A DNA stretch of 64,000 nucleotides from an uncultured Dehalococcoidia bacterium (GTDB lineage Bacteria; Chloroflexota; Dehalococcoidia; Lucifugimonadales; Lucifugimonadaceae). Location: the NCBI GenBank assembly GCA_958295935.1, contig OY282385.1, positions 2,273,545-2,337,544 of the forward strand. The letters are read 5' to 3'. The notes below the pieces were generated by a model. That model was given only the letters and a program-made list of their open reading frames with translations. It was not told the DNA's origin and did no database searches. The position numbers and the translations under genes are program-made. Position 1 is the first letter of the stretch, and each line of letters starts with the position of its first letter. Shown here piece by piece: positions 1 to 64,000 of this stretch.

Positions 1-273
1 CTCATCGAAGCATACCGGGGCACAGTCTCACTGCCCTTCCTGCCCGGCAAGAACCAAAGGATCGCAGTCAAGATAATCGACGACCGAGGCATCGAGAGCC
101 TCAAGGTCATTCAAACACCCCCCGCCGGGAACAGTGCGTCGGTAGGGAAACCAGCGTTGGGACAGATACTCGACGACATGGCCGGCAGTGTCCCGGCCCA
201 AGAATGGGCAAAACTGCCCGAAGACCTCATAGACGATCTCGACCACTACACCGCCGGGGCTGACCGCCCGTGA
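1..273 (+). CDS. 3' end of an unidentified gene (possible methyltransferase tail or antitoxin)
   Basis: An open frame enters from the left edge and ends with TGA at 271-273, leaving 90 residues. The first half (IAVKIIDDRGIESLKVI) resembles, from memory, the C-terminal strand of adenine methyltransferases that travel with Res-type helicases. The last 35 residues (ending EEWAKLPEDLIDDLDHY with Q for the first E) look like the short acidic tails of antitoxins paired with PIN toxins. The stop overlaps the ATG of the next gene by one base (TGATG), so the two are translationally coupled. Position just upstream of a PIN-like gene supports the antitoxin reading for the tail. The N-terminus lies outside the window, so the true domain content is unknown. 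Confidence 0.5.
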   Translation, partial: LIEAYRGTVSLPFLPGKNQRIAVKIIDDRGIESLKVIQTPPAGNSASVGKPALGQILDDMAGSVPAQEWAKLPEDLIDDLDHYTAGADRP

Positions 274-697
274 TGGCTGAGGTGTTCGTCAATACCGCAT
301 ACCTGATCGCCGTCGCGCGAAGAGAAGAAACGACCAGTGGCACGGCCCAGCCATCGCCGCTCGACGAAAACTCCAGGGGATGACTTTCGTCACCACCCAC
401 GAGGCGCTGACGGAATTCCTCACCGCTTTGTCACGAGGAGGCCCTCGTCTACGCACAGAAGCCGCCAAACGAGTAAACCAGATGCTCAGCGCTGCCGACC
501 TGCGGGTTATCCCACAGTCGAGCCAATCCTTCTCCGATGGACTCGCTAGGTACCAAAACCGCCCAGACAAGAAATACAGCCTGCAGGACTGCATCTCCAT
601 GAACGCCATGGAAACACGGGGAATCAAACAGATCCTCACCAGCAACCGCCACTTCCAACAGGAAGGCTTCACTGTCCTGATGACGAGAGGTGAATAA
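273..697 (+). pseudogene. PIN-domain toxin, frameshifted
   Basis: Translation from ATG 273 gives a normal PIN start (MAEVFVNTAYLIAVARR) but runs into TGA at 381. The homologous sequence continues one frame over, from about 325 (NDQWHGPAIAARRKLQG) through THEALTEFLTALSRGG and SLQDCISMNAMETRGI to TAA at 697. The switch falls in a purine run near 318-330 and fits loss of one base. PIN toxins are metal-dependent RNases with four conserved acidic residues. Here two positions are Asn (FVNTAY and LTSNRHF, normally Asp), while the Glu of THEAL and the Asp of LQDC remain. Frameshift plus lost acidic residues point to a dead toxin, although a sequencing error could explain the shift alone. It sits between the partial upstream gene and the Res-type gene. 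Confidence 0.65.
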
Positions 698-705
698 GGC
701 CAGCT

Positions 706-3516
706 ATGGAACAGCCATCCATCGACCAACTAATCATCAACAAACCCTATGAAGAACCCAAAGAATATTGGAAATACAACAGGGATATAAGGGAGTTTTC
801 ACGCACCAAGGGGCGTAGGCCCGCAGGTTACCTCATAGCATCCGATGACTCCAAAACCTTCGACGACCCAGGCGCCTTCGTCGAAATACCCCTGGTCAAT
901 CGAATACGCCCGCGCGTAGAAGCATGGCGTAACGCAGGCTACCCGGGCGTAACCGCCATCACCAAGCGACTCTTGGAGTACTGGAGAGACCCGGAGGAGT
1001 TCGAAAGCCGACGATTCTTCTTCTGTCAACTTGAAGCCGCTGAAACATTCATATGGCTGGCTGAAGCCCCGAATAGTGAGAAAGCAGGTATAGAAATCCC
1101 CGGAGACGGCGGAGACTTCCCGAGACTGTGCGCAAAGATGGGCACCGGAACCGGAAAGACCATCGTCATGGCCATGGTCATAGCCTGGAATATCCTCAAC
1201 AAGACCGCATACCCACAAGACACCCGGTTTGCCAAGAATACACTCATCGTCGTACCAGGACTCACCATCAAAAACCGACTCGCCGTCCTCCAACCGGCAC
1301 ATCCCGAAAACTACTACCAGGCCTTCCGGGTCGTACCCTCGCACCTGTCGGAAAAACTCCGTAAGGGAAAGGTCATAATCCGAAATTGGCATACCCTGAA
1401 CTGGGAAACCGATGAACAGATCGACAAAAAACGGAGTGTCGACAAGCGAGGCGCCAAGAGCGACGAAGCCTATGTAAGAGACGTGCTCCAAGAAATGGCC
1501 AGTACACGCAACCTTCTGGTCATCAACGACGAGGCCCACCACGCATGGAGAGTGCCTGCACAGTCCAAAATCAAAGGTGTCGCCAAAGCAGACCTCGAAG
1601 AAGCCACGAAGTGGATCGGCGGATTGGACCGGATTCACAGAGCCCGAGGAATACTCACGTGCTACGACTTCTCGGCAACACCCTTCACTCCCTCCGGCAA
1701 GAAAAGCTCAGAGGATGCCCTCTTCGACTGGATAGTGAGCGACTTCGGACTCAATGACGCCATCGAGTCCGGACTGGTAAAAACGCCCAGAGTCGTAATA
1801 CGAGACGACGCAGTGCCCGACGCCAAAACCTACAAGTCGCGCCTATACCACATCTACAACGACCCGGAAGTCAAAGACGACCTCAACCGGAAGGCTGAAC
1901 CCAGCCAGCCCTTGCCGGACCTCGTGACCAACGGATACCACCTGCTCGGATATGACTGGAGAGAGACCGCCCGAAACTGGAAGAACAGCGGATTGCAGAC
2001 GCCGCCCGTGATGATCACCGTCGCCAACCGCACCGAAACAGCCGCTAGGGTCAAGCACGCCTTCGACAAGAAAAGAGTCTTCATAGAGGAACTATGCAAT
2101 CCCAAACGCACCCTGCACATAGACTCCCGAGTACTCAAGAAGGCTGAAGAAGCCGAGAAACCCATAGATGAAATTTATGGAGCCCGATGGGACGACTCCG
2201 ATAATGAAACGGCGCCTATGAAACTCACCGCAGACCAGAGGGCTGAACGGCTCAGAGATATCGTAGATACCGTCGGACGACCCGACCAGCCCGGCCAGTG
2301 GATACAGAACGTCATCTCCGTGGGAATGCTGTCCGAGGGATGGGACGCCAAAACCGTCACCCACGTCATGGGACTAAGGGCATTCACCAGCCAATTGCTG
2401 TGTGAGCAGGTGGTTGGACGAGGCCTTCGCCGCACCTCCTACGAGGTGGACCCGAAAACCGGTATGTTCCAACCCGAGTACGTAAATATATTTGGAATAC
2501 CCTTCACCTTCTTGCCCCACGAGTCAGACGACGACGTAGCTCCAAAACCGCCAACCTCGAAAACCGAAATCAAGCCCCTGCCAGAAAAGGCCGAATTTGA
2601 AATCGCGTGGCCCAACATCGTCAGGATCGAGCACGTCTACCGGCCTCGACTCTCCCTTGACTGGAAGAACGTTGAGCCTCTGGAACTTAGCGCTGGAAAA
2701 ACGGCGCAGGTTGCAGAACTTGCTCCCATAATGGACGGAAAGCCTGATCTCTCCCAAGTCCGCAGCATCGACTTGGAACCGTTGGCCAAAGAGTACAGAA
2801 CCCAGAAGATCGTCTTCGAAACCGCCAGGGACGTATTCGACCAGATGCAGCCGACGTGGCCCGGAAGCAGAGAGGCGCTCATTGCACAACTGGTCAGACT
2901 CGTAGAGCAGTTCATACTGTCCGACAAACTGCTCCTCACGCCTCCACTGTTCTATCCGCATGACAGCGCCAGGCGTCTCGTCATCACTTTCAACATGACC
3001 AAAGTCGTGCAACACGTATGGGACGCCATACGCAGGACGAATACCGAACGACTCGAACCGGTGTTCGACCGAGACCACCCCATAGGGTCTACCGGCAACA
3101 TGGCCGCCTGGTACACAGGCAAGCCCTGCCACTTCACCCAGCGCAGCCACGTAAACATGTGCGTCTACGACAGTACGTGGGAAGCCTCGGACGCCTTCCA
3201 GTTGGACCATAGCCCCCTGGTCGATGCCTGGGCAAAGAACGATCACTTGGGATTTGAAGTGCTGTACGTCTATCGAGGAGTGGTAAGGAAGTATCGCCCG
3301 GACTTCTTCATACGTCTGAAGTCAGGCGGCATGCTGATCCTCGAGACCAAAGGAATACAAGACCAACAGAGCCGGGCCAAACGCCGAGCATTGGAACAAT
3401 GGACCGAGGCCGTCAACCAGCATGGAGGCTTTGGGAAATGGTATTCCGACGTTTCCACCCGACCGGGAGACGTCAAGCGCATCCTTGAGAAGCGCCAAAG
3501 CGCCGCCCCCGGTTAG
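706..3516 (+). CDS. Res-type DEAD/DEAH helicase-endonuclease (BPTD_3080-like restriction subunit)
   Basis: A 936-residue superfamily 2 helicase of the restriction type. The Walker A motif GTGTGKT is at residues 146-152 and the DEAH box at 275-278 (NDEAHHAW). Helicase motifs follow, including GMLSEGWDAKTVTHVMG and QVVGRGLRR near 545-590. The C-terminus carries a PD-(D/E)XK nuclease core: PD at 865-866, then ILETKG with E880 and K882. Overall architecture and the opening INKPYEEPKEYW match the type III-like family NCBI calls BPTD_3080 restriction endonucleases (recalled). Such proteins translocate on DNA and cut with a partner methyltransferase. No full methyltransferase precedes it here; one may lie beyond the left edge. 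It starts 8 bases after the PIN remnant stop. All visible motifs are intact. Confidence 0.85.
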   Translation: MEQPSIDQLIINKPYEEPKEYWKYNRDIREFSRTKGRRPAGYLIASDDSKTFDDPGAFVEIPLVNRIRPRVEAWRNAGYPGVTAITKRLLEYWRDPEEFESRRFFFCQLEAAETFIWLAEAPNSEKAGIEIPGDGGDFPRLCAKMGTGTGKTIVMAMVIAWNILNKTAYPQDTRFAKNTLIVVPGLTIKNRLAVLQPAHPENYYQAFRVVPSHLSEKLRKGKVIIRNWHTLNWETDEQIDKKRSVDKRGAKSDEAYVRDVLQEMASTRNLLVINDEAHHAWRVPAQSKIKGVAKADLEEATKWIGGLDRIHRARGILTCYDFSATPFTPSGKKSSEDALFDWIVSDFGLNDAIESGLVKTPRVVIRDDAVPDAKTYKSRLYHIYNDPEVKDDLNRKAEPSQPLPDLVTNGYHLLGYDWRETARNWKNSGLQTPPVMITVANRTETAARVKHAFDKKRVFIEELCNPKRTLHIDSRVLKKAEEAEKPIDEIYGARWDDSDNETAPMKLTADQRAERLRDIVDTVGRPDQPGQWIQNVISVGMLSEGWDAKTVTHVMGLRAFTSQLLCEQVVGRGLRRTSYEVDPKTGMFQPEYVNIFGIPFTFLPHESDDDVAPKPPTSKTEIKPLPEKAEFEIAWPNIVRIEHVYRPRLSLDWKNVEPLELSAGKTAQVAELAPIMDGKPDLSQVRSIDLEPLAKEYRTQKIVFETARDVFDQMQPTWPGSREALIAQLVRLVEQFILSDKLLLTPPLFYPHDSARRLVITFNMTKVVQHVWDAIRRTNTERLEPVFDRDHPIGSTGNMAAWYTGKPCHFTQRSHVNMCVYDSTWEASDAFQLDHSPLVDAWAKNDHLGFEVLYVYRGVVRKYRPDFFIRLKSGGMLILETKGIQDQQSRAKRRALEQWTEAVNQHGGFGKWYSDVSTRPGDVKRILEKRQSAAPG

Positions 3517-3657
3517 ACCGCGTCACAGCCCGCTCAGTACCGCGATTTCCACTCGAAACTCGAATCGACGGCCGCCGTGCCCGACAGGAAACTCATGCGG
3601 GAACCTGCCGAGGCGCCCGTATGAGCGACAGCCTGAGCGGAAAGACCGCCGCACGCC

Positions 3658-4617
3658 TCAGACAGCCACGCGCGGCCTCACCACCGACGAAAAACGTCCC
3701 AGCTGCTCCAAAGCCCCGCTCAGAGTGTCCGACAGAAAGCCCAGCGACAGATGATCCACCCCCGCCTTGGCCAAGGCCGAAATGTCCCCTGCAACGTCGT
3801 CCGCATCACCCGTCAAAAGACGACGGCCCCCGTCCGCACCCCTCTCGGCCCCACTGTCCCGATACCAACCCGCCGAATAGGATAGAGACACCGCATCCGC
3901 ACCCCTCCCGGCCTCCTCCGCGTGCCGCCGGACCACCTCCATCCCCCTACCGATCTGCTCCAGCGTCTCCATCGGGTATCGAGGATTGTTGCCGATCGGA
4001 TACCAGGCGTCTCCCAGCCGCCCCGAGCGGCGCAGAGCGGCAGGACTCTCGCCGCCTATCCATAGGGGCGGGTGCGGCTTCTGAAGCGGTTTGGGTACGA
4101 AGCGCACACCCTGAAACGAAACGTAGTCGCCCAAGAATGACGGGTCATCGCTCGTCCACAACTCCTTGAAAGCGCGGAGATACTCGTCGCTCACCGCTCC
4201 CCGCCTTTCGAAAGGCGGAGCCCCAAGAGCCTCGAACTCCTCCCGCATCCACCCCACGCCGCAACCGGCGATCAGACGCCCGCCGGACAAGACGTCGATA
4301 GAGGCCAACGCCTTCGCAGTGTGTACCGGATTGCGGTGCGGAAGCACCATCACGCTGGTCAGCAACCCGATCCTGGACGTAACCGAAGCCAGAAAGGCTA
4401 CGACCGTCAGCTGCTCCAGGCACTCGCCGGGATCCGCACCCGCGAACTCCCCGGACACGCTGTACGGATAGCGTGAACGGATGTCCGACGGAATGATTAT
4501 GTGGTCGCTAACCCCGATGAAGTCAAATCCCATCTCCTCGCCGTGCCTGGCAAGGGACACGATGGAATCCGCAGCGGAAAGGGGGCCGCGCGTGGGAACG
4601 CTAAAACCGTACTTCAA
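3658..4617 (-). CDS. LLM-class F420/flavin-dependent oxidoreductase
   Basis: A 319-residue luciferase-like monooxygenase (LLM) fold protein of the TIGR03619 type, usually F420-dependent. It shows the TIM-barrel opening YGFSVPTRGP, the segment GFDFIGVSDHI, the strand TSRIGLLTSVMVLPHRNP followed by HTAKALASIDVLSGGR (the cofactor-binding region), GCGVGWMREEFEALG, and PPLWIGGESPAALRR. Length is normal. Its substrate cannot be told from sequence; family members reduce or oxidise diverse small organics with F420 or FMN. It is divergent from a second LLM gene at 4914, with about 300 bases between them. That gap holds no convincing gene. The ORF on the opposite strand over its 3' part is a shadow. 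Confidence 0.9.
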   Translation of the reverse strand: MKYGFSVPTRGPLSAADSIVSLARHGEEMGFDFIGVSDHIIIPSDIRSRYPYSVSGEFAGADPGECLEQLTVVAFLASVTSRIGLLTSVMVLPHRNPVHTAKALASIDVLSGGRLIAGCGVGWMREEFEALGAPPFERRGAVSDEYLRAFKELWTSDDPSFLGDYVSFQGVRFVPKPLQKPHPPLWIGGESPAALRRSGRLGDAWYPIGNNPRYPMETLEQIGRGMEVVRRHAEEAGRGADAVSLSYSAGWYRDSGAERGADGGRRLLTGDADDVAGDISALAKAGVDHLSLGFLSDTLSGALEQLGRFSSVVRPRVAV

Positions 4618-4913
4618 GGAAATGCCTCCAGCCTCCAGTTGGCAAGATCTGCACTGAGGTTAGCGCTTCACGCCGTCAACCTGAAACAACGGGCCGCAAG
4701 TTGGACGGAATTGACGCCCCCCACGGTTGGACGGCAGGAATGCACGAGAGGAACGAAACACCCTCCGCCGTCACTGCCGGCCCTCCCCGACAACCTTGCC
4801 CCGCCCGCCATGGCAACGTTGACCGCCATACCGTAGGGCGCTACGTTCACCTGTACCGCCCCGCCGCCTCATACGAGACGGTGCACTGAACGCCATGTGG
4901 AGGTCTTGACCGC

Positions 4914-6089
4914 TTGAACTTCTCGTTCTTCATGATGCCCCTGCACGTACCGGGAGACAGCCCGTCCCTCGCCTTTCAACGAGACATCGAACTCATCGCA
5001 TACGTCGACCGACTCGGCTTCGATGAATTCTGGATAGGTGAACACCACTCAGCCGGATGGGAAACCATGCCCGCTCCGGAAATGGCCCTCGCAAAGGCAT
5101 CTGCAACCGCACCCAGAATAAAACTCGGCACCTCGGTTATATCCCTCCCCTTCCATCACCCATTCCACGTTGCAGAGCGCATGGCCTTCCTGGACCACCT
5201 CACCCAGGGGAGAGCCATACTCGGCGTTGGACAATCAAACCTCCGACCGGACGTCAAACTCTTCAACATCCCCCCGCAAGACCTGAGACCGATGATGTTC
5301 GAATCCATCGACCTCATCGTCAAATTACTCGAATCCCCCGACCCCCTCTCATATAACGGCCGCTACTGGACCATCAAAGACATGGCCCTCCAATTGCGCT
5401 CATTCCAACAGCCAAGACTGCCCCTCGGCATGGCCACCACAGGCACGCGCGGCAGCATCGAACTGGCAGGCAAGTACAACATGATCCTCCTCTCGCCAGT
5501 CGGCAGAACGCCCCCCGGCGGAGCGCCCCTTGGCGAGAGATGGCAAATCTACGAACAAGCCGCCCTCCGCCACGGACACACCCCAAAGCGGGAAAACTCC
5601 CGAGCCGTCGCATGGTTCCACCTCGCAGACACACGGCGGCAGGCGTGGGAAGACGTGCGAGAAACCGCCATGAGAGACACCCACTACTTCTCTGTAATAG
5701 GCGGAACCGCAGGATACGCCGAACATCCCGGACAGCCTTTCGAGGAATTCACGCTCGAATCGGTGGCAGCGGTAAGGGGATGGGTAATCGGCACGCCTGA
5801 CGACGCCATAGAGGCCATCGAGAACATCGACGAAGAGGCCGGGGGTATAGGCGGCATCATGCTCTCGACTCACGAATGGGCTAACCCGCAAAAGACCAAC
5901 TACAGCCTCGAACTCTTCGCAAGATACGTAATACCCCACTTCCGGGGACACACGCAGGACCTCAAAGCAGCCTGGCGCAGAACCAGGCAAGACGCCGACG
6001 CCGACGCACTGCCCGCCTCAGGATCCGGAGCCGATGACGAATCCCCCTCCTTGCAAGAACACAAGAGCAACGTGTACGTGTCGCGCTAG
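4914..6089 (+). CDS. LLM-class flavin-dependent oxidoreductase
   Basis: A 391-residue bacterial luciferase-family protein. It has FDEFWIGEHHSAGWETMPAPE (split here as FDEFWIGEHH plus SAGWE), a cofactor-site strand RIKLGTSVISLPFHHPF, HVAERMAFLDHLTQGR and a typical LGVGQSN glycine turn. The HH dyad in GEHHS is characteristic of the FMN-dependent, LuxA-like branch. The start is TTG at 4914, with GGAGG at 4899-4903 ten bases upstream. No ATG fits the reading frame nearby. The last 40 residues are acidic and low-complexity, longer than the usual fold. It is divergent from the other LLM gene and upstream of an M20 peptidase; substrate unknown. Confidence 0.88.
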   Translation: MNFSFFMMPLHVPGDSPSLAFQRDIELIAYVDRLGFDEFWIGEHHSAGWETMPAPEMALAKASATAPRIKLGTSVISLPFHHPFHVAERMAFLDHLTQGRAILGVGQSNLRPDVKLFNIPPQDLRPMMFESIDLIVKLLESPDPLSYNGRYWTIKDMALQLRSFQQPRLPLGMATTGTRGSIELAGKYNMILLSPVGRTPPGGAPLGERWQIYEQAALRHGHTPKRENSRAVAWFHLADTRRQAWEDVRETAMRDTHYFSVIGGTAGYAEHPGQPFEEFTLESVAAVRGWVIGTPDDAIEAIENIDEEAGGIGGIMLSTHEWANPQKTNYSLELFARYVIPHFRGHTQDLKAAWRRTRQDADADALPASGSGADDESPSLQEHKSNVYVSR

Positions 6090-6181
6090 CGCACACGATC
6101 GACTGACGACGCCTGCCGCGCATTCACCCCCTGGAACCGCCCTCTTGACCACGCCCGGCAATATCCGCCGCAACACGAAAT

Positions 6182-7552
6182 GTGAGGACGCCCATGCCGT
6201 CGCTTCATGATCTGATGGAACAGGCCGACGCTCTCACCAGGGAGACCGTCGAACTGGAACAAGCTCTCGTTCGCATCCCCTCAGTCAACACCGGAGCCAT
6301 GCCCACCGGAAACGAAACCCTCGTGGCGGAATTCGTCGAGGACTGGCTGGACAACGAGGGCATCGACTCCGAAATACTCGCCAGAGACCCGGACCGAGGC
6401 AACATCGTCGCCGTATACCCCGGTGACCTGCCCAAAACACGACTCATGCTTATGTCCCACACAGACGTCGTACCCGTAGAGGAAGCCGGCAAGTGGCGGC
6501 ATGACCCCTTTGGAGCAGAAATATCCGGAGGCCGCGTTTACGGGCGCGGCGCCTCCGACTGCAAGGCCCTGCTCGCTTCTCAGCTTATGGCCATGGCGAT
6601 ACTGAAGCGAAACGACGTGAGACTACAGCACGGTCTGCGGCTGGTGAGCGGCGCCGATGAAGAGCACGGAGGCCGATGGGGCTTCGGATGGCTCGCAGAA
6701 AACCACCCACAAGCATTGGAATCCGACTTCGCGGTCAACGAGGGCGGCGGAACGCCGATCGAAATCGGAAACTCCCTCATATACGCCCTCGGAACCGGTG
6801 AAAAGGGAAGGATGGAAATACACCTCCGCTTCAAGGGAGACAGCGCCCACGCATCCGTCCCATGGACCGGTACCAACGCCAGCTACTCCCTCGCGAAAGG
6901 CCTCCGGGCAATCGAAGAGTACACGCCGGAACTGAACACCTCCCTGCCCATATTCGAACACCTCTCCGAATTCGCAATCGAGCAGCAGCCCAGCCCCCAA
7001 AACGTCGACGCCATCATCGAGCAGGCAAGCGCCGCCTCCCCAAGGCTAGGCTCCATGCTGAGAGCGCTCTCACGCATGACACTCACCCCTACCATGATCA
7101 GCGGAGGAATCAAGTCCAACAGCGTGCCGGAGGTGTTCGAACTCACCTGCGACGTAAGAACCCTCCCATTTCAGGATGAAGCTTACGTAAGGGCGCAACT
7201 CGATAACCTGCTCGAAGGCATGGAGGACGTGGAGTACGACCTGGACTATATGTCCGTGCCAAACGCCTCCCCGTTCGATACCGAGTTGTCGCAGGCCATA
7301 AGGCGGGCGCAGGCCCTCGCAGTACGCCGGGACGACATCCGATGGGTACCCGCCGTCAGCAACGGATTCACGGACTCCCGATTCACCCGCAACCTCGGCA
7401 TCGTCACGTACGGATTCACCGGCTCACACCCAAGCGACGACCCCATGCTCAGCCGGGCGCACGGCACCGACGAGTCGGTCGGAATAGAAACACTCGTGAG
7501 CTCCACCCGCTGCATGATCGCCCTCGCATGGGAACTCTGCCAAGCGCAGTGA
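6182..7552 (+). CDS. M20-family metallopeptidase (ArgE/DapE/ACY1 type)
   Basis: A 456-residue M20 amidohydrolase/carboxypeptidase. Metal and catalytic signatures are MSHTDVVPVE (His and catalytic Asp), GRGASDCKALLASQL (bridging Asp), ADEEHGGRWG (general base Glu and metal ligand) and the C-terminal HGTDESVG region (metal His). The dimerisation lid domain lies roughly at residues 205-330. The family hydrolyses N-acyl amino acids or dipeptides; specificity cannot be assigned. The start is GTG 6182, with an in-frame ATG at 6194 as an alternative. The gene overlaps the start of the next gene, an AlkD-like repair protein, suggesting cotranscription. Confidence 0.9.
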   Translation: MRTPMPSLHDLMEQADALTRETVELEQALVRIPSVNTGAMPTGNETLVAEFVEDWLDNEGIDSEILARDPDRGNIVAVYPGDLPKTRLMLMSHTDVVPVEEAGKWRHDPFGAEISGGRVYGRGASDCKALLASQLMAMAILKRNDVRLQHGLRLVSGADEEHGGRWGFGWLAENHPQALESDFAVNEGGGTPIEIGNSLIYALGTGEKGRMEIHLRFKGDSAHASVPWTGTNASYSLAKGLRAIEEYTPELNTSLPIFEHLSEFAIEQQPSPQNVDAIIEQASAASPRLGSMLRALSRMTLTPTMISGGIKSNSVPEVFELTCDVRTLPFQDEAYVRAQLDNLLEGMEDVEYDLDYMSVPNASPFDTELSQAIRRAQALAVRRDDIRWVPAVSNGFTDSRFTRNLGIVTYGFTGSHPSDDPMLSRAHGTDESVGIETLVSSTRCMIALAWELCQAQ

Positions 7553-8325
7553 ACCAGGAACCAGGAGAAGAAGCGGTCCGCGCCCCGCTGCATGATCTAT
7601 GCGTAACCCTCCGCGCCTCCGCCAATCCCGAACGCGCCCGTAACGAAAAGCGCTACCTCAAGAGCGACCTGAGATTCATCGGCGTCCCCATTCCCGCTAT
7701 ACGCAAAGCCGTCAAACCGCTCGTCAAGCGAGGCCCGTTGTCAGAGCGGGATGCGCTGCTGCAATTCGTTCAACAGTGCTGGCAAACCGACGTGCACGAA
7801 ATGCGCGCCGCCGCCGTAATAGCCCTACGCGAAACCGCATCCATCCTCGAACCCCGGGACATAGCGCTCATCGAAAACCTCATCCGACGCTCCCTAACCT
7901 GGGCATACGTCGATCCCCTCTCCATCTACTCGGCAGGCTCCCTCGTGGAACGCTTCCCGGAGCTGGTCGCCACCCTCGACCGATGGGCTCTAGACGACGA
8001 CTTCTGGGTCCGCCGATCCGCCATCCTCGCCCTACTGATACCACTGCGCAGAGGCGAAGGCGACTTCGACCGGTTCGCACGTTACGCCGACGAAATGCTC
8101 GAGGAAAGAGAGTTCTTCATACGCAAGGCCATCGGATGGACCCTGCGCGAAATCAGCAAGGAAAGACCCAACCTCATACACCAATGGATAGCCCCCAGAA
8201 CCCACCGCGCATCCGGCGTAACCATGCGAGAAGCAGTCAAGTACCTGCCAGCCAGCCAACGAGACGACCTCATGGCCGCATACAAGCGGAAACGCCCCGC
8301 ACTCGCCAGCTCCCCCTCACCATGA
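7528..8325 (+). CDS. AlkD-like DNA alkylation repair protein
   Basis: A HEAT-like all-helical protein of about 265 residues matching the AlkD family of DNA glycosylases, which excise alkylated bases without flipping them out. Diagnostic stretches are RYLKSDLRFIGVPIPAIRK, a helix with WAYVDPLSIYSAGSLVE, and DDDFWVRRSAILALL, which correspond to the lesion-binding concave surface. The start is uncertain: ATG 7528 lies inside the M20 gene, and a GTG at 7549 would give the classical GTGA overlap with the M20 stop. The stop TGA (8323-8325) lies just inside the first of two 79-bp direct repeats, so whatever inserted downstream did so at the very end of this gene. Confidence 0.85.
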   Translation: MGTLPSAVNQEPGEEAVRAPLHDLCVTLRASANPERARNEKRYLKSDLRFIGVPIPAIRKAVKPLVKRGPLSERDALLQFVQQCWQTDVHEMRAAAVIALRETASILEPRDIALIENLIRRSLTWAYVDPLSIYSAGSLVERFPELVATLDRWALDDDFWVRRSAILALLIPLRRGEGDFDRFARYADEMLEEREFFIRKAIGWTLREISKERPNLIHQWIAPRTHRASGVTMREAVKYLPASQRDDLMAAYKRKRPALASSPSP

Positions 8326-8399
8326 CCCCCGCCAGACCGCGCCTTTCTATCCGGCTCCGTAAGCAAAAACCCCGCCCGGTCAAAGCAGCGGGTGAATCA
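8321..8399. repeat. 79-bp direct repeat, copy 1
   Basis: This segment recurs at 10481-10559, exactly 2160 bases away, with two mismatches (positions 8334 and 8381). It covers the stop codon of the AlkD-like gene and a terminator-like hairpin. Flanking bases differ immediately on both sides. Together the copies bracket the methyltransferase-endonuclease pair. Confidence 0.97.
8365..8393 (-). terminator. terminator-like hairpin in repeat copy 1 (minus strand)
   Basis: Read on the minus strand, CCCGC and GCGGG form a short stem with a 12-base loop, followed by GTTTTT. It is identical in layout to the hairpin in repeat copy 2, which lies just downstream of ilvD. This copy probably moved here with the duplication rather than serving a local minus-strand gene. 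Confidence 0.5.
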
Positions 8400-8490
8400 G
8401 CAGAATGACACCGAGCTACTTGAACCGCGCAGATTCGGGTAACGTTAGCCCTCTTCGTACTGCCGCCTCGAAAGGCGCTTGCAACACTGG

Positions 8491-9828
8491 ATGATGACCC
8501 AACTCAGGAACCCGCAACTGCATCCCCCACCGGTCGGGATACGGTCGAGCCCATCCAACAGCGCCGCCAACAAGCTGGCAGTGGATGACCGGCCTGTACA
8601 CAGCTGGTACAGGTTCGTGCTGTCGTTCCCTCCGCACTTGGTCAGAGATTACCTCGCGCAGTTCGGCATCGGCCCCGGCCAAGTAATACTAGACCCGTTC
8701 TGCGGTACGGGAACCGTTCTCGTAGAGTGCAAGAAACTCGGCATAGATAGCATCGGAATCGAGGCTCATCCAATGGTCCACGCCGCCGCCGCGGTCAAGA
8801 CCGACTGGACGCCCGATCCATCGCGCCTGATTGGCGATGCCGATAGAGTGGCTCACTTGGCCGCCCAGAGAATACGGGACGCGGCATGGTTTCCCAGGCA
8901 ACTGCCCGCAGAGAGCCGGCAACTGCTGATCGGAGGCTCGATCAGCCCACGGCCTCTCCGAAAGACGTTGATTCTGAGAGATACGATCACGCAGGATGGC
9001 GCCCCTGACCTGAGAAGACACCACTTGCTCGCTTTGGCCGCGGCCTTGCCCACCGAAATCGGCAACCTGCATTTCGGCCCGGAAGTCGGCGCGCGGTCAC
9101 CTAAATCTGATGCTCCCGTCATCGCCCTATGGATCGATCGGGTAGATGAAATGGCGGCGCATCTTGCCATGGTAGAGGAAATGGCTCGATCCGAAGCCAA
9201 AGTAATACGCGGCGACTCGCGATCCATTCATACACTGCTACTGCCGGAATCTGTCGATGCCGTGATCACTTCACCTCCGTATCCGAACGAAAAAGAATAT
9301 ACCAGAACAACACGCCTGGAATCCGTGATATTACAACACATAACAAATCGCGCTGAACTTCGGAACGCCAAGAAGGATTTGATCCGATCTAATACGCGGG
9401 GAGTGTATAAAACAGATGACGACGACAGGTATCTTGACGTGCTGCCCGAAGTATGCCAAATCGCAGAGGAAATTGAATCGAGGCGCCTGAATCTCGGAAA
9501 AACTTCAGGATTCGAGAAACAGTATGCCAAAGTTGCCAAACTTTACTTCGGAGGCATGGTGAGACACCTTGCCGCCCTGCGCACAGCGTTGAGACAAGGC
9601 GCATCTTTGGCCTACGTGTTGGGAGATCAGGCATCTTACCTACAGGTCATGATCAGGACAGGATGCCTGATTGCCAAAGCCGCCGAACGCCTCGGGTACG
9701 AGGTTGTCCGTACCGACCTTTTCAGGACCCGCCGGGCTACCGCCACACGGGCGCAGTTGCGAGAGGAAGTCATCGTACTTCGCTGGACAGGAAAAGCCGA
9801 GAACCATTGCGACGGACAGTTTGCATAA
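8491..9828 (+). CDS. site-specific DNA methyltransferase (N4-cytosine/N6-adenine type)
   Basis: An amino-methyltransferase of about 445 residues with motif I DPFCGTGT (about residue 68) for AdoMet binding and catalytic motif IV TSPPY (about residue 260). TSPPY is typical of N4-cytosine enzymes. Motif I precedes motif IV, and a late segment LAYVLGDQASYL fits the last AdoMet-fold strands. It transfers methyl groups to protect host DNA, presumably at the site cut by the next gene. Possible starts are TTG 8479, ATG 8491 and ATG 8494; none has an ideal Shine-Dalgarno. Its TAA overlaps the ATG of the endonuclease gene by one base (TAATG). It lies wholly inside the repeat-flanked island and is less C-rich than its neighbours, consistent with acquisition. 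Confidence 0.88.
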   Translation: MMTQLRNPQLHPPPVGIRSSPSNSAANKLAVDDRPVHSWYRFVLSFPPHLVRDYLAQFGIGPGQVILDPFCGTGTVLVECKKLGIDSIGIEAHPMVHAAAAVKTDWTPDPSRLIGDADRVAHLAAQRIRDAAWFPRQLPAESRQLLIGGSISPRPLRKTLILRDTITQDGAPDLRRHHLLALAAALPTEIGNLHFGPEVGARSPKSDAPVIALWIDRVDEMAAHLAMVEEMARSEAKVIRGDSRSIHTLLLPESVDAVITSPPYPNEKEYTRTTRLESVILQHITNRAELRNAKKDLIRSNTRGVYKTDDDDRYLDVLPEVCQIAEEIESRRLNLGKTSGFEKQYAKVAKLYFGGMVRHLAALRTALRQGASLAYVLGDQASYLQVMIRTGCLIAKAAERLGYEVVRTDLFRTRRATATRAQLREEVIVLRWTGKAENHCDGQFA

Positions 9829-10496
9829 TGTCTAAGAGCCCGACTGTATACGAACGGATAATTGCACACGTCTTCATTGCAAGATACCGTGATGGCGATG
9901 CGCAGGTAACATTTGATCGAGCGGACATTACCGGCGCAGCGGATGAATTGAACCTCAGAACACCTAGAAATCTGGGTGACGTGATCTACACGTTCCGCTA
10001 CAGAAATCCGTTGCCTGGAATCATCTTGGATAAGGCCCCAAAGGGCAAATCTTGGGTTATAATGCCGATGGGAAATGCAAAGTACGCTTTCGTCGCAATG
10101 TCATTTACCAATATAACGCCAAATCCGCGCTTGGCAGAAACCAAGATACCGGATGCTACCCCAGGCATTATCGCCAGGTACGCATTGAGTGACGAGCAAG
10201 CTTTACTGGCGCGCCTGCGCTACAATCGCCTTGTAGATATTTTTACCGGGGTAACGTGCCACTCGTTGCAGAATCACCTTCGTACCAATATCAGTGGTAT
10301 TGGACAAATCGAAACCGATGAAATATACGTAGGCGTCAACGCTGAAGGCGAACACTTTGTGTTCCCGGTACAGGCAAAAGCCGGTCGCGATGTCATTAGC
10401 GTGGTACAAATTGCCCAGGACCTCGAACTATGTGCGGCAAGATCCCCTGCACTCAATGCCAGATCAATCGCCGTGCAATTCATGACCCCCGCCTGA
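9828..10496 (+). CDS. type II restriction endonuclease-like protein, probably 3'-truncated
   Basis: A 222-residue protein coupled by a one-base overlap to the methyltransferase. The centre has a PD-(D/E)XK-like core: IETDEIYVGV (E162, D164) followed by HFVFPVQAKAG (Q182, K184), then ISVVQIAQDLE. This pattern is known to me from restriction endonucleases paired with TSPPY methyltransferases. The frame ends in QFMTPA, and the final four codons lie inside repeat copy 2, so the natural C-terminus seems to have been cut off at the repeat junction. Codon use is AT-richer than in surrounding genes. Whether the shortened enzyme still cuts is unknown; the core residues are present. Confidence 0.75.
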   Translation: MSKSPTVYERIIAHVFIARYRDGDAQVTFDRADITGAADELNLRTPRNLGDVIYTFRYRNPLPGIILDKAPKGKSWVIMPMGNAKYAFVAMSFTNITPNPRLAETKIPDATPGIIARYALSDEQALLARLRYNRLVDIFTGVTCHSLQNHLRTNISGIGQIETDEIYVGVNAEGEHFVFPVQAKAGRDVISVVQIAQDLELCAARSPALNARSIAVQFMTPA

Positions 10497-10559
10497 CCGC
10501 GCCTTTCTATCCGGCTCCGTAAGCAAAAACCCCGCCCGGTGAAAGCAGCGGGTGAATCA
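10481..10559. repeat. 79-bp direct repeat, copy 2
   Basis: Second copy of the segment at 8321-8399 (77 of 79 bases identical). It lies between the endonuclease gene and ilvD and overlaps the last codons of the endonuclease. Confidence 0.97.
10525..10553 (-). terminator. rho-independent-like terminator downstream of ilvD
   Basis: On the minus strand CCCGC (10552-10548) and GCGGG (10535-10531) pair around a 12-base loop and are followed by a T-run (A-run at 10525-10529 on the plus strand). It lies about 90 bases beyond the ilvD stop, the expected place for a terminator. The stem is short, so strength is uncertain. Confidence 0.5.
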
Positions 10560-10567
10560 CCCGAGAA

Positions 10568-10648
10568 ATGCACTACCGCCTCGTACCGCAAGAAGACCTC
10601 ACGGACGAAGACCTGGCAAATTACCGCGCCCGGGTAAGGCCCCGCTAA
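10568..10648 (+). CDS. possible 26-residue ORF, perhaps a gene remnant
   Basis: ATG 10568 to TAA 10648 encodes [19 protein letters not shown] followed by a short Arg-rich end. The acidic-amphipathic sequence looks protein-like, but there is no good ribosome-binding site. It overlaps the ilvD stop by four bases on the opposite strand. It may be the tail of a gene lost or cut when the restriction island arrived. Function unknown. Confidence 0.25.
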
Positions 10649-12390
10649 CCCGTGACCGCACCGCGCGAAGCCGACTGCACCAGCTTGACGTACTTGCCCA
10701 AAACCCCTGAAGAGTAGGGCGGCGGCCTGGGCTTCCAATCCTTCAAGCGAGCGCGAAGATCCTCCTCGCCGATCTTCACGTTCAACTCGAAACTCTCCAG
10801 GTCGATCTCTATAACGTCCCCGTCCCGCACCGCGGCCATAGGCCCCCCGACAGCCGCCTCAGGCCCCACGTGGCCTATCATCGAACCGTGAGACGCACCC
10901 GAAAAGCGCCCGTCCGTTATCAGAAACACCTTCTCCCCAAGACCCTGACCAACGATAGCCCCGGTCACAGAAAGCATTTCACGCATCCCCGGCCCGCCCT
11001 TCGGCCCCTCGTAACGGATCACCACCACGTCACCCGCCTCGATCCGCCGCAGCCGCAGAGCCTCCATTACCTGCTCCTCCTGATCGAACACCTTCGCCTT
11101 GCCAGACCAACGCGCGCCAAACTGATGCCCCGCCACCTTCAGCACGCAACCCTCCGGCGCCAGATTCCCGAACAAAACCACCAACCCACCCGTCGGGCTA
11201 AGCGCATCCTCCACTGTCCTGACCACCGAGGTATCGCCAAAATCCGGCCACCCGCGCAGATTCTCCTCCACTGTCATTCCGGTAACGGTCATGCAATCCC
11301 CATGCAGCAGCCCCGCCTCCAGGAGACGCTTCATCACAACCGGCACGCCCCCCACCCGGTCCAGGTCGAACATCACGTACCGACCACCGGGCTTCATGTC
11401 GGCCAGAAGCGGAGTACGCATGGAAATGTCATGTATGTCCTTCAGCGTAAGCTCCACCCCCGCCTCGTTCGCAATCGCAGGAAGATGCAGCGCGGAGTTG
11501 GTAGACCCGCCCATCGACACCACCAAAGAGACTGCATTCTCAAACGCCTTCCGGGTCAAAATGTCCGACGGCCGAATATCCTTGCGCAAGAGATTCAGCA
11601 CAGCCTCGCCGGCCCTCCGAGACGACGCCAACTTGCGCTGATCCACCGCCGGCTCGGAGGCCGAACCCGGTAGCGACAGACCAAGCGCTTCGCCGATAGA
11701 GGACATCGTGTTAGCCGTGAACATCCCCCCGCACGCACCAGGACCGGGACATGCACGAGACTCGATCGCGCGCAACTCCTCGTCGTCGATCAAGCCCGCC
11801 TGACGCCTGCCCACCGCCTCGAACACCGACTGGATCTGAATGTCCTCACCGCGCCAACTGCCGGGCAATATCGAGCCCCCGTAGATGAATACCGACGGAA
11901 TGTCCAAGCGAGCCATAGCCATCATCGCACCAGGCAAAGACTTGTCGCACCCGGCTACCGCCACCAGACCGTCGAAGCGCTCCGCAAAACACACCGTCTC
12001 GATTGAGTCCGCGATCACCTCACGGGAAACCAGAGAACCCTTCATCCCCTCGGTACCCATCGATATAGCATCCGAAACCGTGATCGTCCCAAACGTGAAT
12101 GGAGTGCCGCGAGCCGCAAACACTCCCCGCTTCACCTCCTCCGCCAAAGGCGCAATCCCAAAATTGCAAGGCGTCACCTCGTTGTGCGTGGACGCAACAC
12201 CCACGAACGGAGCATTCAGATCATCGTCTGAAAGCCCCATTGCACGCATCATCGAGCGATGCGGCGCACGGATCACACCCTCCGTCGTTTCCCAACTCCT
12301 GTGCTTGCCAAGGGCTCTGCCCGCCCCTCCGTCCTGTGCCCCGCCCTCTCTCGCCGCGCCGATCTCGTCTTTCGCCGGTGTCGTGGTCAT
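10645..12390 (-). CDS. ilvD: dihydroxy-acid dehydratase
   Basis: IlvD (581 residues) dehydrates dihydroxy-isovalerate and dihydroxy-methylvalerate to the 2-oxo acids that precede valine, leucine and isoleucine. Its iron-sulphur ligands are visible in [14 protein letters not shown] and [18 protein letters not shown]. Other family blocks are [43 protein letters not shown] and [11 protein letters not shown]. The ATG at 12390 has AGGA seven bases upstream; a TTG at 12405 is an alternative. It is transcribed alone, with a terminator-like hairpin at 10525-10553. A 70-residue ORF with a strong ribosome-binding site ends 24 bases upstream. Confidence 0.96.
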
Positions 12391-12414
12391 TGCTCGTTCC
12401 TGCAAGTCCGCTGC

Positions 12415-12627
12415 CTATCCAGTAAAACCAATCTTACCCATCCAGCCGCTCCAACCGAACACACCCGTAAGGGCATCCCTTGGGCAGGCCCCCCCGGTTT
12501 GAGTCGAGACGACCGTAGGCCCGCAGGTACGGGCTCCGGTTGTAAAGCAGCCGCTAGATGTTTTCCAACGGCAATCCTCATTCTCCGAGCTCGCATATGA
12601 CTTCAGTACAGTTTCGACATTTCTCAT
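12415..12627 (-). CDS. possible small Cys/Gly/Thr-rich protein upstream of ilvD
   Basis: A 70-residue ORF on the ilvD strand, preceded by AGGGAGG with eight bases to the ATG, the best ribosome-binding site in this gap. The first 20 residues are charged and helical-looking. The rest is rich in Cys, Gly, Thr and Trp (SSGCFTTGARTCGP, TGGACPRD, FGWSGWMGKIGF). I do not recognise it. It has no run of Ile, Leu or Val codons, so a classical branched-chain attenuation leader is unlikely. It could be a small protein or simply an untranslated leader with a chance SD. Confidence 0.35.
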   Translation of the reverse strand: MRNVETVLKSYASSENEDCRWKTSSGCFTTGARTCGPTVVSTQTGGACPRDALTGVFGWSGWMGKIGFTG

Positions 12628-12721
12628 CCTGAGTGCCTCCCTGTCGTATTCCGTCGAAACCGCCTGTCCTTCTACGCCGCGTGCCGGGCTTTCCCCGGCT
12701 CAGCCGGTATCGTGGGCCGCC

Positions 12722-13810
12722 TTACGCGGCGCCAAACACCCCAAGCGTGTTCTCGCCTGTTATTCGAGCCATCTCAGCGGGTGGGATGAAGTCGCAGTAG
12801 CGGCGCAAGTACTCCAGCGATTGCCGATAAGTGCAATGACGCTCCACGTTCGGAAGGTCAGACCCCCAGATCAGACGTTCCGGGCCAATGCGCTCGTAGT
12901 ACTCTCGAATAACCCCTCTGGCCTCAGCGTAGGGGTATTCCCACACTCCGCCCATAAGTATCGGTACCAGTATCTCCGTAAAGACGTTCGCACACTCCAA
13001 CGGTCGCCAAGCCTCCGCAGGAATCGACGCTGCGCCCGGCTCATCCATGAACCTGTACAGAGGTATCCCATGCGTGTAGACGCAAGAAACGTCCGGGTAT
13101 CTGCTCAACCAGCGAGTAAACGAGCGGTTCTGCTCCAGCCAGGCCTCTACCCCTGACCCACTCGACGTGATGTTCCAGAACACCGGCACGCCCAACCTTC
13201 GCACGGCTTGCCAAAATGGATCGAAGCAACGATCGTCCGCCAACTCCGGACGACCGAATCGACCTATCAGACCCGTGTCGAAGAAAACTCCCCTTAGCCC
13301 CAACTCGCAAACAGAGCGCTCCAACTCCCGGATCTGACCCCCACTATCCGCTCGCCACTCTTCTATAGTCGCCAGTCCCCACAGCCGCTCCGGATACCGC
13401 GAGACCGCCGAAGACAGCCAATCGTTCAAACGCCCGTACACGTGCCCAGCCTGCACAACCGCACGGTCCACACCTACGTAGTCCATTTGCGCGATTATCT
13501 GCTCCGGCGGAGAATCCAGATGACGAGCCGTGGGAGGCAGATAGTAGCGGGCATACTCCACCCCGCCCGCGCTCCACACAAAACGGCCATAGTCCCCGCC
13601 ACGAAAATTCAGACACTCGATATTCTCGCCCCTGTACCATTCCCCCCCGGAAACCCGCGCGTTGTCATGCAGACGGCGGCCTTCCGACCTGTGAAACGCA
13701 ATGTGCCTCGCAAACTCCATGTGCTGATCCACCGAATCGAAACCGGAACGCCCCCCCATGTTTGGAAACATGTGGACGTGGGAGTCGATGATTGCATCTT
13801 TGCTGGGCAT
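12722..13810 (-). CDS. amidohydrolase family protein (amidohydrolase-2 type)
   Basis: A metal-dependent TIM-barrel hydrolase or decarboxylase of about 362 residues. It opens with IIDSHVHMFPN, the HxH metal motif near residue 10. It continues with QMDYVGVDRAVVQAGHVYG, LRGVFFDTGLIG, a mid-barrel His in VYTHGIPLYRF, and ends in GPERLIWGSDLPNVE, the conserved late Asp. Amidohydrolase-2 proteins include decarboxylases and lactonases; the substrate is not evident. ATG 13810 has GGAG eight bases upstream and is preferred over ATG 13828. It is divergent from the M1 aminopeptidase gene at 14092. Confidence 0.85.
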   Translation of the reverse strand: MPSKDAIIDSHVHMFPNMGGRSGFDSVDQHMEFARHIAFHRSEGRRLHDNARVSGGEWYRGENIECLNFRGGDYGRFVWSAGGVEYARYYLPPTARHLDSPPEQIIAQMDYVGVDRAVVQAGHVYGRLNDWLSSAVSRYPERLWGLATIEEWRADSGGQIRELERSVCELGLRGVFFDTGLIGRFGRPELADDRCFDPFWQAVRRLGVPVFWNITSSGSGVEAWLEQNRSFTRWLSRYPDVSCVYTHGIPLYRFMDEPGAASIPAEAWRPLECANVFTEILVPILMGGVWEYPYAEARGVIREYYERIGPERLIWGSDLPNVERHCTYRQSLEYLRRYCDFIPPAEMARITGENTLGVFGAA

Positions 13811-14091
13811 TGCTTCCGCTCCGTGCATAACCTTCGCCGCTCAGACCCATACTTTGCCGAGCCGTTCCGCAACCGCGATCTCGGCGCACGCACGATGCAC
13901 GCGCCAGGCGACCAAGGTTATGAAAAACTCCCGTATGGCATCAGATCAAAGACTTTATACAATCCATCCCGGCAGGCGGTGAATCGCCGCTCGCGTCTGC
14001 AAGAACGGAATCAAGGGCAGGAACATAACCGCCTACTACCTGGACCGACAACACCTCCCGGCCGGACTGGGCGGCGATAGGAGATCAAAAC

Positions 14092-16665
14092 TTGACAAGA
14101 CGATTCGGACCACGCGATCAGAACTGGCTTGCAGGCAGAGGATGGGAAAGCGCGGGCTCGAACCTCGCAGAAGCCCCCTTCGCTCTGCCGGGTGACAAAC
14201 CCCACTACCTACGAGACCGAAACGTCGACGTAGAACACGTCAAACTGACCGTTCGCTTCAACCTCGAACAGAAACAGGTCATCGGTAGGGCGGAACTGCG
14301 CCTCAAAACCATAATCGACGGCGTTCAGAGCGTCGAACTGGACTGTGGGGACACCGTGGTCAATTCCGTGACCGTCGGAAACACCAAAACCGACTTCATA
14401 CTCTCAGGGGAGAAATTGATCGTCGATCTGCCCCGGCGATACTCCCGCAAAAGACCCTTGAGCCTCACCATCGAGTACGTAGCTACACCCCAACGCGGCC
14501 TCTACTTTACCGGCCCGGATGAAGAGTACCCGGATAAGCCAGTCCAGATATGGAGCCAGGGGCAAGACACCGACAACCACTACTGGTTTCCCTGCATCGA
14601 CGAGCCAAAGGGACGGCTCACCAGCGAGATCATAGCCACTGTACCCTCCGACTGGACCGTCATATCGAACGGAAGACTCGTCAGCGACCGGCGGAATAGG
14701 GGTGAAGGCGACCGAACCGTCCGCTGGGTACAGGACAAGAAACATGCCGTTTACCTGATAACCCTCGTGGCAGGAAAATTCTCGCGCGGCGTCCTGCAAG
14801 ACCAGGACCCGCTCATAGACTTCTATTGCGAACCCGGACGGGAGGAGGACGCCGTGCGGGCCTTCGAGAATACCCCCGCAATGATAGCTCTATACGAAGA
14901 GGAATTCGGCGAAAAATACCCCTGGGACAAGTACACCCAGGTCGCCGTACAGGACTTCATCTTCGGAGGAATGGAAAACACCTCCGCCACCACTCAGACC
15001 GACCTCACCCTGCACGACCAGCGCGCCCACCTCGACTTCTCCTCAGACTTCCTCGTCTCCCACGAGGCCGTACACCAGTGGTTCGGAGACCTTATTACCT
15101 GCCGGGAGTGGTCACACGGATGGCTCAATGAGGGCTTCGCAACCTTCTACGAAGCGAGATGGCAGGAACATTTTCGAGGGGCCGACGAGTACCTCTACGA
15201 CATACTGCTCATGGCCCGAAGCTACCTCGGCGAAGGCTATCTCAGACCCATAGTCGAGCGGAAATACGCCGAACCCGTGGACATCTTCGACCGCCATCTC
15301 TACGAGAAGGGAGGCCTCGTCCTCCATATGCTGCGCCGCGAATTGGGAGATGAAGCATTCAAAGAGTCGATCCAGCGCTACGTTAAACGACACAAAGGAC
15401 GAAACGTACTCACCATAGACCTACAACGAGCCGTCGAGGAAGTCACGGGCCGAAACGTGGACTGGTTCTTCGACCAATGGATCTTTCGAGCAGGACACCC
15501 AAACTTCAAAGTCGCCTACTCATGGAACGATGACCTCGAGTCCGCAGAATTGAGCGTCCGGCAAACCCAGAAAGAGCCGTTCAGGTGCTCACTTGAAATC
15601 GCATTCCTTTCCCCGACCGGAAGAGAGACGAGGCGAGCACGAATCACTGGCAAAGAACACGGATTCACGTACCAACTCACCGAACGGCCAAAAGCGGTGC
15701 AGTTCGACGTCGGATACTCCGTGCTCAAAAAAGTGGACTTCACCAGATCGAAGGAACTGCTGATCTACCAACTCCAAGAGGATCAAGACGTAGTAGGCCG
15801 CGTCGGAGCCGCACAGGACCTCGCAAAGCACAACTCGCCCGACTCCATAGACGCGCTCAGGAAGGCCGTTCAGGAAGATTCGTTCTGGGGAGTGAGCGTA
15901 AGCGCGGCTCGCGCTCTTGGAAGAATCCGCACCGAAGCCGCCCTACAGGCCCTGCTCGACTGTACCAACGTCGATCACCCAAAAACGCGCCGCGGCGTGG
16001 CCGAAGCCTTGGGAAACTTCAAACGGGAGCGAGCCGCCGCCGCTCTGTCCGAAATGCTCGATTCCGACGTCAGCTACTACGTCGCCTCTACAGCCGCCGC
16101 AAGCCTCGGAAAAACCCGCTCCAAAAGAGCGCACGCAAAATTGGTCAGCGCAATGGACAGGGATTCCCATATGGACGCTGTACGCTCAGGCGCCATTGCA
16201 GGACTCGCACGACTGAAGACAGACGAGTCGCGGCAGGTCCTGACGCGATGGACCGAGTACGGAAGGCCGCAGCGCGCACGAGAGTCCGCCGTCGCAGCAC
16301 TCGGAACGCCCAACGAAGACCACAGACCCACCACAGAACGACTGACAGACCTGCTCGAAGATCCTTGGTACAGGGTCAGAATGGGAGCCGTCGGATCGTT
16401 GCGCAGCCTCTCGGCCATAGAAGCAGTACCCGCGCTTCTGAGGATGGCGGAACGGGAAACGGACGGCAGGGTCGTGCGAACCGCCCGGCGCGCAATCAAA
16501 GCCATCAGGGCAGGGAAGAACGCACCGGATGACGTAAGGAAACTCCGTGATGAACTGGAAAAACTCGAAGACAAAAACCGGGAACTCCTCGAACGCATCG
16601 AAAAACTGGAACTGAAACTCCCCGGTGCCGAAGATGAGCAGCCGTCAGACAACCCGGCCGACTAG
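14092..16665 (+). CDS. M1 family aminopeptidase with C-terminal HEAT repeats
   Basis: A gluzincin aminopeptidase (857 residues). The exopeptidase motif GGMEN precedes the zinc site HEAVH at 324-328, with the third ligand in NEGF at 347. An N-terminal beta saddle covers about 1-200 and the catalytic domain about 200-450. From about 545 to 800 the protein carries HEAT-type helical repeats (for example LDCTNVDHPKTRRGVAEALG and DSDVSYYVASTAAASLGKTR). The last 60 residues form a charged coiled coil (LEKLEDKNRELLERIEKLEL). It removes N-terminal residues from peptides; no signal peptide is visible. The start is TTG 14092 with AGGAG 8-9 bases upstream. Confidence 0.92.
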   Translation: MTRRFGPRDQNWLAGRGWESAGSNLAEAPFALPGDKPHYLRDRNVDVEHVKLTVRFNLEQKQVIGRAELRLKTIIDGVQSVELDCGDTVVNSVTVGNTKTDFILSGEKLIVDLPRRYSRKRPLSLTIEYVATPQRGLYFTGPDEEYPDKPVQIWSQGQDTDNHYWFPCIDEPKGRLTSEIIATVPSDWTVISNGRLVSDRRNRGEGDRTVRWVQDKKHAVYLITLVAGKFSRGVLQDQDPLIDFYCEPGREEDAVRAFENTPAMIALYEEEFGEKYPWDKYTQVAVQDFIFGGMENTSATTQTDLTLHDQRAHLDFSSDFLVSHEAVHQWFGDLITCREWSHGWLNEGFATFYEARWQEHFRGADEYLYDILLMARSYLGEGYLRPIVERKYAEPVDIFDRHLYEKGGLVLHMLRRELGDEAFKESIQRYVKRHKGRNVLTIDLQRAVEEVTGRNVDWFFDQWIFRAGHPNFKVAYSWNDDLESAELSVRQTQKEPFRCSLEIAFLSPTGRETRRARITGKEHGFTYQLTERPKAVQFDVGYSVLKKVDFTRSKELLIYQLQEDQDVVGRVGAAQDLAKHNSPDSIDALRKAVQEDSFWGVSVSAARALGRIRTEAALQALLDCTNVDHPKTRRGVAEALGNFKRERAAAALSEMLDSDVSYYVASTAAASLGKTRSKRAHAKLVSAMDRDSHMDAVRSGAIAGLARLKTDESRQVLTRWTEYGRPQRARESAVAALGTPNEDHRPTTERLTDLLEDPWYRVRMGAVGSLRSLSAIEAVPALLRMAERETDGRVVRTARRAIKAIRAGKNAPDDVRKLRDELEKLEDKNRELLERIEKLELKLPGAEDEQPSDNPAD

Positions 16666-16707
16666 AAATCGCCGTCCCCCGCCGCCGCCCTTGGCCCTTC
16701 CTCCGCC

Positions 16708-16727
16708 ATTCCCGCTTTCGCAGGAAT
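16708..16727. repeat. short palindromic intergenic element
   Basis: The sequence ATTCCCGCTTTCGCAGGAAT is a near-perfect inverted repeat with a TTTC-type loop. A related element lies at 44562-44581. Such ATTCC(C/G)GCTTTCGC(C/G)GGAAT units are widely dispersed between genes in many bacteria (family knowledge). Confidence 0.5.
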
Positions 16728-16854
16728 TCAGTGGACCGCGGCGCGTCAGGCAAAGATCCCCGGCGCCGACGAGTGTCGTTACACGCTCGTTTCGCTCGCG
16801 CCGCGCAGCCTGCTAGACTGCCCCAACTAAAGCCCATCCCCTCTGGAGAAGACC

Positions 16855-17952
16855 TTGACCGTAGACTACTTGCCCTTGCCGGGCACCCCGCTTGAAGAAA
16901 TCGACACCCCAGCCCTCGTCGTCGATCTCGATGCCGCAGAGAACAACATCAAAACCCTGCAGCGCTGGTGCGATGAAAATGACGTAGCCGCAAGGCCGCA
17001 CGTCAAGACCCACAAGAGCCCCTACTGGGCGCTCAAGCAAGTCGAGGCAGGCGCCATCGGGGTATGCGCGGCAAAGGTCGGTGAGGCCGAAGCCATGGTC
17101 GCAGGCGGCGTTCAGGACGTGCTCGTCGCAAACCAGATAGTAGGACCCGTCAAAATACCCCGACTCGTAGCCCTCGCTCACCGAGCCCGCATCGGAGTGG
17201 CCGTGGACCACCCCGAAAACGTCAAAGACCTGTCGAGAGCCGCCAGCAAAGAGGGCGTTGAAATCGGAGTCCTTGTAGACGTAAACGTCAAGATAGACCG
17301 CACAGGCGTTGAACCGGGAGAGCCAACGGTCGAACTGGTGCGAAAGGTGGCAGATTCGCCCGGGCTCAGGTTCGACGGAATCATGGGATACGAGGGGCAC
17401 GTCTCCCCCAAGGACCAAGCCGAAACAAACGCAGTAGAACTATGGATAGGCAAACTGGAGGCAGCCATCATAGCCGTCGAGGAAGCCGGCTACCCCGTAA
17501 GAGTGGTTTCTGGAGCAGGAACCAGCACGTACCGGGCATCAGGCTCCCACGAACGAGTTACCGAAGTGCAGTGCGGAACCTACGTATTCATGGACGGAGC
17601 CTACGGCCCGGAGTCGCCGGAATTCACAAACGCCCTCACCGTGATCGCGCAGGTCATGAGCCGGCCAGTACCCCATAGGGCCGTCCTCGACATAGGCCTC
17701 AAGTCCATGAGCGTAGATTCAGGATTGCCGCAAGTAATGAGCAGACCGGGAGCCGCCATAGAAAAACTGGCCGAAGAGCACGGAATACTCTCCCTGCACG
17801 GACAGGCCCGTAACCTCGACGTGGGAGACCGGGTAAGCCTATTGCCAATGCACGGAGACACCACCATAAACCTCCACTCACATTACTTCTGCGTGCGGAA
17901 AGGCATACTGGAAGACGTTGTACCCATCACCGCGCGCGGCAGGTTCAGGTAG
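16855..17952 (+). CDS. D-threonine aldolase/D-serine dehydratase-like PLP enzyme
   Basis: A fold-type III PLP protein of 365 residues (alanine racemase-like barrel plus a C-terminal beta domain). The opening LEEIDTPALVVDLDAAE and the PLP-lysine segment ARPHVKTHKSPYWALKQ are diagnostic. Near the C-terminus LLPMHGDTTINLHSH shows an HxD pair at the metal site; the HxD form is what I recall for D-threonine aldolases, while D-serine dehydratases tend to have HxC. It probably cleaves or deaminates a D-3-hydroxy amino acid. The start is TTG 16855 with GGAG eight bases upstream. It is convergent with the NUDIX gene. Confidence 0.85.
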   Translation: MTVDYLPLPGTPLEEIDTPALVVDLDAAENNIKTLQRWCDENDVAARPHVKTHKSPYWALKQVEAGAIGVCAAKVGEAEAMVAGGVQDVLVANQIVGPVKIPRLVALAHRARIGVAVDHPENVKDLSRAASKEGVEIGVLVDVNVKIDRTGVEPGEPTVELVRKVADSPGLRFDGIMGYEGHVSPKDQAETNAVELWIGKLEAAIIAVEEAGYPVRVVSGAGTSTYRASGSHERVTEVQCGTYVFMDGAYGPESPEFTNALTVIAQVMSRPVPHRAVLDIGLKSMSVDSGLPQVMSRPGAAIEKLAEEHGILSLHGQARNLDVGDRVSLLPMHGDTTINLHSHYFCVRKGILEDVVPITARGRFR

Positions 17953-17975
17953 AAAGGCCCCGCATACGGAGGTCC

Positions 17976-18485
17976 CTAGGCCCCCTCGGCGCGCGCCGCC
18001 GCTATAGCCGCCGCGCCCAACTTCCGCACGTCCTCCGGAGGCGCCGCCGAAGGGCTGGCCCCCGCGTACGCCGCGCAAGCAGACGACAACTCCTCACGTG
18101 TGAACCACCTCCAGCCCAATGGAGGGCAAACCGGCTCACGCCGCGGCGCAGCGAAGTAGACGAAATCTATGTGCTGGTGCTCGCCATCCCCGTCGTCCGG
18201 TATGTCCTCGATCAAAATGGTGTACGGCGCATCCACCTGCTCCAGGTTCCCGATCGGCAAACGGGGCCGCGTGGGCACAACTTCCACCTCCAGACCCGTC
18301 TCCTCCAAAGTCTCACGCAATGCAGTCTGAACCGGGTCCTCGTTGGGCTCTACGTGCCCCCCGGGAGGAAGCCAGGCCTGTAGCTTGCGGTGCCAGTGCA
18401 GCAGAACCGCATCCCGGTACACCACGAACGCAGTAGCTACGAAATGCCTGCGAAGCGCCTGTCCCATTCCCATGACGTCCTGCAA
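17976..18485 (-). CDS. NUDIX hydrolase
   Basis: A 169-residue protein with an intact Nudix box: GGHVEPNEDPVQ, then TALRETLEETGLEV, matching GX5EX7REUXEEXGU. The box lies at about residues 42-66. The family hydrolyses nucleoside diphosphates linked to another moiety; substrate unknown. The segment HIDFVYFAAPRR and WRWFTREEL is typical of MutT-like or phosphohydrolase members. It is convergent with the D-threonine-aldolase-like gene, and the only gene-sized gap upstream of it (18486-19160) contains remnants and a large hairpin. Confidence 0.85.
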   Translation of the reverse strand: MQDVMGMGQALRRHFVATAFVVYRDAVLLHWHRKLQAWLPPGGHVEPNEDPVQTALRETLEETGLEVEVVPTRPRLPIGNLEQVDAPYTILIEDIPDDGDGEHQHIDFVYFAAPRREPVCPPLGWRWFTREELSSACAAYAGASPSAAPPEDVRKLGAAAIAAARAEGA

Positions 18486-18815
18486 TCCCCTGTCTGGGTT
18501 GCCATACTGCGATGGCCTGCCGCACGCAATCGCTCGGGTTTCAGATCCGCCTACCCAATCATCTCGATCCTATAATCACACTTCAGACAATCCCCCAACC
18601 TCACCCCTGCCGTCGCATTCCGGCGTAGGGCAAGGTACCCGCCCATCCCATGCCGGCCACTTCCTCAGCCTGGTGCATCATCCGGTGCGGCAGGCATTGT
18701 CATCGGACTCATCCACTGCGTCCACGGCTGCGCCCAACTGCCAGGTCGCTTCCCCGTCGGACCGGCGCATCTACGCCGCGTGCAATTCCCCGCCCTTCTT
18801 GAAAACCCTCTGAAC

Positions 18816-18866
18816 GCGTGTGGGGCCACCGGGCTGGGAGAAAGTCCCGGCCGGGTGGCCCCACGC
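18816..18866. repeat. strong inverted repeat (hairpin)
   Basis: Two arms, TGGGGCCACC-GGGCTGGGA and its near complement, pair over more than 20 bases around a loop of only a few A residues. There is no adjacent T-run on either strand. It lies in the gene-free stretch 18486-19160, about 55 bases beyond the stop of a minus-strand gene remnant. It may be a terminator without a U-tract or a regulatory RNA hairpin. Confidence 0.7.
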
Positions 18867-18923
18867 CGCCGAGGCGTACTGCCTGCGGGTACCCGTGCTT
18901 AAAGCAGAGCGCCTCCGGTTCTA

Positions 18924-19091
18924 CTATCTGACATTGTCCAACACCTCCTTGCTAAAGTCCCGCAACGGCGCAAGTTCGCCCTGCGACCGGGTGGCCTCCT
19001 CCAAGATGTGGGCCGCACCGGCACAGCCATTATATGACCAACACCGCCACTCTCTCAACCAGCCCTGCGGGGCAAGTTTGCGACCCCTGAA
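18924..19091 (-). pseudogene. possible C-terminal gene remnant
   Basis: On the minus strand an open frame from about 19091 to TAG at 18924-18926 ends in AAHILEEATRSQGELAPLR and DFSKEVLDNVR, which looks like a real acidic helical protein tail. Upstream of it the frame degenerates (Trp/Cys-rich) and is closed by TAA, and there is no good start. I do not recognise the family. A perfect TATAAT with TTGAGA 18 bases upstream lies inside it on the same strand (plus positions 19030-19059), so this stretch could also be a leader region transcribed toward the NUDIX gene. Confidence 0.3.
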
Positions 19092-19160
19092 TTAGCCGCC
19101 CAAAATCGTTTGTGATATAAGCCATATGCCCCCAACCCTCTTCGCGGGAGACCATGCCCA

Positions 19161-19841
19161 TTGGCAAGCGGCGCCGGCCGCAGACGCCGGACTCAAATCC
19201 ACTACGTACCCGGAGACGTTCCAGAAGTCGTTGTTCAACGCCTGCCTCTATATGTACGCGTACTTGCAGACTTTGAAGAACAGGATATGCAGGTAGTCAG
19301 TTCCGAAAAGCTTGGAACGCGCCTGAACATGACCCCCGCGCAGATTCGTAAAGACCTCAGCTACTTCGGACGATTCGGCAAACAGGGACGCGGATACAAC
19401 GTAAACAACCTGGTGTCAACGCTGCGCAACATCCTCGGACTAGACATCTCATGGAACGCCGCCGTCCTGGGAATGGGCAGGTTGGGCAGAGCAGTCGTCG
19501 CCTACCCAGGCTTCGAACCGGAAGGCTTCCGTGTCGTGGCCGCATTCGATAACGATGAAAGACTTACCGGCAGCGAAGTCGGAGGGCTAAGGGTCCAGGC
19601 AATGGAGGAAATACCCTCCACCGTCAAGTCCAGAAACATCAAGATCGGCATCGTCGCAGTCCCCGCAGACTCGGCCCAATCGGTAATCGACGCTTTGGTC
19701 AAAGCAGGAGTGCGCTCTGTACTCAACTACGCCCCGCTCTCACCCAAAGTGCCCTCAAGCGTAAAAGTCAGGAGCGTAGACCCCGTGCTCGCCCTACAGT
19801 CTATGACCTACTACCTCAAAAACCCCGCGGACGTTCACTAG
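19161..19841 (+). CDS. rex: redox-sensing transcriptional repressor Rex
   Basis: Rex (226 residues) binds DNA when NADH/NAD+ is low and releases it when NADH binds. The N-terminal winged helix is clear (PEVVVQRLPLYVRVL, LGTRLNMTPAQIRKDLSYFG, then FGKQGRGYNV), followed by the Rossmann NAD site with AAVLGMGRLGRAV and VVAAFDNDERLTG. The C-terminal swapped helix ends the protein. The start is taken as TTG 19161; the ATG at 19154 is in another frame. About 50 bases upstream TTTGTGATATAAG contains one Rex-like half-site (TTGTGA), too little to call an operator. Confidence 0.95.
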   Translation: MASGAGRRRRTQIHYVPGDVPEVVVQRLPLYVRVLADFEEQDMQVVSSEKLGTRLNMTPAQIRKDLSYFGRFGKQGRGYNVNNLVSTLRNILGLDISWNAAVLGMGRLGRAVVAYPGFEPEGFRVVAAFDNDERLTGSEVGGLRVQAMEEIPSTVKSRNIKIGIVAVPADSAQSVIDALVKAGVRSVLNYAPLSPKVPSSVKVRSVDPVLALQSMTYYLKNPADVH

Positions 19842-20160
19842 GAACTATCCGAAAACGCCTCCCCCGCCCAGCCCTTGGGTAACCCGGCCCGCCTGCACTA
19901 AGAGCAAGACGGCTGAGCCCCGCGAGCCTCCCGTCCGGACATTTTCACGTCGCTCGCCCACGTCCCCCTGCCCGCGCCGCATACCAAGATCATCGCCCTG
20001 GCCTCGCCCCCGCCCTCGTCGCACTCCTGCCAAAGACGTACCGCAAGGGCTGCAACCTCGCCTCCCCAATGCGCCGCGTCCGCGCCTTCACGCGGCATCG
20101 TAGTCCATCGCTTACGCAAAAACCCTCATCCAGTCGTCAGGATGACAGGATCAAGCGAAA
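19842..20160. other. gene-free stretch between rex and the rnpB terminator
   Basis: About 320 bases with no convincing gene. An open frame on the minus strand (19898-20119) has no homologue I recognise and a Gly/Arg-rich composition expected by chance at this GC content. Confidence 0.5.
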
Positions 20161-20190
20161 AGGGGCGCCCCGACACGTCGGGCCGCCCCT
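20157..20190 (-). terminator. rho-independent terminator of rnpB
   Basis: On the minus strand, right after the RNase P RNA, GGGGCGGCCCGAC pairs with GTCGGGGCGCCCC around a two-base loop and is followed by TTTTCG. The long GC stem and U-run make this a confident intrinsic terminator. Confidence 0.85.
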
Positions 20191-20597
20191 ACCAGGCAGA
20201 CTATAAGCCGAGTTCTGTGCCATGAGTCAGCAGAGTTTACAGCCTGATCGACCTTCTTCCTCACACCGACCCAGGGTGGCGGCCATCCATCTGGTCCCGA
20301 TGTTGCCACCGGGATCTAGCGGCCAACCCGGGAGCTGTCCGGGCCTCGTCATAGCCCCCCTATTTGGCCTTGCACCGGGCGGGGTTTGCACTGCCCCGGC
20401 CGTTACCGGACGGGCGGTGAGCTCTTACCTCGCCATTTCAACCTTATCTCAACGAAAGAATCGCCAAGACGGTGTGTTTCTGTTGCACTTTCCGTCGGGT
20501 CGCCCCGCCCCGCTGTTAGCGGGCGCCCTGGCCCGAAGGTGCTCGGACTTTCCTCCCCCCGCTACACGCAGGAGGCGGCCGCCCATTCGCCTGGATG
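20191..20597 (-). ncRNA. rnpB: RNase P RNA, class A
   Basis: Read on the minus strand the sequence has the universal RNase P blocks: GAGGAAAGTCCGAGC near the 5' end (plus about 20539-20553), AAGAGCTCACCGCCCGTC in the middle, and the 3' block ACAGAACTCGGCTTATAG (plus 20202-20219). Helix P1 can be closed by CCAGGC at the 5' end (about 20591-20596) with GCCTGG at the 3' end (about 20191-20196), which sets the ends to within a few bases. About 405 nt. This ribozyme cuts the 5' leader from tRNA precursors. It lies downstream of the zinc-ribbon and recombinase genes on the same strand. Confidence 0.95.
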
Positions 20598-20686
20598 GAA
20601 TGGATGATAGCAAAGAAGCCGGCGCCTCCGACGTGCAGCTTCCTCGCTCAGCAGGCTACCCTGATGCCTGAGTTGGCCCGACGCAT

Positions 20687-22081
20687 CTAGAACTCGACGC
20701 GCGGATAAACCTCTACACCCTCTAAACCTACCGACACGTGCTCGACAAGTTGGCCAATCGCCTCACGACCGGTGTGTACGTCATCCCCCAATGCCGCTTC
20801 CAGCAGAGCGGAACCCACCGTTGACGGAGCATACTCCGATCCGTCCGACGCCCGTTCAACCGCCAAGCGCCGCAGCGGCTGGCTCAGATCGCCAATGCCG
20901 CCATGCCCTGAAGCCACCGAGCGCACGGCTCGCATGAACTCCCGCTCCGTCGCAGCGATCCGACTCTTGCGACTGCTCGCCAACACAATCCCCGAAGAAC
21001 CCCCGGCCCCCTGAACCAACTCGCCGGAATCCGACAGACTCGATAGCTCACTTCTCACCAGATTCTCAAGATCCTCCGCGCGCCAAGAAGGATGGTCCGC
21101 AAAATCGCTCCCCCCGGGAGCAGAACGCCCAGCGCATTCGTAGTACCTGTACGTGCGGCTGACGCTCGTACCATCCTTACGCCGCCATCTGCGCTTGCGA
21201 GTAAGACCGAATACACCGCGACCGCAAAGCGCACAGCGAGCCACTCCTCCCAGCAAGTACGGCTCCACCGACCTCGAACGCCTGACCGGCTTGCGGCTCT
21301 CCAGGATGCGCTGCACCCTCCTGAAAGTCTTACGGCTCACCAGCGGCTCATGGCGGCCCGAAATGCGAACGCCATAGCGCGTGTAAGTCCCCACGTAAGC
21401 ACGATTTCTGAGTACCCCCGCCACTGCAACAGGCGTCCACGGATGCCCGCCTCGCGTCCTCAACCCCTCACCGTTCAGCAAAGCCGCGATTTTGCGAAGC
21501 CCAACGCCCCCTGTGCCGGCAGACCCGTCCCCCGGCTCAGGCCCGGCGTAGGCGTCGAAGATCCGGCGAACGACCGCCGCCTCCCCCTCCACAACCTCCA
21601 GCTCACCGTCCAGCCGGCCCCAATAGCCGTAGGGCGTGCGCCCAAGCACCTCCCCGCGAGACGCCTTGGCAAGTATCGCGTCTCGAATACGACGCTGCGA
21701 TTGCGCCGACCGGCCTTTCAGACTCAACCGGTCCAGCCCATTCTGCAAAGGATCTGGCAGATCGGACTGAAAGCAACGCACTTCGGCGCCAACCGAACCC
21801 AGATCGAGCAGACGCCCTACGAGGGTTTCCAGATCGTCCGAAATATGAGAAGTATCCGGAATCAGCACCAATGCCGGAAGGCCGTCAGGCCCGCTGAAGC
21901 TCTCTCTCACTTGTGCGTACAGGCCATCCGCATCGCTGTCAGTAAAGATGTCGATCAACCGGTGGCCGTTCATCCGGCAGTGAAGGCGAATCGCCTCCTC
22001 ATGGTAGGCCCCCGAAGAAGGAGACCCGCCCGACCTTGAACTGCCAGGCGGCGGGGATAGATAGAGTCCTATCGCCCGCAT
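20687..22081 (-). CDS. large serine recombinase-like protein with degenerate catalytic domain
   Basis: A 464-residue protein with the domain order of large serine recombinases. The middle Recombinase domain is clear (GRTPYGYWGRL, then GLRKIAALLNGEGLRTRG, then WTPVAVAGVLRNRAYVGTY), followed by a zinc ribbon (CALCGRGVFG ... YYEC) and a helical tail. The N-terminal resolvase domain (about 1-130) is weak: the usual YxRVS with catalytic Ser appears as YLSPPPG, and the DRLSR region appears as PDTSHISDD, so the key arginines are missing. It is probably not an active integrase and may be domesticated as a DNA-binding protein. It starts three bases after the zinc-ribbon gene stop and sits directly upstream of rnpB, with no attachment site or phage genes nearby. 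Confidence 0.8.
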   Translation of the reverse strand: MRAIGLYLSPPPGSSRSGGSPSSGAYHEEAIRLHCRMNGHRLIDIFTDSDADGLYAQVRESFSGPDGLPALVLIPDTSHISDDLETLVGRLLDLGSVGAEVRCFQSDLPDPLQNGLDRLSLKGRSAQSQRRIRDAILAKASRGEVLGRTPYGYWGRLDGELEVVEGEAAVVRRIFDAYAGPEPGDGSAGTGGVGLRKIAALLNGEGLRTRGGHPWTPVAVAGVLRNRAYVGTYTRYGVRISGRHEPLVSRKTFRRVQRILESRKPVRRSRSVEPYLLGGVARCALCGRGVFGLTRKRRWRRKDGTSVSRTYRYYECAGRSAPGGSDFADHPSWRAEDLENLVRSELSSLSDSGELVQGAGGSSGIVLASSRKSRIAATEREFMRAVRSVASGHGGIGDLSQPLRRLAVERASDGSEYAPSTVGSALLEAALGDDVHTGREAIGQLVEHVSVGLEGVEVYPRVEF

Positions 22082-22084
22082 GAG

Positions 22085-22786
22085 TTATTCTCCTAGGAGT
22101 ATCCTGCTGCAACTGCTACAAGAAACCAGTCCCCTCGCCGTACGGATGCGAGATAGCTCGCGCAGCGGAAGCTTCACGCGGCACCCTTGGCACACGCCCC
22201 TCTCCACCCGTACGACGGCAATACCGCCCTTGCGCACAAGCAGAGAGTTGTAAAGTGAGAGATCCTCCGCCGGTATGCTAGACGCCGCGGCCTGACGTTC
22301 CTTGTCCATAGCCATGCACTGTAGCCCCAAACGCCTCTGCTCACGCCTGAGCTGCAGCTCAGACTTCGACCATGACCGCTCGGCATCTTCAAGCTCCGCT
22401 TGCCGCACCTCGCGAGCCTCACGCGCCTCTTCAGCTGCCAGCTGCGACGGATCGATTGCCTCCTCGATCTGCGACAATTCCCGCTTCGCGCTAGCATGTT
22501 CAGTCTCGATAGCAGTGAGTTCACGCACGTTGGTTATTGCACCGCTGTACAGACGCTCCTCCAACGCCGCGAGCCTCTCGCGAAGCAATGCCGATTCCGA
22601 TTCCAGCTTGGCAGACTCCAGACGAGCCTCAAGCTCGCCGATGCGCGCCTTCTCCGCATGCTCCCGAAGACTTGGCAACCCGCCCTCGGATTTCAAATTC
22701 GACGAAACCTTGTGGTACTTTAGCCGAAGGGTAGCCAGCTCCTTGTCAGTTGCTTGGAGTTCTAGAAGTATCCTTGCTGAGTTCAA
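22085..22786 (-). CDS. coiled-coil zinc-ribbon protein (CT398/DUF164-like)
   Basis: A 233-residue protein made of a long antiparallel coiled coil (about residues 1-170, for example ERLAALEERLYSG and AEEAREAREVRQAELEDAE) and a C-terminal zinc ribbon with CQGCRVKLP and CSSCSRILLGE. This architecture matches the zf-RING_7/CT398 family, of unclear role in nucleic-acid or protein-complex metabolism. The motif SLYNSLLVRKGGIAV is typical. It is the first gene of a minus-strand group with the recombinase and rnpB, and is divergent from pyk. Confidence 0.88.
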   Translation of the reverse strand: MNSARILLELQATDKELATLRLKYHKVSSNLKSEGGLPSLREHAEKARIGELEARLESAKLESESALLRERLAALEERLYSGAITNVRELTAIETEHASAKRELSQIEEAIDPSQLAAEEAREAREVRQAELEDAERSWSKSELQLRREQRRLGLQCMAMDKERQAAASSIPAEDLSLYNSLLVRKGGIAVVRVERGVCQGCRVKLPLRELSRIRTARGLVSCSSCSRILLGE

Positions 22787-22977
22787 GCAGTCCCGCTCCC
22801 CGGTGTTTCGATTAACCTTGCAGCCAGCGCGCGCCGCAACTGCCGCGCAATGCTAACGTTAACAAACCGAAACGTCAAAACAGTGACCCGAAATACGCCA
22901 AAGGCAGCCAGAATGTAAATTGTGCCAACCCGACAGCGGCCTGTTCCCAACCGCGCACCGCCAGAGCAACGCCAGCT

Positions 22978-24477
22978 ATGACACAGCAAGAAGAACGCCG
23001 ATACGACTACCACCTGCCCGATTACGTGCTGCACAGACCCCGCACCCGCATTGTATGCACCGTGGGACCTGCAACGGAATCGGTAGCAACCATCTGTGAC
23101 CTCATTCGTGCAGGAATGTCCGTTGCCAGGCTCAACCTGTCCCACGGAACCGCAGAGGATCACCTCCAATACCTGGAAAATATACGGCGCGCCGCTGAAA
23201 TCATGGACGTGCCCATTGGAGTGCTCGCAGACCTGCCAGGGCCTAAATACCGCACAGGGGACTCCGGAGGTGCAAACATACGCTTGGAGACCGGTCAAAA
23301 CTTCACCTTGACCGCAGAGCGGGCGCCCTCCACAAACCAAAAAGCCGCCGTATGGCCCGCCGGCCTGCACCGAGACATAGTCGCCGGATCCCGCGTAATC
23401 GTCGACGAGGGCGCCATCGAGTTGGATGTACAACAGGTGGAAGGTCGCGAAATACATTGCAAAGTGGCCGCAGGCGGAATACTACAATCCAGAAAGGCCG
23501 TCACAGCCCCGGGCCACACATCCACCCTCGACTACTTCACCGACGAAACTAACAGCGCACTCAACTTCGCCATGGAAGCCGGAGTCGAGTTCATAGGCCT
23601 CTCATACGTGCGCAACCGGGAAGATATAAGGAGAGTTCGGGAACGGCTGTCGAAAAGCCCCGACAAACTCCAGTTGATCGCGAAGATCGAGGTCGCTGAG
23701 GCAGTCCGAAACCTGCGCTCCATTCTGCATGAGGTGGACGGCGTCATGGTCGCAAGAGGCGACCTGGGCGTGGAACTCCCCATCGAAAACGTGCCCGGTT
23801 TGCAGAGGCGTATAGTGCGGATGGCAAATGAAGCAGGAAAGGTCGTAATCGTCGCAACACAGATGCTTGAGTCCATGATCGAATCACCCCATCCCACACG
23901 CGCAGAAGCGTCCGACGTCTACAACGCCATCCAGGAAGGGGCGGACGCCATCATGCTCTCAGGCGAAACCTCCATTGGAAGATACCCCGCTAGAACAGTC
24001 GAGTACATGGCGCAGATCGCCCGCAGAGCCGAAGTGGAAATGGACTTCGAAGGATTCCTGCAGGGCCGACGTGACGCCCTCCTGGAACAAGGGCAGAGCG
24101 TGGACGACGCCATCGCATACAGTGCAGTGCGCACCGCATCCATCTTGGATGCCTCCGTCATCCTCGCTTTCACCGAGTCCGGAAGCACCGCAGCCAGAGT
24201 CGCTTCCTTCCGTCCCTACGCTCCGCTAATGGCAGTCGTTCGAGACCCCGACGCCAGACCCAGGCTATCCCTCCGATGGGGAGTCATCGCCGTGAACGCA
24301 CCGAAACTCATGTGGGTGCAGGAAATATTCCTCGAAGGATCCAGAGCCGCTCTCGAAAGCGGATTCTCCTCCGACGGTGACCTCGCCGTCGTTGTTGCAG
24401 GTATGCCCATCGGTGTACCCGGCAATACCAACATGCTAAGAGTGGTACGAATCCCCGAACCCAAACGCAGATTCTGA
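22978..24477 (+). CDS. pyk: pyruvate kinase
   Basis: Pyk (499 residues) makes ATP and pyruvate from phosphoenolpyruvate and ADP. Visible blocks are RTRIVCTVGPATES, MSVARLNLSHGTAEDH, VLADLPGPKYRTG, LIAKIEVAEAVRNL with the catalytic Lys, VMVARGDLGVELP, and VATQMLESMIESPHPTRAE followed by DAIMLSGETSIGRYP. The B domain lies at about 75-185 and the C-terminal domain from about 370. Length is slightly over the usual 470-480. It is divergent from the zinc-ribbon gene and convergent with the DUF4129 gene. Confidence 0.96.
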   Translation: MTQQEERRYDYHLPDYVLHRPRTRIVCTVGPATESVATICDLIRAGMSVARLNLSHGTAEDHLQYLENIRRAAEIMDVPIGVLADLPGPKYRTGDSGGANIRLETGQNFTLTAERAPSTNQKAAVWPAGLHRDIVAGSRVIVDEGAIELDVQQVEGREIHCKVAAGGILQSRKAVTAPGHTSTLDYFTDETNSALNFAMEAGVEFIGLSYVRNREDIRRVRERLSKSPDKLQLIAKIEVAEAVRNLRSILHEVDGVMVARGDLGVELPIENVPGLQRRIVRMANEAGKVVIVATQMLESMIESPHPTRAEASDVYNAIQEGADAIMLSGETSIGRYPARTVEYMAQIARRAEVEMDFEGFLQGRRDALLEQGQSVDDAIAYSAVRTASILDASVILAFTESGSTAARVASFRPYAPLMAVVRDPDARPRLSLRWGVIAVNAPKLMWVQEIFLEGSRAALESGFSSDGDLAVVVAGMPIGVPGNTNMLRVVRIPEPKRRF

Positions 24478-24623
24478 TCCCCCCGGCGCTTCAAAGAACA
24501 TCCTTCAGCCTCGCCGCCGCGCCCGACGACGCGTAGTAGAACCTGAAAACCCAACGTGAAGTCGCCCAGCGAACCCGGAGAACCGCGATCCCCACAATCC
24601 CCCATCCCTTTACAGCCCCGTCT

Positions 24624-26042
24624 TCATCCCGCTTGGGAGGGGTCTCTGAACTCCGCCAATTCGCTCCGTAGAGTCTCTATCGTCGACCGGCCCGCTGCCA
24701 CGTGACCGTAGCACGCAGCGTTGAATATCTCCGTAACTAGCCCCACACGGGCCCCCGGCAGCGCAGCCTCCATCGACGACACGCGCTCACTCGGCGTGAG
24801 GTTCGGGATAAAAGCCATACCCCGCGCCATGGCAGCCGCCAGATAATCGAAATACAGAACAAACGCCTCCGCTATGCCCACTTCGTTCTTGGGATAGCGC
24901 CAACTCTTGGTCTCCTCACGCCGCTTCGTGAACCATGACGGCAACATCCCTGACAGAAGCCTCAGCAAGTCCCCGGCCGCGTCAGGGTCCTCCTGGATAG
25001 ATTCCCGATCCTCATCCACCAACTTCCCGCGCCGAGACGTTAACCTCCGGTAAGCCAGAGCCAGAACCAGGAAGATGCCGATGATCAGGATCACCAGGAG
25101 CGGGTACTGGATGATGTTGAAGATCGTCTCGAATAGCTGACTGTCGCCAGCGCTCTGAGCGGCTTCGGGAATGCCCTCCGGCGGGCCGCCCCCCAATTCC
25201 TGACGCTGAGGTTCCTCTTCAGTCCCAAAAACGCTCTTGAGCCAGTTGAATATCGCCGCAAGGGCATTTACCAAAAGCTCCAGCGGAATACGCAACACCC
25301 ACAACAGCCCGTCCACCAGCAAACCCCAGCCCCTGAACAGCAACCGCACTCCCCCCACTCCGTAGATCCCCCCAAGCAGACCCAACGCAAGCCCCAGACC
25401 GATCACTACCAGCACCGCGGCCCCAATGATTCGGGCCCAGGAAACATCCTTGCCGCCAACGCCGCGGTCGGGAAGACGCGCCACCGCCATTCCTGCCAGG
25501 CACGACGCGAAGAACGGGACCAGAAGAACCTGAATGCCCGTGTCGCGGGACACGATCTGCTCGGCAATCACCGCAGACGCCGTTAACGCTATGCCTAGCT
25601 TGAAAGTCCCTTTCAGCCGCTCACCGGCAAAATCATCCGCCACGATCCCCAGAGCGCGGCGCCACACGATCACCCCGGTTATCAGAGAAACCACCGCTCC
25701 CACCGCTGCCCTCGCCTCCAGGTCCGCCCCGGCAAGTTTTACGGCCCAACCCAGATCGAAGCCGCGCTCCGTATAGAAATTGCCCCCGGCCACTAGCAGG
25801 TAGACCGCCGCAAAACCCACGACACCCTCCATGATGGCCAGAGTACCCGTCCCGCCGCGCAATCCCATCACCACCCAGCCCGTGAACATACCCGCAGCGT
25901 AGAACGCAAAGAGACTCAGCCAGGGAAGGGGAGAGCCCTCGAGACCGATCACCAAGCCGATCACAGCCAGGAGCGCATAGATCCATATGCTGTCTGCAAC
26001 CGCCAGCGTCCCGAAGATGATCTTGTCCCGGTTCTTAGACAA
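24624..26042 (-). CDS. membrane protein with C-terminal DUF4129
   Basis: A protein of about 472 residues with roughly eight membrane segments (IWIYALLAVIGLVIG, then AAVLVVIGLGLALGLLGGI and others). A single late TM helix (YPLLVILIIGIFLVLALAY) precedes a cytoplasmic DUF4129-like helical domain at the C-terminus. DUF4129 proteins occur with MoxR and DUF58 proteins and, by association, with transglutaminase-like proteins. I chose TTG 26042, which has GGAGG nine bases upstream and overlaps the DUF58 stop by eight bases; the longer frame to 26237 would run deep into the DUF58 gene. Last gene of the MoxR operon. Confidence 0.8.
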   Translation of the reverse strand: MSKNRDKIIFGTLAVADSIWIYALLAVIGLVIGLEGSPLPWLSLFAFYAAGMFTGWVVMGLRGGTGTLAIMEGVVGFAAVYLLVAGGNFYTERGFDLGWAVKLAGADLEARAAVGAVVSLITGVIVWRRALGIVADDFAGERLKGTFKLGIALTASAVIAEQIVSRDTGIQVLLVPFFASCLAGMAVARLPDRGVGGKDVSWARIIGAAVLVVIGLGLALGLLGGIYGVGGVRLLFRGWGLLVDGLLWVLRIPLELLVNALAAIFNWLKSVFGTEEEPQRQELGGGPPEGIPEAAQSAGDSQLFETIFNIIQYPLLVILIIGIFLVLALAYRRLTSRRGKLVDEDRESIQEDPDAAGDLLRLLSGMLPSWFTKRREETKSWRYPKNEVGIAEAFVLYFDYLAAAMARGMAFIPNLTPSERVSSMEAALPGARVGLVTEIFNAACYGHVAAGRSTIETLRSELAEFRDPSQAG

Positions 26043-27378
26043 CTGGATCCGCCTCCGACGTCCCGAAACCGGAGTACTCTTCGCCCGCGCCCGCAGGACG
26101 CGCGAAGAGAGAACGTTTCTCGTCGTCCAGAAACGCTTTGCTAACGTCCAAAACTTCAAGGTCGGGAATCTCGGGAACCTCTGCATCCCCAACGTAGAGA
26201 GCAACCACCCGGTACCCCTCATGTGAGAGGCTCGCAACGTACTCCACGGCCCCTTGACGGAACTCCCCGGCTATGTAGATCACTGTCGCACCGGGGGGAA
26301 GCGCTTCCCCCCCGTGGTTGCGGCACATCTCTTCGAGGCTCTTTATAGCCATCGGCTTCACCATCGCTAAAGACTTCATGATGTCCAGAAGATGGCTCGG
26401 TGAAGAGGCCGGAGGTATCACGGCCCGCCCTTCGTCATGCGGAGGAACACCGTTGGAAATCATCCCCACCCGGTATCCCATCTCAGAGGCACGAACCGAC
26501 ACCGACGCAGCGCAAGATACCGCGGCCTCCAGCACGTGCGGCAAATATCCCTCCCAGGGACGCTCTGTAGTTGCCGACTCCACTAGCGCAACCGCGTAAT
26601 GAGACACCGTAGGGTCGAACGTCCGAACGTAAACCTTCTCCTGAGACGCGTGACGAGCGGTCGCCTTCCAGTCGATCTTGCGCAAAGGGTCTCCGGGCCG
26701 ATACTCACGAATACTGCTGGGACGCGAAAAATCCTCCCATAAGTTATTCCGAGTACGAGAATCCCCGATCGGCCGAGCCGCCGGAAGCCTTAGCCAGGGC
26801 GCAGGTACGACCCGGGGATAGACCGTCACCGTATGCACCGACTGACCCTCTTCACGAGAAGAATTGAACATACCGAAGAGATCTCCGCTTTCCAGCTTCG
26901 CAGGGCCAAGACGGTAGTAACCTCGTTCTACCGCGCGTATCTTCAGATGAACCCGCACACGCTCATAACGACCCAGACTCACCACCTCGGTTATCTCCGA
27001 ACCTCCCAGAAAAGACTTCTCCGTTGCCAGTGAGTCCGAACTCGCCAGACCAAGCGGTAGAAAATCGTTTATCCGCAGCCAGGGCACCGGCAGAGGCTTG
27101 TTGTTCTCAACGCTCAGTGTGAGCGTAGTCTCGTCCCCCTGAAACAAATGGTCCGCGCTCAACGCACGGCTGTACTTGACCTCTTCCAGAGATAGCCTCG
27201 ACCAGATACGAGCAGCGATTGCAACCACGAAGGCGAGAGACCCGATGGCAGCGATTAGAGGTTTGCCCAGAGCCGCGCCAACTATCACGACGATGACCAG
27301 CAGGATGACGAAGATGTCAGACGCCGTCGTGCCCCCGCCCGAAAGACGGGGTGGAGTTCTCACTACTACCGGATACAT
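26035..27378 (-). CDS. DUF58 domain protein
   Basis: A membrane-anchored protein of about 447 residues. Two TM helices lie near the N-terminus (DIFVILLVIVVIVGAALG and PLIAAIGSLAFVVAIAAR), then a beta-rich region, then the DUF58 hallmark REYRPGDPLRKIDWKATARH and a von Willebrand-A-like fold (VSHYAVALVESATTERP). DUF58 proteins work with MoxR ATPases, probably in assembly or maturation of envelope complexes. A GTG at 27411 is an alternative start. It overlaps the downstream DUF4129 gene and follows the MoxR gene. Confidence 0.88.
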   Translation of the reverse strand: MYPVVVRTPPRLSGGGTTASDIFVILLVIVVIVGAALGKPLIAAIGSLAFVVAIAARIWSRLSLEEVKYSRALSADHLFQGDETTLTLSVENNKPLPVPWLRINDFLPLGLASSDSLATEKSFLGGSEITEVVSLGRYERVRVHLKIRAVERGYYRLGPAKLESGDLFGMFNSSREEGQSVHTVTVYPRVVPAPWLRLPAARPIGDSRTRNNLWEDFSRPSSIREYRPGDPLRKIDWKATARHASQEKVYVRTFDPTVSHYAVALVESATTERPWEGYLPHVLEAAVSCAASVSVRASEMGYRVGMISNGVPPHDEGRAVIPPASSPSHLLDIMKSLAMVKPMAIKSLEEMCRNHGGEALPPGATVIYIAGEFRQGAVEYVASLSHEGYRVVALYVGDAEVPEIPDLEVLDVSKAFLDDEKRSLFARPAGAGEEYSGFGTSEADPVV

Positions 27379-27528
27379 TCTCTTCTCAACGTTCCTGCCC
27401 CGCGCTCGCACCGGCGCCGTAGAGACGCGGATATACCTGAATGTCCCCGCAAGGCTCGCATCCGGCCCCGGAAACCCAACCCCCGCGTGAAACCTGAATC
27501 GGCCTCGAACGAAAGAATGCCCCCCACG

Positions 27529-28515
27529 CTACCGCTCTATCGGGACCGAGGTTCTGCCAAGTATCTCGGCGATGATGTTATCTCGCGTCCTGCCCCGCAA
27601 ACTCGCAGAAGACTCGATCACCACCCGGTGCGACAGCACCGCAGTCGCCATCCCCTTGACGTCGTCGGGCGCCACGTAGCCCCGCCCCTCGATCGCAGCA
27701 CGGGCCTGCGACGCGTGCTGAAGGCTTAACGACGCACGAGGACTCGCCCCAAGCCTCAGCTGAGGATGAGCGCGCGTACCCTCGATTATCGCCAACAGGT
27801 ACTCGCGGATCGTGTCGTCCACTAACACCTTTTCAACAGCCTGCTGCGCTTCTAGTATTTCAGACGGGCCCGCTATCGCCTCCACGCCGCTAATGCCCTC
27901 CGAAGAACGGAACCGATCCAGCATCGCAGACTCCTCAGCGTGCGTCGGATAGCCGAGGTTCACTCGAAGGAGAAAGCGGTCCAGCTGCGCCTCCGGAAGC
28001 GGAAACGTCCCCTCCATCTCGATCGGGTTCAACGTAGCAAGAACCATGAAAGGCTCCGGAAGAGGAGACGTCACACCGTCTATAGACGCTTGCCGCTCCT
28101 GCATCGCTTCCAGCAACGCCGATTGAGTACGCGGAGTCGCACGATTGATCTCGTCCGCCAGCAGAACCTGAGAGAAGATCGGACCGCGCCGAAACTCGAA
28201 CTCACCGGAGCGCATGTTGTAGAAATTCAAACCCAACACGTCCGCAGGTACCAGATCAGGCGTAAACTGGATTCGATGAAATTCGCACCTCAGCGAAGCC
28301 GCCAACGCCTTCGTTAGAGTCGTCTTACCCGTGCCGGGAACGTCCTCTATCAGAGCATGACCGCGACACAGTAGCGCGATAACCGCCAGGTCTATCGCCC
28401 CCGACTTGCCAACGATCACACGCTGAACGTTGACCCGCACCCGCTCCGCGAGACTGCGCACAACCTCCACAGACCCCGCCAGATCCGCCTCGCCCGGGCT
28501 GCTATTGGTTTCCAA
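27529..28515 (-). CDS. MoxR-family AAA+ ATPase
   Basis: A 328-residue AAA+ ATPase. The Walker A motif lies in EDVPGTGKTTLTKALA, Walker B in VLLADEINRATPRTQSALLEAM, and the sensor-1 region in MVLATLNPIEMEGTFPLPEAQLDRFL, quoted here in parts as MVLATLNPIE and LPEAQLDRFL. MoxR proteins act as chaperones that insert cofactors or mature envelope complexes together with VWA/DUF58 partners. I chose TTG 28515 because GGAGG lies seven bases upstream; a GTG at 28590 would be longer but has no such site. First gene of the MoxR-DUF58-DUF4129 operon. Confidence 0.92.
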   Translation of the reverse strand: METNSSPGEADLAGSVEVVRSLAERVRVNVQRVIVGKSGAIDLAVIALLCRGHALIEDVPGTGKTTLTKALAASLRCEFHRIQFTPDLVPADVLGLNFYNMRSGEFEFRRGPIFSQVLLADEINRATPRTQSALLEAMQERQASIDGVTSPLPEPFMVLATLNPIEMEGTFPLPEAQLDRFLLRVNLGYPTHAEESAMLDRFRSSEGISGVEAIAGPSEILEAQQAVEKVLVDDTIREYLLAIIEGTRAHPQLRLGASPRASLSLQHASQARAAIEGRGYVAPDDVKGMATAVLSHRVVIESSASLRGRTRDNIIAEILGRTSVPIER

Positions 28516-28654
28516 GAAGCATCCTCCAACGCTCTCTTCTATCGCCTGACCTAAGCGGATGATCGCGTCTCGGACGCCCGCGACCCTCACCCTAACACCG
28601 ACCGCTCGAATTGGACGGCCCGGAAAGTCAGGTAGCCAATGGCGAATAGACCGG

Positions 28655-29560
28655 CTAGACCACCACCGCCGTGTTCACCAGCGTACCGATTCCCTCGATC
28701 TCTATGCTCACGACGTCACCCTCCGAAAGCGTAAAGTCCGGGGGAGGTATCAAAGGCGTGCCGGTCAACACCGTCGTCCCGTTCGGAACGGGATTATGAC
28801 GTTGCAGCCAGTCCGCTATCTCCGCACAACTACGCTTCATCTCAGAAGTAGAGGTCTCACCGCTGAAAGCCCTCTCGCCGCCGCGCTCGATGGCCATACT
28901 GATCCTCAGCGACTGAGGATCTCCCCCGATCGTTTCAAGCGTGGCAAGGCATGGCCCGATGGAGCATGAGCGGTCGTACAGCTTCGCCTGGGGAAGGTAC
29001 AGAGGATTGGAACCCTCTATGGTACGGCTGCTCACGTCGTTGCCCACCGTGAAAGCCGCAATCCGCCCCTCGAACAGGACGAACGCGAGCTCAGGCTCCG
29101 GAACGTTCCAATCAGAGTCAGACCTGACCCCCACCTCCTCGAAAGGCGCTGCGAGACGCTCCGCAGTAGCCTTGAAGAACACCTCCGGACGATCAGCCTC
29201 ATACACCATCTGGTACACGTCCGGGGTTCCGCTCTCAGCCTGCCTCTCACGCATAGAATCGCGATAAGTCACACCTGCTGCCCACACCTCGGGAGACAGA
29301 ATCGGCGGAAGTAGCTTCCTGCGGCCTCCGGATCTGGATTCGTCCAGAAGATCCTTCACCGAGGACGTCACCCCGGCGCCGCTGTCGATCAGCGAGCGGG
29401 TAACGGTATCCACGTCCGTTCTGCTGATAGAGGCTGCACGCAGAAGGTCCAGCGTCGAAGTGACGTTCGAATTGATCGAAGTCAGATCCACGAGCGCGTC
29501 ATCTGAGGTCTCGACCCCCACTCGCGGCTCGGCGTGCACTGTGTATTGGTAATAACGCAT
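28655..29560 (-). CDS. fumarylacetoacetate hydrolase (FAH) family protein
   Basis: A 301-residue FAH-fold protein. The metal site is seen in VPEPELAFVL (acidic pair) and the preceding WAAGVTYRDSMRER. Other family blocks are TVGNDVSSRTIEG, the Lys segment LPQAKLYDRSCSIGP, and TVLTGTPLIPPPDFTLSEGD, quoted here as TVLTGTPLIPP. Members hydrolyse, decarboxylate or isomerise 2-oxo acids in aromatic and sugar-acid breakdown; the substrate is not evident. It lies upstream of the MoxR operon on the same strand but is separated by about 140 bases. Confidence 0.88.
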   Translation of the reverse strand: MRYYQYTVHAEPRVGVETSDDALVDLTSINSNVTSTLDLLRAASISRTDVDTVTRSLIDSGAGVTSSVKDLLDESRSGGRRKLLPPILSPEVWAAGVTYRDSMRERQAESGTPDVYQMVYEADRPEVFFKATAERLAAPFEEVGVRSDSDWNVPEPELAFVLFEGRIAAFTVGNDVSSRTIEGSNPLYLPQAKLYDRSCSIGPCLATLETIGGDPQSLRISMAIERGGERAFSGETSTSEMKRSCAEIADWLQRHNPVPNGTTVLTGTPLIPPPDFTLSEGDVVSIEIEGIGTLVNTAVVV

Positions 29561-29571
29561 GGTGTACTCTC

Positions 29572-29868
29572 TCAGACCCTGGTGTTGCCGGCGCTGCGGG
29601 TTTGCTTGGCGCTCCTCCGCAACAGACTCTGACGCGGACGCAAAAGAGATTTTAGCCGCGCTCTGACCTCTTTGGGGCGCTCACCGATGAGCCGCCCATG
29701 GAATCGCGCCCCGGCGAAGCCGATGATCGTAATCGCCGTCTTCGCCGCATACGTTTGGCAGGCCCCGCCGAACGCTTGGGGTATCATGCCCGGAGCCGCT
29801 GCGGTGGTCATGACTGCCTTGTCAAAATACTGGCAGCGGCCTACGCGTTCGAAACGTGATCCGCCCTA
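29572..29868 (-). pseudogene. possible remnant of a flavodoxin/FMN-reductase-like gene
   Basis: An open minus-strand frame from the TAG near 29869 down to TGA at 29572 encodes a protein-like stretch: CQYFDKAVMTTAAAPGM, then IIGFAGARFHGRLIGERPKE. It has no good start and lacks any N-terminal half. The pattern reminds me of the C-terminal part of NAD(P)H-dependent flavodoxin-fold oxidoreductases, but this is weak recall. It lies just upstream of the FAH gene. It may be a decayed gene whose front has been lost. Confidence 0.3.
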
Positions 29869-29890
29869 ACGGAGAGATAGAGGGAGGAGC

Positions 29891-29998
29891 ATGAGAAGTG
29901 GTAGGGAGAAACACCCCCCGGATGTCTGCATCTCTGCGCGGGCGTGCGCGCGGAGGCAAAGACCCGGAGCCTCGCGCCGGGAAGAAGGGCGGAGATGA
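29891..29998 (+). CDS. possible 35-residue leader ORF
   Basis: ATG 29891 is preceded directly by AGGGAGGAGC, a near-ideal ribosome-binding site, though close. The product is short and very Arg-rich. Its TGA ends three bases before the GTG of the next gene, so it could couple translation to that gene. It may equally be a chance ORF in a GC-rich leader. Confidence 0.25.
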   Translation: MRSGREKHPPDVCISARACARRQRPGASRREEGRR

Positions 29999-30001
29999 GA
30001 C

Positions 30002-30232
30002 GTGTACGATGATGACCGGCTGAAGGAAATCCGTGAGCAGTTCCTGGAGTCGATGCGGCCCGACGAGTTAGCCGAGCTTCGGCAGACCGGAGAGCTGGAG
30101 CAGCATCTTCAGAACAAGGCGGACAGTTGCCGCAAACACGCGGCGAGTCTGATCAAAAGCGGACATGCGTTCAAAGAACAGGCCTGGAACTGGGCAATCC
30201 GCGTTGTGCTGCTCGAATCTGACTACGATTAA
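30002..30232 (+). CDS. small conserved-looking acidic protein, function unknown
   Basis: A 76-residue soluble helical protein (DDDRLKEIREQFLESM, ELAELRQTGELEQHLQNKAD, FKEQAWNWAIRVVLLES). The start is GTG 30002 with GGAG seven bases upstream. Composition is normal for a folded or coiled-coil protein and unlike a chance ORF. I do not recognise a family. It stands alone between the FAH gene (opposite strand) and the surface peptidase gene. Confidence 0.55.
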   Translation: MYDDDRLKEIREQFLESMRPDELAELRQTGELEQHLQNKADSCRKHAASLIKSGHAFKEQAWNWAIRVVLLESDYD

Positions 30233-30362
30233 GGGTCGGTGAGGAGGCTTCTGATGGCTCTTCCCCCCGAAGAGTCGCACCCAGGCGAGCACGCTCGGTT
30301 TCGATTCTGAAGCCTGGCCCTTACCGGTCGACTTCAACCCGTCCGTTTCACGGTACCTGTCA

Positions 30363-30434
30363 AGCCCTTGAAACTACGGCAGAACTCTCTCTGTTCTGTA
30401 ATGTAGGCCATTGCCTGGGACAGCCCTTGAAACT
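30363..30434. promoter_or_regulatory. direct repeats and a palindrome upstream of the surface peptidase gene
   Basis: AGCCCTTGAAACT occurs at 30363-30375 and again at 30422-30434. Between them lies a perfect inverted repeat, CAGAAC-N7-GTTCTG, at 30380-30398. The second direct repeat abuts the GTG start at 30438. The arrangement resembles an operator region, but no cognate regulator is known. Confidence 0.35.
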
Positions 30435-30437
30435 TGA

Positions 30438-32162
30438 GTGAATACTAAACAGTGCCGGCAACGTATAGATGAAGACATGGACGCCTTCTACGCAAGACAC
30501 CTTCAACTGGCGCGATGGGCTGCACGCCTAGCAGCCCTCGCAGCGATCTTCGCAGCCTCCGCCGCGGCCCCCTCCGGCGCCGCCCCCGAATTCAGCCAGC
30601 CGCACGGCGCACCCTCCGGCCGGACTATAGCCATACTCGACCTGCAGACCGAAATACACTTTGGAAAAGAAATAGCCGTCTCTGCCCGCCTCGACGCAGG
30701 AAACCTCGACGTTACAGAGGTGCGAGCCATATTACATACCTCCGGACCCTCTCCCATAGCCTCCTACACTTATGCCCGATTCCAGACAGACCCCACCCTA
30801 TCCGCCGAATTCACCATCCCCACCGGAGGCGCGAGATACTACCCGCCCGGAGTCGAATTCGAGGTGCACTTCGAACTGACCGACGCCCAGGGCGAAAAGT
30901 ATGACACTAACCGATTCACCGTGGAGTACCTCGATCCCGAAATCGACTGGCGCAGGGTGACTCGCGGACCCCTGACCGCCATATACCACGGGCTGAGAGA
31001 CGCCGTTGCACAAGACCTCGTTGAATACGCCCTGGCGCGACTGCCAGACCTGACGGACACGGTGGGAATAGCCAACCCGCCAACCATCAAGGCGGTCCTG
31101 TTCAACTCCGTCAGCGAAGCCTCACCGTACTTCCCCCGCGTCTCGCAAACCGCAACCGACCGACAGTTCTTCGCCGGATTCGCTATGCCCGAGTACGGCC
31201 TCTTCATCATCGCAGCCCCATCCCGCGAGATATTCGTACACGAAATGACGCACCTCGTAATTGCCGAAGCCCTGCAATCACCGGTCGGACACGGCGCCCC
31301 CTCATGGCTCGACGAGGGACTGGCAGTATATTTCCAGAACGACGGAGACACCTCCCCACTCCGGGCCCACGTCTCCCGGGCCGCTCGTCGAGGGCAGCTC
31401 ATACCCATCAGAAACATGAACCGAATGCCTGGCCAACGAGATGACGTCAGCCTCTTCTACCCCCAGTCAGCGCACGTCGTCGCATACCTCATCGACGAAT
31501 ACGGACGTCAGAGAATAGCCCGCCTTCTCGCCGCACTCGACTCAGGACTTGAAATCACCAAAGCCTTCCAGTCCGCTTACGGCAAACCCCTGCACCAAGT
31601 CGAAAACGAATGGCGAGCCTCCGCCGGCGCACAGCCATTGCCAACCCCCGCTCCAAGCGCCGACAGAAAACCAGGTCCGCTCCCCACGCAGTTGCCCCTC
31701 CTCCCACCCCCCGTAGACACAGCCCCTGGAACACCCACCGAGTACGCTGCGCCGCCCCTCCTCCCACCGCCCGTGGACACAGCCCCGCCGCCGCAAGATG
31801 CCCACTCGCTAGAGATCGAGAGCCTCCTTCCACCGCCCATGGACACAGCCGTTGGAACGCCCACCGAGTACGCTGCGCCGCCCGATTCAACGGCATCCGC
31901 TCAACCCCTCCACACCAAGCCAACACCCAACCCCGTCCCAACCAGCAACACCGCCGCTCACACCACCCAAGCAGAAACCCCTGAGAAAACCCCTGCTCAC
32001 ACCACCCAGGCGGAAACCGCTGAGGAAACCGCCGGAACGCCCGCGGCGCTGTGGGCCGCCGCAGCCCTAACCGGATGCCTCCTCATAGCAACCACAACCA
32101 TAGCGGCGAAATGGAAAACACGACGCACGGCGCCCCGCACCGAAAACAGCGGAACCGCCTAG
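30438..32162 (+). CDS. membrane-anchored peptidase MA-like metalloprotease
   Basis: A 574-residue protein with an N-terminal signal or anchor helix (ARWAARLAALAAIFAASAAA), a beta-rich domain, and a gluzincin-like catalytic domain with HEMTH at about 268-272, then WLDEGLAVYF supplying the likely third Glu ligand. After about residue 400 comes a Pro/Thr/Ala-rich linker with three copies of LLPPPVDTA (one with M) and two of AHTTQAET. A final TM helix (LWAAAALTGCLLIATTTIA) and a basic tail end the protein. This fits a surface protease with the catalytic part outside. The start is GTG 30438. The function is probably proteolytic; substrate unknown. Confidence 0.75.
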   Translation: MNTKQCRQRIDEDMDAFYARHLQLARWAARLAALAAIFAASAAAPSGAAPEFSQPHGAPSGRTIAILDLQTEIHFGKEIAVSARLDAGNLDVTEVRAILHTSGPSPIASYTYARFQTDPTLSAEFTIPTGGARYYPPGVEFEVHFELTDAQGEKYDTNRFTVEYLDPEIDWRRVTRGPLTAIYHGLRDAVAQDLVEYALARLPDLTDTVGIANPPTIKAVLFNSVSEASPYFPRVSQTATDRQFFAGFAMPEYGLFIIAAPSREIFVHEMTHLVIAEALQSPVGHGAPSWLDEGLAVYFQNDGDTSPLRAHVSRAARRGQLIPIRNMNRMPGQRDDVSLFYPQSAHVVAYLIDEYGRQRIARLLAALDSGLEITKAFQSAYGKPLHQVENEWRASAGAQPLPTPAPSADRKPGPLPTQLPLLPPPVDTAPGTPTEYAAPPLLPPPVDTAPPPQDAHSLEIESLLPPPMDTAVGTPTEYAAPPDSTASAQPLHTKPTPNPVPTSNTAAHTTQAETPEKTPAHTTQAETAEETAGTPAALWAAAALTGCLLIATTTIAAKWKTRRTAPRTENSGTA

Positions 32163-32242
32163 TTCCTGGACCGGACCGCCGAATTTGCTGCAACCTCCCG
32201 CCCAGATCTGCCAACGCCATTCCATGATCGGAGTAAATCAAG

Positions 32243-33385
32243 TTGACGACACACAGCCCCCAAGCCTCCCTCGTCTATTCAAAAGAACTGGCAGCCCACG
32301 ACATGGGCCCCAATCATCCACTGAAGCCGATCCGCTACGCCCACACGGTGGGCCTCATGGAGGCATCTGGACTGCTCGAATCCCCGAACGTCCGGGTCGT
32401 TGCCCCAAGGCCCGCCGACCGCGAGGACATCGAACGCTTTCACCACCCCGAATACGTGGACGTCGTGCACGCCATCGGATCAGGCATGATCGTGCCGGGC
32501 ATGGGAGAATTCGGATTTGGACCAGGCGACAACCCACCAGCGCGCGGCCTGTATGACGCTGCCGCACTCTCTGCCGGAAGTACGATAGTCGCAACTGAGC
32601 TCGTAACCTCCGGCAAATCACGCGCCGCGTTCGCGCTTGCAGGAGGAGTACACCACCACGCCATGCCGGCCAGAGCAGCCGGATTCGGCGTGTTCAACGA
32701 CGCAGTCATCGCCATCGAGGGACTGGCAGCCCAAGGTATGCGCGTAGCTTACGTCGACATCGACTGCCACCACGGCGACGGTGTACAGCTAGGGTTCTAC
32801 GAGACTCAGCGCGTCCTGACCATATCCATTCACGAAAGCGGGCAATACCTCTTCCCCGGCACAGGGCACACCGAGGAGACGGGCAGAGCCGACGGCTTGG
32901 GCTACTCGGTAAACGTACCGCTCGCGCCGTACACCGGCGATGAAGTATGGCTGGAGGCGTTCGAAGCCGTTGTTCCACCCTTGCTCGAAAGTTTCCAGCC
33001 TGATCTCGTATTTACTCAACTCGGCATAGATACCCACTTCCGAGACCCGATCACACATCTGCAACTCACGACCCAGGGGCACAACCAGGCCGTGCGCAGA
33101 CTCGGCGCCTTGGCCGATAGAGCAGGTTTATGGGTCGCGGTCGGCGGAGGCGGCTACGACCTCGGCGCCGTCGCCAGAGCCTGGACCATGGACCTTGCCG
33201 CCATGGCAGGATTCAATCTACCTGAGCGAATACCCGACTCATTCACCAGCGTACCGGTTCCCCCAACCTTTGCAGACCAACCGCCCCCGGACCCCGGGGC
33301 AGCGGTCACCAGTCAGACGCGGGCGTTCGCGCAAGAAAGCGTTCGCCAGATCAGGAAAAAGGTGTTCCCAAGACACGGCCTATAG
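32243..33385 (+). CDS. histone deacetylase-like (AcuC-type) deacetylase
   Basis: A 380-residue zinc deacetylase of the arginase/HDAC fold. Active-site blocks are LAGGVHHHAMPARA (catalytic His pair), VDIDCHHGDGVQLGFY (zinc Asp and His), TQLGIDTHFRDPITH (zinc Asp) and GGGGYDLGAVARAW (Tyr). In bacteria this family removes acetyl or other acyl groups from proteins (AcuC on acetyl-CoA synthetase) or from small acylated polyamines. No acetyl-CoA synthetase is nearby, so the target is open. The start is TTG 32243 with GGAG upstream. It is convergent with the histidine kinase gene. Confidence 0.88.
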   Translation: MTTHSPQASLVYSKELAAHDMGPNHPLKPIRYAHTVGLMEASGLLESPNVRVVAPRPADREDIERFHHPEYVDVVHAIGSGMIVPGMGEFGFGPGDNPPARGLYDAAALSAGSTIVATELVTSGKSRAAFALAGGVHHHAMPARAAGFGVFNDAVIAIEGLAAQGMRVAYVDIDCHHGDGVQLGFYETQRVLTISIHESGQYLFPGTGHTEETGRADGLGYSVNVPLAPYTGDEVWLEAFEAVVPPLLESFQPDLVFTQLGIDTHFRDPITHLQLTTQGHNQAVRRLGALADRAGLWVAVGGGGYDLGAVARAWTMDLAAMAGFNLPERIPDSFTSVPVPPTFADQPPPDPGAAVTSQTRAFAQESVRQIRKKVFPRHGL

Positions 33386-33416
33386 ACGCGCTGATGGCGG
33401 CCCGAAACAGACAGCC

Positions 33417-34982
33417 TCACCCAGTATCCGCGGGAAGGGTCACCACTAACACCGCACCGTGTCCGGGAGAGCTTTCCGCTCGCACTGACCCGCCATGCGC
33501 TTCTATGAGCCTACGCACGATCGTCAGGCCCAACCCCGCGCCGCCCGTGGAACGGCTCCGAGACTTGTCCACCCGGTAGAACTGATCGAATATGCGCGGC
33601 AGCAGATCGTGCGGTATACCGCGCCCAGTATCTTTGATCCTTGCCTCGACCGAGCTAGGCCCGCCCCGCTGGACCGAAACGACCACCGACCCGCCTTCAG
33701 GCGTATGGGTCAGCGCGTTTTCTACCAGGTTGGCTAGCACCTGTCTTATGCGCGTACGGTCAACCCTGACAGGAGGAAGATTTTCATCCGAACTCAAGAT
33801 GAGGCGTATTCCAAGCTCATCAGCCCGCGGCCTGAACGCAGCGATAGATTCCTCCGCAATCTGCCCAAGGTCTTCCTGATCCAGGTCCAGTTGAAGTGCG
33901 CCCGCATCAGCCACGGATAGCACCCGCAAATCCTCGATCAGCCGCGCCAGGTGAAGCGTCTGCTCGTGCAGAGTCTCGATAGTAGCTGCGTCAGCCTTGA
34001 GCACCCCGTCGCGGATCGCCTCCAGGTAACCACGGATGTTCGTCAGGGGAGTCCTGAGTTCATGAGCAATGTCCGCGGTCATCGTCCTCCTGCGGCTTTC
34101 CGCCTGTTCTAGGGCAGACGCCATCTCGTTGAACGTCTTCGCCAGCTCACCCACTTCATCGCTGCGGGTCGAAGGGACGCGGTATGAAAAATCCCCTCCG
34201 CCCAGCCGCCGCGCCGCGCCGGTCAGACTGCGAACCGGGGACAGCGCCTGTCTGGTAAAGAGACTCACGATGAGCACTCCGGCAACCCCCGCGAAAACGC
34301 CCGCAAAGACAAGCGAACGTTGAAACGAGGACTCCAGACGGGTGATTGACGGCTCTGCTATCAACGCCACTTCTTCAGCCAAATGCTCACCCACGGACTG
34401 ACGAGGCTCTGCCAACTCGCCTTGCACTACTCCGCCAAGGGGCGGAGGCAGGAAAGATCCCTCCTCGCCAGTCTCTCGGTTGATCATCTCATCCCAAAAC
34501 AGGTCCAGTTGGGTTGGCCTGGCCTTGGAAGATTCGTTTACAAACATCACGCCGACTTTTTTGCCCCCTATCACCAGGGGGTACTCGCGAAACGTCGCGG
34601 CAGGAAGGAAAAGCTTGTCCATCTGGTCCTGCGATTCCTTTGTCGGCTTCACCACGTTATGCGAATCCGCAACGATGTAGCCATCCAGGTTTGCTATGAC
34701 CACACGCCAACCGAAAAGCGCGCCCAGTTGGTGTACTGAGTACTGCACCTGCGCCCAGTCCCCCTCGATTTCGTACGCGTCGCTTACTAGCTTCTCAGCA
34801 CGAGCCGAGCGGGCAGACTCTATCTCCCTCTCGAACTTCTCCGTCTCCTGCTGCGTGACGTAAGCCGAATAAGAACTGACCCCGCTCAGAGAGAGAGCCA
34901 GCACCGCCGCAAAGCCGAGTGTGAGTTTGAACTGCAGGCCCTGAGTGAACCTACGCAGCTTCGAACCTGTAACCAATCCCAT
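33417..34982 (-). CDS. sensor histidine kinase
   Basis: A 521-residue BaeS/PhoR-like kinase. TM1 lies at about 18-42, an extracytoplasmic sensor region at about 43-215, TM2 at about 220-245 (SLVFAGVFAGVAGVLIVSL), then HAMP, the HisKA phospho-acceptor in TADIAHELRTPLTNIRGYL and a HATPase with NLVENALTHTPEGG, DTGRGIP and GGAGLGLTIV. It phosphorylates the response regulator encoded just upstream. Its ATG overlaps the 3' end of the regulator gene by 32 bases, so the two are coupled. The secreted repeat protein gene precedes them in the same direction and may supply or modulate the signal. Confidence 0.93.
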   Translation of the reverse strand: MGLVTGSKLRRFTQGLQFKLTLGFAAVLALSLSGVSSYSAYVTQQETEKFEREIESARSARAEKLVSDAYEIEGDWAQVQYSVHQLGALFGWRVVIANLDGYIVADSHNVVKPTKESQDQMDKLFLPAATFREYPLVIGGKKVGVMFVNESSKARPTQLDLFWDEMINRETGEEGSFLPPPLGGVVQGELAEPRQSVGEHLAEEVALIAEPSITRLESSFQRSLVFAGVFAGVAGVLIVSLFTRQALSPVRSLTGAARRLGGGDFSYRVPSTRSDEVGELAKTFNEMASALEQAESRRRTMTADIAHELRTPLTNIRGYLEAIRDGVLKADAATIETLHEQTLHLARLIEDLRVLSVADAGALQLDLDQEDLGQIAEESIAAFRPRADELGIRLILSSDENLPPVRVDRTRIRQVLANLVENALTHTPEGGSVVVSVQRGGPSSVEARIKDTGRGIPHDLLPRIFDQFYRVDKSRSRSTGGAGLGLTIVRRLIEAHGGSVRAESSPGHGAVLVVTLPADTG

Positions 34983-35706
34983 AAACCGTCTTGATGTACT
35001 GGCCCAGGCCAGATGACTTCTTCAACTTCCGTCTGAGGTTGGATACGTGAGTATCCACCGTGCGGTCGAACCCGTCGAAGTCATACCCGAAAGAACTCTC
35101 GATGAGCTGCTCTCGCGTGACTGTACGGCCCTCCGCACGCATGAAATACTCGAGCAGCCGGTACTCGGTCGGAGTCAACGCAGCGACCTCTCCGGCAATG
35201 GTCACGGTGCGCGAATCGAGATGCACCACGATCTCCCCGCACTCCAGCCTGCCGCTCGCAATGTCGTCATCGGAAGGCGGTTTGCTACGCCTAAGCACCG
35301 CCTTCACGCGCGCCACAAGCTCACGAGGGCTGAACGGCTTCACCACGTAGTCGTCAGCGCCCATGTCGAGCCCCGACAACCTGTCTACCTCCTCCACACG
35401 CGCCGTAACCATGATGACCGGTATGTCGGAGTCCGCACGCAGACGCCGACATACCTCGGTACCGTCCAACTTCGGAAGGTTGAGATCCAGAATCACCAGC
35501 GAAGGATTGCGCTCCAGTGAAAGCCGCAAACCCTCTGCCCCGTCGACGGCCACTGACACTTCGTAACCCGCCTGCGCCAGATACAGCCGAATCAGCTGAG
35601 CAACCGCAGGATCATCCTCAACTATCAGTACGGACTCACTGACGGCATATTCTGTATCCCGTTCGCCCAAGAACGCCGTCCTTTCCCGCAGTGCAAGTGA
35701 TTGCAT
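34951..35706 (-). CDS. OmpR/PhoB-type response regulator
   Basis: A 251-residue two-domain regulator. The receiver domain has the acidic pair in VLIVEDDPAVAQLI, the phospho-Asp in LVILDLNLPKLDG, and VKPFSPRELVARVK with the conserved Lys. The C-terminal winged helix shows LTPTEYRLLEYFMR, RTVDTHVSNLRRKL and VYGIGYRFEA. ATG 35706 has AAGGAAGG upstream and avoids overlap with the repeat-protein gene; the longer frame to 35790 is less likely. Activated by the downstream kinase, it should control transcription of unknown targets, perhaps including this operon. Confidence 0.95.
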   Translation of the reverse strand: MQSLALRERTAFLGERDTEYAVSESVLIVEDDPAVAQLIRLYLAQAGYEVSVAVDGAEGLRLSLERNPSLVILDLNLPKLDGTEVCRRLRADSDIPVIMVTARVEEVDRLSGLDMGADDYVVKPFSPRELVARVKAVLRRSKPPSDDDIASGRLECGEIVVHLDSRTVTIAGEVAALTPTEYRLLEYFMRAEGRTVTREQLIESSFGYDFDGFDRTVDTHVSNLRRKLKKSSGLGQYIKTVYGIGYRFEAA

Positions 35707-35744
35707 CGTTGACCCTTCCTTAAAGACTGCCACATCCGCGGTCT

Positions 35745-37322
35745 CTACGAGCCGCAGGAGGAAGCCTCCGCTTCTTCCGATTCGTCCCAATCTTCCATGC
35801 CCAACTTCTTCAACATCTCCTTGAACTGATCCGGGGAAGACAAGCCGAAGCCGCCCTCATACCCGTCCAACTTCGAGAAGAGGTCGTCGAGGTTGAGGTC
35901 ATCGAGATCCCAATCGCCTTCCTTCTCGAATCCTTGCGTCCCGAATCCGCGCCATCCATCGCCGTCTTTCTCGAAGTACCGGGACTCCCCCTTCCCCAAG
36001 TCGAAGTTGCCCTCCGACTCCCACTCATCCATGCCCAATTTGTCCAACATCTCCTCGAACTGATCCGGGGACGAGAGGCCGAAGCCGCCCTCATACCCGT
36101 CCAACTTCGAGAAGAGGTCGTCAAGGTTGAGGTCATCTAGATCCCAATCGCCTTCCTTCTCGAATCCTTGCGTCCCGAATCCGCGCCATCCATCGCCGTC
36201 TTTCTCGAAGTACCGGGACTCCCCCTTCCCCAAGTCGAAGTTGCCCTCCGACTCCCACTCATCCATGCCCAATTTGCCCAACATCTCCTTGAACTGTTCC
36301 GAGGACGAGAGGCCGAAGCCGCCCTCATACCCATCCAGCTTCGAGAAGAGGTCGTCGAGGTTGCGGTCATCGAGATCCCAATCGCCTTCCTTCTCGAATC
36401 CTTGCGTCCCGAATCCGCGCCATCCATCGCCGCCTTTCTCGAAGTACCGGGACTCCCCCTTCCCCAAGTCGAAGTTGCCCTCCGACTCCCACTCATCCAT
36501 GCCCAATTTCTCCAACATCTCCTGGAACTGTTCCGGGGACGAGAGGCCGAAGCCGCCCTCATACCCATCCAACTTCGAGAAGAAGCCGTCGAAGTCATCG
36601 AGATCCCAATCTCCCTCAGAGTCGAACTCGAAGCCAAGACCGGACGGGTCGGCCCAAAGGGATTTTGCAAACAGTTCCACCAAGTCCTCACCCACCAAGA
36701 ACGACGGTGTCGAGTCTAGCCAGACCCTGAGATCCGCCGCTTCCTCACGCGTGATCACGCCGCCGCTCTCCAGACTATCCACCATGTTCTTCAGGCTCGT
36801 GCTCTTTTCCTGGCCCGAAGTATCCGCGTAGGCCTGGGCGAACGCTTCTCGCAACTCCTCCGTTTCCACGCCGAGAGTCTCAGCCATCCTGTCGATGACC
36901 TCCCCTTGCCCATCCTCCGCATCCGTGAACAGCCCGGAAAGAGCTTCCTCCATCGGGTCGAAGAAGAACGGCTCTTCAGCGTCGGCCTCGTCGAAAAGCG
37001 TCCCGAGCAGGCGGTCAAACCCATCCGGCCGGTCGTTCAACCAGTTTGTGAGTTGCTCAGATTCCTGACCGCCAATGGTGCTGCTCGCCTCCAGAAAGTC
37101 CACCAGCGAGTCGATTTTTTCCTTCGTGACGGCCTTCACGGCCGACTCGTGCGCCGCTATCAGGTCGTCAGAACTCTTCCCGATGTTGCCCGCCGCCTTG
37201 TCAAGCAATTCGTTCTCGTTGTCAGAACCGTATGTTGACATCACCACCGCAGCCGCCGCGGCTCCGCCGGCCGCCACTACGCATACAAATGCCAGTGCGA
37301 TAATCCGCGTCTTTCTCTTCAT
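35745..37322 (-). CDS. secreted or anchored protein with near-identical 78-residue tandem repeats
   Basis: A protein of about 525 residues starting at ATG 37322, with AGGAGG five bases upstream. An N-terminal signal or anchor (RIIALAFVCVVAAGGAAAAA) is followed by helical modules resembling DUF2680-type units (LVDSLESGGVITREEAADLR with WLDSTPSF; ESEQLTNWLNDRPDGF). Then come three full repeats and one partial repeat of 78 residues, each with DLFSKLDGYEGGFGLSS, QFxEMLxKLGMDEWESEG and NFDLGKGESRYFEK. It is strongly acidic. I know no function. It lies 38 bases upstream of the response regulator, pointing to a shared operon and a role in signalling or as its output. Confidence 0.75.
   Translation of the reverse strand: MKRKTRIIALAFVCVVAAGGAAAAAVVMSTYGSDNENELLDKAAGNIGKSSDDLIAAHESAVKAVTKEKIDSLVDFLEASSTIGGQESEQLTNWLNDRPDGFDRLLGTLFDEADAEEPFFFDPMEEALSGLFTDAEDGQGEVIDRMAETLGVETEELREAFAQAYADTSGQEKSTSLKNMVDSLESGGVITREEAADLRVWLDSTPSFLVGEDLVELFAKSLWADPSGLGFEFDSEGDWDLDDFDGFFSKLDGYEGGFGLSSPEQFQEMLEKLGMDEWESEGNFDLGKGESRYFEKGGDGWRGFGTQGFEKEGDWDLDDRNLDDLFSKLDGYEGGFGLSSSEQFKEMLGKLGMDEWESEGNFDLGKGESRYFEKDGDGWRGFGTQGFEKEGDWDLDDLNLDDLFSKLDGYEGGFGLSSPDQFEEMLDKLGMDEWESEGNFDLGKGESRYFEKDGDGWRGFGTQGFEKEGDWDLDDLNLDDLFSKLDGYEGGFGLSSPDQFKEMLKKLGMEDWDESEEAEASSCGS
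35790..36620. repeat. 234-bp in-frame tandem repeat array
   Basis: The same 234-base unit recurs with exact spacing: for example the word CCGAATCCGCGCCATCCATC begins at 35941, 36175 and 36409. Copies are nearly identical at the DNA level, which suggests recent duplication or gene conversion. The period is a multiple of three, so copy number can change without breaking the frame. Confidence 0.9.
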
Positions 37323-37540
37323 TTCCGCCTCCTGACCTGAGTTTGGCCTACATCCCGCCCTAAATGTGTAACTGGATATTGTCAAGACAATTTCAAGAAT
37401 CTCCGATATGCCCCCACTTCTTTCTCCCTAAGAAGGAGAAGCGTGCGCCTGTCCGCTGTACGATGGGCTTCGCATCGCAGCCCGGTCAACCGCCTCGCCG
37501 CCCATGGCCATGCACGCGCGCTCAGGGCTGAGCGACTGAG

Positions 37541-38191
37541 CTAGCCTTCCTCTTTATCCCTCTTAACCCCTGAGCCGGTTCTCATTCGCAGAACCGCCTC
37601 CAGAAATTCCCGCCGGTTGAACTTGATCGCCTCGGTAAGGAAGAACCGCATGAGTACCGTAACGGCCAGTCCTACCGCTCCCGCCAGCGCCTGCCATGGA
37701 GAATCCAGCAGGACCGCGGACACGATGACCGCCACCAAGCCTATCCCCGCTGCATGACCCGAACTACGCAACAACGCTACGGCCGTCAGCCCAACCCCAA
37801 GCCCGATCGCGCTTGGAACCGGAACAAGTGCGACCACGCCCCCAATTGCCGCAGCCAACGCCGCGCCGCCCCTGAAACGCAGGAATAGAGGGTACATGTG
37901 CCCGGCCACGGCCGCCGCGCCGCTGGCAGCCAGCAAGTTATCCTCCACGCCCAACGCTCTCGCAGCAAGTACCGCCGCGCCGCCCTTGCAAACGTCTCCC
38001 ACAAAGACCGCCGCACCCAGCTTCTTAGAGACTGACCTGAAGACGTTCGCAGCCCCAGGATTGCGAGTGCCGGTTTCCAGAATGTTGACCCCGACCGAAC
38101 GCGCTGCCAGGTACGCCAGGGGAAGCGAACCAAGCAGGTAACCGGCGGCAAGCGAAAGAGCTAACCGGGCGTACTCCGCACCCTCCATCAT
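37541..38191 (-). CDS. plsY: glycerol-3-phosphate acyltransferase PlsY
   Basis: A 216-residue polytopic membrane enzyme that transfers the acyl group of acyl-phosphate to glycerol-3-phosphate, the first step in phospholipid synthesis in most bacteria. Signature segments are YLLGSLPLAYLAAR, TGTRNPGAANVFR, GDVCKGGAAVLAAR, and HMYPLFLRFRGGAALAAAIG, where the usual KGGKG is RGGAA. The C-terminal loop is longer than usual. About five TM helices. The RGGAA in place of KGGKG-type residues is notable but the other two motifs are intact. Confidence 0.85.
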   Translation of the reverse strand: MMEGAEYARLALSLAAGYLLGSLPLAYLAARSVGVNILETGTRNPGAANVFRSVSKKLGAAVFVGDVCKGGAAVLAARALGVEDNLLAASGAAAVAGHMYPLFLRFRGGAALAAAIGGVVALVPVPSAIGLGVGLTAVALLRSSGHAAGIGLVAVIVSAVLLDSPWQALAGAVGLAVTVLMRFFLTEAIKFNRREFLEAVLRMRTGSGVKRDKEEG

Positions 38192-38400
38192 CTACGGTTT
38201 CCTTTCTCTTTCACCGCCGGGCGTCCGGCGCAACGCTTAAGCCCCTCGCAGCCCGCGGGAACTGGCAAACTCGGCAATATCGATGCCGCTGAAGACCAAT
38301 GCCCTTGCGGCCAACGTTCAGTCAAGCCCTATGGCCGCCGACAGCGAGCACTCAACACGTTGATAGCGCCTCCACCGGTTGCCGCAAAACCACCTCGAAA

Positions 38401-38739
38401 CTAACCCGGCCAGGAGGTCTGTGCGCTGCGCTGAGGCCGTCCGGCCAGCGGGCCCGATTCCACCCTGAAGGCTGAGTCCGGGTCTTGCCTCGCAGTCGTC
38501 TCACTTGTGAAAGCAAACCACGCACCGCCGCACTGCGCGCATTGCCTGCCCGTATAGGAACTGGCTGTCGAGCCGCAGTGAGGGCAGTACACCTTGGGGC
38601 GATTGGCCGAATGTTTCTCCGCAGACTCCATCCTTTCTCCGCAATAAGGACAGCTTGGCTCTATCGGCGGCGGGTACTTCGACTCGATACGCACCTCGCA
38701 ACTGGGGCAGCGGAAGCTCAGGGAGTGGTCTGAAGTCAT
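38401..38739 (-). CDS. zinc-ribbon protein, function unknown
   Basis: A 112-residue protein with three CxxC-type knuckles: FRCPSCEVRIES, SCPYCGERMES, VYCPHCGSTASS and a fourth pair QCAQCGGAWFAF, enough for two zinc ribbons. The C-terminal 30 residues are disordered-looking. It could bind nucleic acid or protein. The stop of the fhs gene lies upstream: fhs ends at 38743, three bases before this start at 38739, so the two are likely cotranscribed. Confidence 0.65.
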   Translation of the reverse strand: MTSDHSLSFRCPSCEVRIESKYPPPIEPSCPYCGERMESAEKHSANRPKVYCPHCGSTASSYTGRQCAQCGGAWFAFTSETTARQDPDSAFRVESGPLAGRPQRSAQTSWPG

Positions 38740-38742
38740 TGC

Positions 38743-40377
38743 CTAAACTCCTAAGAGGCCGGTGACCCGGCCCGACGATTCGTCAAGGTCGATGTCCCAA
38801 GCATTGGGGGACCCCGGCAAGCCGGGCAAAGTGATTATATCGCCAGCCATTGTGACGATTTGCCTTGCCCCGGTAAGAGCCCGCAACTCCCGTATTGGCA
38901 AGGTGTGACCGGTCGGCGCCCCCAGCTGCCTACGGTCAGCGGTTACCGAAAGGTGCGTCTTGGACATGCACACGGGAAAGTTCCAGCCGCGGCCCTCGAA
39001 CCTGCGAGCGGTCGTGCGCGTCATCGGCCCCCAGGTCACGCGGCCAGCCCGATAGACCCTGTCCGCCAGCGTCTCGACCTTATCTATCAATGGCGCATCG
39101 TCATCGTACAGTAGCCGCACCTCGGCGTCTGATCGCGCAGCGTCGACCACCGCAGATGCCAAGTCGGTCATCCCGGCGCCGCCCTCTGCAAAACCCCTCG
39201 CCTCCGCCGTATGGATCGCGCCTGCGTCTTCAGCCGCGGACCTGACCTCCGAAAGTTCCGCCGCAGTGTCTTCCGGGAAACGGTTTATCGCCACGACTGC
39301 CGGCAATCCAAACATGCTCACGATGCGCAGCGCGTTCCGGAGGTTCTCCGCCCCGCGAGCCACCGCCGAAGGGTTGGGAGAGGCGATTTCGTTCATTTTC
39401 ACACCGCCGTGCCACTTCAATCCGCGCACCGTGGACACGATCACAGCCACTGCAGGCTCGGGCCCGCCCTGACGCACCTTGATGTCCATGAACTTCTCAA
39501 AGCCCAGGTCTGCGCCAAAGCCCGCCTCCGTTACCACATAATCGCATACTGACTTGGCAAGAACGTCCGCGATGATAGAACTACACCCGTGGGCAATGTT
39601 GCCGAAAGGCCCCATGTGCACCAGGGCAGGCTGGCCCTCAGCGGTCTGCGCGAGGTTCGGCTTCAGCGCGTCCTTCAGAAGAGCCATCATGGATCCCACG
39701 GCCCGGATCTCATTGGCTGTTACCGGCCTGCCGTCACTAGTCCAACCAACCACCACGTCCGAAAGCCTCTGCCGCAGATCCGCGTAGTCCTTGGCCAGGG
39801 CCAGTATTGCCATGATCTCCGAAGCCGACGAAATGTCGAAACCCGTCTGACGCATGGGAGCGTTAGCTTTTCCACCGATGCCGGTCACCACGTCGCGAAG
39901 ACTGCGGTCCTCAGCGTCGGTCACGCGCCGCCACGTGATGCCGGATGCCTCGAAACCCTTGATCGCGCCGCGGTACGCGGCGTTGTCAGTCATGGCTGCA
40001 AGCAGGTTGTGAGCAGACTCCATGGCGTGAAAATCGCCGGTGAAGTGGAGATTTATATCCCCCGACGGTTCCACAGTCGCCTTGCCGCCCCCGGTTCCGC
40101 CCCCCTTGTGACCGAATACCGGGCCGAGCGATGGCTGCCGGATGGTGAGAACCGCCTGTTCACCGATCTTTGCCAGCCCTTGGGTCAACCCCGCCGCGGT
40201 AGTGGATTTGCCTTCGCCGGCCGGCGTTGGAGTGATCGCAGTAATTACGATCAACTTGCCGTTCTTGCCATTCGACGGAAACGACTCGAACGGAACCTTC
40301 GCCTTGTCGTGTCCGTAAGGCTCGTAATCGCCCTGCCCAAGTCCTATTTCAGCCGCTACTTCTGCGATTGGCCGCAT
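38743..40377 (-). CDS. fhs: formate--tetrahydrofolate ligase
   Basis: Fhs (544 residues) uses ATP to join formate to tetrahydrofolate, feeding one-carbon metabolism. The P-loop is in TPTPAGEGKSTTAAGLTQGL, near residue 50. Other family blocks are RQPSLGPVFGHKGGG, NLHFTGDFHAMESAHNLL, MRQTGFDISSASEIMAIL and DIKVRQGGPEPAVAVIV. Length is close to the usual 555. It is followed after three bases by the zinc-ribbon gene. No folD or other one-carbon gene is in the window. Confidence 0.96.
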   Translation of the reverse strand: MRPIAEVAAEIGLGQGDYEPYGHDKAKVPFESFPSNGKNGKLIVITAITPTPAGEGKSTTAAGLTQGLAKIGEQAVLTIRQPSLGPVFGHKGGGTGGGKATVEPSGDINLHFTGDFHAMESAHNLLAAMTDNAAYRGAIKGFEASGITWRRVTDAEDRSLRDVVTGIGGKANAPMRQTGFDISSASEIMAILALAKDYADLRQRLSDVVVGWTSDGRPVTANEIRAVGSMMALLKDALKPNLAQTAEGQPALVHMGPFGNIAHGCSSIIADVLAKSVCDYVVTEAGFGADLGFEKFMDIKVRQGGPEPAVAVIVSTVRGLKWHGGVKMNEIASPNPSAVARGAENLRNALRIVSMFGLPAVVAINRFPEDTAAELSEVRSAAEDAGAIHTAEARGFAEGGAGMTDLASAVVDAARSDAEVRLLYDDDAPLIDKVETLADRVYRAGRVTWGPMTRTTARRFEGRGWNFPVCMSKTHLSVTADRRQLGAPTGHTLPIRELRALTGARQIVTMAGDIITLPGLPGSPNAWDIDLDESSGRVTGLLGV

Positions 40378-40437
40378 TCCTGCCTCCGTTGGAACCTTCT
40401 ACCTACCGACGTCTCCCGCTTCTTCCGTCCCGCCTGC

Positions 40438-42387
40438 TCACGCTTCTTCATCAGCATACGCGCCCCCGCCTGCAAGAGCGGCATCCCCGCATGCCGGCAT
40501 GATGGGCAAGACCGCGTGCGACGGCCGCAAACGGTCGTGGTACACCGTGTTGTCAGCAGGTGCGCGCATCCGCTCCAGGCCAGGGGCTTCTCCAGTGTTT
40601 GGATTCACGTCGAAACGAGGGAAATTGGAACTCGACACGTCGATGCGGATGCGATGCCCCGCAGCAAATAGGTTGCTCGTGGGCGGAAGCTCCACCGTGA
40701 TCCTGGCCGCCTCGCCAGGCGGCAGCGGGTCGGCCAGGCCGTCATTGTGACGGTAGCGAAGCCTGACGATGCTATCAGCCAGCAGAAACGCGTAGCCATA
40801 AGGATAGGCCGCGCTCGGCGGGTAGACGTCCATGAGCTTCGCGGTGAAATCCGTATCGGGCGCGGTGGTGGACACCCAGAGCGCAACCTTGACGTGTCCT
40901 GTCACCTCTACGTTCTGGGGCAAAGGCTTGGTCTGAAAGACGAGAATATCGCGCCTCGATCCAAGGGGCAGGTACGGAGGCCGGCATCCGAAGATCCCGG
41001 GCCCCTCGACCTGGTTGAAGGCCCCCGCCGGCACAAGATCCTTTACGCGGGACTGCCTCGGTACAACGTCAGGGTCGCTGATGCCCGCTGGCAGACTTCC
41101 GGCGTCGTAGAAAGCCGAGAGCTGCCCTCCTATGGTCGGCACAGGATCCGATGGATCGAACGTGTAGGTAGCGCTTGAACTCTCCAACTCAGGCGCTCGC
41201 TCGCTCAAGACCCCCTCCGGGTGCATGTAGTAAGGCGTGTAGCGTGTTCGAGCGGGCGGCCATTCCCGTTCGTCCCGCCACCTGCCGCCGTGAGCGATTC
41301 GTCCGCTCTGAGCCCTGCCTCCGTCGCCGCCGCCCATCACGAAGATCCGTAGCGGAGATTCTCGATCAAGACCGTTGTCTATTCCCTTGAACCACCGGTC
41401 GAACCAGCTTAGGTGAAGTTTGCGCCACTCTACGGCCGCGTCCTCACCAAACTCCGCGTCTCCGGCCCAGCTCCGCTGAGGCGAGTCGTTGGCATGAGTC
41501 CATGGACCCACAAGCGCGCGGATCGGTCCGCGCTTTGCCCTGCTCAGGGCGAGATAGTTCTCGAACAACCCTCGCGAATACGGGTCGTACCAGCCTCCCA
41601 CCAGCAAGACCGGGCAGTCGGAAAAACTCTCCAGGTGTTCCAGCGGCGCAAGTCCCGGATCGCGCCACATTTCTTCGTAGTCAGCCCGCGTCATCAGGTC
41701 GAACAACCAATCCTCGTACTGCGGTACAAGTCCAAGCTGCGTATGACCTCTGCGCAGCGGCAGACGTTGAAGCCATTCGGATATGCCCGGCGCGCCCAGA
41801 TTGAGCGCCGCGGTTACGTACTTGCCCTGGCGTTCCTGGTAGGGCTTGTTTACCGCCGAAACCCAGAATGCCGCAGCCATCATGCGCAGTTCAAAGGCGC
41901 CGCCGTGGCGTACGGAACTCGTGTACGCGTTGGAGCCGCTGAAGGTCGGGATGAGAGCTCCTATGCTGTTCGATCCCTGGGTCGCCATCGCGGTCTGCGT
42001 CCATCCGGCCCACGAAATGCCCCAACCGCCGATCTTGCCCGTGCACCAAGGCTGACTCGCAATCCAATTCACCGTATCGTGCCCGTCTTCCGCTTCGGGA
42101 AACAGGAAGTTGGTCAGGCCCTCGGAGCCAAAGGTACCTCGGCTGTCCTGGATTACCGCTGCGTACCCCCGTTTGGCGAACCAGCTGCACCACCCAAGAC
42201 CCCGCTCTACAGCACCCCGGTCGTACTGCGTCCTGTGCAACAGAGCCGGAAACGGGCCTGGCAGAGAGCGACCGTATCTGGCCGGAAGGTATACGTCTGT
42301 GGCTAGCCGGACGCCATCCCGCATGGGAACCTTGTGGCTTTCGACGGTGACGTCGAATTCGGGCTGGGAGCAGGGGCTGGAAGTCAC
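40438..42387 (-). CDS. CocE/NonD family alpha/beta hydrolase (X-Pro dipeptidyl-peptidase S15 type)
   Basis: A 649-residue hydrolase. The alpha/beta domain has RDGVRLATDVYLPARYG, AAVIQDSRGTFGSEG and the nucleophile elbow GGWGISWAGWTQ. Later PVLLVGGWYDPYSRGLFENY carries the catalytic Asp and VGPWTHANDSP the His region. The C-terminal jelly-roll (about 440-640) ends near RIDVSSSNFPRFDVNPNTGE. CocE-type enzymes hydrolyse esters or amides such as cocaine, and relatives act on X-Pro peptides or acylated antibiotics; substrate unknown. Slightly longer than typical. Confidence 0.88.
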   Translation of the reverse strand: MTSSPCSQPEFDVTVESHKVPMRDGVRLATDVYLPARYGRSLPGPFPALLHRTQYDRGAVERGLGWCSWFAKRGYAAVIQDSRGTFGSEGLTNFLFPEAEDGHDTVNWIASQPWCTGKIGGWGISWAGWTQTAMATQGSNSIGALIPTFSGSNAYTSSVRHGGAFELRMMAAAFWVSAVNKPYQERQGKYVTAALNLGAPGISEWLQRLPLRRGHTQLGLVPQYEDWLFDLMTRADYEEMWRDPGLAPLEHLESFSDCPVLLVGGWYDPYSRGLFENYLALSRAKRGPIRALVGPWTHANDSPQRSWAGDAEFGEDAAVEWRKLHLSWFDRWFKGIDNGLDRESPLRIFVMGGGDGGRAQSGRIAHGGRWRDEREWPPARTRYTPYYMHPEGVLSERAPELESSSATYTFDPSDPVPTIGGQLSAFYDAGSLPAGISDPDVVPRQSRVKDLVPAGAFNQVEGPGIFGCRPPYLPLGSRRDILVFQTKPLPQNVEVTGHVKVALWVSTTAPDTDFTAKLMDVYPPSAAYPYGYAFLLADSIVRLRYRHNDGLADPLPPGEAARITVELPPTSNLFAAGHRIRIDVSSSNFPRFDVNPNTGEAPGLERMRAPADNTVYHDRLRPSHAVLPIMPACGDAALAGGGAYADEEA

Positions 42388-42609
42388 TTGAGCAAAGCTC
42401 CTGATATGCGCGTGAAGCTATCTCGCGAGTGTACTTCAGAGCGCGGAACGGCCCCAGCCGCAGCCGCCCCGACCTCTCCAACGGCAGTCTCCAACTCGGT
42501 CTTTGACGCCGTACTGTTTCGGCTGGGATCTTGAACCCGCCAATTCGTTTACCGGCTCTGACGTGAGCGCTAGCATTGGTTGGAACGGTCTACTCAAGTG
42601 AGTAGCCGG

Positions 42610-42633
42610 CCGGCGGCGAGATACTGCCGCCGG
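42610..42633 (+). promoter_or_regulatory. hairpin in the leader of the Gly/Lys-rich small gene
   Basis: CCGGCGGC at 42610-42617 pairs perfectly with GCCGCCGG at 42626-42633 around GAGATACT. It lies about 35 bases upstream of the small gene's ATG. It has no T-run, so it looks like a 5' leader structure rather than a terminator. Confidence 0.5.
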
Positions 42634-42667
42634 AAACCCAAACTGATTTAGCAAAAGGAAAGACATA

Positions 42668-42796
42668 ATGAGCAGTTTGAAAGCGATGGCCAAAGGCGGT
42701 AAAGGTGGCGGCGGCAAAGGCGGCGGCAAGGGTGGTAACTACCCGAGTCGCACGGGTAAGCCGTCGGGTGGTGGGAGAGGCAACGACCCCAAATAG
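42668..42796 (+). CDS. 42-residue Gly/Lys-rich small protein
   Basis: ATG 42668 is preceded by AAAAGGAAAGACATA, a reasonable ribosome-binding site. The protein starts MSSLKAMAKGGKGGGGKGG, continues with Gly/Lys repeats and ends in NYPSRTGKPSGGGRGNDPK. It is strongly basic and probably disordered. The NYPS-TGKPSGGGR tail rings a bell as a motif seen in tiny uncharacterised proteins of other phyla, but I cannot name a family. It is the only plus-strand gene in an 11-kb minus-strand block, which argues for its own promoter. Nucleic-acid binding is a guess from charge. Confidence 0.6.
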   Translation: MSSLKAMAKGGKGGGGKGGGKGGNYPSRTGKPSGGGRGNDPK

Positions 42797-42900
42797 GGAC
42801 TTGGCCTTGGGTCTCGTCAGATAGATGAGGCTCCCGTGACCGCGGCACAGCCGTCGGAAAGGAGCATGACGTAGGTCTAGGTCTCTCGCTCTGAGTCCGC

Positions 42901-43075
42901 CTATTTGATTGCCGTTTCGTATGCTAGGACGGGCCCTGCGGCAGCGCCAATGCCGCCGCAAGGCCCAGATAGTTCGGATATCGCGGCTGCCGGCATGAGT
43001 AGTCCGCAGGGTAGCGAGGCGCCTGCGAGAGCTGTGAAGGCCCGGCGATGGGTTGAGGATCCTCTGGATAGTATT
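42901..43075 (-). pseudogene. remnant of a second MFS transporter 3' end
   Basis: The minus strand reads RRAFTALAGASLPCGLLMPAA, then a Gly/Pro-rich tail to TAG at 42901. This parallels RWAFIALAGASLLGGLLVLAA at the end of the intact MFS gene just upstream. At the DNA level about 55 bases near 43000-43055 match 43190-43245 imperfectly. It looks like the tail of a tandem paralogue or a decayed partial duplication. Confidence 0.5.
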
Positions 43076-43082
43076 TGCGCGG

Positions 43083-44405
43083 CTATGGCGTTGGCGCCAA
43101 CGGCGTGGACGGGTTCGGAATCTCCGAGGGCTGCGGCTGCCCGGCCGGCTCGGCGTGGTGTACGGGCGGTTCGGGTCGTGTCGCGGCCAGTACCAGTAAG
43201 CCCCCCAGTAGGGAGGCGCCTGCCAGAGCTATGAAGGCCCAGCGATAGGTTTGCTGTACGTCGAAGACGTAGCCCGCTAGAAATGGGGCGGCCATCATTC
43301 CCGCGTACATGGGCATTGAGGATATCCCGAGTATCGCTCCGTAGTGCCGCCCGCCAAAGTACTCGCCCCGCATCGCGTGAAGCAGCGGAGTTCTGGCCCC
43401 GTACCCTATGCTCCACACCACCGCGAAGGCGATGGTCGCAAGGTAGTTTCCGGCAAATGCCAGCAGGACCATACCCATAGCCTGGCACACCGTCAGAGCG
43501 GCGACAGGCACTCTCTTGTCGATTCCGTCTCCACACCACCCCCCGAGTATCTGAAATCCTAGCGAGAGCGCGGCCATGATGGGCAGGATCGAGGAGGCCG
43601 TCAGATCGCTCAGCCCGACTTCTGGCCCGGTGAGATGCTGGAACAGGTGAGCGGAGATTGCGGCTACCGAGAGGTTAAGCATCCCGTGGGCCAGGGCCAT
43701 CGCCCAGAAAGCGCGTGTGCGCAGGGCCTCTCCCGCGCTGAAGTCCCTGGTCGGCCCTGTCCTGAACTTGCGCTGTCGTTCTGAAGGGACGCGGGGGTTG
43801 TGGCCGCTCGCGGGAGTTTTGCCAAGTACGCGGGCCAGTATTGGGGCTATGGAGACCGCCGCGATCCCGAAGACCATCATTGTGGGTCTCCATCCGTAGG
43901 CAGAGATTCCCCATGCCACCAGAGGCACTCCGAAACCGGCGACGCTGCTCCCTGCGATTACGATGGCCCCGCCCGTGGCCCTACGGTGCGGGAGCCAGGC
44001 GTTTACCGCAGCCATCGAGGGCGTGAATCCGCCGAAGCTGAAGCCGGTTGAGAACATCAGAAATGCCAGGTAGTAGGAGACCGGGCCCGCCACCTGTGAG
44101 AAGGCGATGAGGCCGGCGCCGCCCATGAGAAATCCTGCCAGCGCCATACGGCCCGCTCCGAACCGATCTGTAAAGATGCCTTCCAGCGGCCCTAGCATCG
44201 CCCCGCTGAACCATCCAAAGGATGCAACCCCTGTGGTCAGGCTACGGCTCCAGCCAAACTCCTCTTCTACCGCGTCGAAGATAATGCTGGACGCTTGAAA
44301 AGTTGGGACCGAGTTCACGGACATGTTGGCCGCGCCCGCGCCCGCCACGCGCCACCCGTAGGGGATGCTGCTCAAACGCTGTCTCATGCCTGCTGCAAAG
44401 TTCAT
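43083..44405 (-). CDS. MFS transporter
   Basis: A 440-residue major facilitator protein with about 12 TM helices. The N-half has FGWFSGAMLGPLEGIFTDRFGAGR, here the loop 2-3 motif GIFTDRFGAGRM, and the C-half has GGWCGDGIDKRVPVAAL at the equivalent position. The overall pattern with SIIFDAVEEEFGWSRSLTTG near TM1 resembles the monocarboxylate/oxalate-type (OFA/MCT-like) MFS proteins. Substrate unknown. The cytoplasmic C-tail is Pro-rich. It ends the leftward gene block; the ABC transporter operon starts on the other strand beyond a 0.45-kb gap. Confidence 0.88.
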   Translation of the reverse strand: MNFAAGMRQRLSSIPYGWRVAGAGAANMSVNSVPTFQASSIIFDAVEEEFGWSRSLTTGVASFGWFSGAMLGPLEGIFTDRFGAGRMALAGFLMGGAGLIAFSQVAGPVSYYLAFLMFSTGFSFGGFTPSMAAVNAWLPHRRATGGAIVIAGSSVAGFGVPLVAWGISAYGWRPTMMVFGIAAVSIAPILARVLGKTPASGHNPRVPSERQRKFRTGPTRDFSAGEALRTRAFWAMALAHGMLNLSVAAISAHLFQHLTGPEVGLSDLTASSILPIMAALSLGFQILGGWCGDGIDKRVPVAALTVCQAMGMVLLAFAGNYLATIAFAVVWSIGYGARTPLLHAMRGEYFGGRHYGAILGISSMPMYAGMMAAPFLAGYVFDVQQTYRWAFIALAGASLLGGLLVLAATRPEPPVHHAEPAGQPQPSEIPNPSTPLAPTP

Positions 44406-44561
44406 TGCACTACCTTTGAAGAGCGTCCATCGGTCTTCACTCGCCCAGACGACGAGCGACTTTTTGCAGTTCTTTCTGACTTCAGTCTTCGCCCGATAGG
44501 GATGTCAGGGAGAGCAACCCCTTCTCCCATGCATTAGCCGCGCAGAGACGCGGCCAGTTGG

Positions 44562-44581
44562 ATTCCGGCTTTCGCCGGGGT
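44562..44581. repeat. short palindromic intergenic element
   Basis: ATTCCGGCTTTCGCCGGGGT, with CCGGC and GCCGG arms, is of the same kind as the element at 16708-16727. Confidence 0.45.
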
Positions 44582-44742
44582 GATGGAGTGAGAAGAAAAA
44601 GGCGGGCCAAGCGTGCATTCCGCAGCTGCTATCAGGGCCTTCATCGATGGTCCAAAGGCCTGTTCGGCAGACTGCTTCACAGGCCCGGAGAGTATTTGAT
44701 GCTTAGGGGTTAGATAAGGATTCGGGCTTGGGACGCGATATT

Positions 44743-44773
44743 TTGACTAAGGCAATCCATGTGACATTATTAT
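44743..44773 (+). promoter_or_regulatory. candidate promoter of the ABC transporter operon
   Basis: TTGACT at 44743-44748 and TATTAT at 44768-44773 are separated by 19 bases (17 if ATTATT is taken as the -10). It points toward the ABC ATPase gene about 80 bases downstream, in the most AT-rich part of the gap. Confidence 0.45.
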
Positions 44774-44849
44774 GTTGGCAGGCCAAGAACAGACCCGGCG
44801 GTGTGGAAAAACCCGTCAAGCAGCGCGATAAGGCATCCGGGGGGTACTC

Positions 44850-45866
44850 ATAGCTTCACAAAAACGGGATAGACCCAATCAGTTTGGGTCAGGCCCGGCC
44901 ATCTCCGTAGACAACATTTTCAAGTCTTACGGGAGCGTCCGGGCTCTTGAAGGCGTGAGCCTGGAGGTTGAGAAGGGCACGGTTCTGGGCCTGCTGGGGC
45001 CTAACGGCGCCGGCAAGACCACTTTGGTAAGGATCTTGACTACCTTGCTGATGCCGGACGCGGGTCGCGCCACGGTGATGGGCTATGACGTGGTAAAGCA
45101 GGCTGCGGAATTGAGGTCCGTCATAGGTTTGGCCGGCCAGAGCGCAGCAGTAGACGATTACCTCACGGGCCGTGAGAATCTGGAAATGGTCGGTCGGCTG
45201 TACCGCATGGGCCGTCGGGAGAGCCGCAAGCGCGCCGCTGAGTTGCTGGAGCAGTTCTCTCTGACAGAGGCTGGAGACCGCCGAACATCCACCTATTCAG
45301 GCGGTATGCGCAGACGCTTGGACCTTTCCCTTAGCCTGGTTGCCAAGCCTCCTACGCTGTTTCTGGACGAGCCTACCACGGGCCTAGACCCTCGCAGCAG
45401 GATCGATCTTTGGAACGTCATTCGAGGTTTGGTCGATGATGGCGCTACGGTCCTGCTGACGACCCAGTACATGGAGGAGGCCGACCGCCTGGCGGACAAT
45501 ATCGTGGTCATAGACCTTGGCGGAATCATTGCGCAGGGAACTGCTGCGGAACTGAAGGCGACCGCGGGAAATGAGAACCTCACCATCCAGCTTGTGCACC
45601 GCTCTCAATTTTCGGAGGCCGTCGAGGCTCTGGAGCGTTCCGGTTGCGGAAGGCCCCAGGGAGAGCCGGAAACGGGCCGTATCACCGTGATGGTTTCAGA
45701 CGGTTCCGCTGCACTTGGCCGGGTGGTGCGTGAATTCGATACCGCCAGCATCCAGTTCTCCGATCTGTCCTTGAAAGAACCGACCCTGGATGACGTCTTC
45801 CTGGCCCTTACCGGTCGTACGGCTGAAATTGCAGAGGCGGAGAGTCAGGTTGATGCACAGGTTTAA
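44850..45866 (+). CDS. ABC-2 type transporter ATP-binding protein (DrrA-like)
   Basis: An ATPase of about 338 residues of the daunorubicin-resistance type. It has Walker A GLLGPNGAGKTT, the Q-loop GLAGQSAAVDDYLTGRENL, signature TYSGGMRRRLDL, Walker B TLFLDEPTTGLDPRSR and the H-loop region replaced by TTQYMEEADRLAD, as usual for DrrA. A DUF4162-like C-terminal extension follows. The first strands (ISVDNIFKSYGSVRALEGVSL) lie upstream of the nearest GTG (44955), so translation must start earlier, yet the open frame back to TAA 44829 has no ATG, GTG, TTG or CTG. ATA 44850 follows GGGGGG at a fair distance and is my best guess; ATC 44835 is the other candidate. It pairs with the downstream permease. 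Confidence 0.85.
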   Translation: MASQKRDRPNQFGSGPAISVDNIFKSYGSVRALEGVSLEVEKGTVLGLLGPNGAGKTTLVRILTTLLMPDAGRATVMGYDVVKQAAELRSVIGLAGQSAAVDDYLTGRENLEMVGRLYRMGRRESRKRAAELLEQFSLTEAGDRRTSTYSGGMRRRLDLSLSLVAKPPTLFLDEPTTGLDPRSRIDLWNVIRGLVDDGATVLLTTQYMEEADRLADNIVVIDLGGIIAQGTAAELKATAGNENLTIQLVHRSQFSEAVEALERSGCGRPQGEPETGRITVMVSDGSAALGRVVREFDTASIQFSDLSLKEPTLDDVFLALTGRTAEIAEAESQVDAQV

Positions 45867-45895
45867 GGGGAGGTCCCTGGTGGAGCTTGGGGAGT

Positions 45896-46669
45896 ATGAA
45901 TACTATGTTGAATGAGATGCGCTGGGCGGTGTCCGACACTGCGGTCATGACCTGGCGCAACGTCCTTCGCTACCGACGTTCTCCCGACCTGCTGATCTTT
46001 TCGACCATCCAGCCGGTGATGTTCGTGCTGCTATTCGTTTACGTGTTCGGGGGCGCGATCCGTTCCGGAGGTCTCAACTACGTTGATTTCTTGCTTCCCG
46101 GGATTCTGGTGCAGACGACCCTGTTCGGTTCCACCCAAACGGGCGTGGGTCTAGCCGAGGATTTGCAGAAGGGGATGATAGACCGATACAAGTCCCTCCC
46201 CATGGCTCGCCTCGCTGTGGTGGCCGGGCGCATCTTTTCGGACGTGATCAGAAACGTCTTCGTCGTCATGTTGATGATCGGCGTTGGTCTGGCGATCGGG
46301 TTCCGGTTTCAGGGCGGGATTACCGGGTTCGCCTTGCCCGGGGTCGTCGTTCTGTTTGGCTTCGCCTTCTCATGGATGATGGCCATGAGCGGGGTCAGCG
46401 CGAAATCGGTGGAGGCATCCCAGGCTTTCAGTTTCATGTTTATATTCCCGGTAACCTTCCTCAGTTCGACTTTCGTGCCAGTGGAGACCATGCCTGGGTG
46501 GCTGCAACCGGTCGCAGAGTACAATCCCGTTACCGCAGCGGTGAATACTGCTCGCAGCCTTGCTCACGGCGGGGAGGTCTGGGGATGGATGTGGCGCATG
46601 CTCGCGTGGACGCTGGGCATACTGGTGGTGTTCGTTCCTCTGACGGTGACCCGCTATCGCAAGGTATAG
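45896..46669 (+). CDS. ABC-2 type transporter permease (DrrB-like)
   Basis: About 257 residues with six TM helices. Blocks include LLIFSTIQPVMFVLLFVYVFGG, here IQPVMFVLLFVYVFGG, then FLLPGILVQTTLFGSTQTG, and VETMPGWLQPVAEYNPVTAAV, typical of the ABC-2 family that exports drugs or glycolipids. The start is uncertain (TTG 45887, ATG 45896 or ATG 45905). It lies 20-30 bases after the ATPase gene, and the two should form a heteromeric exporter. Substrate unknown. Confidence 0.88.
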   Translation: MNTMLNEMRWAVSDTAVMTWRNVLRYRRSPDLLIFSTIQPVMFVLLFVYVFGGAIRSGGLNYVDFLLPGILVQTTLFGSTQTGVGLAEDLQKGMIDRYKSLPMARLAVVAGRIFSDVIRNVFVVMLMIGVGLAIGFRFQGGITGFALPGVVVLFGFAFSWMMAMSGVSAKSVEASQAFSFMFIFPVTFLSSTFVPVETMPGWLQPVAEYNPVTAAVNTARSLAHGGEVWGWMWRMLAWTLGILVVFVPLTVTRYRKV

Positions 46670-46827
46670 CGCGTCCGGCTCCCATCTGGACGCCTTGAGA
46701 GTTGGGGAGTTGTCGATATCGCAGCGCCAGCGCGGGCCTGCAGGGGAGGTGTCGGGTTTCACGGACAGGCGGTGCGCTGCGGTTTTTTCTCCGGCGCGGC
46801 CTGGAGGGTGACTGGCGTAATGTTTTC

Positions 46828-47985
46828 ATGATCATCTCGACTTCAGAGAAGGTAGCGTCTTTCCGGCAGAGCCTTTCCGGGTGCGCCTACGTTGCGGTGG
46901 ACACCGAGTTTCTGTGGGAAAAGACCTACCGGCCTACTCTCTGTCTCATACAGATAGCCGGGGGCCGTGAGGCCGCTGCGATAGACGTACTGGCGCCCGG
47001 AGTGGACCTGTCTCCCATATACGGCCTGCTGGTCGATCCCGGAATACTGAAGGTTTTCCACTCCGCTTCGCAGGACCTGGAGATTCTGTACGGCGTATCC
47101 GGTTACGTCCCGGGGCCGGTTTTCGATACTCAGATCGCTGCTACCGTCTGCGGGTACGGAGAGCAACCGTCTTACGCGCATCTCGTGCAAGAAATTTTGG
47201 GTGTCAAACTGGACAAGTCCGCGCAGCATACCGACTGGTCACTGCGCCCGCTTGACAAGTCCCAGATCGAGTACGCGATCAAAGACGTTCTGCACCTGGG
47301 CCCTGTGTACGAGGTTTTGGATCGCCGTCTCTCGGAGTCGGGCCGTAGAGATTGGGTTGTCGAGGACATGGCTAGGTTGGAGGACGAGGGCGCTTACCGG
47401 AATGACCCCCGTAGCGCTTGGCGGAAGGTGCGCATGCGCCGTCCCACTCGCAGGGCTCTGGCCATACTCAGAGAGATGGCGGAGTGGCGGGAAAAGACGG
47501 CTATGAGACGCAACCTCCCCCGGCCGTGGGTGATGAAGGACGGGGCCCTTTCCGAAATTGCGTTGAATGCGCCTGAGAGCCCCGAACGGTTGGCTCGTGT
47601 TCGTGACCTGCCCCGAGGCTTCAGCCATCGTAGGGACGCGCGGGACGTTTTAGACGCTGTAAAGCGTGCGCTGGCCTTGCCTCCCGATGAATGGCCTGAA
47701 CTTAAGAAGACGACGGGCGGACTTGGCGGCAGTGACACGGAGGTCGCGCTGTTACACGCTCTCTTGAAGCTGCGCTGCGAGGAGCACGGAGTGGCGCAAA
47801 GGATGGTGGCAAGCCGTAATGACCTCGCCCGTTTGGCATCCGGCGACCTCGATGACGTCAAGTCGGTTCGCGGCTGGCGTCGGGCAGTATTCGGGGAAGA
47901 CGCGTTGGCCCTGATGGAAGGAAAGATCGCTCTCACTCGCGTCCGCGGTGAAGTGAGGGCGGTGAGGGAGTTGGGACGGGATTGA
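46828..47985 (+). CDS. rnd: ribonuclease D
   Basis: A 385-residue 3'-5' exoribonuclease for tRNA maturation. DEDDy residues are visible: VAVDTEFLWEKTYRP (D, E), HSASQDLEILYG (D) and YAIKDVLHLGPVY (Y and D). Two HRDC domains follow (about 205-290 and 300-380), for example RALAILREMAEWRE. ATG 46828 is the first in-frame ATG; its ribosome-binding site is weak. Length matches RNase D. It may follow the ABC transporter operon by read-through and is convergent with the iPGM-like gene. Confidence 0.9.
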   Translation: MIISTSEKVASFRQSLSGCAYVAVDTEFLWEKTYRPTLCLIQIAGGREAAAIDVLAPGVDLSPIYGLLVDPGILKVFHSASQDLEILYGVSGYVPGPVFDTQIAATVCGYGEQPSYAHLVQEILGVKLDKSAQHTDWSLRPLDKSQIEYAIKDVLHLGPVYEVLDRRLSESGRRDWVVEDMARLEDEGAYRNDPRSAWRKVRMRRPTRRALAILREMAEWREKTAMRRNLPRPWVMKDGALSEIALNAPESPERLARVRDLPRGFSHRRDARDVLDAVKRALALPPDEWPELKKTTGGLGGSDTEVALLHALLKLRCEEHGVAQRMVASRNDLARLASGDLDDVKSVRGWRRAVFGEDALALMEGKIALTRVRGEVRAVRELGRD

Positions 47986-48002
47986 GGGGCGGGCAGCGCG
48001 GA

Positions 48003-50012
48003 TCATGCGATTAGCGACCGGCCTGTGTATCGTTCTTCGTAGTGGTTTTCGGCGAGCGGCCTGAAGGCGTCGGCGAGCCGGTCGCCGGCTCCGAGGAGGT
48101 GAGCGACGGTCCAACTGAGGTCGAAAAGTCGGGCCTGGAAAGTGGATCTCCGGGCCGGTTTGTATGACCCTATGGGCGGAGCCGCGGTGGTCAGTACGTC
48201 GTTGGCGCTGTGAGCCGGTCCGTCGTCCTCGATATTTCCGTGATCCGCAGTGACAATGACGCTCCAGCCATGACGCTTGGCCTGCACGACCATCTTCTCG
48301 ATGGCCTCGTCGGTGGCCTCACAGGCGCGTACCGCCTCATCGAATCTGTCCGGCAGCAGGTGGCCCAGCATGTCCGGAGCGGACAGGTTGCAGCAGATGA
48401 GCTTGTACCGTCCTCCGGCCAATCGTTCTGTCACGGTCTCCGCTACTTCGGCGTTCCGCATCTGCGGCGTTGCGTGGAAGTCCGTGTCGGAGAGTATTCC
48501 CTCAGTCTCGCCTGCCGAAGGGACGATGACCCTGTCTTCGACGTTGGGGCCGGACGGTTCTTCGCGCCTGCCTCTCAGGAAGTAGCCCATGTGTGGGGCC
48601 TTGATGCTCTCGGCTGCCAGCAGGTACTTTTCGCCGGGCATGAGTTGCGTCCATAGGCGCAGAAGGTTTTCCGGGTGAGGCCGAGCCGGGAAGGCCACGG
48701 AAACGCCGTGGCTTGAGGCGAAGACGGGGTGATATTCGGCGATTCCGCAGATGTGTAGGCCGGGCAGAGGCTTTAGCCAGTCCATGTTCCAGTTCCTGCC
48801 GCGCTTTTCGACCTCCTGCCGGAGAAACTCTTTGGCGCCACAGAGGGCAGCGATCTTGGAGCGCTGGCGGTCGGAGCGGAAGTTGAGGTTTACGAATGAC
48901 TGGCCCGGCTCGACGGTTCTGATGAGTCCTCCGAGGTTTCTGACGGCGATCGGCGGTACGTCCTGGTCCGTAGCGCCGTTGCGATGGGCCGCTGCCACGG
49001 CCCGACGCACTCCGTCGAAACCGTCCACCTGCAGCCCTAGGCCGTCAGTCATCAGCAGGTGGTCCGCTCGTGCGTTAACCTCCCGGTAGTCCCGATCCAT
49101 ACCTGTGGATCTCCCTACGACCCAGGCCAGGCTCTCGGCCGCGGAATATCTTTGCAGCAGGTTTTCCAGCCTGTCGAGGTATCCCGGCCCCCCTGGCTCG
49201 CCTTCCAGCGACGCCCTAGGCGGAGAGTCTCGTCCGTCCAGTATGGCCTGCATCCGCACTTGTTCCGGAGGGATGCGCATCTCTTCAAAGACTAGGCGGA
49301 CGAATGCCTCGAGGTGGTTCCATGCGCTGTGCACTCTGCCGTCTCCGCCGTGTACCCCGGAGAGCATGAAGGTGAAGTTGAGGGCGCGCCCGGGCTTTGA
49401 GCCGTGCCGGATAGCATCGATCAGCGCGCGGTTTTGGAACCACTCCCCGGTTGTGATCGAGGCGGATATCTGTAGCGGCAGTTGGGGGGCCATGACGAGG
49501 TTGCCGATTTGCTGGTGCCCTGTCTCGGAGTTGCCCTGAACAGGTGGGTCGAGAGACTCGAAACCCGCCCAATCTCCGGCGGCGCTGGTCGGCATTGTCA
49601 GATTTTGGTTTCTCAGGTCGTCCAGGAACGGGGTGTCTGCCGTCCAAGGGACGAGGCGCAATGTGCGGGCCGCGCGCCGGATGGACACGCGGGCGCGGTG
49701 GAGGGGAGCCGTGGCCGCGGGGCTTTGGACCACGGCGCGGATCGCGTCGAGGAGCGCGGTCGCTGAGTCGAGGGGAGTCTCTTCTGCCAGGGCCTCTGCG
49801 TGGACCGGATAGAGCGACGTGAGAGCGAGGTCGTGTGCGCTTGTGGTGAGACTTGGAAAGGATTGCAGGGCCTCTTGAGCGGCGGCTTCAATGGCTCGGC
49901 GGTCCGGATCTGCTATGTCCTGCCACGCCGCTTCCGCGACCTGTCGACAGCGCGGTCTGTTCACGCCGGCCCCGTCGATCACGATCAGTAGAACTCCGCG
50001 GCTCAGTCCCAC
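48003..50012 (-). CDS. divergent, long iPGM-like phosphoglycerate mutase
   Basis: A 669-residue alkaline-phosphatase-superfamily protein resembling cofactor-independent phosphoglycerate mutase. Matches are LLIVIDGAG (metal Asp), GNSETGHQQIGN with the catalytic Ser at 162, FMLSGVHGGDGRVHSAWNHL, AILDGRDSPP, VVGRSTGMDRD, VNLNFRSDR and VTADHGNIED. The standard enzyme has the Ser near residue 62 and about 510-550 residues in total; here about 100 extra residues (20-120) lie between the first metal site and the Ser. It is probably a mutase or related phosphotransferase, but its role could differ. It starts with GTG and overlaps the DUF192 gene by ten bases. Confidence 0.75.
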   Translation of the reverse strand: MGLSRGVLLIVIDGAGVNRPRCRQVAEAAWQDIADPDRRAIEAAAQEALQSFPSLTTSAHDLALTSLYPVHAEALAEETPLDSATALLDAIRAVVQSPAATAPLHRARVSIRRAARTLRLVPWTADTPFLDDLRNQNLTMPTSAAGDWAGFESLDPPVQGNSETGHQQIGNLVMAPQLPLQISASITTGEWFQNRALIDAIRHGSKPGRALNFTFMLSGVHGGDGRVHSAWNHLEAFVRLVFEEMRIPPEQVRMQAILDGRDSPPRASLEGEPGGPGYLDRLENLLQRYSAAESLAWVVGRSTGMDRDYREVNARADHLLMTDGLGLQVDGFDGVRRAVAAAHRNGATDQDVPPIAVRNLGGLIRTVEPGQSFVNLNFRSDRQRSKIAALCGAKEFLRQEVEKRGRNWNMDWLKPLPGLHICGIAEYHPVFASSHGVSVAFPARPHPENLLRLWTQLMPGEKYLLAAESIKAPHMGYFLRGRREEPSGPNVEDRVIVPSAGETEGILSDTDFHATPQMRNAEVAETVTERLAGGRYKLICCNLSAPDMLGHLLPDRFDEAVRACEATDEAIEKMVVQAKRHGWSVIVTADHGNIEDDGPAHSANDVLTTAAPPIGSYKPARRSTFQARLFDLSWTVAHLLGAGDRLADAFRPLAENHYEERYTGRSLIA

Positions 50013-50932
50013 GATACGGTTACCTCGTCAGTCTGTTGCACGTTGAGGCCCAGGCGTTGGAGCCAGCCAGCCGGCAGTTCGAGGGCTGCCGTGTACTTTT
50101 GGGATTCATCGGGCGGCCGCACGGCGTCGGTGATACAGCGAACCGTCCAATCATTATCCGTTTCCTGCGTCTGTCTGGTGCAGGGCGCCATGGGCGAACT
50201 CCATATTACGCGGCCATCCTGGTCGATGAAGAGAATGTCCAGCGGGGTATAGGTGTTATACATCCAGAATTGGCCATGGCTGGGCTGTTGAAAGAGGAAC
50301 AGCATTCCGGCGCCGTCGGGCGCGGATTCTCGGCACATCATTCCCTGCGCCCTCTGGGTCTGTGTGGACGCCACCTCGGCTTGGACCAGCACGTTTCCCC
50401 CGGGCCACGCCAGTCTTACCTCTTTTGCGTCGAACGGCGTTTTGTCGATGGAGGCGCAGTCAGGATTGTCCACCCACGCTATTTCCTTTCGGGCAAGGTT
50501 GGTAGGAGACTGTAATGGAGATGGTTTGTCAGGCGCGGGGGACGGCGTACCGGTTTCATGCGTAGCTGGGTCGGGCTTTGCGGTTGCGGTCGCATGTAAG
50601 GGGGTGGGGGACTGCGCCGGAGATGTTTTATCAGGCACGGGGGACGGCGTATCGGTTTCATGCGTAGCTGGGTCGGGCTTTGCGGTTGCGGTCACATGTA
50701 TGGGGGCGGGGAACTGCGCCGGAGATGTTTTATCGGGCGCGGGGGACGGCGTATCGGTTTTGTGCGTAGCTGAGTCGGACTTTGCCGTTTTGGGCTGGCT
50801 CTCTGCAGTCTTTGGTTGGCCCGATTGTGTAACGATAAACGCTGGATCGGGATCGGAGTCTCTATCGCCGGAGCAGGCGGCGAGGATGGTAAACCCTGCG
50901 ATGGCGATCAAGGTTGCGATAGAAAGTCTCAT
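50003..50932 (-). CDS. DUF192 lipoprotein with Thr/Pro repeat linker
   Basis: A 309-residue lipoprotein: signal peptide then lipobox LAAC at about 17-20. Residues about 40-145 form a disordered linker with three imperfect 34-residue repeats (AKPDPATHETDTPSP). The C-terminal DUF192 domain follows with TQRAQGMMCRESAPDGAGML and FWMYNTYTPLDILFIDQDG. DUF192 proteins are small beta-barrels of unknown role, often exported. It is cotranscribed with the iPGM-like gene downstream, which it overlaps by ten bases. Exposed at the cell surface by inference. Confidence 0.85.
   Translation of the reverse strand: MRLSIATLIAIAGFTILAACSGDRDSDPDPAFIVTQSGQPKTAESQPKTAKSDSATHKTDTPSPAPDKTSPAQFPAPIHVTATAKPDPATHETDTPSPVPDKTSPAQSPTPLHATATAKPDPATHETGTPSPAPDKPSPLQSPTNLARKEIAWVDNPDCASIDKTPFDAKEVRLAWPGGNVLVQAEVASTQTQRAQGMMCRESAPDGAGMLFLFQQPSHGQFWMYNTYTPLDILFIDQDGRVIWSSPMAPCTRQTQETDNDWTVRCITDAVRPPDESQKYTAALELPAGWLQRLGLNVQQTDEVTVSWD
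50535..50800. repeat. 102-bp tandem repeat coding for the DUF192 linker
   Basis: The word GCGTAGCTG(G/A)GTCGG(G/A)CTTTG recurs about every 102 bases (near 50563, 50665, 50766). Copies one and two are nearly identical; the third has diverged. It encodes the Thr/Pro-rich linker repeats. Confidence 0.75.
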
Positions 50933-51060
50933 GTAGCGTCAATGGTAATCGACCCAATTGGGCGGCGTAGGTGCGGCCCGGCCGGGCAGGCTGGAACGCC
51001 GGTTCAGTGAGTCCTCGACCTTCACCGGCGCGGGCGAGGCGTGAGCGCGGGCGAGGCTCT

Positions 51061-52269
51061 ATGTCGGGGTCTCGCGTCTTTGGGGCGTTCTCGATTCGTA
51101 GCTTTCGCTTTCAGTGGTCTTCGGATGCCAGTTCGACTTGGGCTGCTGAGATGGAGACGCTGATTCTGGGATGGTACGTGCTGGTGGAGACCGGTTCTCC
51201 TCTTCTGGTGGGGGTTCTGGGCGCCTTGCGCTTCGGCGGCACGCTGTTGTCTCCGTTCTACGGCGTGATTGCGGACCGCGTGGACCGCCGGGCGATGCTG
51301 ATCTCGATACGGTTCGTGTTCTGCATCGCTGCCGCGGGGATCATGTCGCTTGGCCTCGCGGGAGTTCTGGAAGCGTGGCACGTTCTGTCGCTGTCGTCCG
51401 TTACCGGTTTGACCCGAATGGCTGACAACGTGGCTAGGCAATCCCTGATCGCGGACGTGGTGCCTCGTCCCATGTTGACGAATGCCGCGGGGCTTGCCCG
51501 AACCACGCAGGATTCGGCTCGTATTGCAGGGGCGCTCGCCGGAGCGGGATTGCTTACGAGTCTGGGTATCGGGCCGGCTTACGTGGTGGTCGTGGCTTTC
51601 TATGCGTTCAGCATGGCGCTGGCTCTGGGCATCTCCGTTAGACTCCGGCGAAAGATACCGGTGGAGTCGCCTTTGCAAAACCTGAAGTCGGGGGTTGCCT
51701 ACATGAGGGGCGATCCGATCATCACCGGAGTGATGTTCTTGGCGTTTGTGGTGAACCTGACGGCATTCCCGCTTATCAACGGTCTCATGCCAGTGGTGGC
51801 GAGGGACGTGTTCAACCTGGAGGCGAACGGCCTGGCTCGTTTCATGGCCGTTACTGCCGGTGGCGCCTTTGTCGGGTCCGTGGGCATAGCGGCTTTCCTG
51901 CGCGTCAGACGGCCCGAACGAGTCATGGTTGCGGGCATCGTGCTGTGGCACCTGGTGTTGCTGCTGTTCGCTCGACTCGACTCAATCACGCCGGCGATGT
52001 TGGCGATTACGGCTTTTGGGTTTTCGAGCAGCCTGGCGATGGTCTCGATGTCCGTGGTGCTTCTGTCTCGTGCGCCGGAAGAGTTTCGGGGTCGGGTGAT
52101 GGGTGTGCGTGCGCTGGCAGTCTATGGTTTGCCCGTCGGGTTGTTGGTTGGAGGTTTTCTTGCCCAGTGGCTGGGTGCGCAGACCGCGCTTGTGATCAGC
52201 TCGATAGCGGGGCTTGGGTTGACAGGAGTGGCCTTGGTCGTGTGGCCGTCGCTCCTAAGAGGGCGTTAG
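51061..52269 (+). CDS. MFS transporter (MFS_3/enterobactin-exporter-like)
   Basis: About 402 residues and 12 predicted TM helices. The start FRFQWSSDASSTWAAEMETLILGW, here seen as SSDASSTWAAEMETLILGW, and the loop motif YGVIADRVDRRAMLI are typical of the EntS/MFS_3 branch that exports siderophores or drugs. RMADNVARQSLIADVVPR is another hallmark. The loop equivalent in the C-half is weak, as usual. ATG 51061 is chosen; the frame is open from 50971 but the earlier codons look non-coding. Divergent from the DUF192 gene. Confidence 0.88.
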   Translation: MSGSRVFGAFSIRSFRFQWSSDASSTWAAEMETLILGWYVLVETGSPLLVGVLGALRFGGTLLSPFYGVIADRVDRRAMLISIRFVFCIAAAGIMSLGLAGVLEAWHVLSLSSVTGLTRMADNVARQSLIADVVPRPMLTNAAGLARTTQDSARIAGALAGAGLLTSLGIGPAYVVVVAFYAFSMALALGISVRLRRKIPVESPLQNLKSGVAYMRGDPIITGVMFLAFVVNLTAFPLINGLMPVVARDVFNLEANGLARFMAVTAGGAFVGSVGIAAFLRVRRPERVMVAGIVLWHLVLLLFARLDSITPAMLAITAFGFSSSLAMVSMSVVLLSRAPEEFRGRVMGVRALAVYGLPVGLLVGGFLAQWLGAQTALVISSIAGLGLTGVALVVWPSLLRGR

Positions 52270-52600
52270 AGAGGGATTTATAAGGGGGCGCCGGCGGGCT
52301 GCGGGGAGTGTAAGCGGGGTCTGTAGAGCCTATGCGATGGATCTCGCCGTCAATTCGGCGTGGATGGCGCGGCCCTCTTGACGAGGGCGGGATCGACCCG
52401 TTCGGCGTCAGAGACGTATCGGCTAGGCAGCCGTAAGCGAACTGCCAGGCTTGTCAGGCTGTATGTATGGCCGAGCCATCCTCGTACCGTACCTTGCCGG
52501 TGCGGATCGGTGTTCTGCTATGCCTTTTGTTCTTGCACCAGACCGGCTCTGACGGGGGATTTGGCGATTTTGGGGGCTATCCTGCCTGGGCTGAAGGCTG
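52270..52600. other. gene-free stretch between MFS and ispH
   Basis: About 330 bases between convergent genes. Small ORFs are present (one at 52467 begins with a signal-like RIGVLLCLLFLHQ) but they run into the antisense of ispH and have no good start, so I do not call them. No clear terminator hairpin was seen. Confidence 0.4.
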
Positions 52601-53500
52601 TCAGCGTAGTTCTTTGGGCAGGGTGAAGGTGATGTTTTCTTCTCCGTTGCCAACGTGTACGACGCGGTCCGGGTTCAGTTCTTGTATTACGGCGGAGACC
52701 ATTTTTTCCGGTGTCGAGGCGCCTGAACTGATGCCTACCTTGTTAACGTCTTTGAACCAGTCCAGGTCCATTTCCGTCGGGCCGTTGATCAGGTAAGCGG
52801 GAACGCCCTGCGCCTCTGCGACCTCCTTTAGTCTGGCGCAGTTGGAGCTGTTCTGGGCGCCTATGATAAGGACGAGGTCGGTGAGTTGGGCCAGTTCTGT
52901 TGCGGCTTCCTGTCGGTTGGTAGTGGCGTAGCAGATGTCGTTTCTCACGAGGGCGTCGGGATACTTTTCCTGTATCTTTGCGACTGCCCTTGCGGTGTCT
53001 CGCACAGACAAGGTGGTCTGTGTGAGTACGGAGACCTTACTGCCGTCGTCCCAGTCGGGAAATTCGAAGGGCTCTCTCTCGTCGAGGAGTTCCATTTCGG
53101 TCTGCCCGGTGGTTCCAATCACCTCCTGGTGTCCTCGGTGTCCCACGAGGATGATGCGCCTTCCCTCTTTGGAGTATTTCTTGGCCTCGTTGTGTACGCG
53201 CGTAACGAGGGGGCAGGTGGCGTCGATGATATTCAATCGCCTCTCTTTGGCTTTCTGGTAGTCCGATGGCGGCGAGCCGTGTGCGGAAAAAACGGCGGCC
53301 GCGCCCTGTGGTATTTCATCTACGGACTCGACCGTAATGGCTCCCTTTGCCTCGAGGTCTGCCACGACGTGAGGGTTGTGCACGATCTGGTGCTTGACGT
53401 ATACCGGCGGGCCATAGCGTTCCAGAGCGAGTTCGACGATATCGACGGCCCTTACGACGCCTGCGCAGAATCCGCGCGGGCTGGCCAAATAGACTTCCAT
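52601..53500 (-). CDS. ispH: 4-hydroxy-3-methylbut-2-enyl diphosphate reductase
   Basis: IspH (299 residues) is the last enzyme of the MEP isoprenoid pathway and makes IPP and DMAPP with a [4Fe-4S] cluster. The three cluster cysteines are in RGFCAGVVRA, IIDATCPLVTRVH and NSSNCARLKEVA. Other blocks are HQIVHNPHVV, FSAHGSPPSDY and GISSGASTPEKMV. ATG 53500 has GGAGG six bases upstream. Length is normal. Confidence 0.96.
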   Translation of the reverse strand: MEVYLASPRGFCAGVVRAVDIVELALERYGPPVYVKHQIVHNPHVVADLEAKGAITVESVDEIPQGAAAVFSAHGSPPSDYQKAKERRLNIIDATCPLVTRVHNEAKKYSKEGRRIILVGHRGHQEVIGTTGQTEMELLDEREPFEFPDWDDGSKVSVLTQTTLSVRDTARAVAKIQEKYPDALVRNDICYATTNRQEAATELAQLTDLVLIIGAQNSSNCARLKEVAEAQGVPAYLINGPTEMDLDWFKDVNKVGISSGASTPEKMVSAVIQELNPDRVVHVGNGEENITFTLPKELR

Positions 53501-53536
53501 GGACAACCTCCGGGTGGTGGGAATCAGTGGTTCTGA

Positions 53537-54910
53537 TTATAGTCCGTGCCTTGACGGGGTTTGCTCGAGTGATGAACTGGGGGTGGTTTGTTCCGGCTGG
53601 GTGTTTGGGCTGCGGGCAACTGTTGCCAGCATGATGGCAGAGAATATGAAGGCAACCGATATGCATACGAGCATCGCCTCGTAGCCGAGTTGCCCCCCGG
53701 ATCGAGCGTTGAGGGCGTCTATTCCCACGCCTGCCACTCTCGGAACCGCTGCTCCCGCCAGTGCGGCGATGCTGGTAAGACCCAAGTCTCTCGCGGCTTT
53801 CTGGCGCGTTACGAGGTCGTTGGCGACCGTCCAGGTGACGCTCAGCATTATTCCTACGGAGGATCCTATTACCAGTCCGTCCAACAACACTGCCGTGAAG
53901 GAATTTGCTACGAGCAAGATGGTTGCTCCCGCAGCGCCCAGCCCGCCGCCCACGAGCAGTACGATAGAACGTCCTATTCGGTCTGCGAGGTATCCCGCGG
54001 GCAGAACGGTTGCGGCAATGGCGACTCCCACCACGATCACCAGCATGGAGGCGCCGCTGGCCGGATTGTCCAGCCCCACCACGTCTTGCAAGAAGAAGAG
54101 CGCATAGACTTGCATAGCCGACATGGCCGCTATGACGAAGGCCAGAGCGAAGAGAAACCTTCCATAGGTCCACACGTCCAGTCGGACCGGTCTATCCGAT
54201 AGATCCGGTTCCTTCTTTTCCCAGTTCTCCTGAATCTGTTGCGCCCAGCGGGGCAGTTGTCTTTTAGCAGACGTCGACTCTTCCGGGATGCGCGGGTGGG
54301 GCAGGTCGGCAAGTTGTTCTGTGGCCTCGTCCTCGGGATCAGGTCGGTTCCTTAAGGCGAGGATTGTCCACAGTGAAGAGAGCAAAAGGGCGATTACGAG
54401 TGCGGCGATGGCCAGCCACATCCAATGTGCGGCTTCGTTCGCATCGTATTGATCCATGAATTGGAGTATGACAAAAGTGAAGACTCCGGCGCCGGCCACC
54501 CTCAGCAGGTTGAGCGTTCCGGATGCCCGGCCCATGTTTCCCCTGTCTACGTGGTCCACAAGCAGTGCGTTGGCCGGCCCCTGGCTCAGGTTTCCGGAAA
54601 GCTGTATCAGGATGGTTGCAAGGAGAACGGACAGGAAAGTGGCGGCTGCTCCGAAGTAGATGGCAGAGAGGGCCATGAGAACGGCGCCGGCGGCCATGAA
54701 GGGCAGTCGCTTGGTGGTGATACGCGCCGATCTGTCGCTGACGATGCCGGATAGAGGCTGCATGAAAGCTGCGACGGTTAGCCCTATCAGTGAGATGACG
54801 CCGAGGGTACCGTTCTTGTCTAGCTGGTTTCCGAATATGGTGACGGATCCGCTGTCGAGTATGGCCAGTACCTTGAAGGGTAGAATGCCCGACCCTATTC
54901 CGGTGGCCAT
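53537..54910 (-). CDS. MFS transporter
   Basis: A polytopic protein of at least 457 residues with two six-helix halves split by an acidic loop (about 190-230: LPHPRIPEESTSAKRQL). The motif GYLADRIGRSIVLLVGGGLGA in the second half (here as YLADRIGRSIVLL) and GIVSDRSARITTKRLP in the first are MFS loop motifs. Its fold is like glycoside-pentoside or sucrose-type MFS proteins, but the substrate is open. ATG 54910 falls inside what should be TM1; the frame stays open back to TGA 55061-55063 and reads VFNLSAYSFGLSA just upstream, yet offers no ATG, GTG or TTG. The true start is therefore unclear. Confidence 0.82.
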   Translation of the reverse strand: MATGIGSGILPFKVLAILDSGSVTIFGNQLDKNGTLGVISLIGLTVAAFMQPLSGIVSDRSARITTKRLPFMAAGAVLMALSAIYFGAAATFLSVLLATILIQLSGNLSQGPANALLVDHVDRGNMGRASGTLNLLRVAGAGVFTFVILQFMDQYDANEAAHWMWLAIAALVIALLLSSLWTILALRNRPDPEDEATEQLADLPHPRIPEESTSAKRQLPRWAQQIQENWEKKEPDLSDRPVRLDVWTYGRFLFALAFVIAAMSAMQVYALFFLQDVVGLDNPASGASMLVIVVGVAIAATVLPAGYLADRIGRSIVLLVGGGLGAAGATILLVANSFTAVLLDGLVIGSSVGIMLSVTWTVANDLVTRQKAARDLGLTSIAALAGAAVPRVAGVGIDALNARSGGQLGYEAMLVCISVAFIFSAIMLATVARSPNTQPEQTTPSSSLEQTPSRHGL

Positions 54911-55121
54911 GGCAGACAGGCCGAACGAGTAGGCGCTCAGGTTGAAGACGCTGGCGGGACCTCGGCGGTAGGTGTTGGCGATTCGGGCGCCTGGGCGGGC
55001 GAGGAGCGCGAGAATGTCTGCTTGGCTCGATTCTTCTTCAGGGTTGATGAGGTGTCTGCGTCAAGATTGTATGCGGGTGTGGCACAATTCGGGCAGCGTT
55101 CTGTACATGGGAGGTCTTCAG

Positions 55122-55472
55122 ATGGCAGTCGAGGCTGTTTTCTATCACTGGAAGCGGTGAAGTTCCTGCAAGAAAGCGAGGGATGCTCTCTCGCAGGCCG
55201 GGGTAGAGGTTTCGGAGCGTGACTTTTTCTCGGAGCCTTTGAGCGAGGTTGAGTTGCGGGAATTGGCGGGGATGGCGTCGACGGATGAGATCTTCTCATG
55301 GTCCAGCCCCAGCGCCAGGGACTATCGTAAACGGCGCGGGGATATATCCGACGACGAATTGATCTCGCTGATGCTGGAAGAGCCTCGCCTCATCCGCCGT
55401 CCAATCCTGGTTATGGAAGGCACGGTCACTTTAGGCTACCGGAAGGCTGACTACGACCGCTTGTCTCTTTAG
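55122..55472 (+). CDS. probable selenocysteine-containing ArsC/Spx-like protein
   Basis: From ATG 55122 (GGGAGG seven bases upstream) the frame reads MAVEAVFYHWKR, then TGA at 55158-55160, then SSCKKARDALSQAGVEVSER and on to TAG-ending ADYDRLSL at 55472, 116 residues in all. ArsC/Spx proteins are thioredoxin-fold and carry a CxxC or Cxx-type motif right here; the TGA sits at the first Cys of CxxC (U13-S-S-C16). C-terminal blocks MLEEPRLIRRPILVMEGTV fit the family. A hairpin directly after the TGA (55165-55197) suits a bacterial SECIS. TGA is a normal stop in neighbouring genes. The role is probably a thiol/selenol oxidoreductase. A nonsense mutation is the main alternative; conservation of the whole frame downstream argues against old decay. 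No sel genes are in the window. Confidence 0.8.
55165..55197 (+). promoter_or_regulatory. SECIS-like hairpin after the in-frame TGA
   Basis: CCTGC (55165-55169) pairs with GCAGG (55193-55197), and GAG (55178-55180, or GCGAG from 55176) pairs with CTC (55190-55192, or CTCGC), with a purine-rich bulge on the 5' side. The apical loop is GGATGCTCT (55181-55189), 20 bases after the TGA. Bacterial SECIS elements lie in the coding region just behind the UGA and have a G in the apical loop, so position and form fit. Confidence 0.6.
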
Positions 55473-55757
55473 CCGGCCATGCCTCTCCGGGTTCTCCGCC
55501 AACTGTAATTCGACGTTCCTCCCTCGTTCCCAAGCCCGGCAGGGTCTATCATGTAGCGCTGGTATGGACCGTTGGAGGCGGGCAGGGCGGAGTGCGGTAA
55601 CCGCGTTCGCCGTCGTGTACGGTCAGGGATCGACTCCGACCCCGTGAGGAGGCGATGGCGGCTGCGCCGCAGGCGGATGGGGTAGCCTGCCCTCTCCCGA
55701 TTTACCGGGCGGTTTGAATGCAAAACAAGCGGTTTACGAGGTTTCAGGGGGGCTTTG

Positions 55758-56711
55758 ATGTCCGACGCTTTTGGCGAGATGGTTGTATTTAGCGGGAATG
55801 CGCACCGTGAGCTTGCCCGCCGCATCTGCGATTACCTCAACGTACCTGTGGGGCGTGTCGAGGTATTCAAGTTCGCCAATGACAATACTTTCGTGCGTAT
55901 TCTTCAAAACGTGCGGCAGCGTGACGTGTTCATCGTGCAGCCCACCGCGGAGCCTGTGAACGACCGCATCATGGAGATGCTGATCATGATCGACGCTGCG
56001 CAACGGGCGTCGGCAGGCCGCATCACCGCGGTCATTCCCTACTACTCGTATGCACGTACCGATAAGAAGGACCAACCGCGGGTTCCTATCACGGCTCGTC
56101 TAATTGCAGACCTGCTTGAAACGGCGGGTACGGACCGGGTGATAATGGTGGACCTTCACGCTGCACAGGTGCAGGGTTTCTTCCGCGTTCCTGTGGATGA
56201 GTTGACGGCCTTGCCCAAGCAAGTAGAGTACTTTCAGGAGAAGGGGCTGGAGAACTCGGTCGTGGTTGCGACGGACATAGGGATATCCAAGCGTGCGCGA
56301 GATTTTGCAGATCGTATGAACGCGCCGCTGGCCATCATCGAGAAGCGGCGCACGAGCAACCACGATGACGTGGAGACCCTGAACGTTATTGGGAACGTCG
56401 ATGGGAGAGCGGCGATCCTTTTCGACGACGAGATCAGCACAGGGGGCACGGTGATCGCTGCAGCTGAGGCCCTGGCCCGCTTCGGAGCTACCGACATCTA
56501 CGCCTGCGCGACCCACGGGGTTTTGCCGGAGGATGCTTCTCAACGCTTGCAGCAGACGCCTGAGATACGAGAGGTGGTGGTCACAGATACGGTCCCGGTT
56601 AACGGAAACAAACTGACCCCTCAGATCACGGTGCTCTCGATCGCCGACCTGCTCGGGGAAGCGATATCGCGCATCCATCGCGGCGAGTCGGTGGGAGCGA
56701 TGTTCACGTAG
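55758..56711 (+). CDS. prs: ribose-phosphate pyrophosphokinase
   Basis: Prs (317 residues) makes PRPP from ribose-5-phosphate and ATP for nucleotide, His and Trp synthesis. Blocks seen are FANDNTFVRILQNVRQRDVF, PYYSYARTDKKDQPRVPIT (flexible catalytic loop), VDLHAAQVQGFF, and the PRPP-binding loop ILFDDEISTGGTVIAAAEAL. The usual KxxR near KRR is present in IIEKRRTSN. ATG 55758 is preceded by GGGGGG; a TTG is immediately upstream at 55755. Length is normal. Confidence 0.95.
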   Translation: MSDAFGEMVVFSGNAHRELARRICDYLNVPVGRVEVFKFANDNTFVRILQNVRQRDVFIVQPTAEPVNDRIMEMLIMIDAAQRASAGRITAVIPYYSYARTDKKDQPRVPITARLIADLLETAGTDRVIMVDLHAAQVQGFFRVPVDELTALPKQVEYFQEKGLENSVVVATDIGISKRARDFADRMNAPLAIIEKRRTSNHDDVETLNVIGNVDGRAAILFDDEISTGGTVIAAAEALARFGATDIYACATHGVLPEDASQRLQQTPEIREVVVTDTVPVNGNKLTPQITVLSIADLLGEAISRIHRGESVGAMFT

Positions 56712-57031
56712 GGTTTTCTAGCCTGCGGCGTGGTTCGGTGGACGCGGCTGCCGGGGGCGATGGAACCGCCTACACGTGCTTGGCGCGATTTTGAGGGGAC
56801 GACGGCCCCGACGATGGGCTATCGGAAGGAGGCCGGGTAGATGGAGTTGGTGATACGATGGGAATGATGGTCACTGGAGGAGATTTCAGTTTGGACAGGG
56901 ATTGCGGGTTACGATTTCGTACCGCGTAGCAACACGTTTTAGCTGGTCACGCGGGACAGAAGGCCTGATACAACCGACCATTTTCATCATCGCCCAAGGG
57001 GCATACTCCACTTCAGCAACCTGGCAGAGAC
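56712..57031. other. gene-free stretch upstream of secA
   Basis: About 320 bases with no convincing gene or structure. It should contain the secA promoter, but I could not choose a clear -35/-10 pair. Confidence 0.4.
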
Positions 57032-59758
57032 ATGATCGGGCTTCTCAATAAGATAATCGGCGACTCCAACCAGAAGGCGATCAACAAGACGCGCCCTGTA
57101 GTTGCGGAAGTCAATGCGCTGGAGGCGGAGTTCAAGGCTCTGTCGGACGAGGGGCTGAGGTCGGTTACGGACGAGTTGAGGTCCAGGCTGGCAAGCGGTG
57201 AGAGCCTCGATGACGTTCTGCCGGAGGCGTTTGCCGCGGTTCGCGAAGCGGCTCGTCGAGTGCTCGGTATGCGTCACTTCGACGTTCAGCTTATTGGCGG
57301 GGTTGTGCTGCACCAAGGGAAGATCGCGGAGATGCGCACCGGCGAGGGTAAGACCTTGGTTGCGACACTTCCCGCGTACCTCAACTCTCTGACCGGGGAC
57401 GGAGTACACATCGTTACGGTCAATGACTATCTGGCGAAGCGCGACGCCTCCTGGATGGGAGCGGTGTATCACGCGCTGGGTATAACGGTGGGTTGCCTAC
57501 AGAATCAAGGGTCGTTTGTGTACGACCCGGACGCGGTGAACGCGGGTCAGGCTGAGGAAAAGGATGACGACGGCTCAGCCAGCTTCGCGGCTGTGGCAGG
57601 CGAGAACATGCGCAGCGCGTCCAAGCGTGACGCTTACCAGGCGGACATCACCTACGGCACGAACAACGAGTTTGGCTTCGACTACCTTCGCGACAACATA
57701 GTTGAGGAAGAGTCGCGAATGGTTCAGAAGGAGGCTTGCTACGCCATCGTGGACGAGGTGGACAACATTCTGATCGACGAGGCCCGGACTCCGTTGATCA
57801 TTTCGGGCCCTGCGAGAGAATCCGGTCAGGAGTACCGCCGTTTTGCGCAGATGGCAAAGCGTCTCGAACGGGGTACTCACTATCAGATCGACGAGAAGCT
57901 AAAGTCCATCTCTCTCACCCCGGAGGGTATATCCACTCTTGAAAAGAAGCTGGAAGTAGAGAATCTGTACGATTCCAGGCACGAGGCGCTTACCCACTTC
58001 GTGGAGAATGCGGTGCGGGCAGAGGCTCTCTATCAGAGGGACCGCGAGTACGTCGTGCGGGATAACGAAGTGGTGATCGTGGACGAGTTTACTGGGCGCC
58101 TGATGGAGGGTAGGCGCTACTCGGACGGCCTGCATCAGGCCATAGAGGCGAAGGAGAACGTGCGGGTCAGACGTGAGTCTGTTACTTACGCGACCATCAC
58201 GTTGCAGAACTATTTCCGCCTGTACGAGAAGCTATCCGGCATGACCGGGACGGCGGTGACGGAGGCTGAAGAGTTCTTCAAGATCTACAAGCTGGAGGTG
58301 GTGGAGATTCCGACCAACCAGGAGATGATCCGGGCGGATCGGGCGGATCTGATCTATAAGACCGAGGAGGCGAAGTGGAATGCGGTTGCGGAGAAGATTA
58401 CCGATCTGCACCGCGACAGCCGGCCTGTGCTTGTGGGTACCACCAGCATCGAGAAGTCGGAGTTGCTATCGAGTAAGTTACGCAAGCACAAGGTTCCGCA
58501 TCAGGTGCTGAACGCGAAGCAGCATGAGAAGGAGGCGACGGTGGTTGCGCAGGCCGGTCGTCCCGGGGCGGTCACGGTTGCTACGAACATGGCAGGACGG
58601 GGCACCGATATCATCTTGGGAGGCAACCCGGATACTCTAAAGATTCCGCATGACGAGTGGCAGAGCGACCATGACCTGGTGCTGAGCAAAGGGGGGCTCT
58701 TCGTGCTTGGCACGGAGCGGCACGAGGCGCGGCGTATCGACAACCAGCTTCGGGGGAGGTCGGGGCGGCAGGGCGATCCCGGAGAGACGCAATTCTACGT
58801 ATCGACAGAGGACGACCTGATCCGTCGTTTTGGCGGGGATCGTATGCGCGGCGCGATGAACATGTTCGGTTGGGAGGACGACGTACCGCTGGAGAACCGT
58901 ATGGTTTCCCGTACGGTGGAGAGCGCTCAGAGCAAGGTTGAGGGTCACCACTTCGAGATACGGAAGCATCTGGTTGATTACGACGACGTTATAAATACGC
59001 ATCGTGACGTGATCTACAAGCTGCGGGGCAAGGTTTTGAAGGGAGAGGATCTGCGGCCCACGATCACGGAATACGTGCAGAAAGAGCTTTCGGCGAGGAT
59101 GACGGCCCACTTGAAGGGGGACTCGTCGACCTGGGACACAGTGGAATTCCAGCGCGCGGTGCAGGGCGTTATACCGGTGCCGGAAGCGCTGGAGGATCCT
59201 GAGGAGCTGGCTTCTCTTGAATTGGAGTCGATCGAGTCTGCGCTGTTTCGGCAGGTTGATACCCTCTATGCGCTTCGGGAGTTTGAGTTTGGCGCGGAGG
59301 CGATGCGGGGTCTTGAGCGGGCGATCATGTTGCGGTCCATCGACTCTCAGTGGGTCGAGCACCTGACTGCGATGGAGAACATGCGGCAGGGGATTGGCTT
59401 GCAGGCTGCCGGTCAGCGCGATCCGCTTGTCCAGTACAAACGGCAGTCTTATGAGATGTTCAACGGGCTGATGGCCAGTATTGAGTCGGAAGTGGCGCGC
59501 ACGATCTTCAAGGTTGCATTGTCCCGGCCTGAGCTTCGGACGCCTGTTCCGTCCGGTCGCATTCGCGGGCGTAACGGAGCGAGCCAGGGAACGAATGGGC
59601 GGGCGACGAGCGTTTTGACAGGCGGTAAGTCTGTCATGTCGACGGTGAATCAGAGTCACGGCGCGGGTGGGGGTGGAGAAGGTCCCAAGGTGGGTCGCAA
59701 CCAGCGCTGCCCATGTGGGTCGGGGAAGAAGTACAAGCGCTGCCATGGGCGCGGCTAG
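57032..59758 (+). CDS. secA: preprotein translocase subunit SecA
   Basis: SecA (908 residues) is the ATPase motor of the Sec export channel. Walker A MRTGEGKT is at about 101-108. Other blocks are HIVTVNDYLAKRDASWM, YGTNNEFGFDYLRDN, IVDEVDNILIDEARTPLI (DEVD box), GLHQAIEAKENV, TNMAGRGTDIILGG, and GTERHEARRIDNQLRGRSGRQGDPG (here GTERHEARRIDNQLRGRSG). The C-terminus carries the zinc-binding tail CPCGSGKKYKRCHG. An insertion of about 35 residues near 165-200 (EEKDDDGSASFAAVAGENMR) lies before the YGTNNE block. Length is typical. The next gene starts 47 bases downstream. Confidence 0.97.
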   Translation: MIGLLNKIIGDSNQKAINKTRPVVAEVNALEAEFKALSDEGLRSVTDELRSRLASGESLDDVLPEAFAAVREAARRVLGMRHFDVQLIGGVVLHQGKIAEMRTGEGKTLVATLPAYLNSLTGDGVHIVTVNDYLAKRDASWMGAVYHALGITVGCLQNQGSFVYDPDAVNAGQAEEKDDDGSASFAAVAGENMRSASKRDAYQADITYGTNNEFGFDYLRDNIVEEESRMVQKEACYAIVDEVDNILIDEARTPLIISGPARESGQEYRRFAQMAKRLERGTHYQIDEKLKSISLTPEGISTLEKKLEVENLYDSRHEALTHFVENAVRAEALYQRDREYVVRDNEVVIVDEFTGRLMEGRRYSDGLHQAIEAKENVRVRRESVTYATITLQNYFRLYEKLSGMTGTAVTEAEEFFKIYKLEVVEIPTNQEMIRADRADLIYKTEEAKWNAVAEKITDLHRDSRPVLVGTTSIEKSELLSSKLRKHKVPHQVLNAKQHEKEATVVAQAGRPGAVTVATNMAGRGTDIILGGNPDTLKIPHDEWQSDHDLVLSKGGLFVLGTERHEARRIDNQLRGRSGRQGDPGETQFYVSTEDDLIRRFGGDRMRGAMNMFGWEDDVPLENRMVSRTVESAQSKVEGHHFEIRKHLVDYDDVINTHRDVIYKLRGKVLKGEDLRPTITEYVQKELSARMTAHLKGDSSTWDTVEFQRAVQGVIPVPEALEDPEELASLELESIESALFRQVDTLYALREFEFGAEAMRGLERAIMLRSIDSQWVEHLTAMENMRQGIGLQAAGQRDPLVQYKRQSYEMFNGLMASIESEVARTIFKVALSRPELRTPVPSGRIRGRNGASQGTNGRATSVLTGGKSVMSTVNQSHGAGGGGEGPKVGRNQRCPCGSGKKYKRCHGRG

Positions 59759-59805
59759 TGAGCTTGCTCCGGTCAAGATGAGATGTTGTCGAATGGTCTC
59801 CCGCG

Positions 59806-60600
59806 ATGTCTGAGTCGATAGCCGCTGCACATATCCTGGAAGCGGGAGTGGATGATCCCGGCGTATCGCAGGGCGGTGAATCCTGCTCCGGGGCGGGGGA
59901 AACGCTGGTCAGGCTGGTGGAGGCTTTGGGCAAGCCTTTGGTGAATTGGCGTGTAGCTGTTCTCGGCGCCATCGGGAGATGGCCTCTCGCGTCGGAGGTC
60001 TTTGAGGGGGAGCGCAACGAGTACCTGATAGGCGGCGAGGCATTTGACTGGAAATTTCTGGCGCAGAGGCTGTACTCCGATAGGCGTGTCGAGAGCCTGA
60101 TTCCGGCGTTCGAGTGGCAGGCGTGGATTGCTAGTTCGTCGCCTTTTGCTGGTCTTGTGGAGGATGAGTTCAGGCGATTACTGGGTGTTGACAAGTACAG
60201 GGCTCACTTGAGCTACTTCTACGGCGTGACGGTTGAGCAGGGGCTTTTGACTGCGGTTGGCGAGGAGATTGCGAAACGGCGGACGGGGGGCGGCAGGTCG
60301 GCGGATCAAGAGACCCGTGAAACTGCATTCGTGAGTCTGTATGGATGGACTCAGGAGCGGCTTTGGAGGGAGTACAAGGCTTCGGTTTCCACAGAGGCCG
60401 CGGGCTTGGCGGAAAATCTGAGCGGTCAACTGTCGCTTCATACTATGGACAGCTTCACCTACTGGCTGTTCAAGCGGCGGTTGAAGAGAGCGGATCCGGC
60501 CCGCGTTGCGAGCGATACGCGTAAGGGCCTCATGCAGCTTGAGCGGATGAGACGGGCGGAAGAGAGGCGAGACGGGATGTTGCGTGAGCTTATGGAGTGA
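59806..60600 (+). CDS. hypothetical helical protein downstream of secA
   Basis: A 264-residue soluble, mostly helical protein with many Trp and Arg (LVNWRVAVLGAIGRWPLASE, YGWTQERLWREYKASV) and an Arg/Glu-rich C-terminus. No TM or signal is visible, and I do not recognise a family. It follows secA by 47 bases and precedes a DUF1801 gene by six bases, so it is probably in the same transcript. The mutually regular codon use argues it is a real gene. Confidence 0.6.
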   Translation: MSESIAAAHILEAGVDDPGVSQGGESCSGAGETLVRLVEALGKPLVNWRVAVLGAIGRWPLASEVFEGERNEYLIGGEAFDWKFLAQRLYSDRRVESLIPAFEWQAWIASSSPFAGLVEDEFRRLLGVDKYRAHLSYFYGVTVEQGLLTAVGEEIAKRRTGGGRSADQETRETAFVSLYGWTQERLWREYKASVSTEAAGLAENLSGQLSLHTMDSFTYWLFKRRLKRADPARVASDTRKGLMQLERMRRAEERRDGMLRELME

Positions 60601-60606
60601 GCGGCG

Positions 60607-60993
60607 ATGGAACGGCCTGAATATTTCGAGAATTGGGTTGTCGGCATCCGCACGGAGCATCAGGGACTGGCACGGGCGCTTTACGATCTGGTGATAGAGG
60701 TGGAGTCTCCACTTGAGGAAGGGCTGAAGTGGGGTTCGCCTACATTTGTGAAGGGCGGCGTGAATCGGATATACATTGCGGATCAGAAACGCTACGTGCA
60801 CCTGGGTTTCTACAACGGGGCATCCTTGACAAATGCGGATGGCCGGGTGGAAGGGACGGGTATGAGGTTGCGGCACGTGAAGGTGCGGTCTATCGGGGAC
60901 CCGCCGCTTGAGGCGCTGAGGGTGCACGTGGCTGAGTCGCTGGCTCTGGACCCGTCGGCGAGCCGCGAAACTCCTAGAAGGCGGGGCGGGTGA
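60607..60993 (+). CDS. DUF1801 family protein
   Basis: A 128-residue protein of the DUF1801/YdhG-like fold. The characteristic centre is EGLKWGSPTFVKGGVNRIYI followed by RYVHLGFYNGASL. The family is small, cytoplasmic and of unknown role, distantly related to iron chaperone frataxin-like folds by annotation only. It follows the upstream gene by six bases. The C-terminal 15 residues are Arg-rich and disordered. Confidence 0.8.
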   Translation: MERPEYFENWVVGIRTEHQGLARALYDLVIEVESPLEEGLKWGSPTFVKGGVNRIYIADQKRYVHLGFYNGASLTNADGRVEGTGMRLRHVKVRSIGDPPLEALRVHVAESLALDPSASRETPRRRGG

Positions 60994-61086
60994 TTGGCGG
61001 GGTCGTGAGCGAATGGCGTTTCGGCGCGGGTATGAAGGCCGCGGCAGGTAGAGTCAAAGCTTGGCAGTCTTGCTGTAGGTGAAACT

Positions 61087-61614
61087 ATGGCGTCTTCCAA
61101 GGAGATACTGATCATCGCAGGGCCTAACGGTGCCGGAAAGACTGCATTTGCGAGGGAATTCCTTCCGAATGAAGCAGATTGCCCAAACTTTATAAACGCA
61201 GACCTCATAGCGGCGGGGCTGAGTCCATTTCTGCCGGCCTCGACCGCGATTCAGTCAGGGAGACTGATGCTGAGCATGATCCACGATTATGTACAAAGGG
61301 GAAAGAGCTTCGCTTTCGAGACTACCCTGAGCGGGCGCGGCTACGTACGCTTGATACCTGTTTGGCGTGAACAGGGGTACTGGGTAAAGCTGTTTTTCCT
61401 GCGATTGCCAACTCCGGAAGCAGCTATAGCCCGCGTCAGGCAGCGGGTACAGCAGGGCGGGCACGACGTGCAGGAAAAGACCATCCGCCGCCGGTTCCAT
61501 TCAGGCTGGCGCAATTTCAAATCGATCTATGGGGATCTGGTCGACCTTTGGGCGGTATATGACAACTCTGGAGCCGTTCCTGTGTTTCTGGACCGAAAGG
61601 AGAACCGGCTATGA
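61087..61614 (+). CDS. zeta toxin-like AAA/P-loop kinase
   Basis: A 175-residue P-loop kinase. Walker A GPNGAGKT is at 12-19 (LIIAGPNGAGKTAFAREF), followed by FINADLIAAGLSPF, FAFETTLSGRGYVRLI and LFFLRLPTPEAAIARVRQRV with a late RRRF. This matches COG4185, a zeta-toxin-like family that phosphorylates a nucleotide-sugar or similar substrate; true zeta toxins kill by phosphorylating UDP-GlcNAc. The stop overlaps the start of the next small gene by four bases (ATGA), the usual order for a toxin with a small partner. Confidence 0.85.
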   Translation: MASSKEILIIAGPNGAGKTAFAREFLPNEADCPNFINADLIAAGLSPFLPASTAIQSGRLMLSMIHDYVQRGKSFAFETTLSGRGYVRLIPVWREQGYWVKLFFLRLPTPEAAIARVRQRVQQGGHDVQEKTIRRRFHSGWRNFKSIYGDLVDLWAVYDNSGAVPVFLDRKENRL

Positions 61615-61820
61615 CCGTACAGAAAAAGGATGGCGAGGAGCAGAGCAGGGAGTGGGTGGATCCGGCCTTCATCGGCGCAGAGGCTGCACTGCTAAGAGCG
61701 GCCAAGGCCGCCCGTCGCCTGGCTATGGTTACCACAGGCTCGATTGTTGTCTTCAGGGACGGCAAGATCGTCTATGAGAAGGTTCCATGGGAGCCCTTGG
61801 AGAACGCCGACAGTGATTGA
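61611..61820 (+). CDS. small partner of the zeta toxin-like kinase, putative antitoxin
   Basis: A 69-residue protein overlapping the kinase gene by four bases. It has an acidic N-terminus, an Ala/Arg helix (EAALLRAAKAARRLAMV), and VFRDGKIVYEKVPWE at the end. It does not look like the classical epsilon antitoxin but resembles the small ORF commonly fused by overlap to COG4185 kinases (recalled). Inferred role: neutralise or assist the kinase. Confidence 0.6.
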   Translation: MTVQKKDGEEQSREWVDPAFIGAEAALLRAAKAARRLAMVTTGSIVVFRDGKIVYEKVPWEPLENADSD

Positions 61821-61929
61821 CTTGAGCGGGAATATCGGCTACCGGCGAATGCTTCCACTGACTTCATATTCATCCTGCAGGCGCAGGAAGAACCGGGTAT
61901 AACGTCCGGAGCGAAGACCTTTTTGGCCC

Positions 61930-62259
61930 GTGCTGGAAATGAGGCAACCAATTACCGATAAGCTGGAGACTGAGTTCCATCGAGCAATGATAGGCATCTA
62001 TGACGCCGCGGCTGAACTCGGCTATCGCCCGACCTATTTCTTGCAAATGGTTAGGCAGTACGGTGGATTGAAAGCAGCCCGGCGATTGCTCAGCGAGTCT
62101 AACCCCCAGTCCGGCTTGACCAGACTTTGGGAACTTGGCCGCCTCGACCTATCTGTGGAAGCTCTCGTCCTACAAGACCCGTGGGTAGAGCTCTTCAGCG
62201 ACATCGAGCGGCAGAGCGCGCGGGACCGCTTGGAAACCTACGGATATCCAGGTTCTTAG
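61930..62259 (+). CDS. conserved small protein (LWELGRLDLSVEALVL-type), function unknown
   Basis: A 109-residue helical protein. The segments LGYRPTYFLQMVRQYGGLKA, RLWELGRLDLSVEALVLQDP and WVELFSDIERQSARDRLETY match a family of short proteins that I recall from many phyla, usually beside toxin or defence genes and without assigned function. The start is GTG 61930; ATG at 61939 is possible. It follows the toxin pair by about 110 bases. Confidence 0.65.
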   Translation: MLEMRQPITDKLETEFHRAMIGIYDAAAELGYRPTYFLQMVRQYGGLKAARRLLSESNPQSGLTRLWELGRLDLSVEALVLQDPWVELFSDIERQSARDRLETYGYPGS

Positions 62260-62462
62260 CAACCGAGATAGTCGAGCAGAGGGCGAGGTGCAAGGAGCGT
62301 CGTCCTGAGTATCTGGAGTTGATTGGATTAGCTGGTCTGGCGCTGTGATATTCGCGTTGTCGCGTCGACGAGAAGTCGCGCTCTACCCCGCCGGATGGGG
62401 GCGCTAGCAGCCGTGAACGCCGCTTCGCGTCGAATTAGCTTGAGCAGTCAGATAGAGGCGGA

Positions 62463-63545
62463 TCAGGGTATTAGTACGGTGCGCGCCACTCTGCCTGCTG
62501 CGAGGTCTTCGAAGGCTTCGTTGACCTCGTCGAGAGGTCTTTGCCGGGTTACCAGTTCGTCGAGTTTGAGCCTGCCGCCTTGGTAAAGTTCGATCAGCCA
62601 GTGGAAATCGACGCGTGGGCTGGCGGATCCTGCGCTGCACCCCATGAGGGTGCGGTCCTGGAACAGGGGCTGCATCGGTACTTCGACCAGTCCTTGTTCA
62701 GGCGGGGCGCCCATTGTGACGCACACCCCGCCGGGTCTTAGCGATTGGAATGCCTGTAGCACTGTCTTCGGGTTTCCTATGGCCTCGAAAGCGTAGTCTG
62801 CGCCTCCGTTGGTTAGTTGGGATACTCGTTGAGCCGGGTCTTCTGCGGAGGCGTCGACTGTGTGAGTTGCGCCGAACCTGGTTGCGAAGTCGAGTTTGTT
62901 TGCGGACACGTCGACGGCGATTATGGTGGAGGCGCCGGCGATGGCGCATCCCTGTACGACATTCAGGCCAACTCCGCCGCAGCCCCATATGGCGACTCTG
63001 GATCCGGCTTCGACCTTGGCGCGATTGACGACGGCCCCGACGCCTGTAACGACGGCGCAGCCGACGAGGCTCAGCTTTTCGATCGGGACGTCGTCCCGGA
63101 CTTTTACGAGAGAGTTTTCCGGGACCACGGTGTATTGGGAGAAGGTGGCGGAGCCGTGGTAAACGGGTTTGCCTTTGCTTCGGATGCGGGATGAGCGCTC
63201 AGGGTCGGGGGCACCGCCGGAGCCGATGCAAAGGTTGAATTTCCCGTTGGAGCAGTATTCGCAAACTCCGCACGCGGGACGAATGGTGAATACCACCGGG
63301 TCTCCGGGGGCAAGGGTGTGGACGCCAGGGCCGACCTGTTTGACCACGCCGGATGCTTCATGACCCATTACCTGCGGAAGGTTTGGAACGTAGCGGAAGC
63401 CGTCCACCAGGTTGTAGTCGCTGTGACACACTCCGGTTGCCGCGACGCGGACCATCACCTCACCGGTCTCCGGCGGCAGTACCTCGACCTCCTCGATCGA
63501 GGGTGGTTTTCCTTGTTCGTGAAGAATGACGGCTTTGCTGCGCAT
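62463..63545 (-). CDS. zinc-dependent alcohol dehydrogenase (class III-like)
   Basis: A 360-residue medium-chain dehydrogenase. The catalytic zinc site is VAATGVCHSDYNLVDG and MGHEASGVVKQVG, the structural zinc lobe is CGVCEYCSNGKFNLC and the NAD site is AIWGCGGVGLNVVQGCAIAG, then IIAVDVSANKLDFATRFGAT. It resembles formaldehyde/NDMA-dependent alcohol dehydrogenases by its length and motifs. ATG 63545 has GGAGG seven bases upstream. It probably oxidises a short-chain or glutathione/mycothiol-linked alcohol; no partner gene is nearby to decide. Confidence 0.9.
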   Translation of the reverse strand: MRSKAVILHEQGKPPSIEEVEVLPPETGEVMVRVAATGVCHSDYNLVDGFRYVPNLPQVMGHEASGVVKQVGPGVHTLAPGDPVVFTIRPACGVCEYCSNGKFNLCIGSGGAPDPERSSRIRSKGKPVYHGSATFSQYTVVPENSLVKVRDDVPIEKLSLVGCAVVTGVGAVVNRAKVEAGSRVAIWGCGGVGLNVVQGCAIAGASTIIAVDVSANKLDFATRFGATHTVDASAEDPAQRVSQLTNGGADYAFEAIGNPKTVLQAFQSLRPGGVCVTMGAPPEQGLVEVPMQPLFQDRTLMGCSAGSASPRVDFHWLIELYQGGRLKLDELVTRQRPLDEVNEAFEDLAAGRVARTVLIP

Positions 63546-63653
63546 CACGCGGCCTCCCGGTTGTAGGTGTTTGAGTTGCCCCTATTGTCTCGCGCAACGC
63601 ACGGGCGCGTGAAGTAGCGGCGAGGAGCAAGCCGCGTCGTTGGTCAAATGCGG

Positions 63654-64000
63654 TTAGGGTTTGGGTAGCAGATTGAGAACGGTCTTGACACAGTAATCGA
63701 TGTCGTCCCTGATCTGATGGTTCCAGAACCGGACTACTCGCCAGCCCAAGTTTTCAAGCAGAGCGTCCCTTTCTGCGTCGATCAGAGCATCCAGGTGGGT
63801 CGATTTTCCGTCAGCCTCTACGTCGATCCGAATTTCCTCAGAGATTATAGCCAGATCGAGTCTGTACTGGTTAACCGGATGCTGCGGCAAAGGGTTCAGC
63901 CCCTTTGCAACCAGAGCCTCATAAAGCGGCTTTTCCCATGGTCCGATGCGCTCATCCGACGCCAGATATGTTTCATAGGGGCTCGAGCCTGCCCTTTCAA
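63654..64000 (-). CDS. C-terminal part of a protein with a DUF559/MTES_1575-like nuclease domain (partial)
   Basis: An open frame enters from the right edge and ends at 63654. The visible 115 residues contain SSPYETYLASDERIGPW, then QYRLDLAIISEEIRIDVEADG with acidic residues at the PD-(D/E)XK position, then LGWRVVRFWNHQI. This resembles the restriction-endonuclease-like domain (DUF559 or the REase_MTES_1575 type) that ends large helicases or stands alone as Vsr-like proteins. The rest of the gene lies outside the window. Another nuclease-type gene is thus present at this edge. Confidence 0.7.
   Translation of the reverse strand, partial: ERAGSSPYETYLASDERIGPWEKPLYEALVAKGLNPLPQHPVNQYRLDLAIISEEIRIDVEADGKSTHLDALIDAERDALLENLGWRVVRFWNHQIRDDIDYCVKTVLNLLPKP

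Follow-up and report, generated by a model that had tools for sequence, protein, structure and literature searches.

In the DNA stretch analyzed here (64 kb; hereafter, the window), we describe a gene for a 116-residue protein whose reading frame is crossed by a single TGA codon, almost certainly recoded as selenocysteine (Sec13). Together with its predicted role, we consider it probable that the gene encodes a selenoprotein with SECIS-driven Sec insertion, acting as a cytosolic thiol/selenol oxidoreductase. The components of the recoding machinery, the conservation of the TGA and its exchange with cysteine codons, a covarying hairpin and the fold of the product can all be read from the sequences (Table 1).

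Table 1. Features of the selenoprotein gene, with positions in the window
Feature	Position	Strand	Basis or remark
Selenoprotein CDS	55122..55472	+	116 aa, Sec13 in UxxC, ArsC/YffB/Spx fold
GGGAGG, Shine-Dalgarno-like	55109..55114	+	sequence; 7 nt 5' of ATG 55122
In-frame TGA, putative Sec13, first position of UxxC	55158..55160	+	78 TGA and 10 TGC/TGT loci, same column
TGC codon, Cys16, proposed resolving cysteine of UxxC	55167..55169	+	at least 90% conserved, 84 sequences
Predicted bacterial-type SECIS hairpin, GCGAGGGA-UGC-UCUCUCGC	55176..55194	+	pairing, covariation, folding, RNAalifold
Codons for R93-P94 in RRP, both residues invariant; counterparts of R93 are Spx R92 and ArsC R94	55398..55403	+	conservation, alignment

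The in-frame TGA and its conservation

The frame opens with ATG, ends with TAG (55470-55472) and, apart from the TGA of Sec13, is open throughout. Read through, it is translated as MAVEAVFYHWKR-U-SSCKKARD..., with the active-site motif HWKR-U-SSCKKARD. The frame, the ATG start and the position of the TGA at the first cysteine of an expected CxxC motif had been proposed in the first-pass annotation, and all are confirmed in the sequence. The same is true of the strong Shine-Dalgarno sequence, which corresponds to GGGAGG; a second in-frame ATG at 55107 overlaps it. If the TGA were not recoded, the first in-frame start past it would be TTG at 55239, yielding a product of 77 residues. The earlier estimate of a 38-residue loss was thus roughly right, the truncated product actually lacking 39 N-terminal residues. 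The neighboring genes are an MFS transporter, ispH and prs; among relatives, this neighborhood is syntenic within the family, and no functional link was found in it. A motif scan of the window yielded no further trusted selenoprotein candidate.

The source genome, a single contig of 2.75 Mb that is about 95% complete, carries all four components of the Sec machinery for which the first-pass annotation had suggested a search: selA (515.7 bits, cut-off 267.9), selB (337.2 bits, cut-off 242.25), selD (380.7 bits) and a tRNA-Sec with the anticodon TCA (UCA) (70 bits). Of these, selD (L025, G000:C1:970798-971724) encodes a selenoprotein as well: its active-site stretch AECGGUAGK contains a TGA in frame.

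Of 149 related genomes searched for homologues, 88 contain the gene. In the extracted loci, the active-site codon is TGA in 78 cases (77 genomes) and TGC or TGT in ten, always in the same column; the expectation that this column would be Cys in some homologues therefore holds. About 26 families of the order retain the TGA in intact frames, and Cys is the sole alternative to it, Trp never being found. Given these 78 TGA and 10 Cys loci, the TGA at Sec13 is, by sequence comparison, not a product of chance. Seven of the ten Cys loci form one clade, genus g10, and three other families contribute one each, so that the tree requires four Sec/Cys changes. The Sec form is common in wider samples, too: 294 genomes of the class gave 42 matches, and 400 of the phylum gave 47, the majority with one TGA. 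Two members deviate: L068 is a Sec form with UQTS (UxxS) instead of UxxC, having no resolving Cys at that position, and L120 (G087:C184) has an in-frame insertion of roughly 25 residues.

Where the gene is in its Sec form (77 genomes), selA is present in 73 genomes, the remaining four being 74-88% complete; it is absent from the three isolated genomes with the Cys form (G105, G115, G116). The co-occurrence of the Sec form and selA is imperfect because genus g10 kept selA despite its Cys gene: the codon is Cys throughout the sampled genus (L044, L045, L046, L054, L055, L063, L064), yet selA is found in five of the seven genomes. Such natural Sec/Cys pairs, genus g10 and its relatives, lend themselves to asking what a small redox protein gains from Sec.

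TGA serves as a normal stop elsewhere in the window, and the codon at position 13 could in principle be a regular stop codon or the result of a nonsense mutation, followed by a pseudogene remnant. However, its conservation at 78 loci with intact downstream frames and its exchange only with Cys, together with the Sec machinery and a conserved SECIS, make this scarcely credible, and we reject it. Genome-wide reassignment of TGA, for example to Trp, is favored by the open frame and nothing further, and its probability is negligible, as long frames in the window contain no in-frame TGA, 21 of 53 of them end in it, and the homologous column is Cys and never Trp.

The candidate SECIS hairpin

The hairpin starts 18 nt and ends 36 nt downstream of the TGA and is best drawn as a stem of 7-8 bp (55176-55183 with 55187-55194) with an apical loop at 55184-55186. 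Bacterial SECIS elements commonly have a small apical loop that contains guanosine (PMC1088965), and in 53 of 54 Sec loci the first two positions of the loop are occupied by G. The core hairpin of this gene has a folding energy of -11.9 kcal/mol (z = -3.5). The longer segment 55158-55210, folded alone, is no more stable than its shuffled versions (z = 0.08), and hence the proof of the hairpin rests on comparison across relatives. The hairpin noted in the first-pass annotation is thus real, covaries and fits the features of bacterial SECIS elements, and with it all three checks suggested there gave a positive outcome.

Counting from the T of the TGA, positions 19-25 pair with positions 31-37. 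Standard pairs are formed in 96% of the stem cells (58 loci), compared to 33% in the Cys genes, and sliding the stem partner by one to three positions reduces the fraction to 37-67%. As the stem overlaps codons, the protein sequence serves as a reference for the covariation. In particular, the second base of codon 8 (G/A) tracks the synonymous Leu codons CTC/CTT in 51 of 53 loci, and the second base of codon 7 (C/T, Ala/Val) tracks the third base of codon 12 (G/A) in 45 of 52. Both associations survive shuffling within GC3 strata (p about 5e-5). In tree-aware contrasts for the pair 23-33, all three switches on strongly supported branches are concordant, a number too small for significance.

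Run de novo, RNAalifold recovered the hairpin from 54 Sec sequences and from neither the Cys genes nor a downstream control; one of the Cys genes can fold into a hairpin unrelated to this one. No structure was obtained when all 78 Sec sequences were pooled, because two hairpin classes had been mixed, and splitting them resolved the problem. For the second class of 20 (L047, L049-L051 and 16 other loci, mostly from genus g12), RNAalifold predicts a shorter, shifted hairpin, AGCCC-GUC-GGGCU, where the others have the stem GCGAGRG/CYCTCGC, which gives the impression of a SECIS rebuilt in this clade. For the gene in the window, a UGA in a Cys column, the Sec machinery in the same genome and a SECIS whose small apical loop contains G are found together, as is characteristic of bacterial selenoproteins.

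Family, fold and predicted role

The read-through protein matches the Pfam family ArsC (PF03960) with 64.5 bits (cut-off 24, E 1.1e-17). Its best NCBIfam match is Spx (TIGR01617; 70.5 bits, cut-off 75.05); it was also scored with another Spx model (NF002459; 54.9 bits, cut-off 123), glutaredoxin-dependent arsenate reductase (TIGR00014; 39.3 bits, cut-off 106.05) and the dedicated ArsC selenoprotein model ArsC_rel_Se_1 (NF041106; 32.6 bits, cut-off 85). All these scores are below the cut-offs, as are those of three other members (L066, L104, L162) tested singly. Therefore such genes would usually be truncated or missed, in line with the earlier remark that most annotations would overlook this one. 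It is a well-supported case of a gene that escapes standard annotation, with relatives in dozens of bacterial families; a model based on the present sequence set would retrieve such genes.

The nearest sequence relatives are Spx and ArsC-family reductases (E 1e-23 for the Spx PDB profile). The AlphaFold2 model (pLDDT 84) has as its PDB matches, first, YffB (1rw1, TM 0.87) and Spx (TM mostly 0.82-0.86), the top ones reaching 0.84-0.87, with E. coli ArsC behind both (TM 0.75). Hence the initial label "ArsC/Spx-like" holds for the fold and for the Pfam family. Residue 13, F36, F58, S62, P88, R93 and P94 are invariant in 84 sequences.

We regard the protein as most likely a thiol/selenol oxidoreductase with a UxxC motif and the ArsC/YffB/Spx fold, for which we infer the following scheme. 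SelB with Sec-tRNA-Sec, bound to the mRNA hairpin downstream of the UGA, would insert Sec at residue 13. The Sec13 selenolate would then attack an oxidized substrate, which may be a disulfide, a sulfenate or a small oxidant, and Cys16 would resolve the intermediate via a selenenylsulfide. A thioredoxin- or glutaredoxin-type reductant would regenerate the protein, and the invariant Arg93 could hold an anion or tune the selenolate.

It is also conceivable, if unlikely, that these proteins form a lineage-wide Sec-based family of the ArsC/Spx fold with a function distinct both from arsenate reduction and from known Spx regulation, such as a Sec-Cys redox switch of transcription or a reductase dedicated to one oxidized metabolite.

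A true arsenate reductase, in which Sec13 would attack arsenate and arsenite would be exported, is quite improbable. The ArsC fold, the nucleophile at the position of ArsC Cys12, the invariant R93 equivalent to ArsC R94 and the existence of known Sec-containing ArsC proteins are consistent with it. However, of the three arginines at the arsenate site in E. coli ArsC, two are missing: R60 aligns with W60, and there is no conserved Arg at the position of R107. The TIGR00014 score, too, is far from its cut-off. Moreover, a search of the source genome, 95% complete, for the exporter genes acr3 and arsB gave no match, no ars genes were recognized among the neighbors, and this is the sole ArsC-family gene found there.

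A role as an Spx-type regulator, binding the C-terminal domain of the RNA polymerase alpha subunit and having a Sec-Cys redox switch, appears very doubtful. Spx and TIGR01617 are indeed the best sequence matches, the fold match is strong, and C10 and C13 of Spx correspond to U13 and C16. Still, the D51-G52 loop of Spx falls in a two-residue gap of the family alignment, whereas G52 is absolutely required for the interaction with the alpha-subunit C-terminal domain (PMC2801614). In addition, this protein has Ser at the position of Spx R60, and all curated Spx cut-offs are missed.

Given the absence of the ArsC R60 and R107 equivalents, the Spx G52 loop and acr3/arsB, we favor a general thiol/selenol reductase over arsenate reduction or transcription control. 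For the same reason, both "arsenate reductase" and "Spx regulator" would be over-naming.

Comparison with known proteins

YffB, an ArsC-family reductase (PDB 1rw1, PA3664), is the top structural match and is of about equal length; it is a Cys protein, with 24% identity to the present one. Spx/MgsR (TIGR01617, NF002459) is the best relative by sequence, its C10xxC13 and R92 corresponding to U13xxC16 and R93. Unlike Spx/MgsR, the present protein lacks the G52 loop and R60, scores below the cut-offs and has Sec in place of Cys. ArsC_rel_Se_1 (NF041106) is also an ArsC-family UxxC selenoprotein, but by the curated rule the present protein is not its member (32.6 vs 85).

ArsC-like selenoproteins have been reported in Deltaproteobacteria (PMC1794560). 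We have also observed a different UxxC ArsC protein on a contig of Deltaproteobacteria UBA796 (L032:764-1093), which scores 83.9 bits with TIGR00014 (cut-off 106) and keeps the ArsC-like motifs DVLRK and VGRP. Reviews of 2022 and 2026 list ArsC forms with both UxxS and UxxC.

We take cd03032 to be the ArsC_Spx class. The first-pass annotation mentioned ArsC-like selenoproteins from marine surveys, and this statement was correct (PMC1088965, PMC2398784). The Sec-containing arsenate reductase from the Sargasso Sea (COG1393) shares the ArsC family and the Sec nucleophile with the present protein, although its motif is UxxS rather than UxxC (PMC1088965). The "Arsenate reductase 2" selenoproteins of the Global Ocean Sampling set (cd03032, UxxC) comprise 42 Sec and 238 Cys sequences (PMC2398784; Zhang and Gladyshev 2008). 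Compared by description only, they resemble the present protein in belonging to the ArsC/Spx class and having Sec first in UxxC. This kind of protein is thus already known, as the Global Ocean Sampling selenoproteome of 2008 includes a UxxC member of ArsC_Spx, and the present gene is a well-placed addition to it: in contrast to the marine sequences, its place is given both within a one-contig genome, alongside the Sec machinery, and across a whole lineage.
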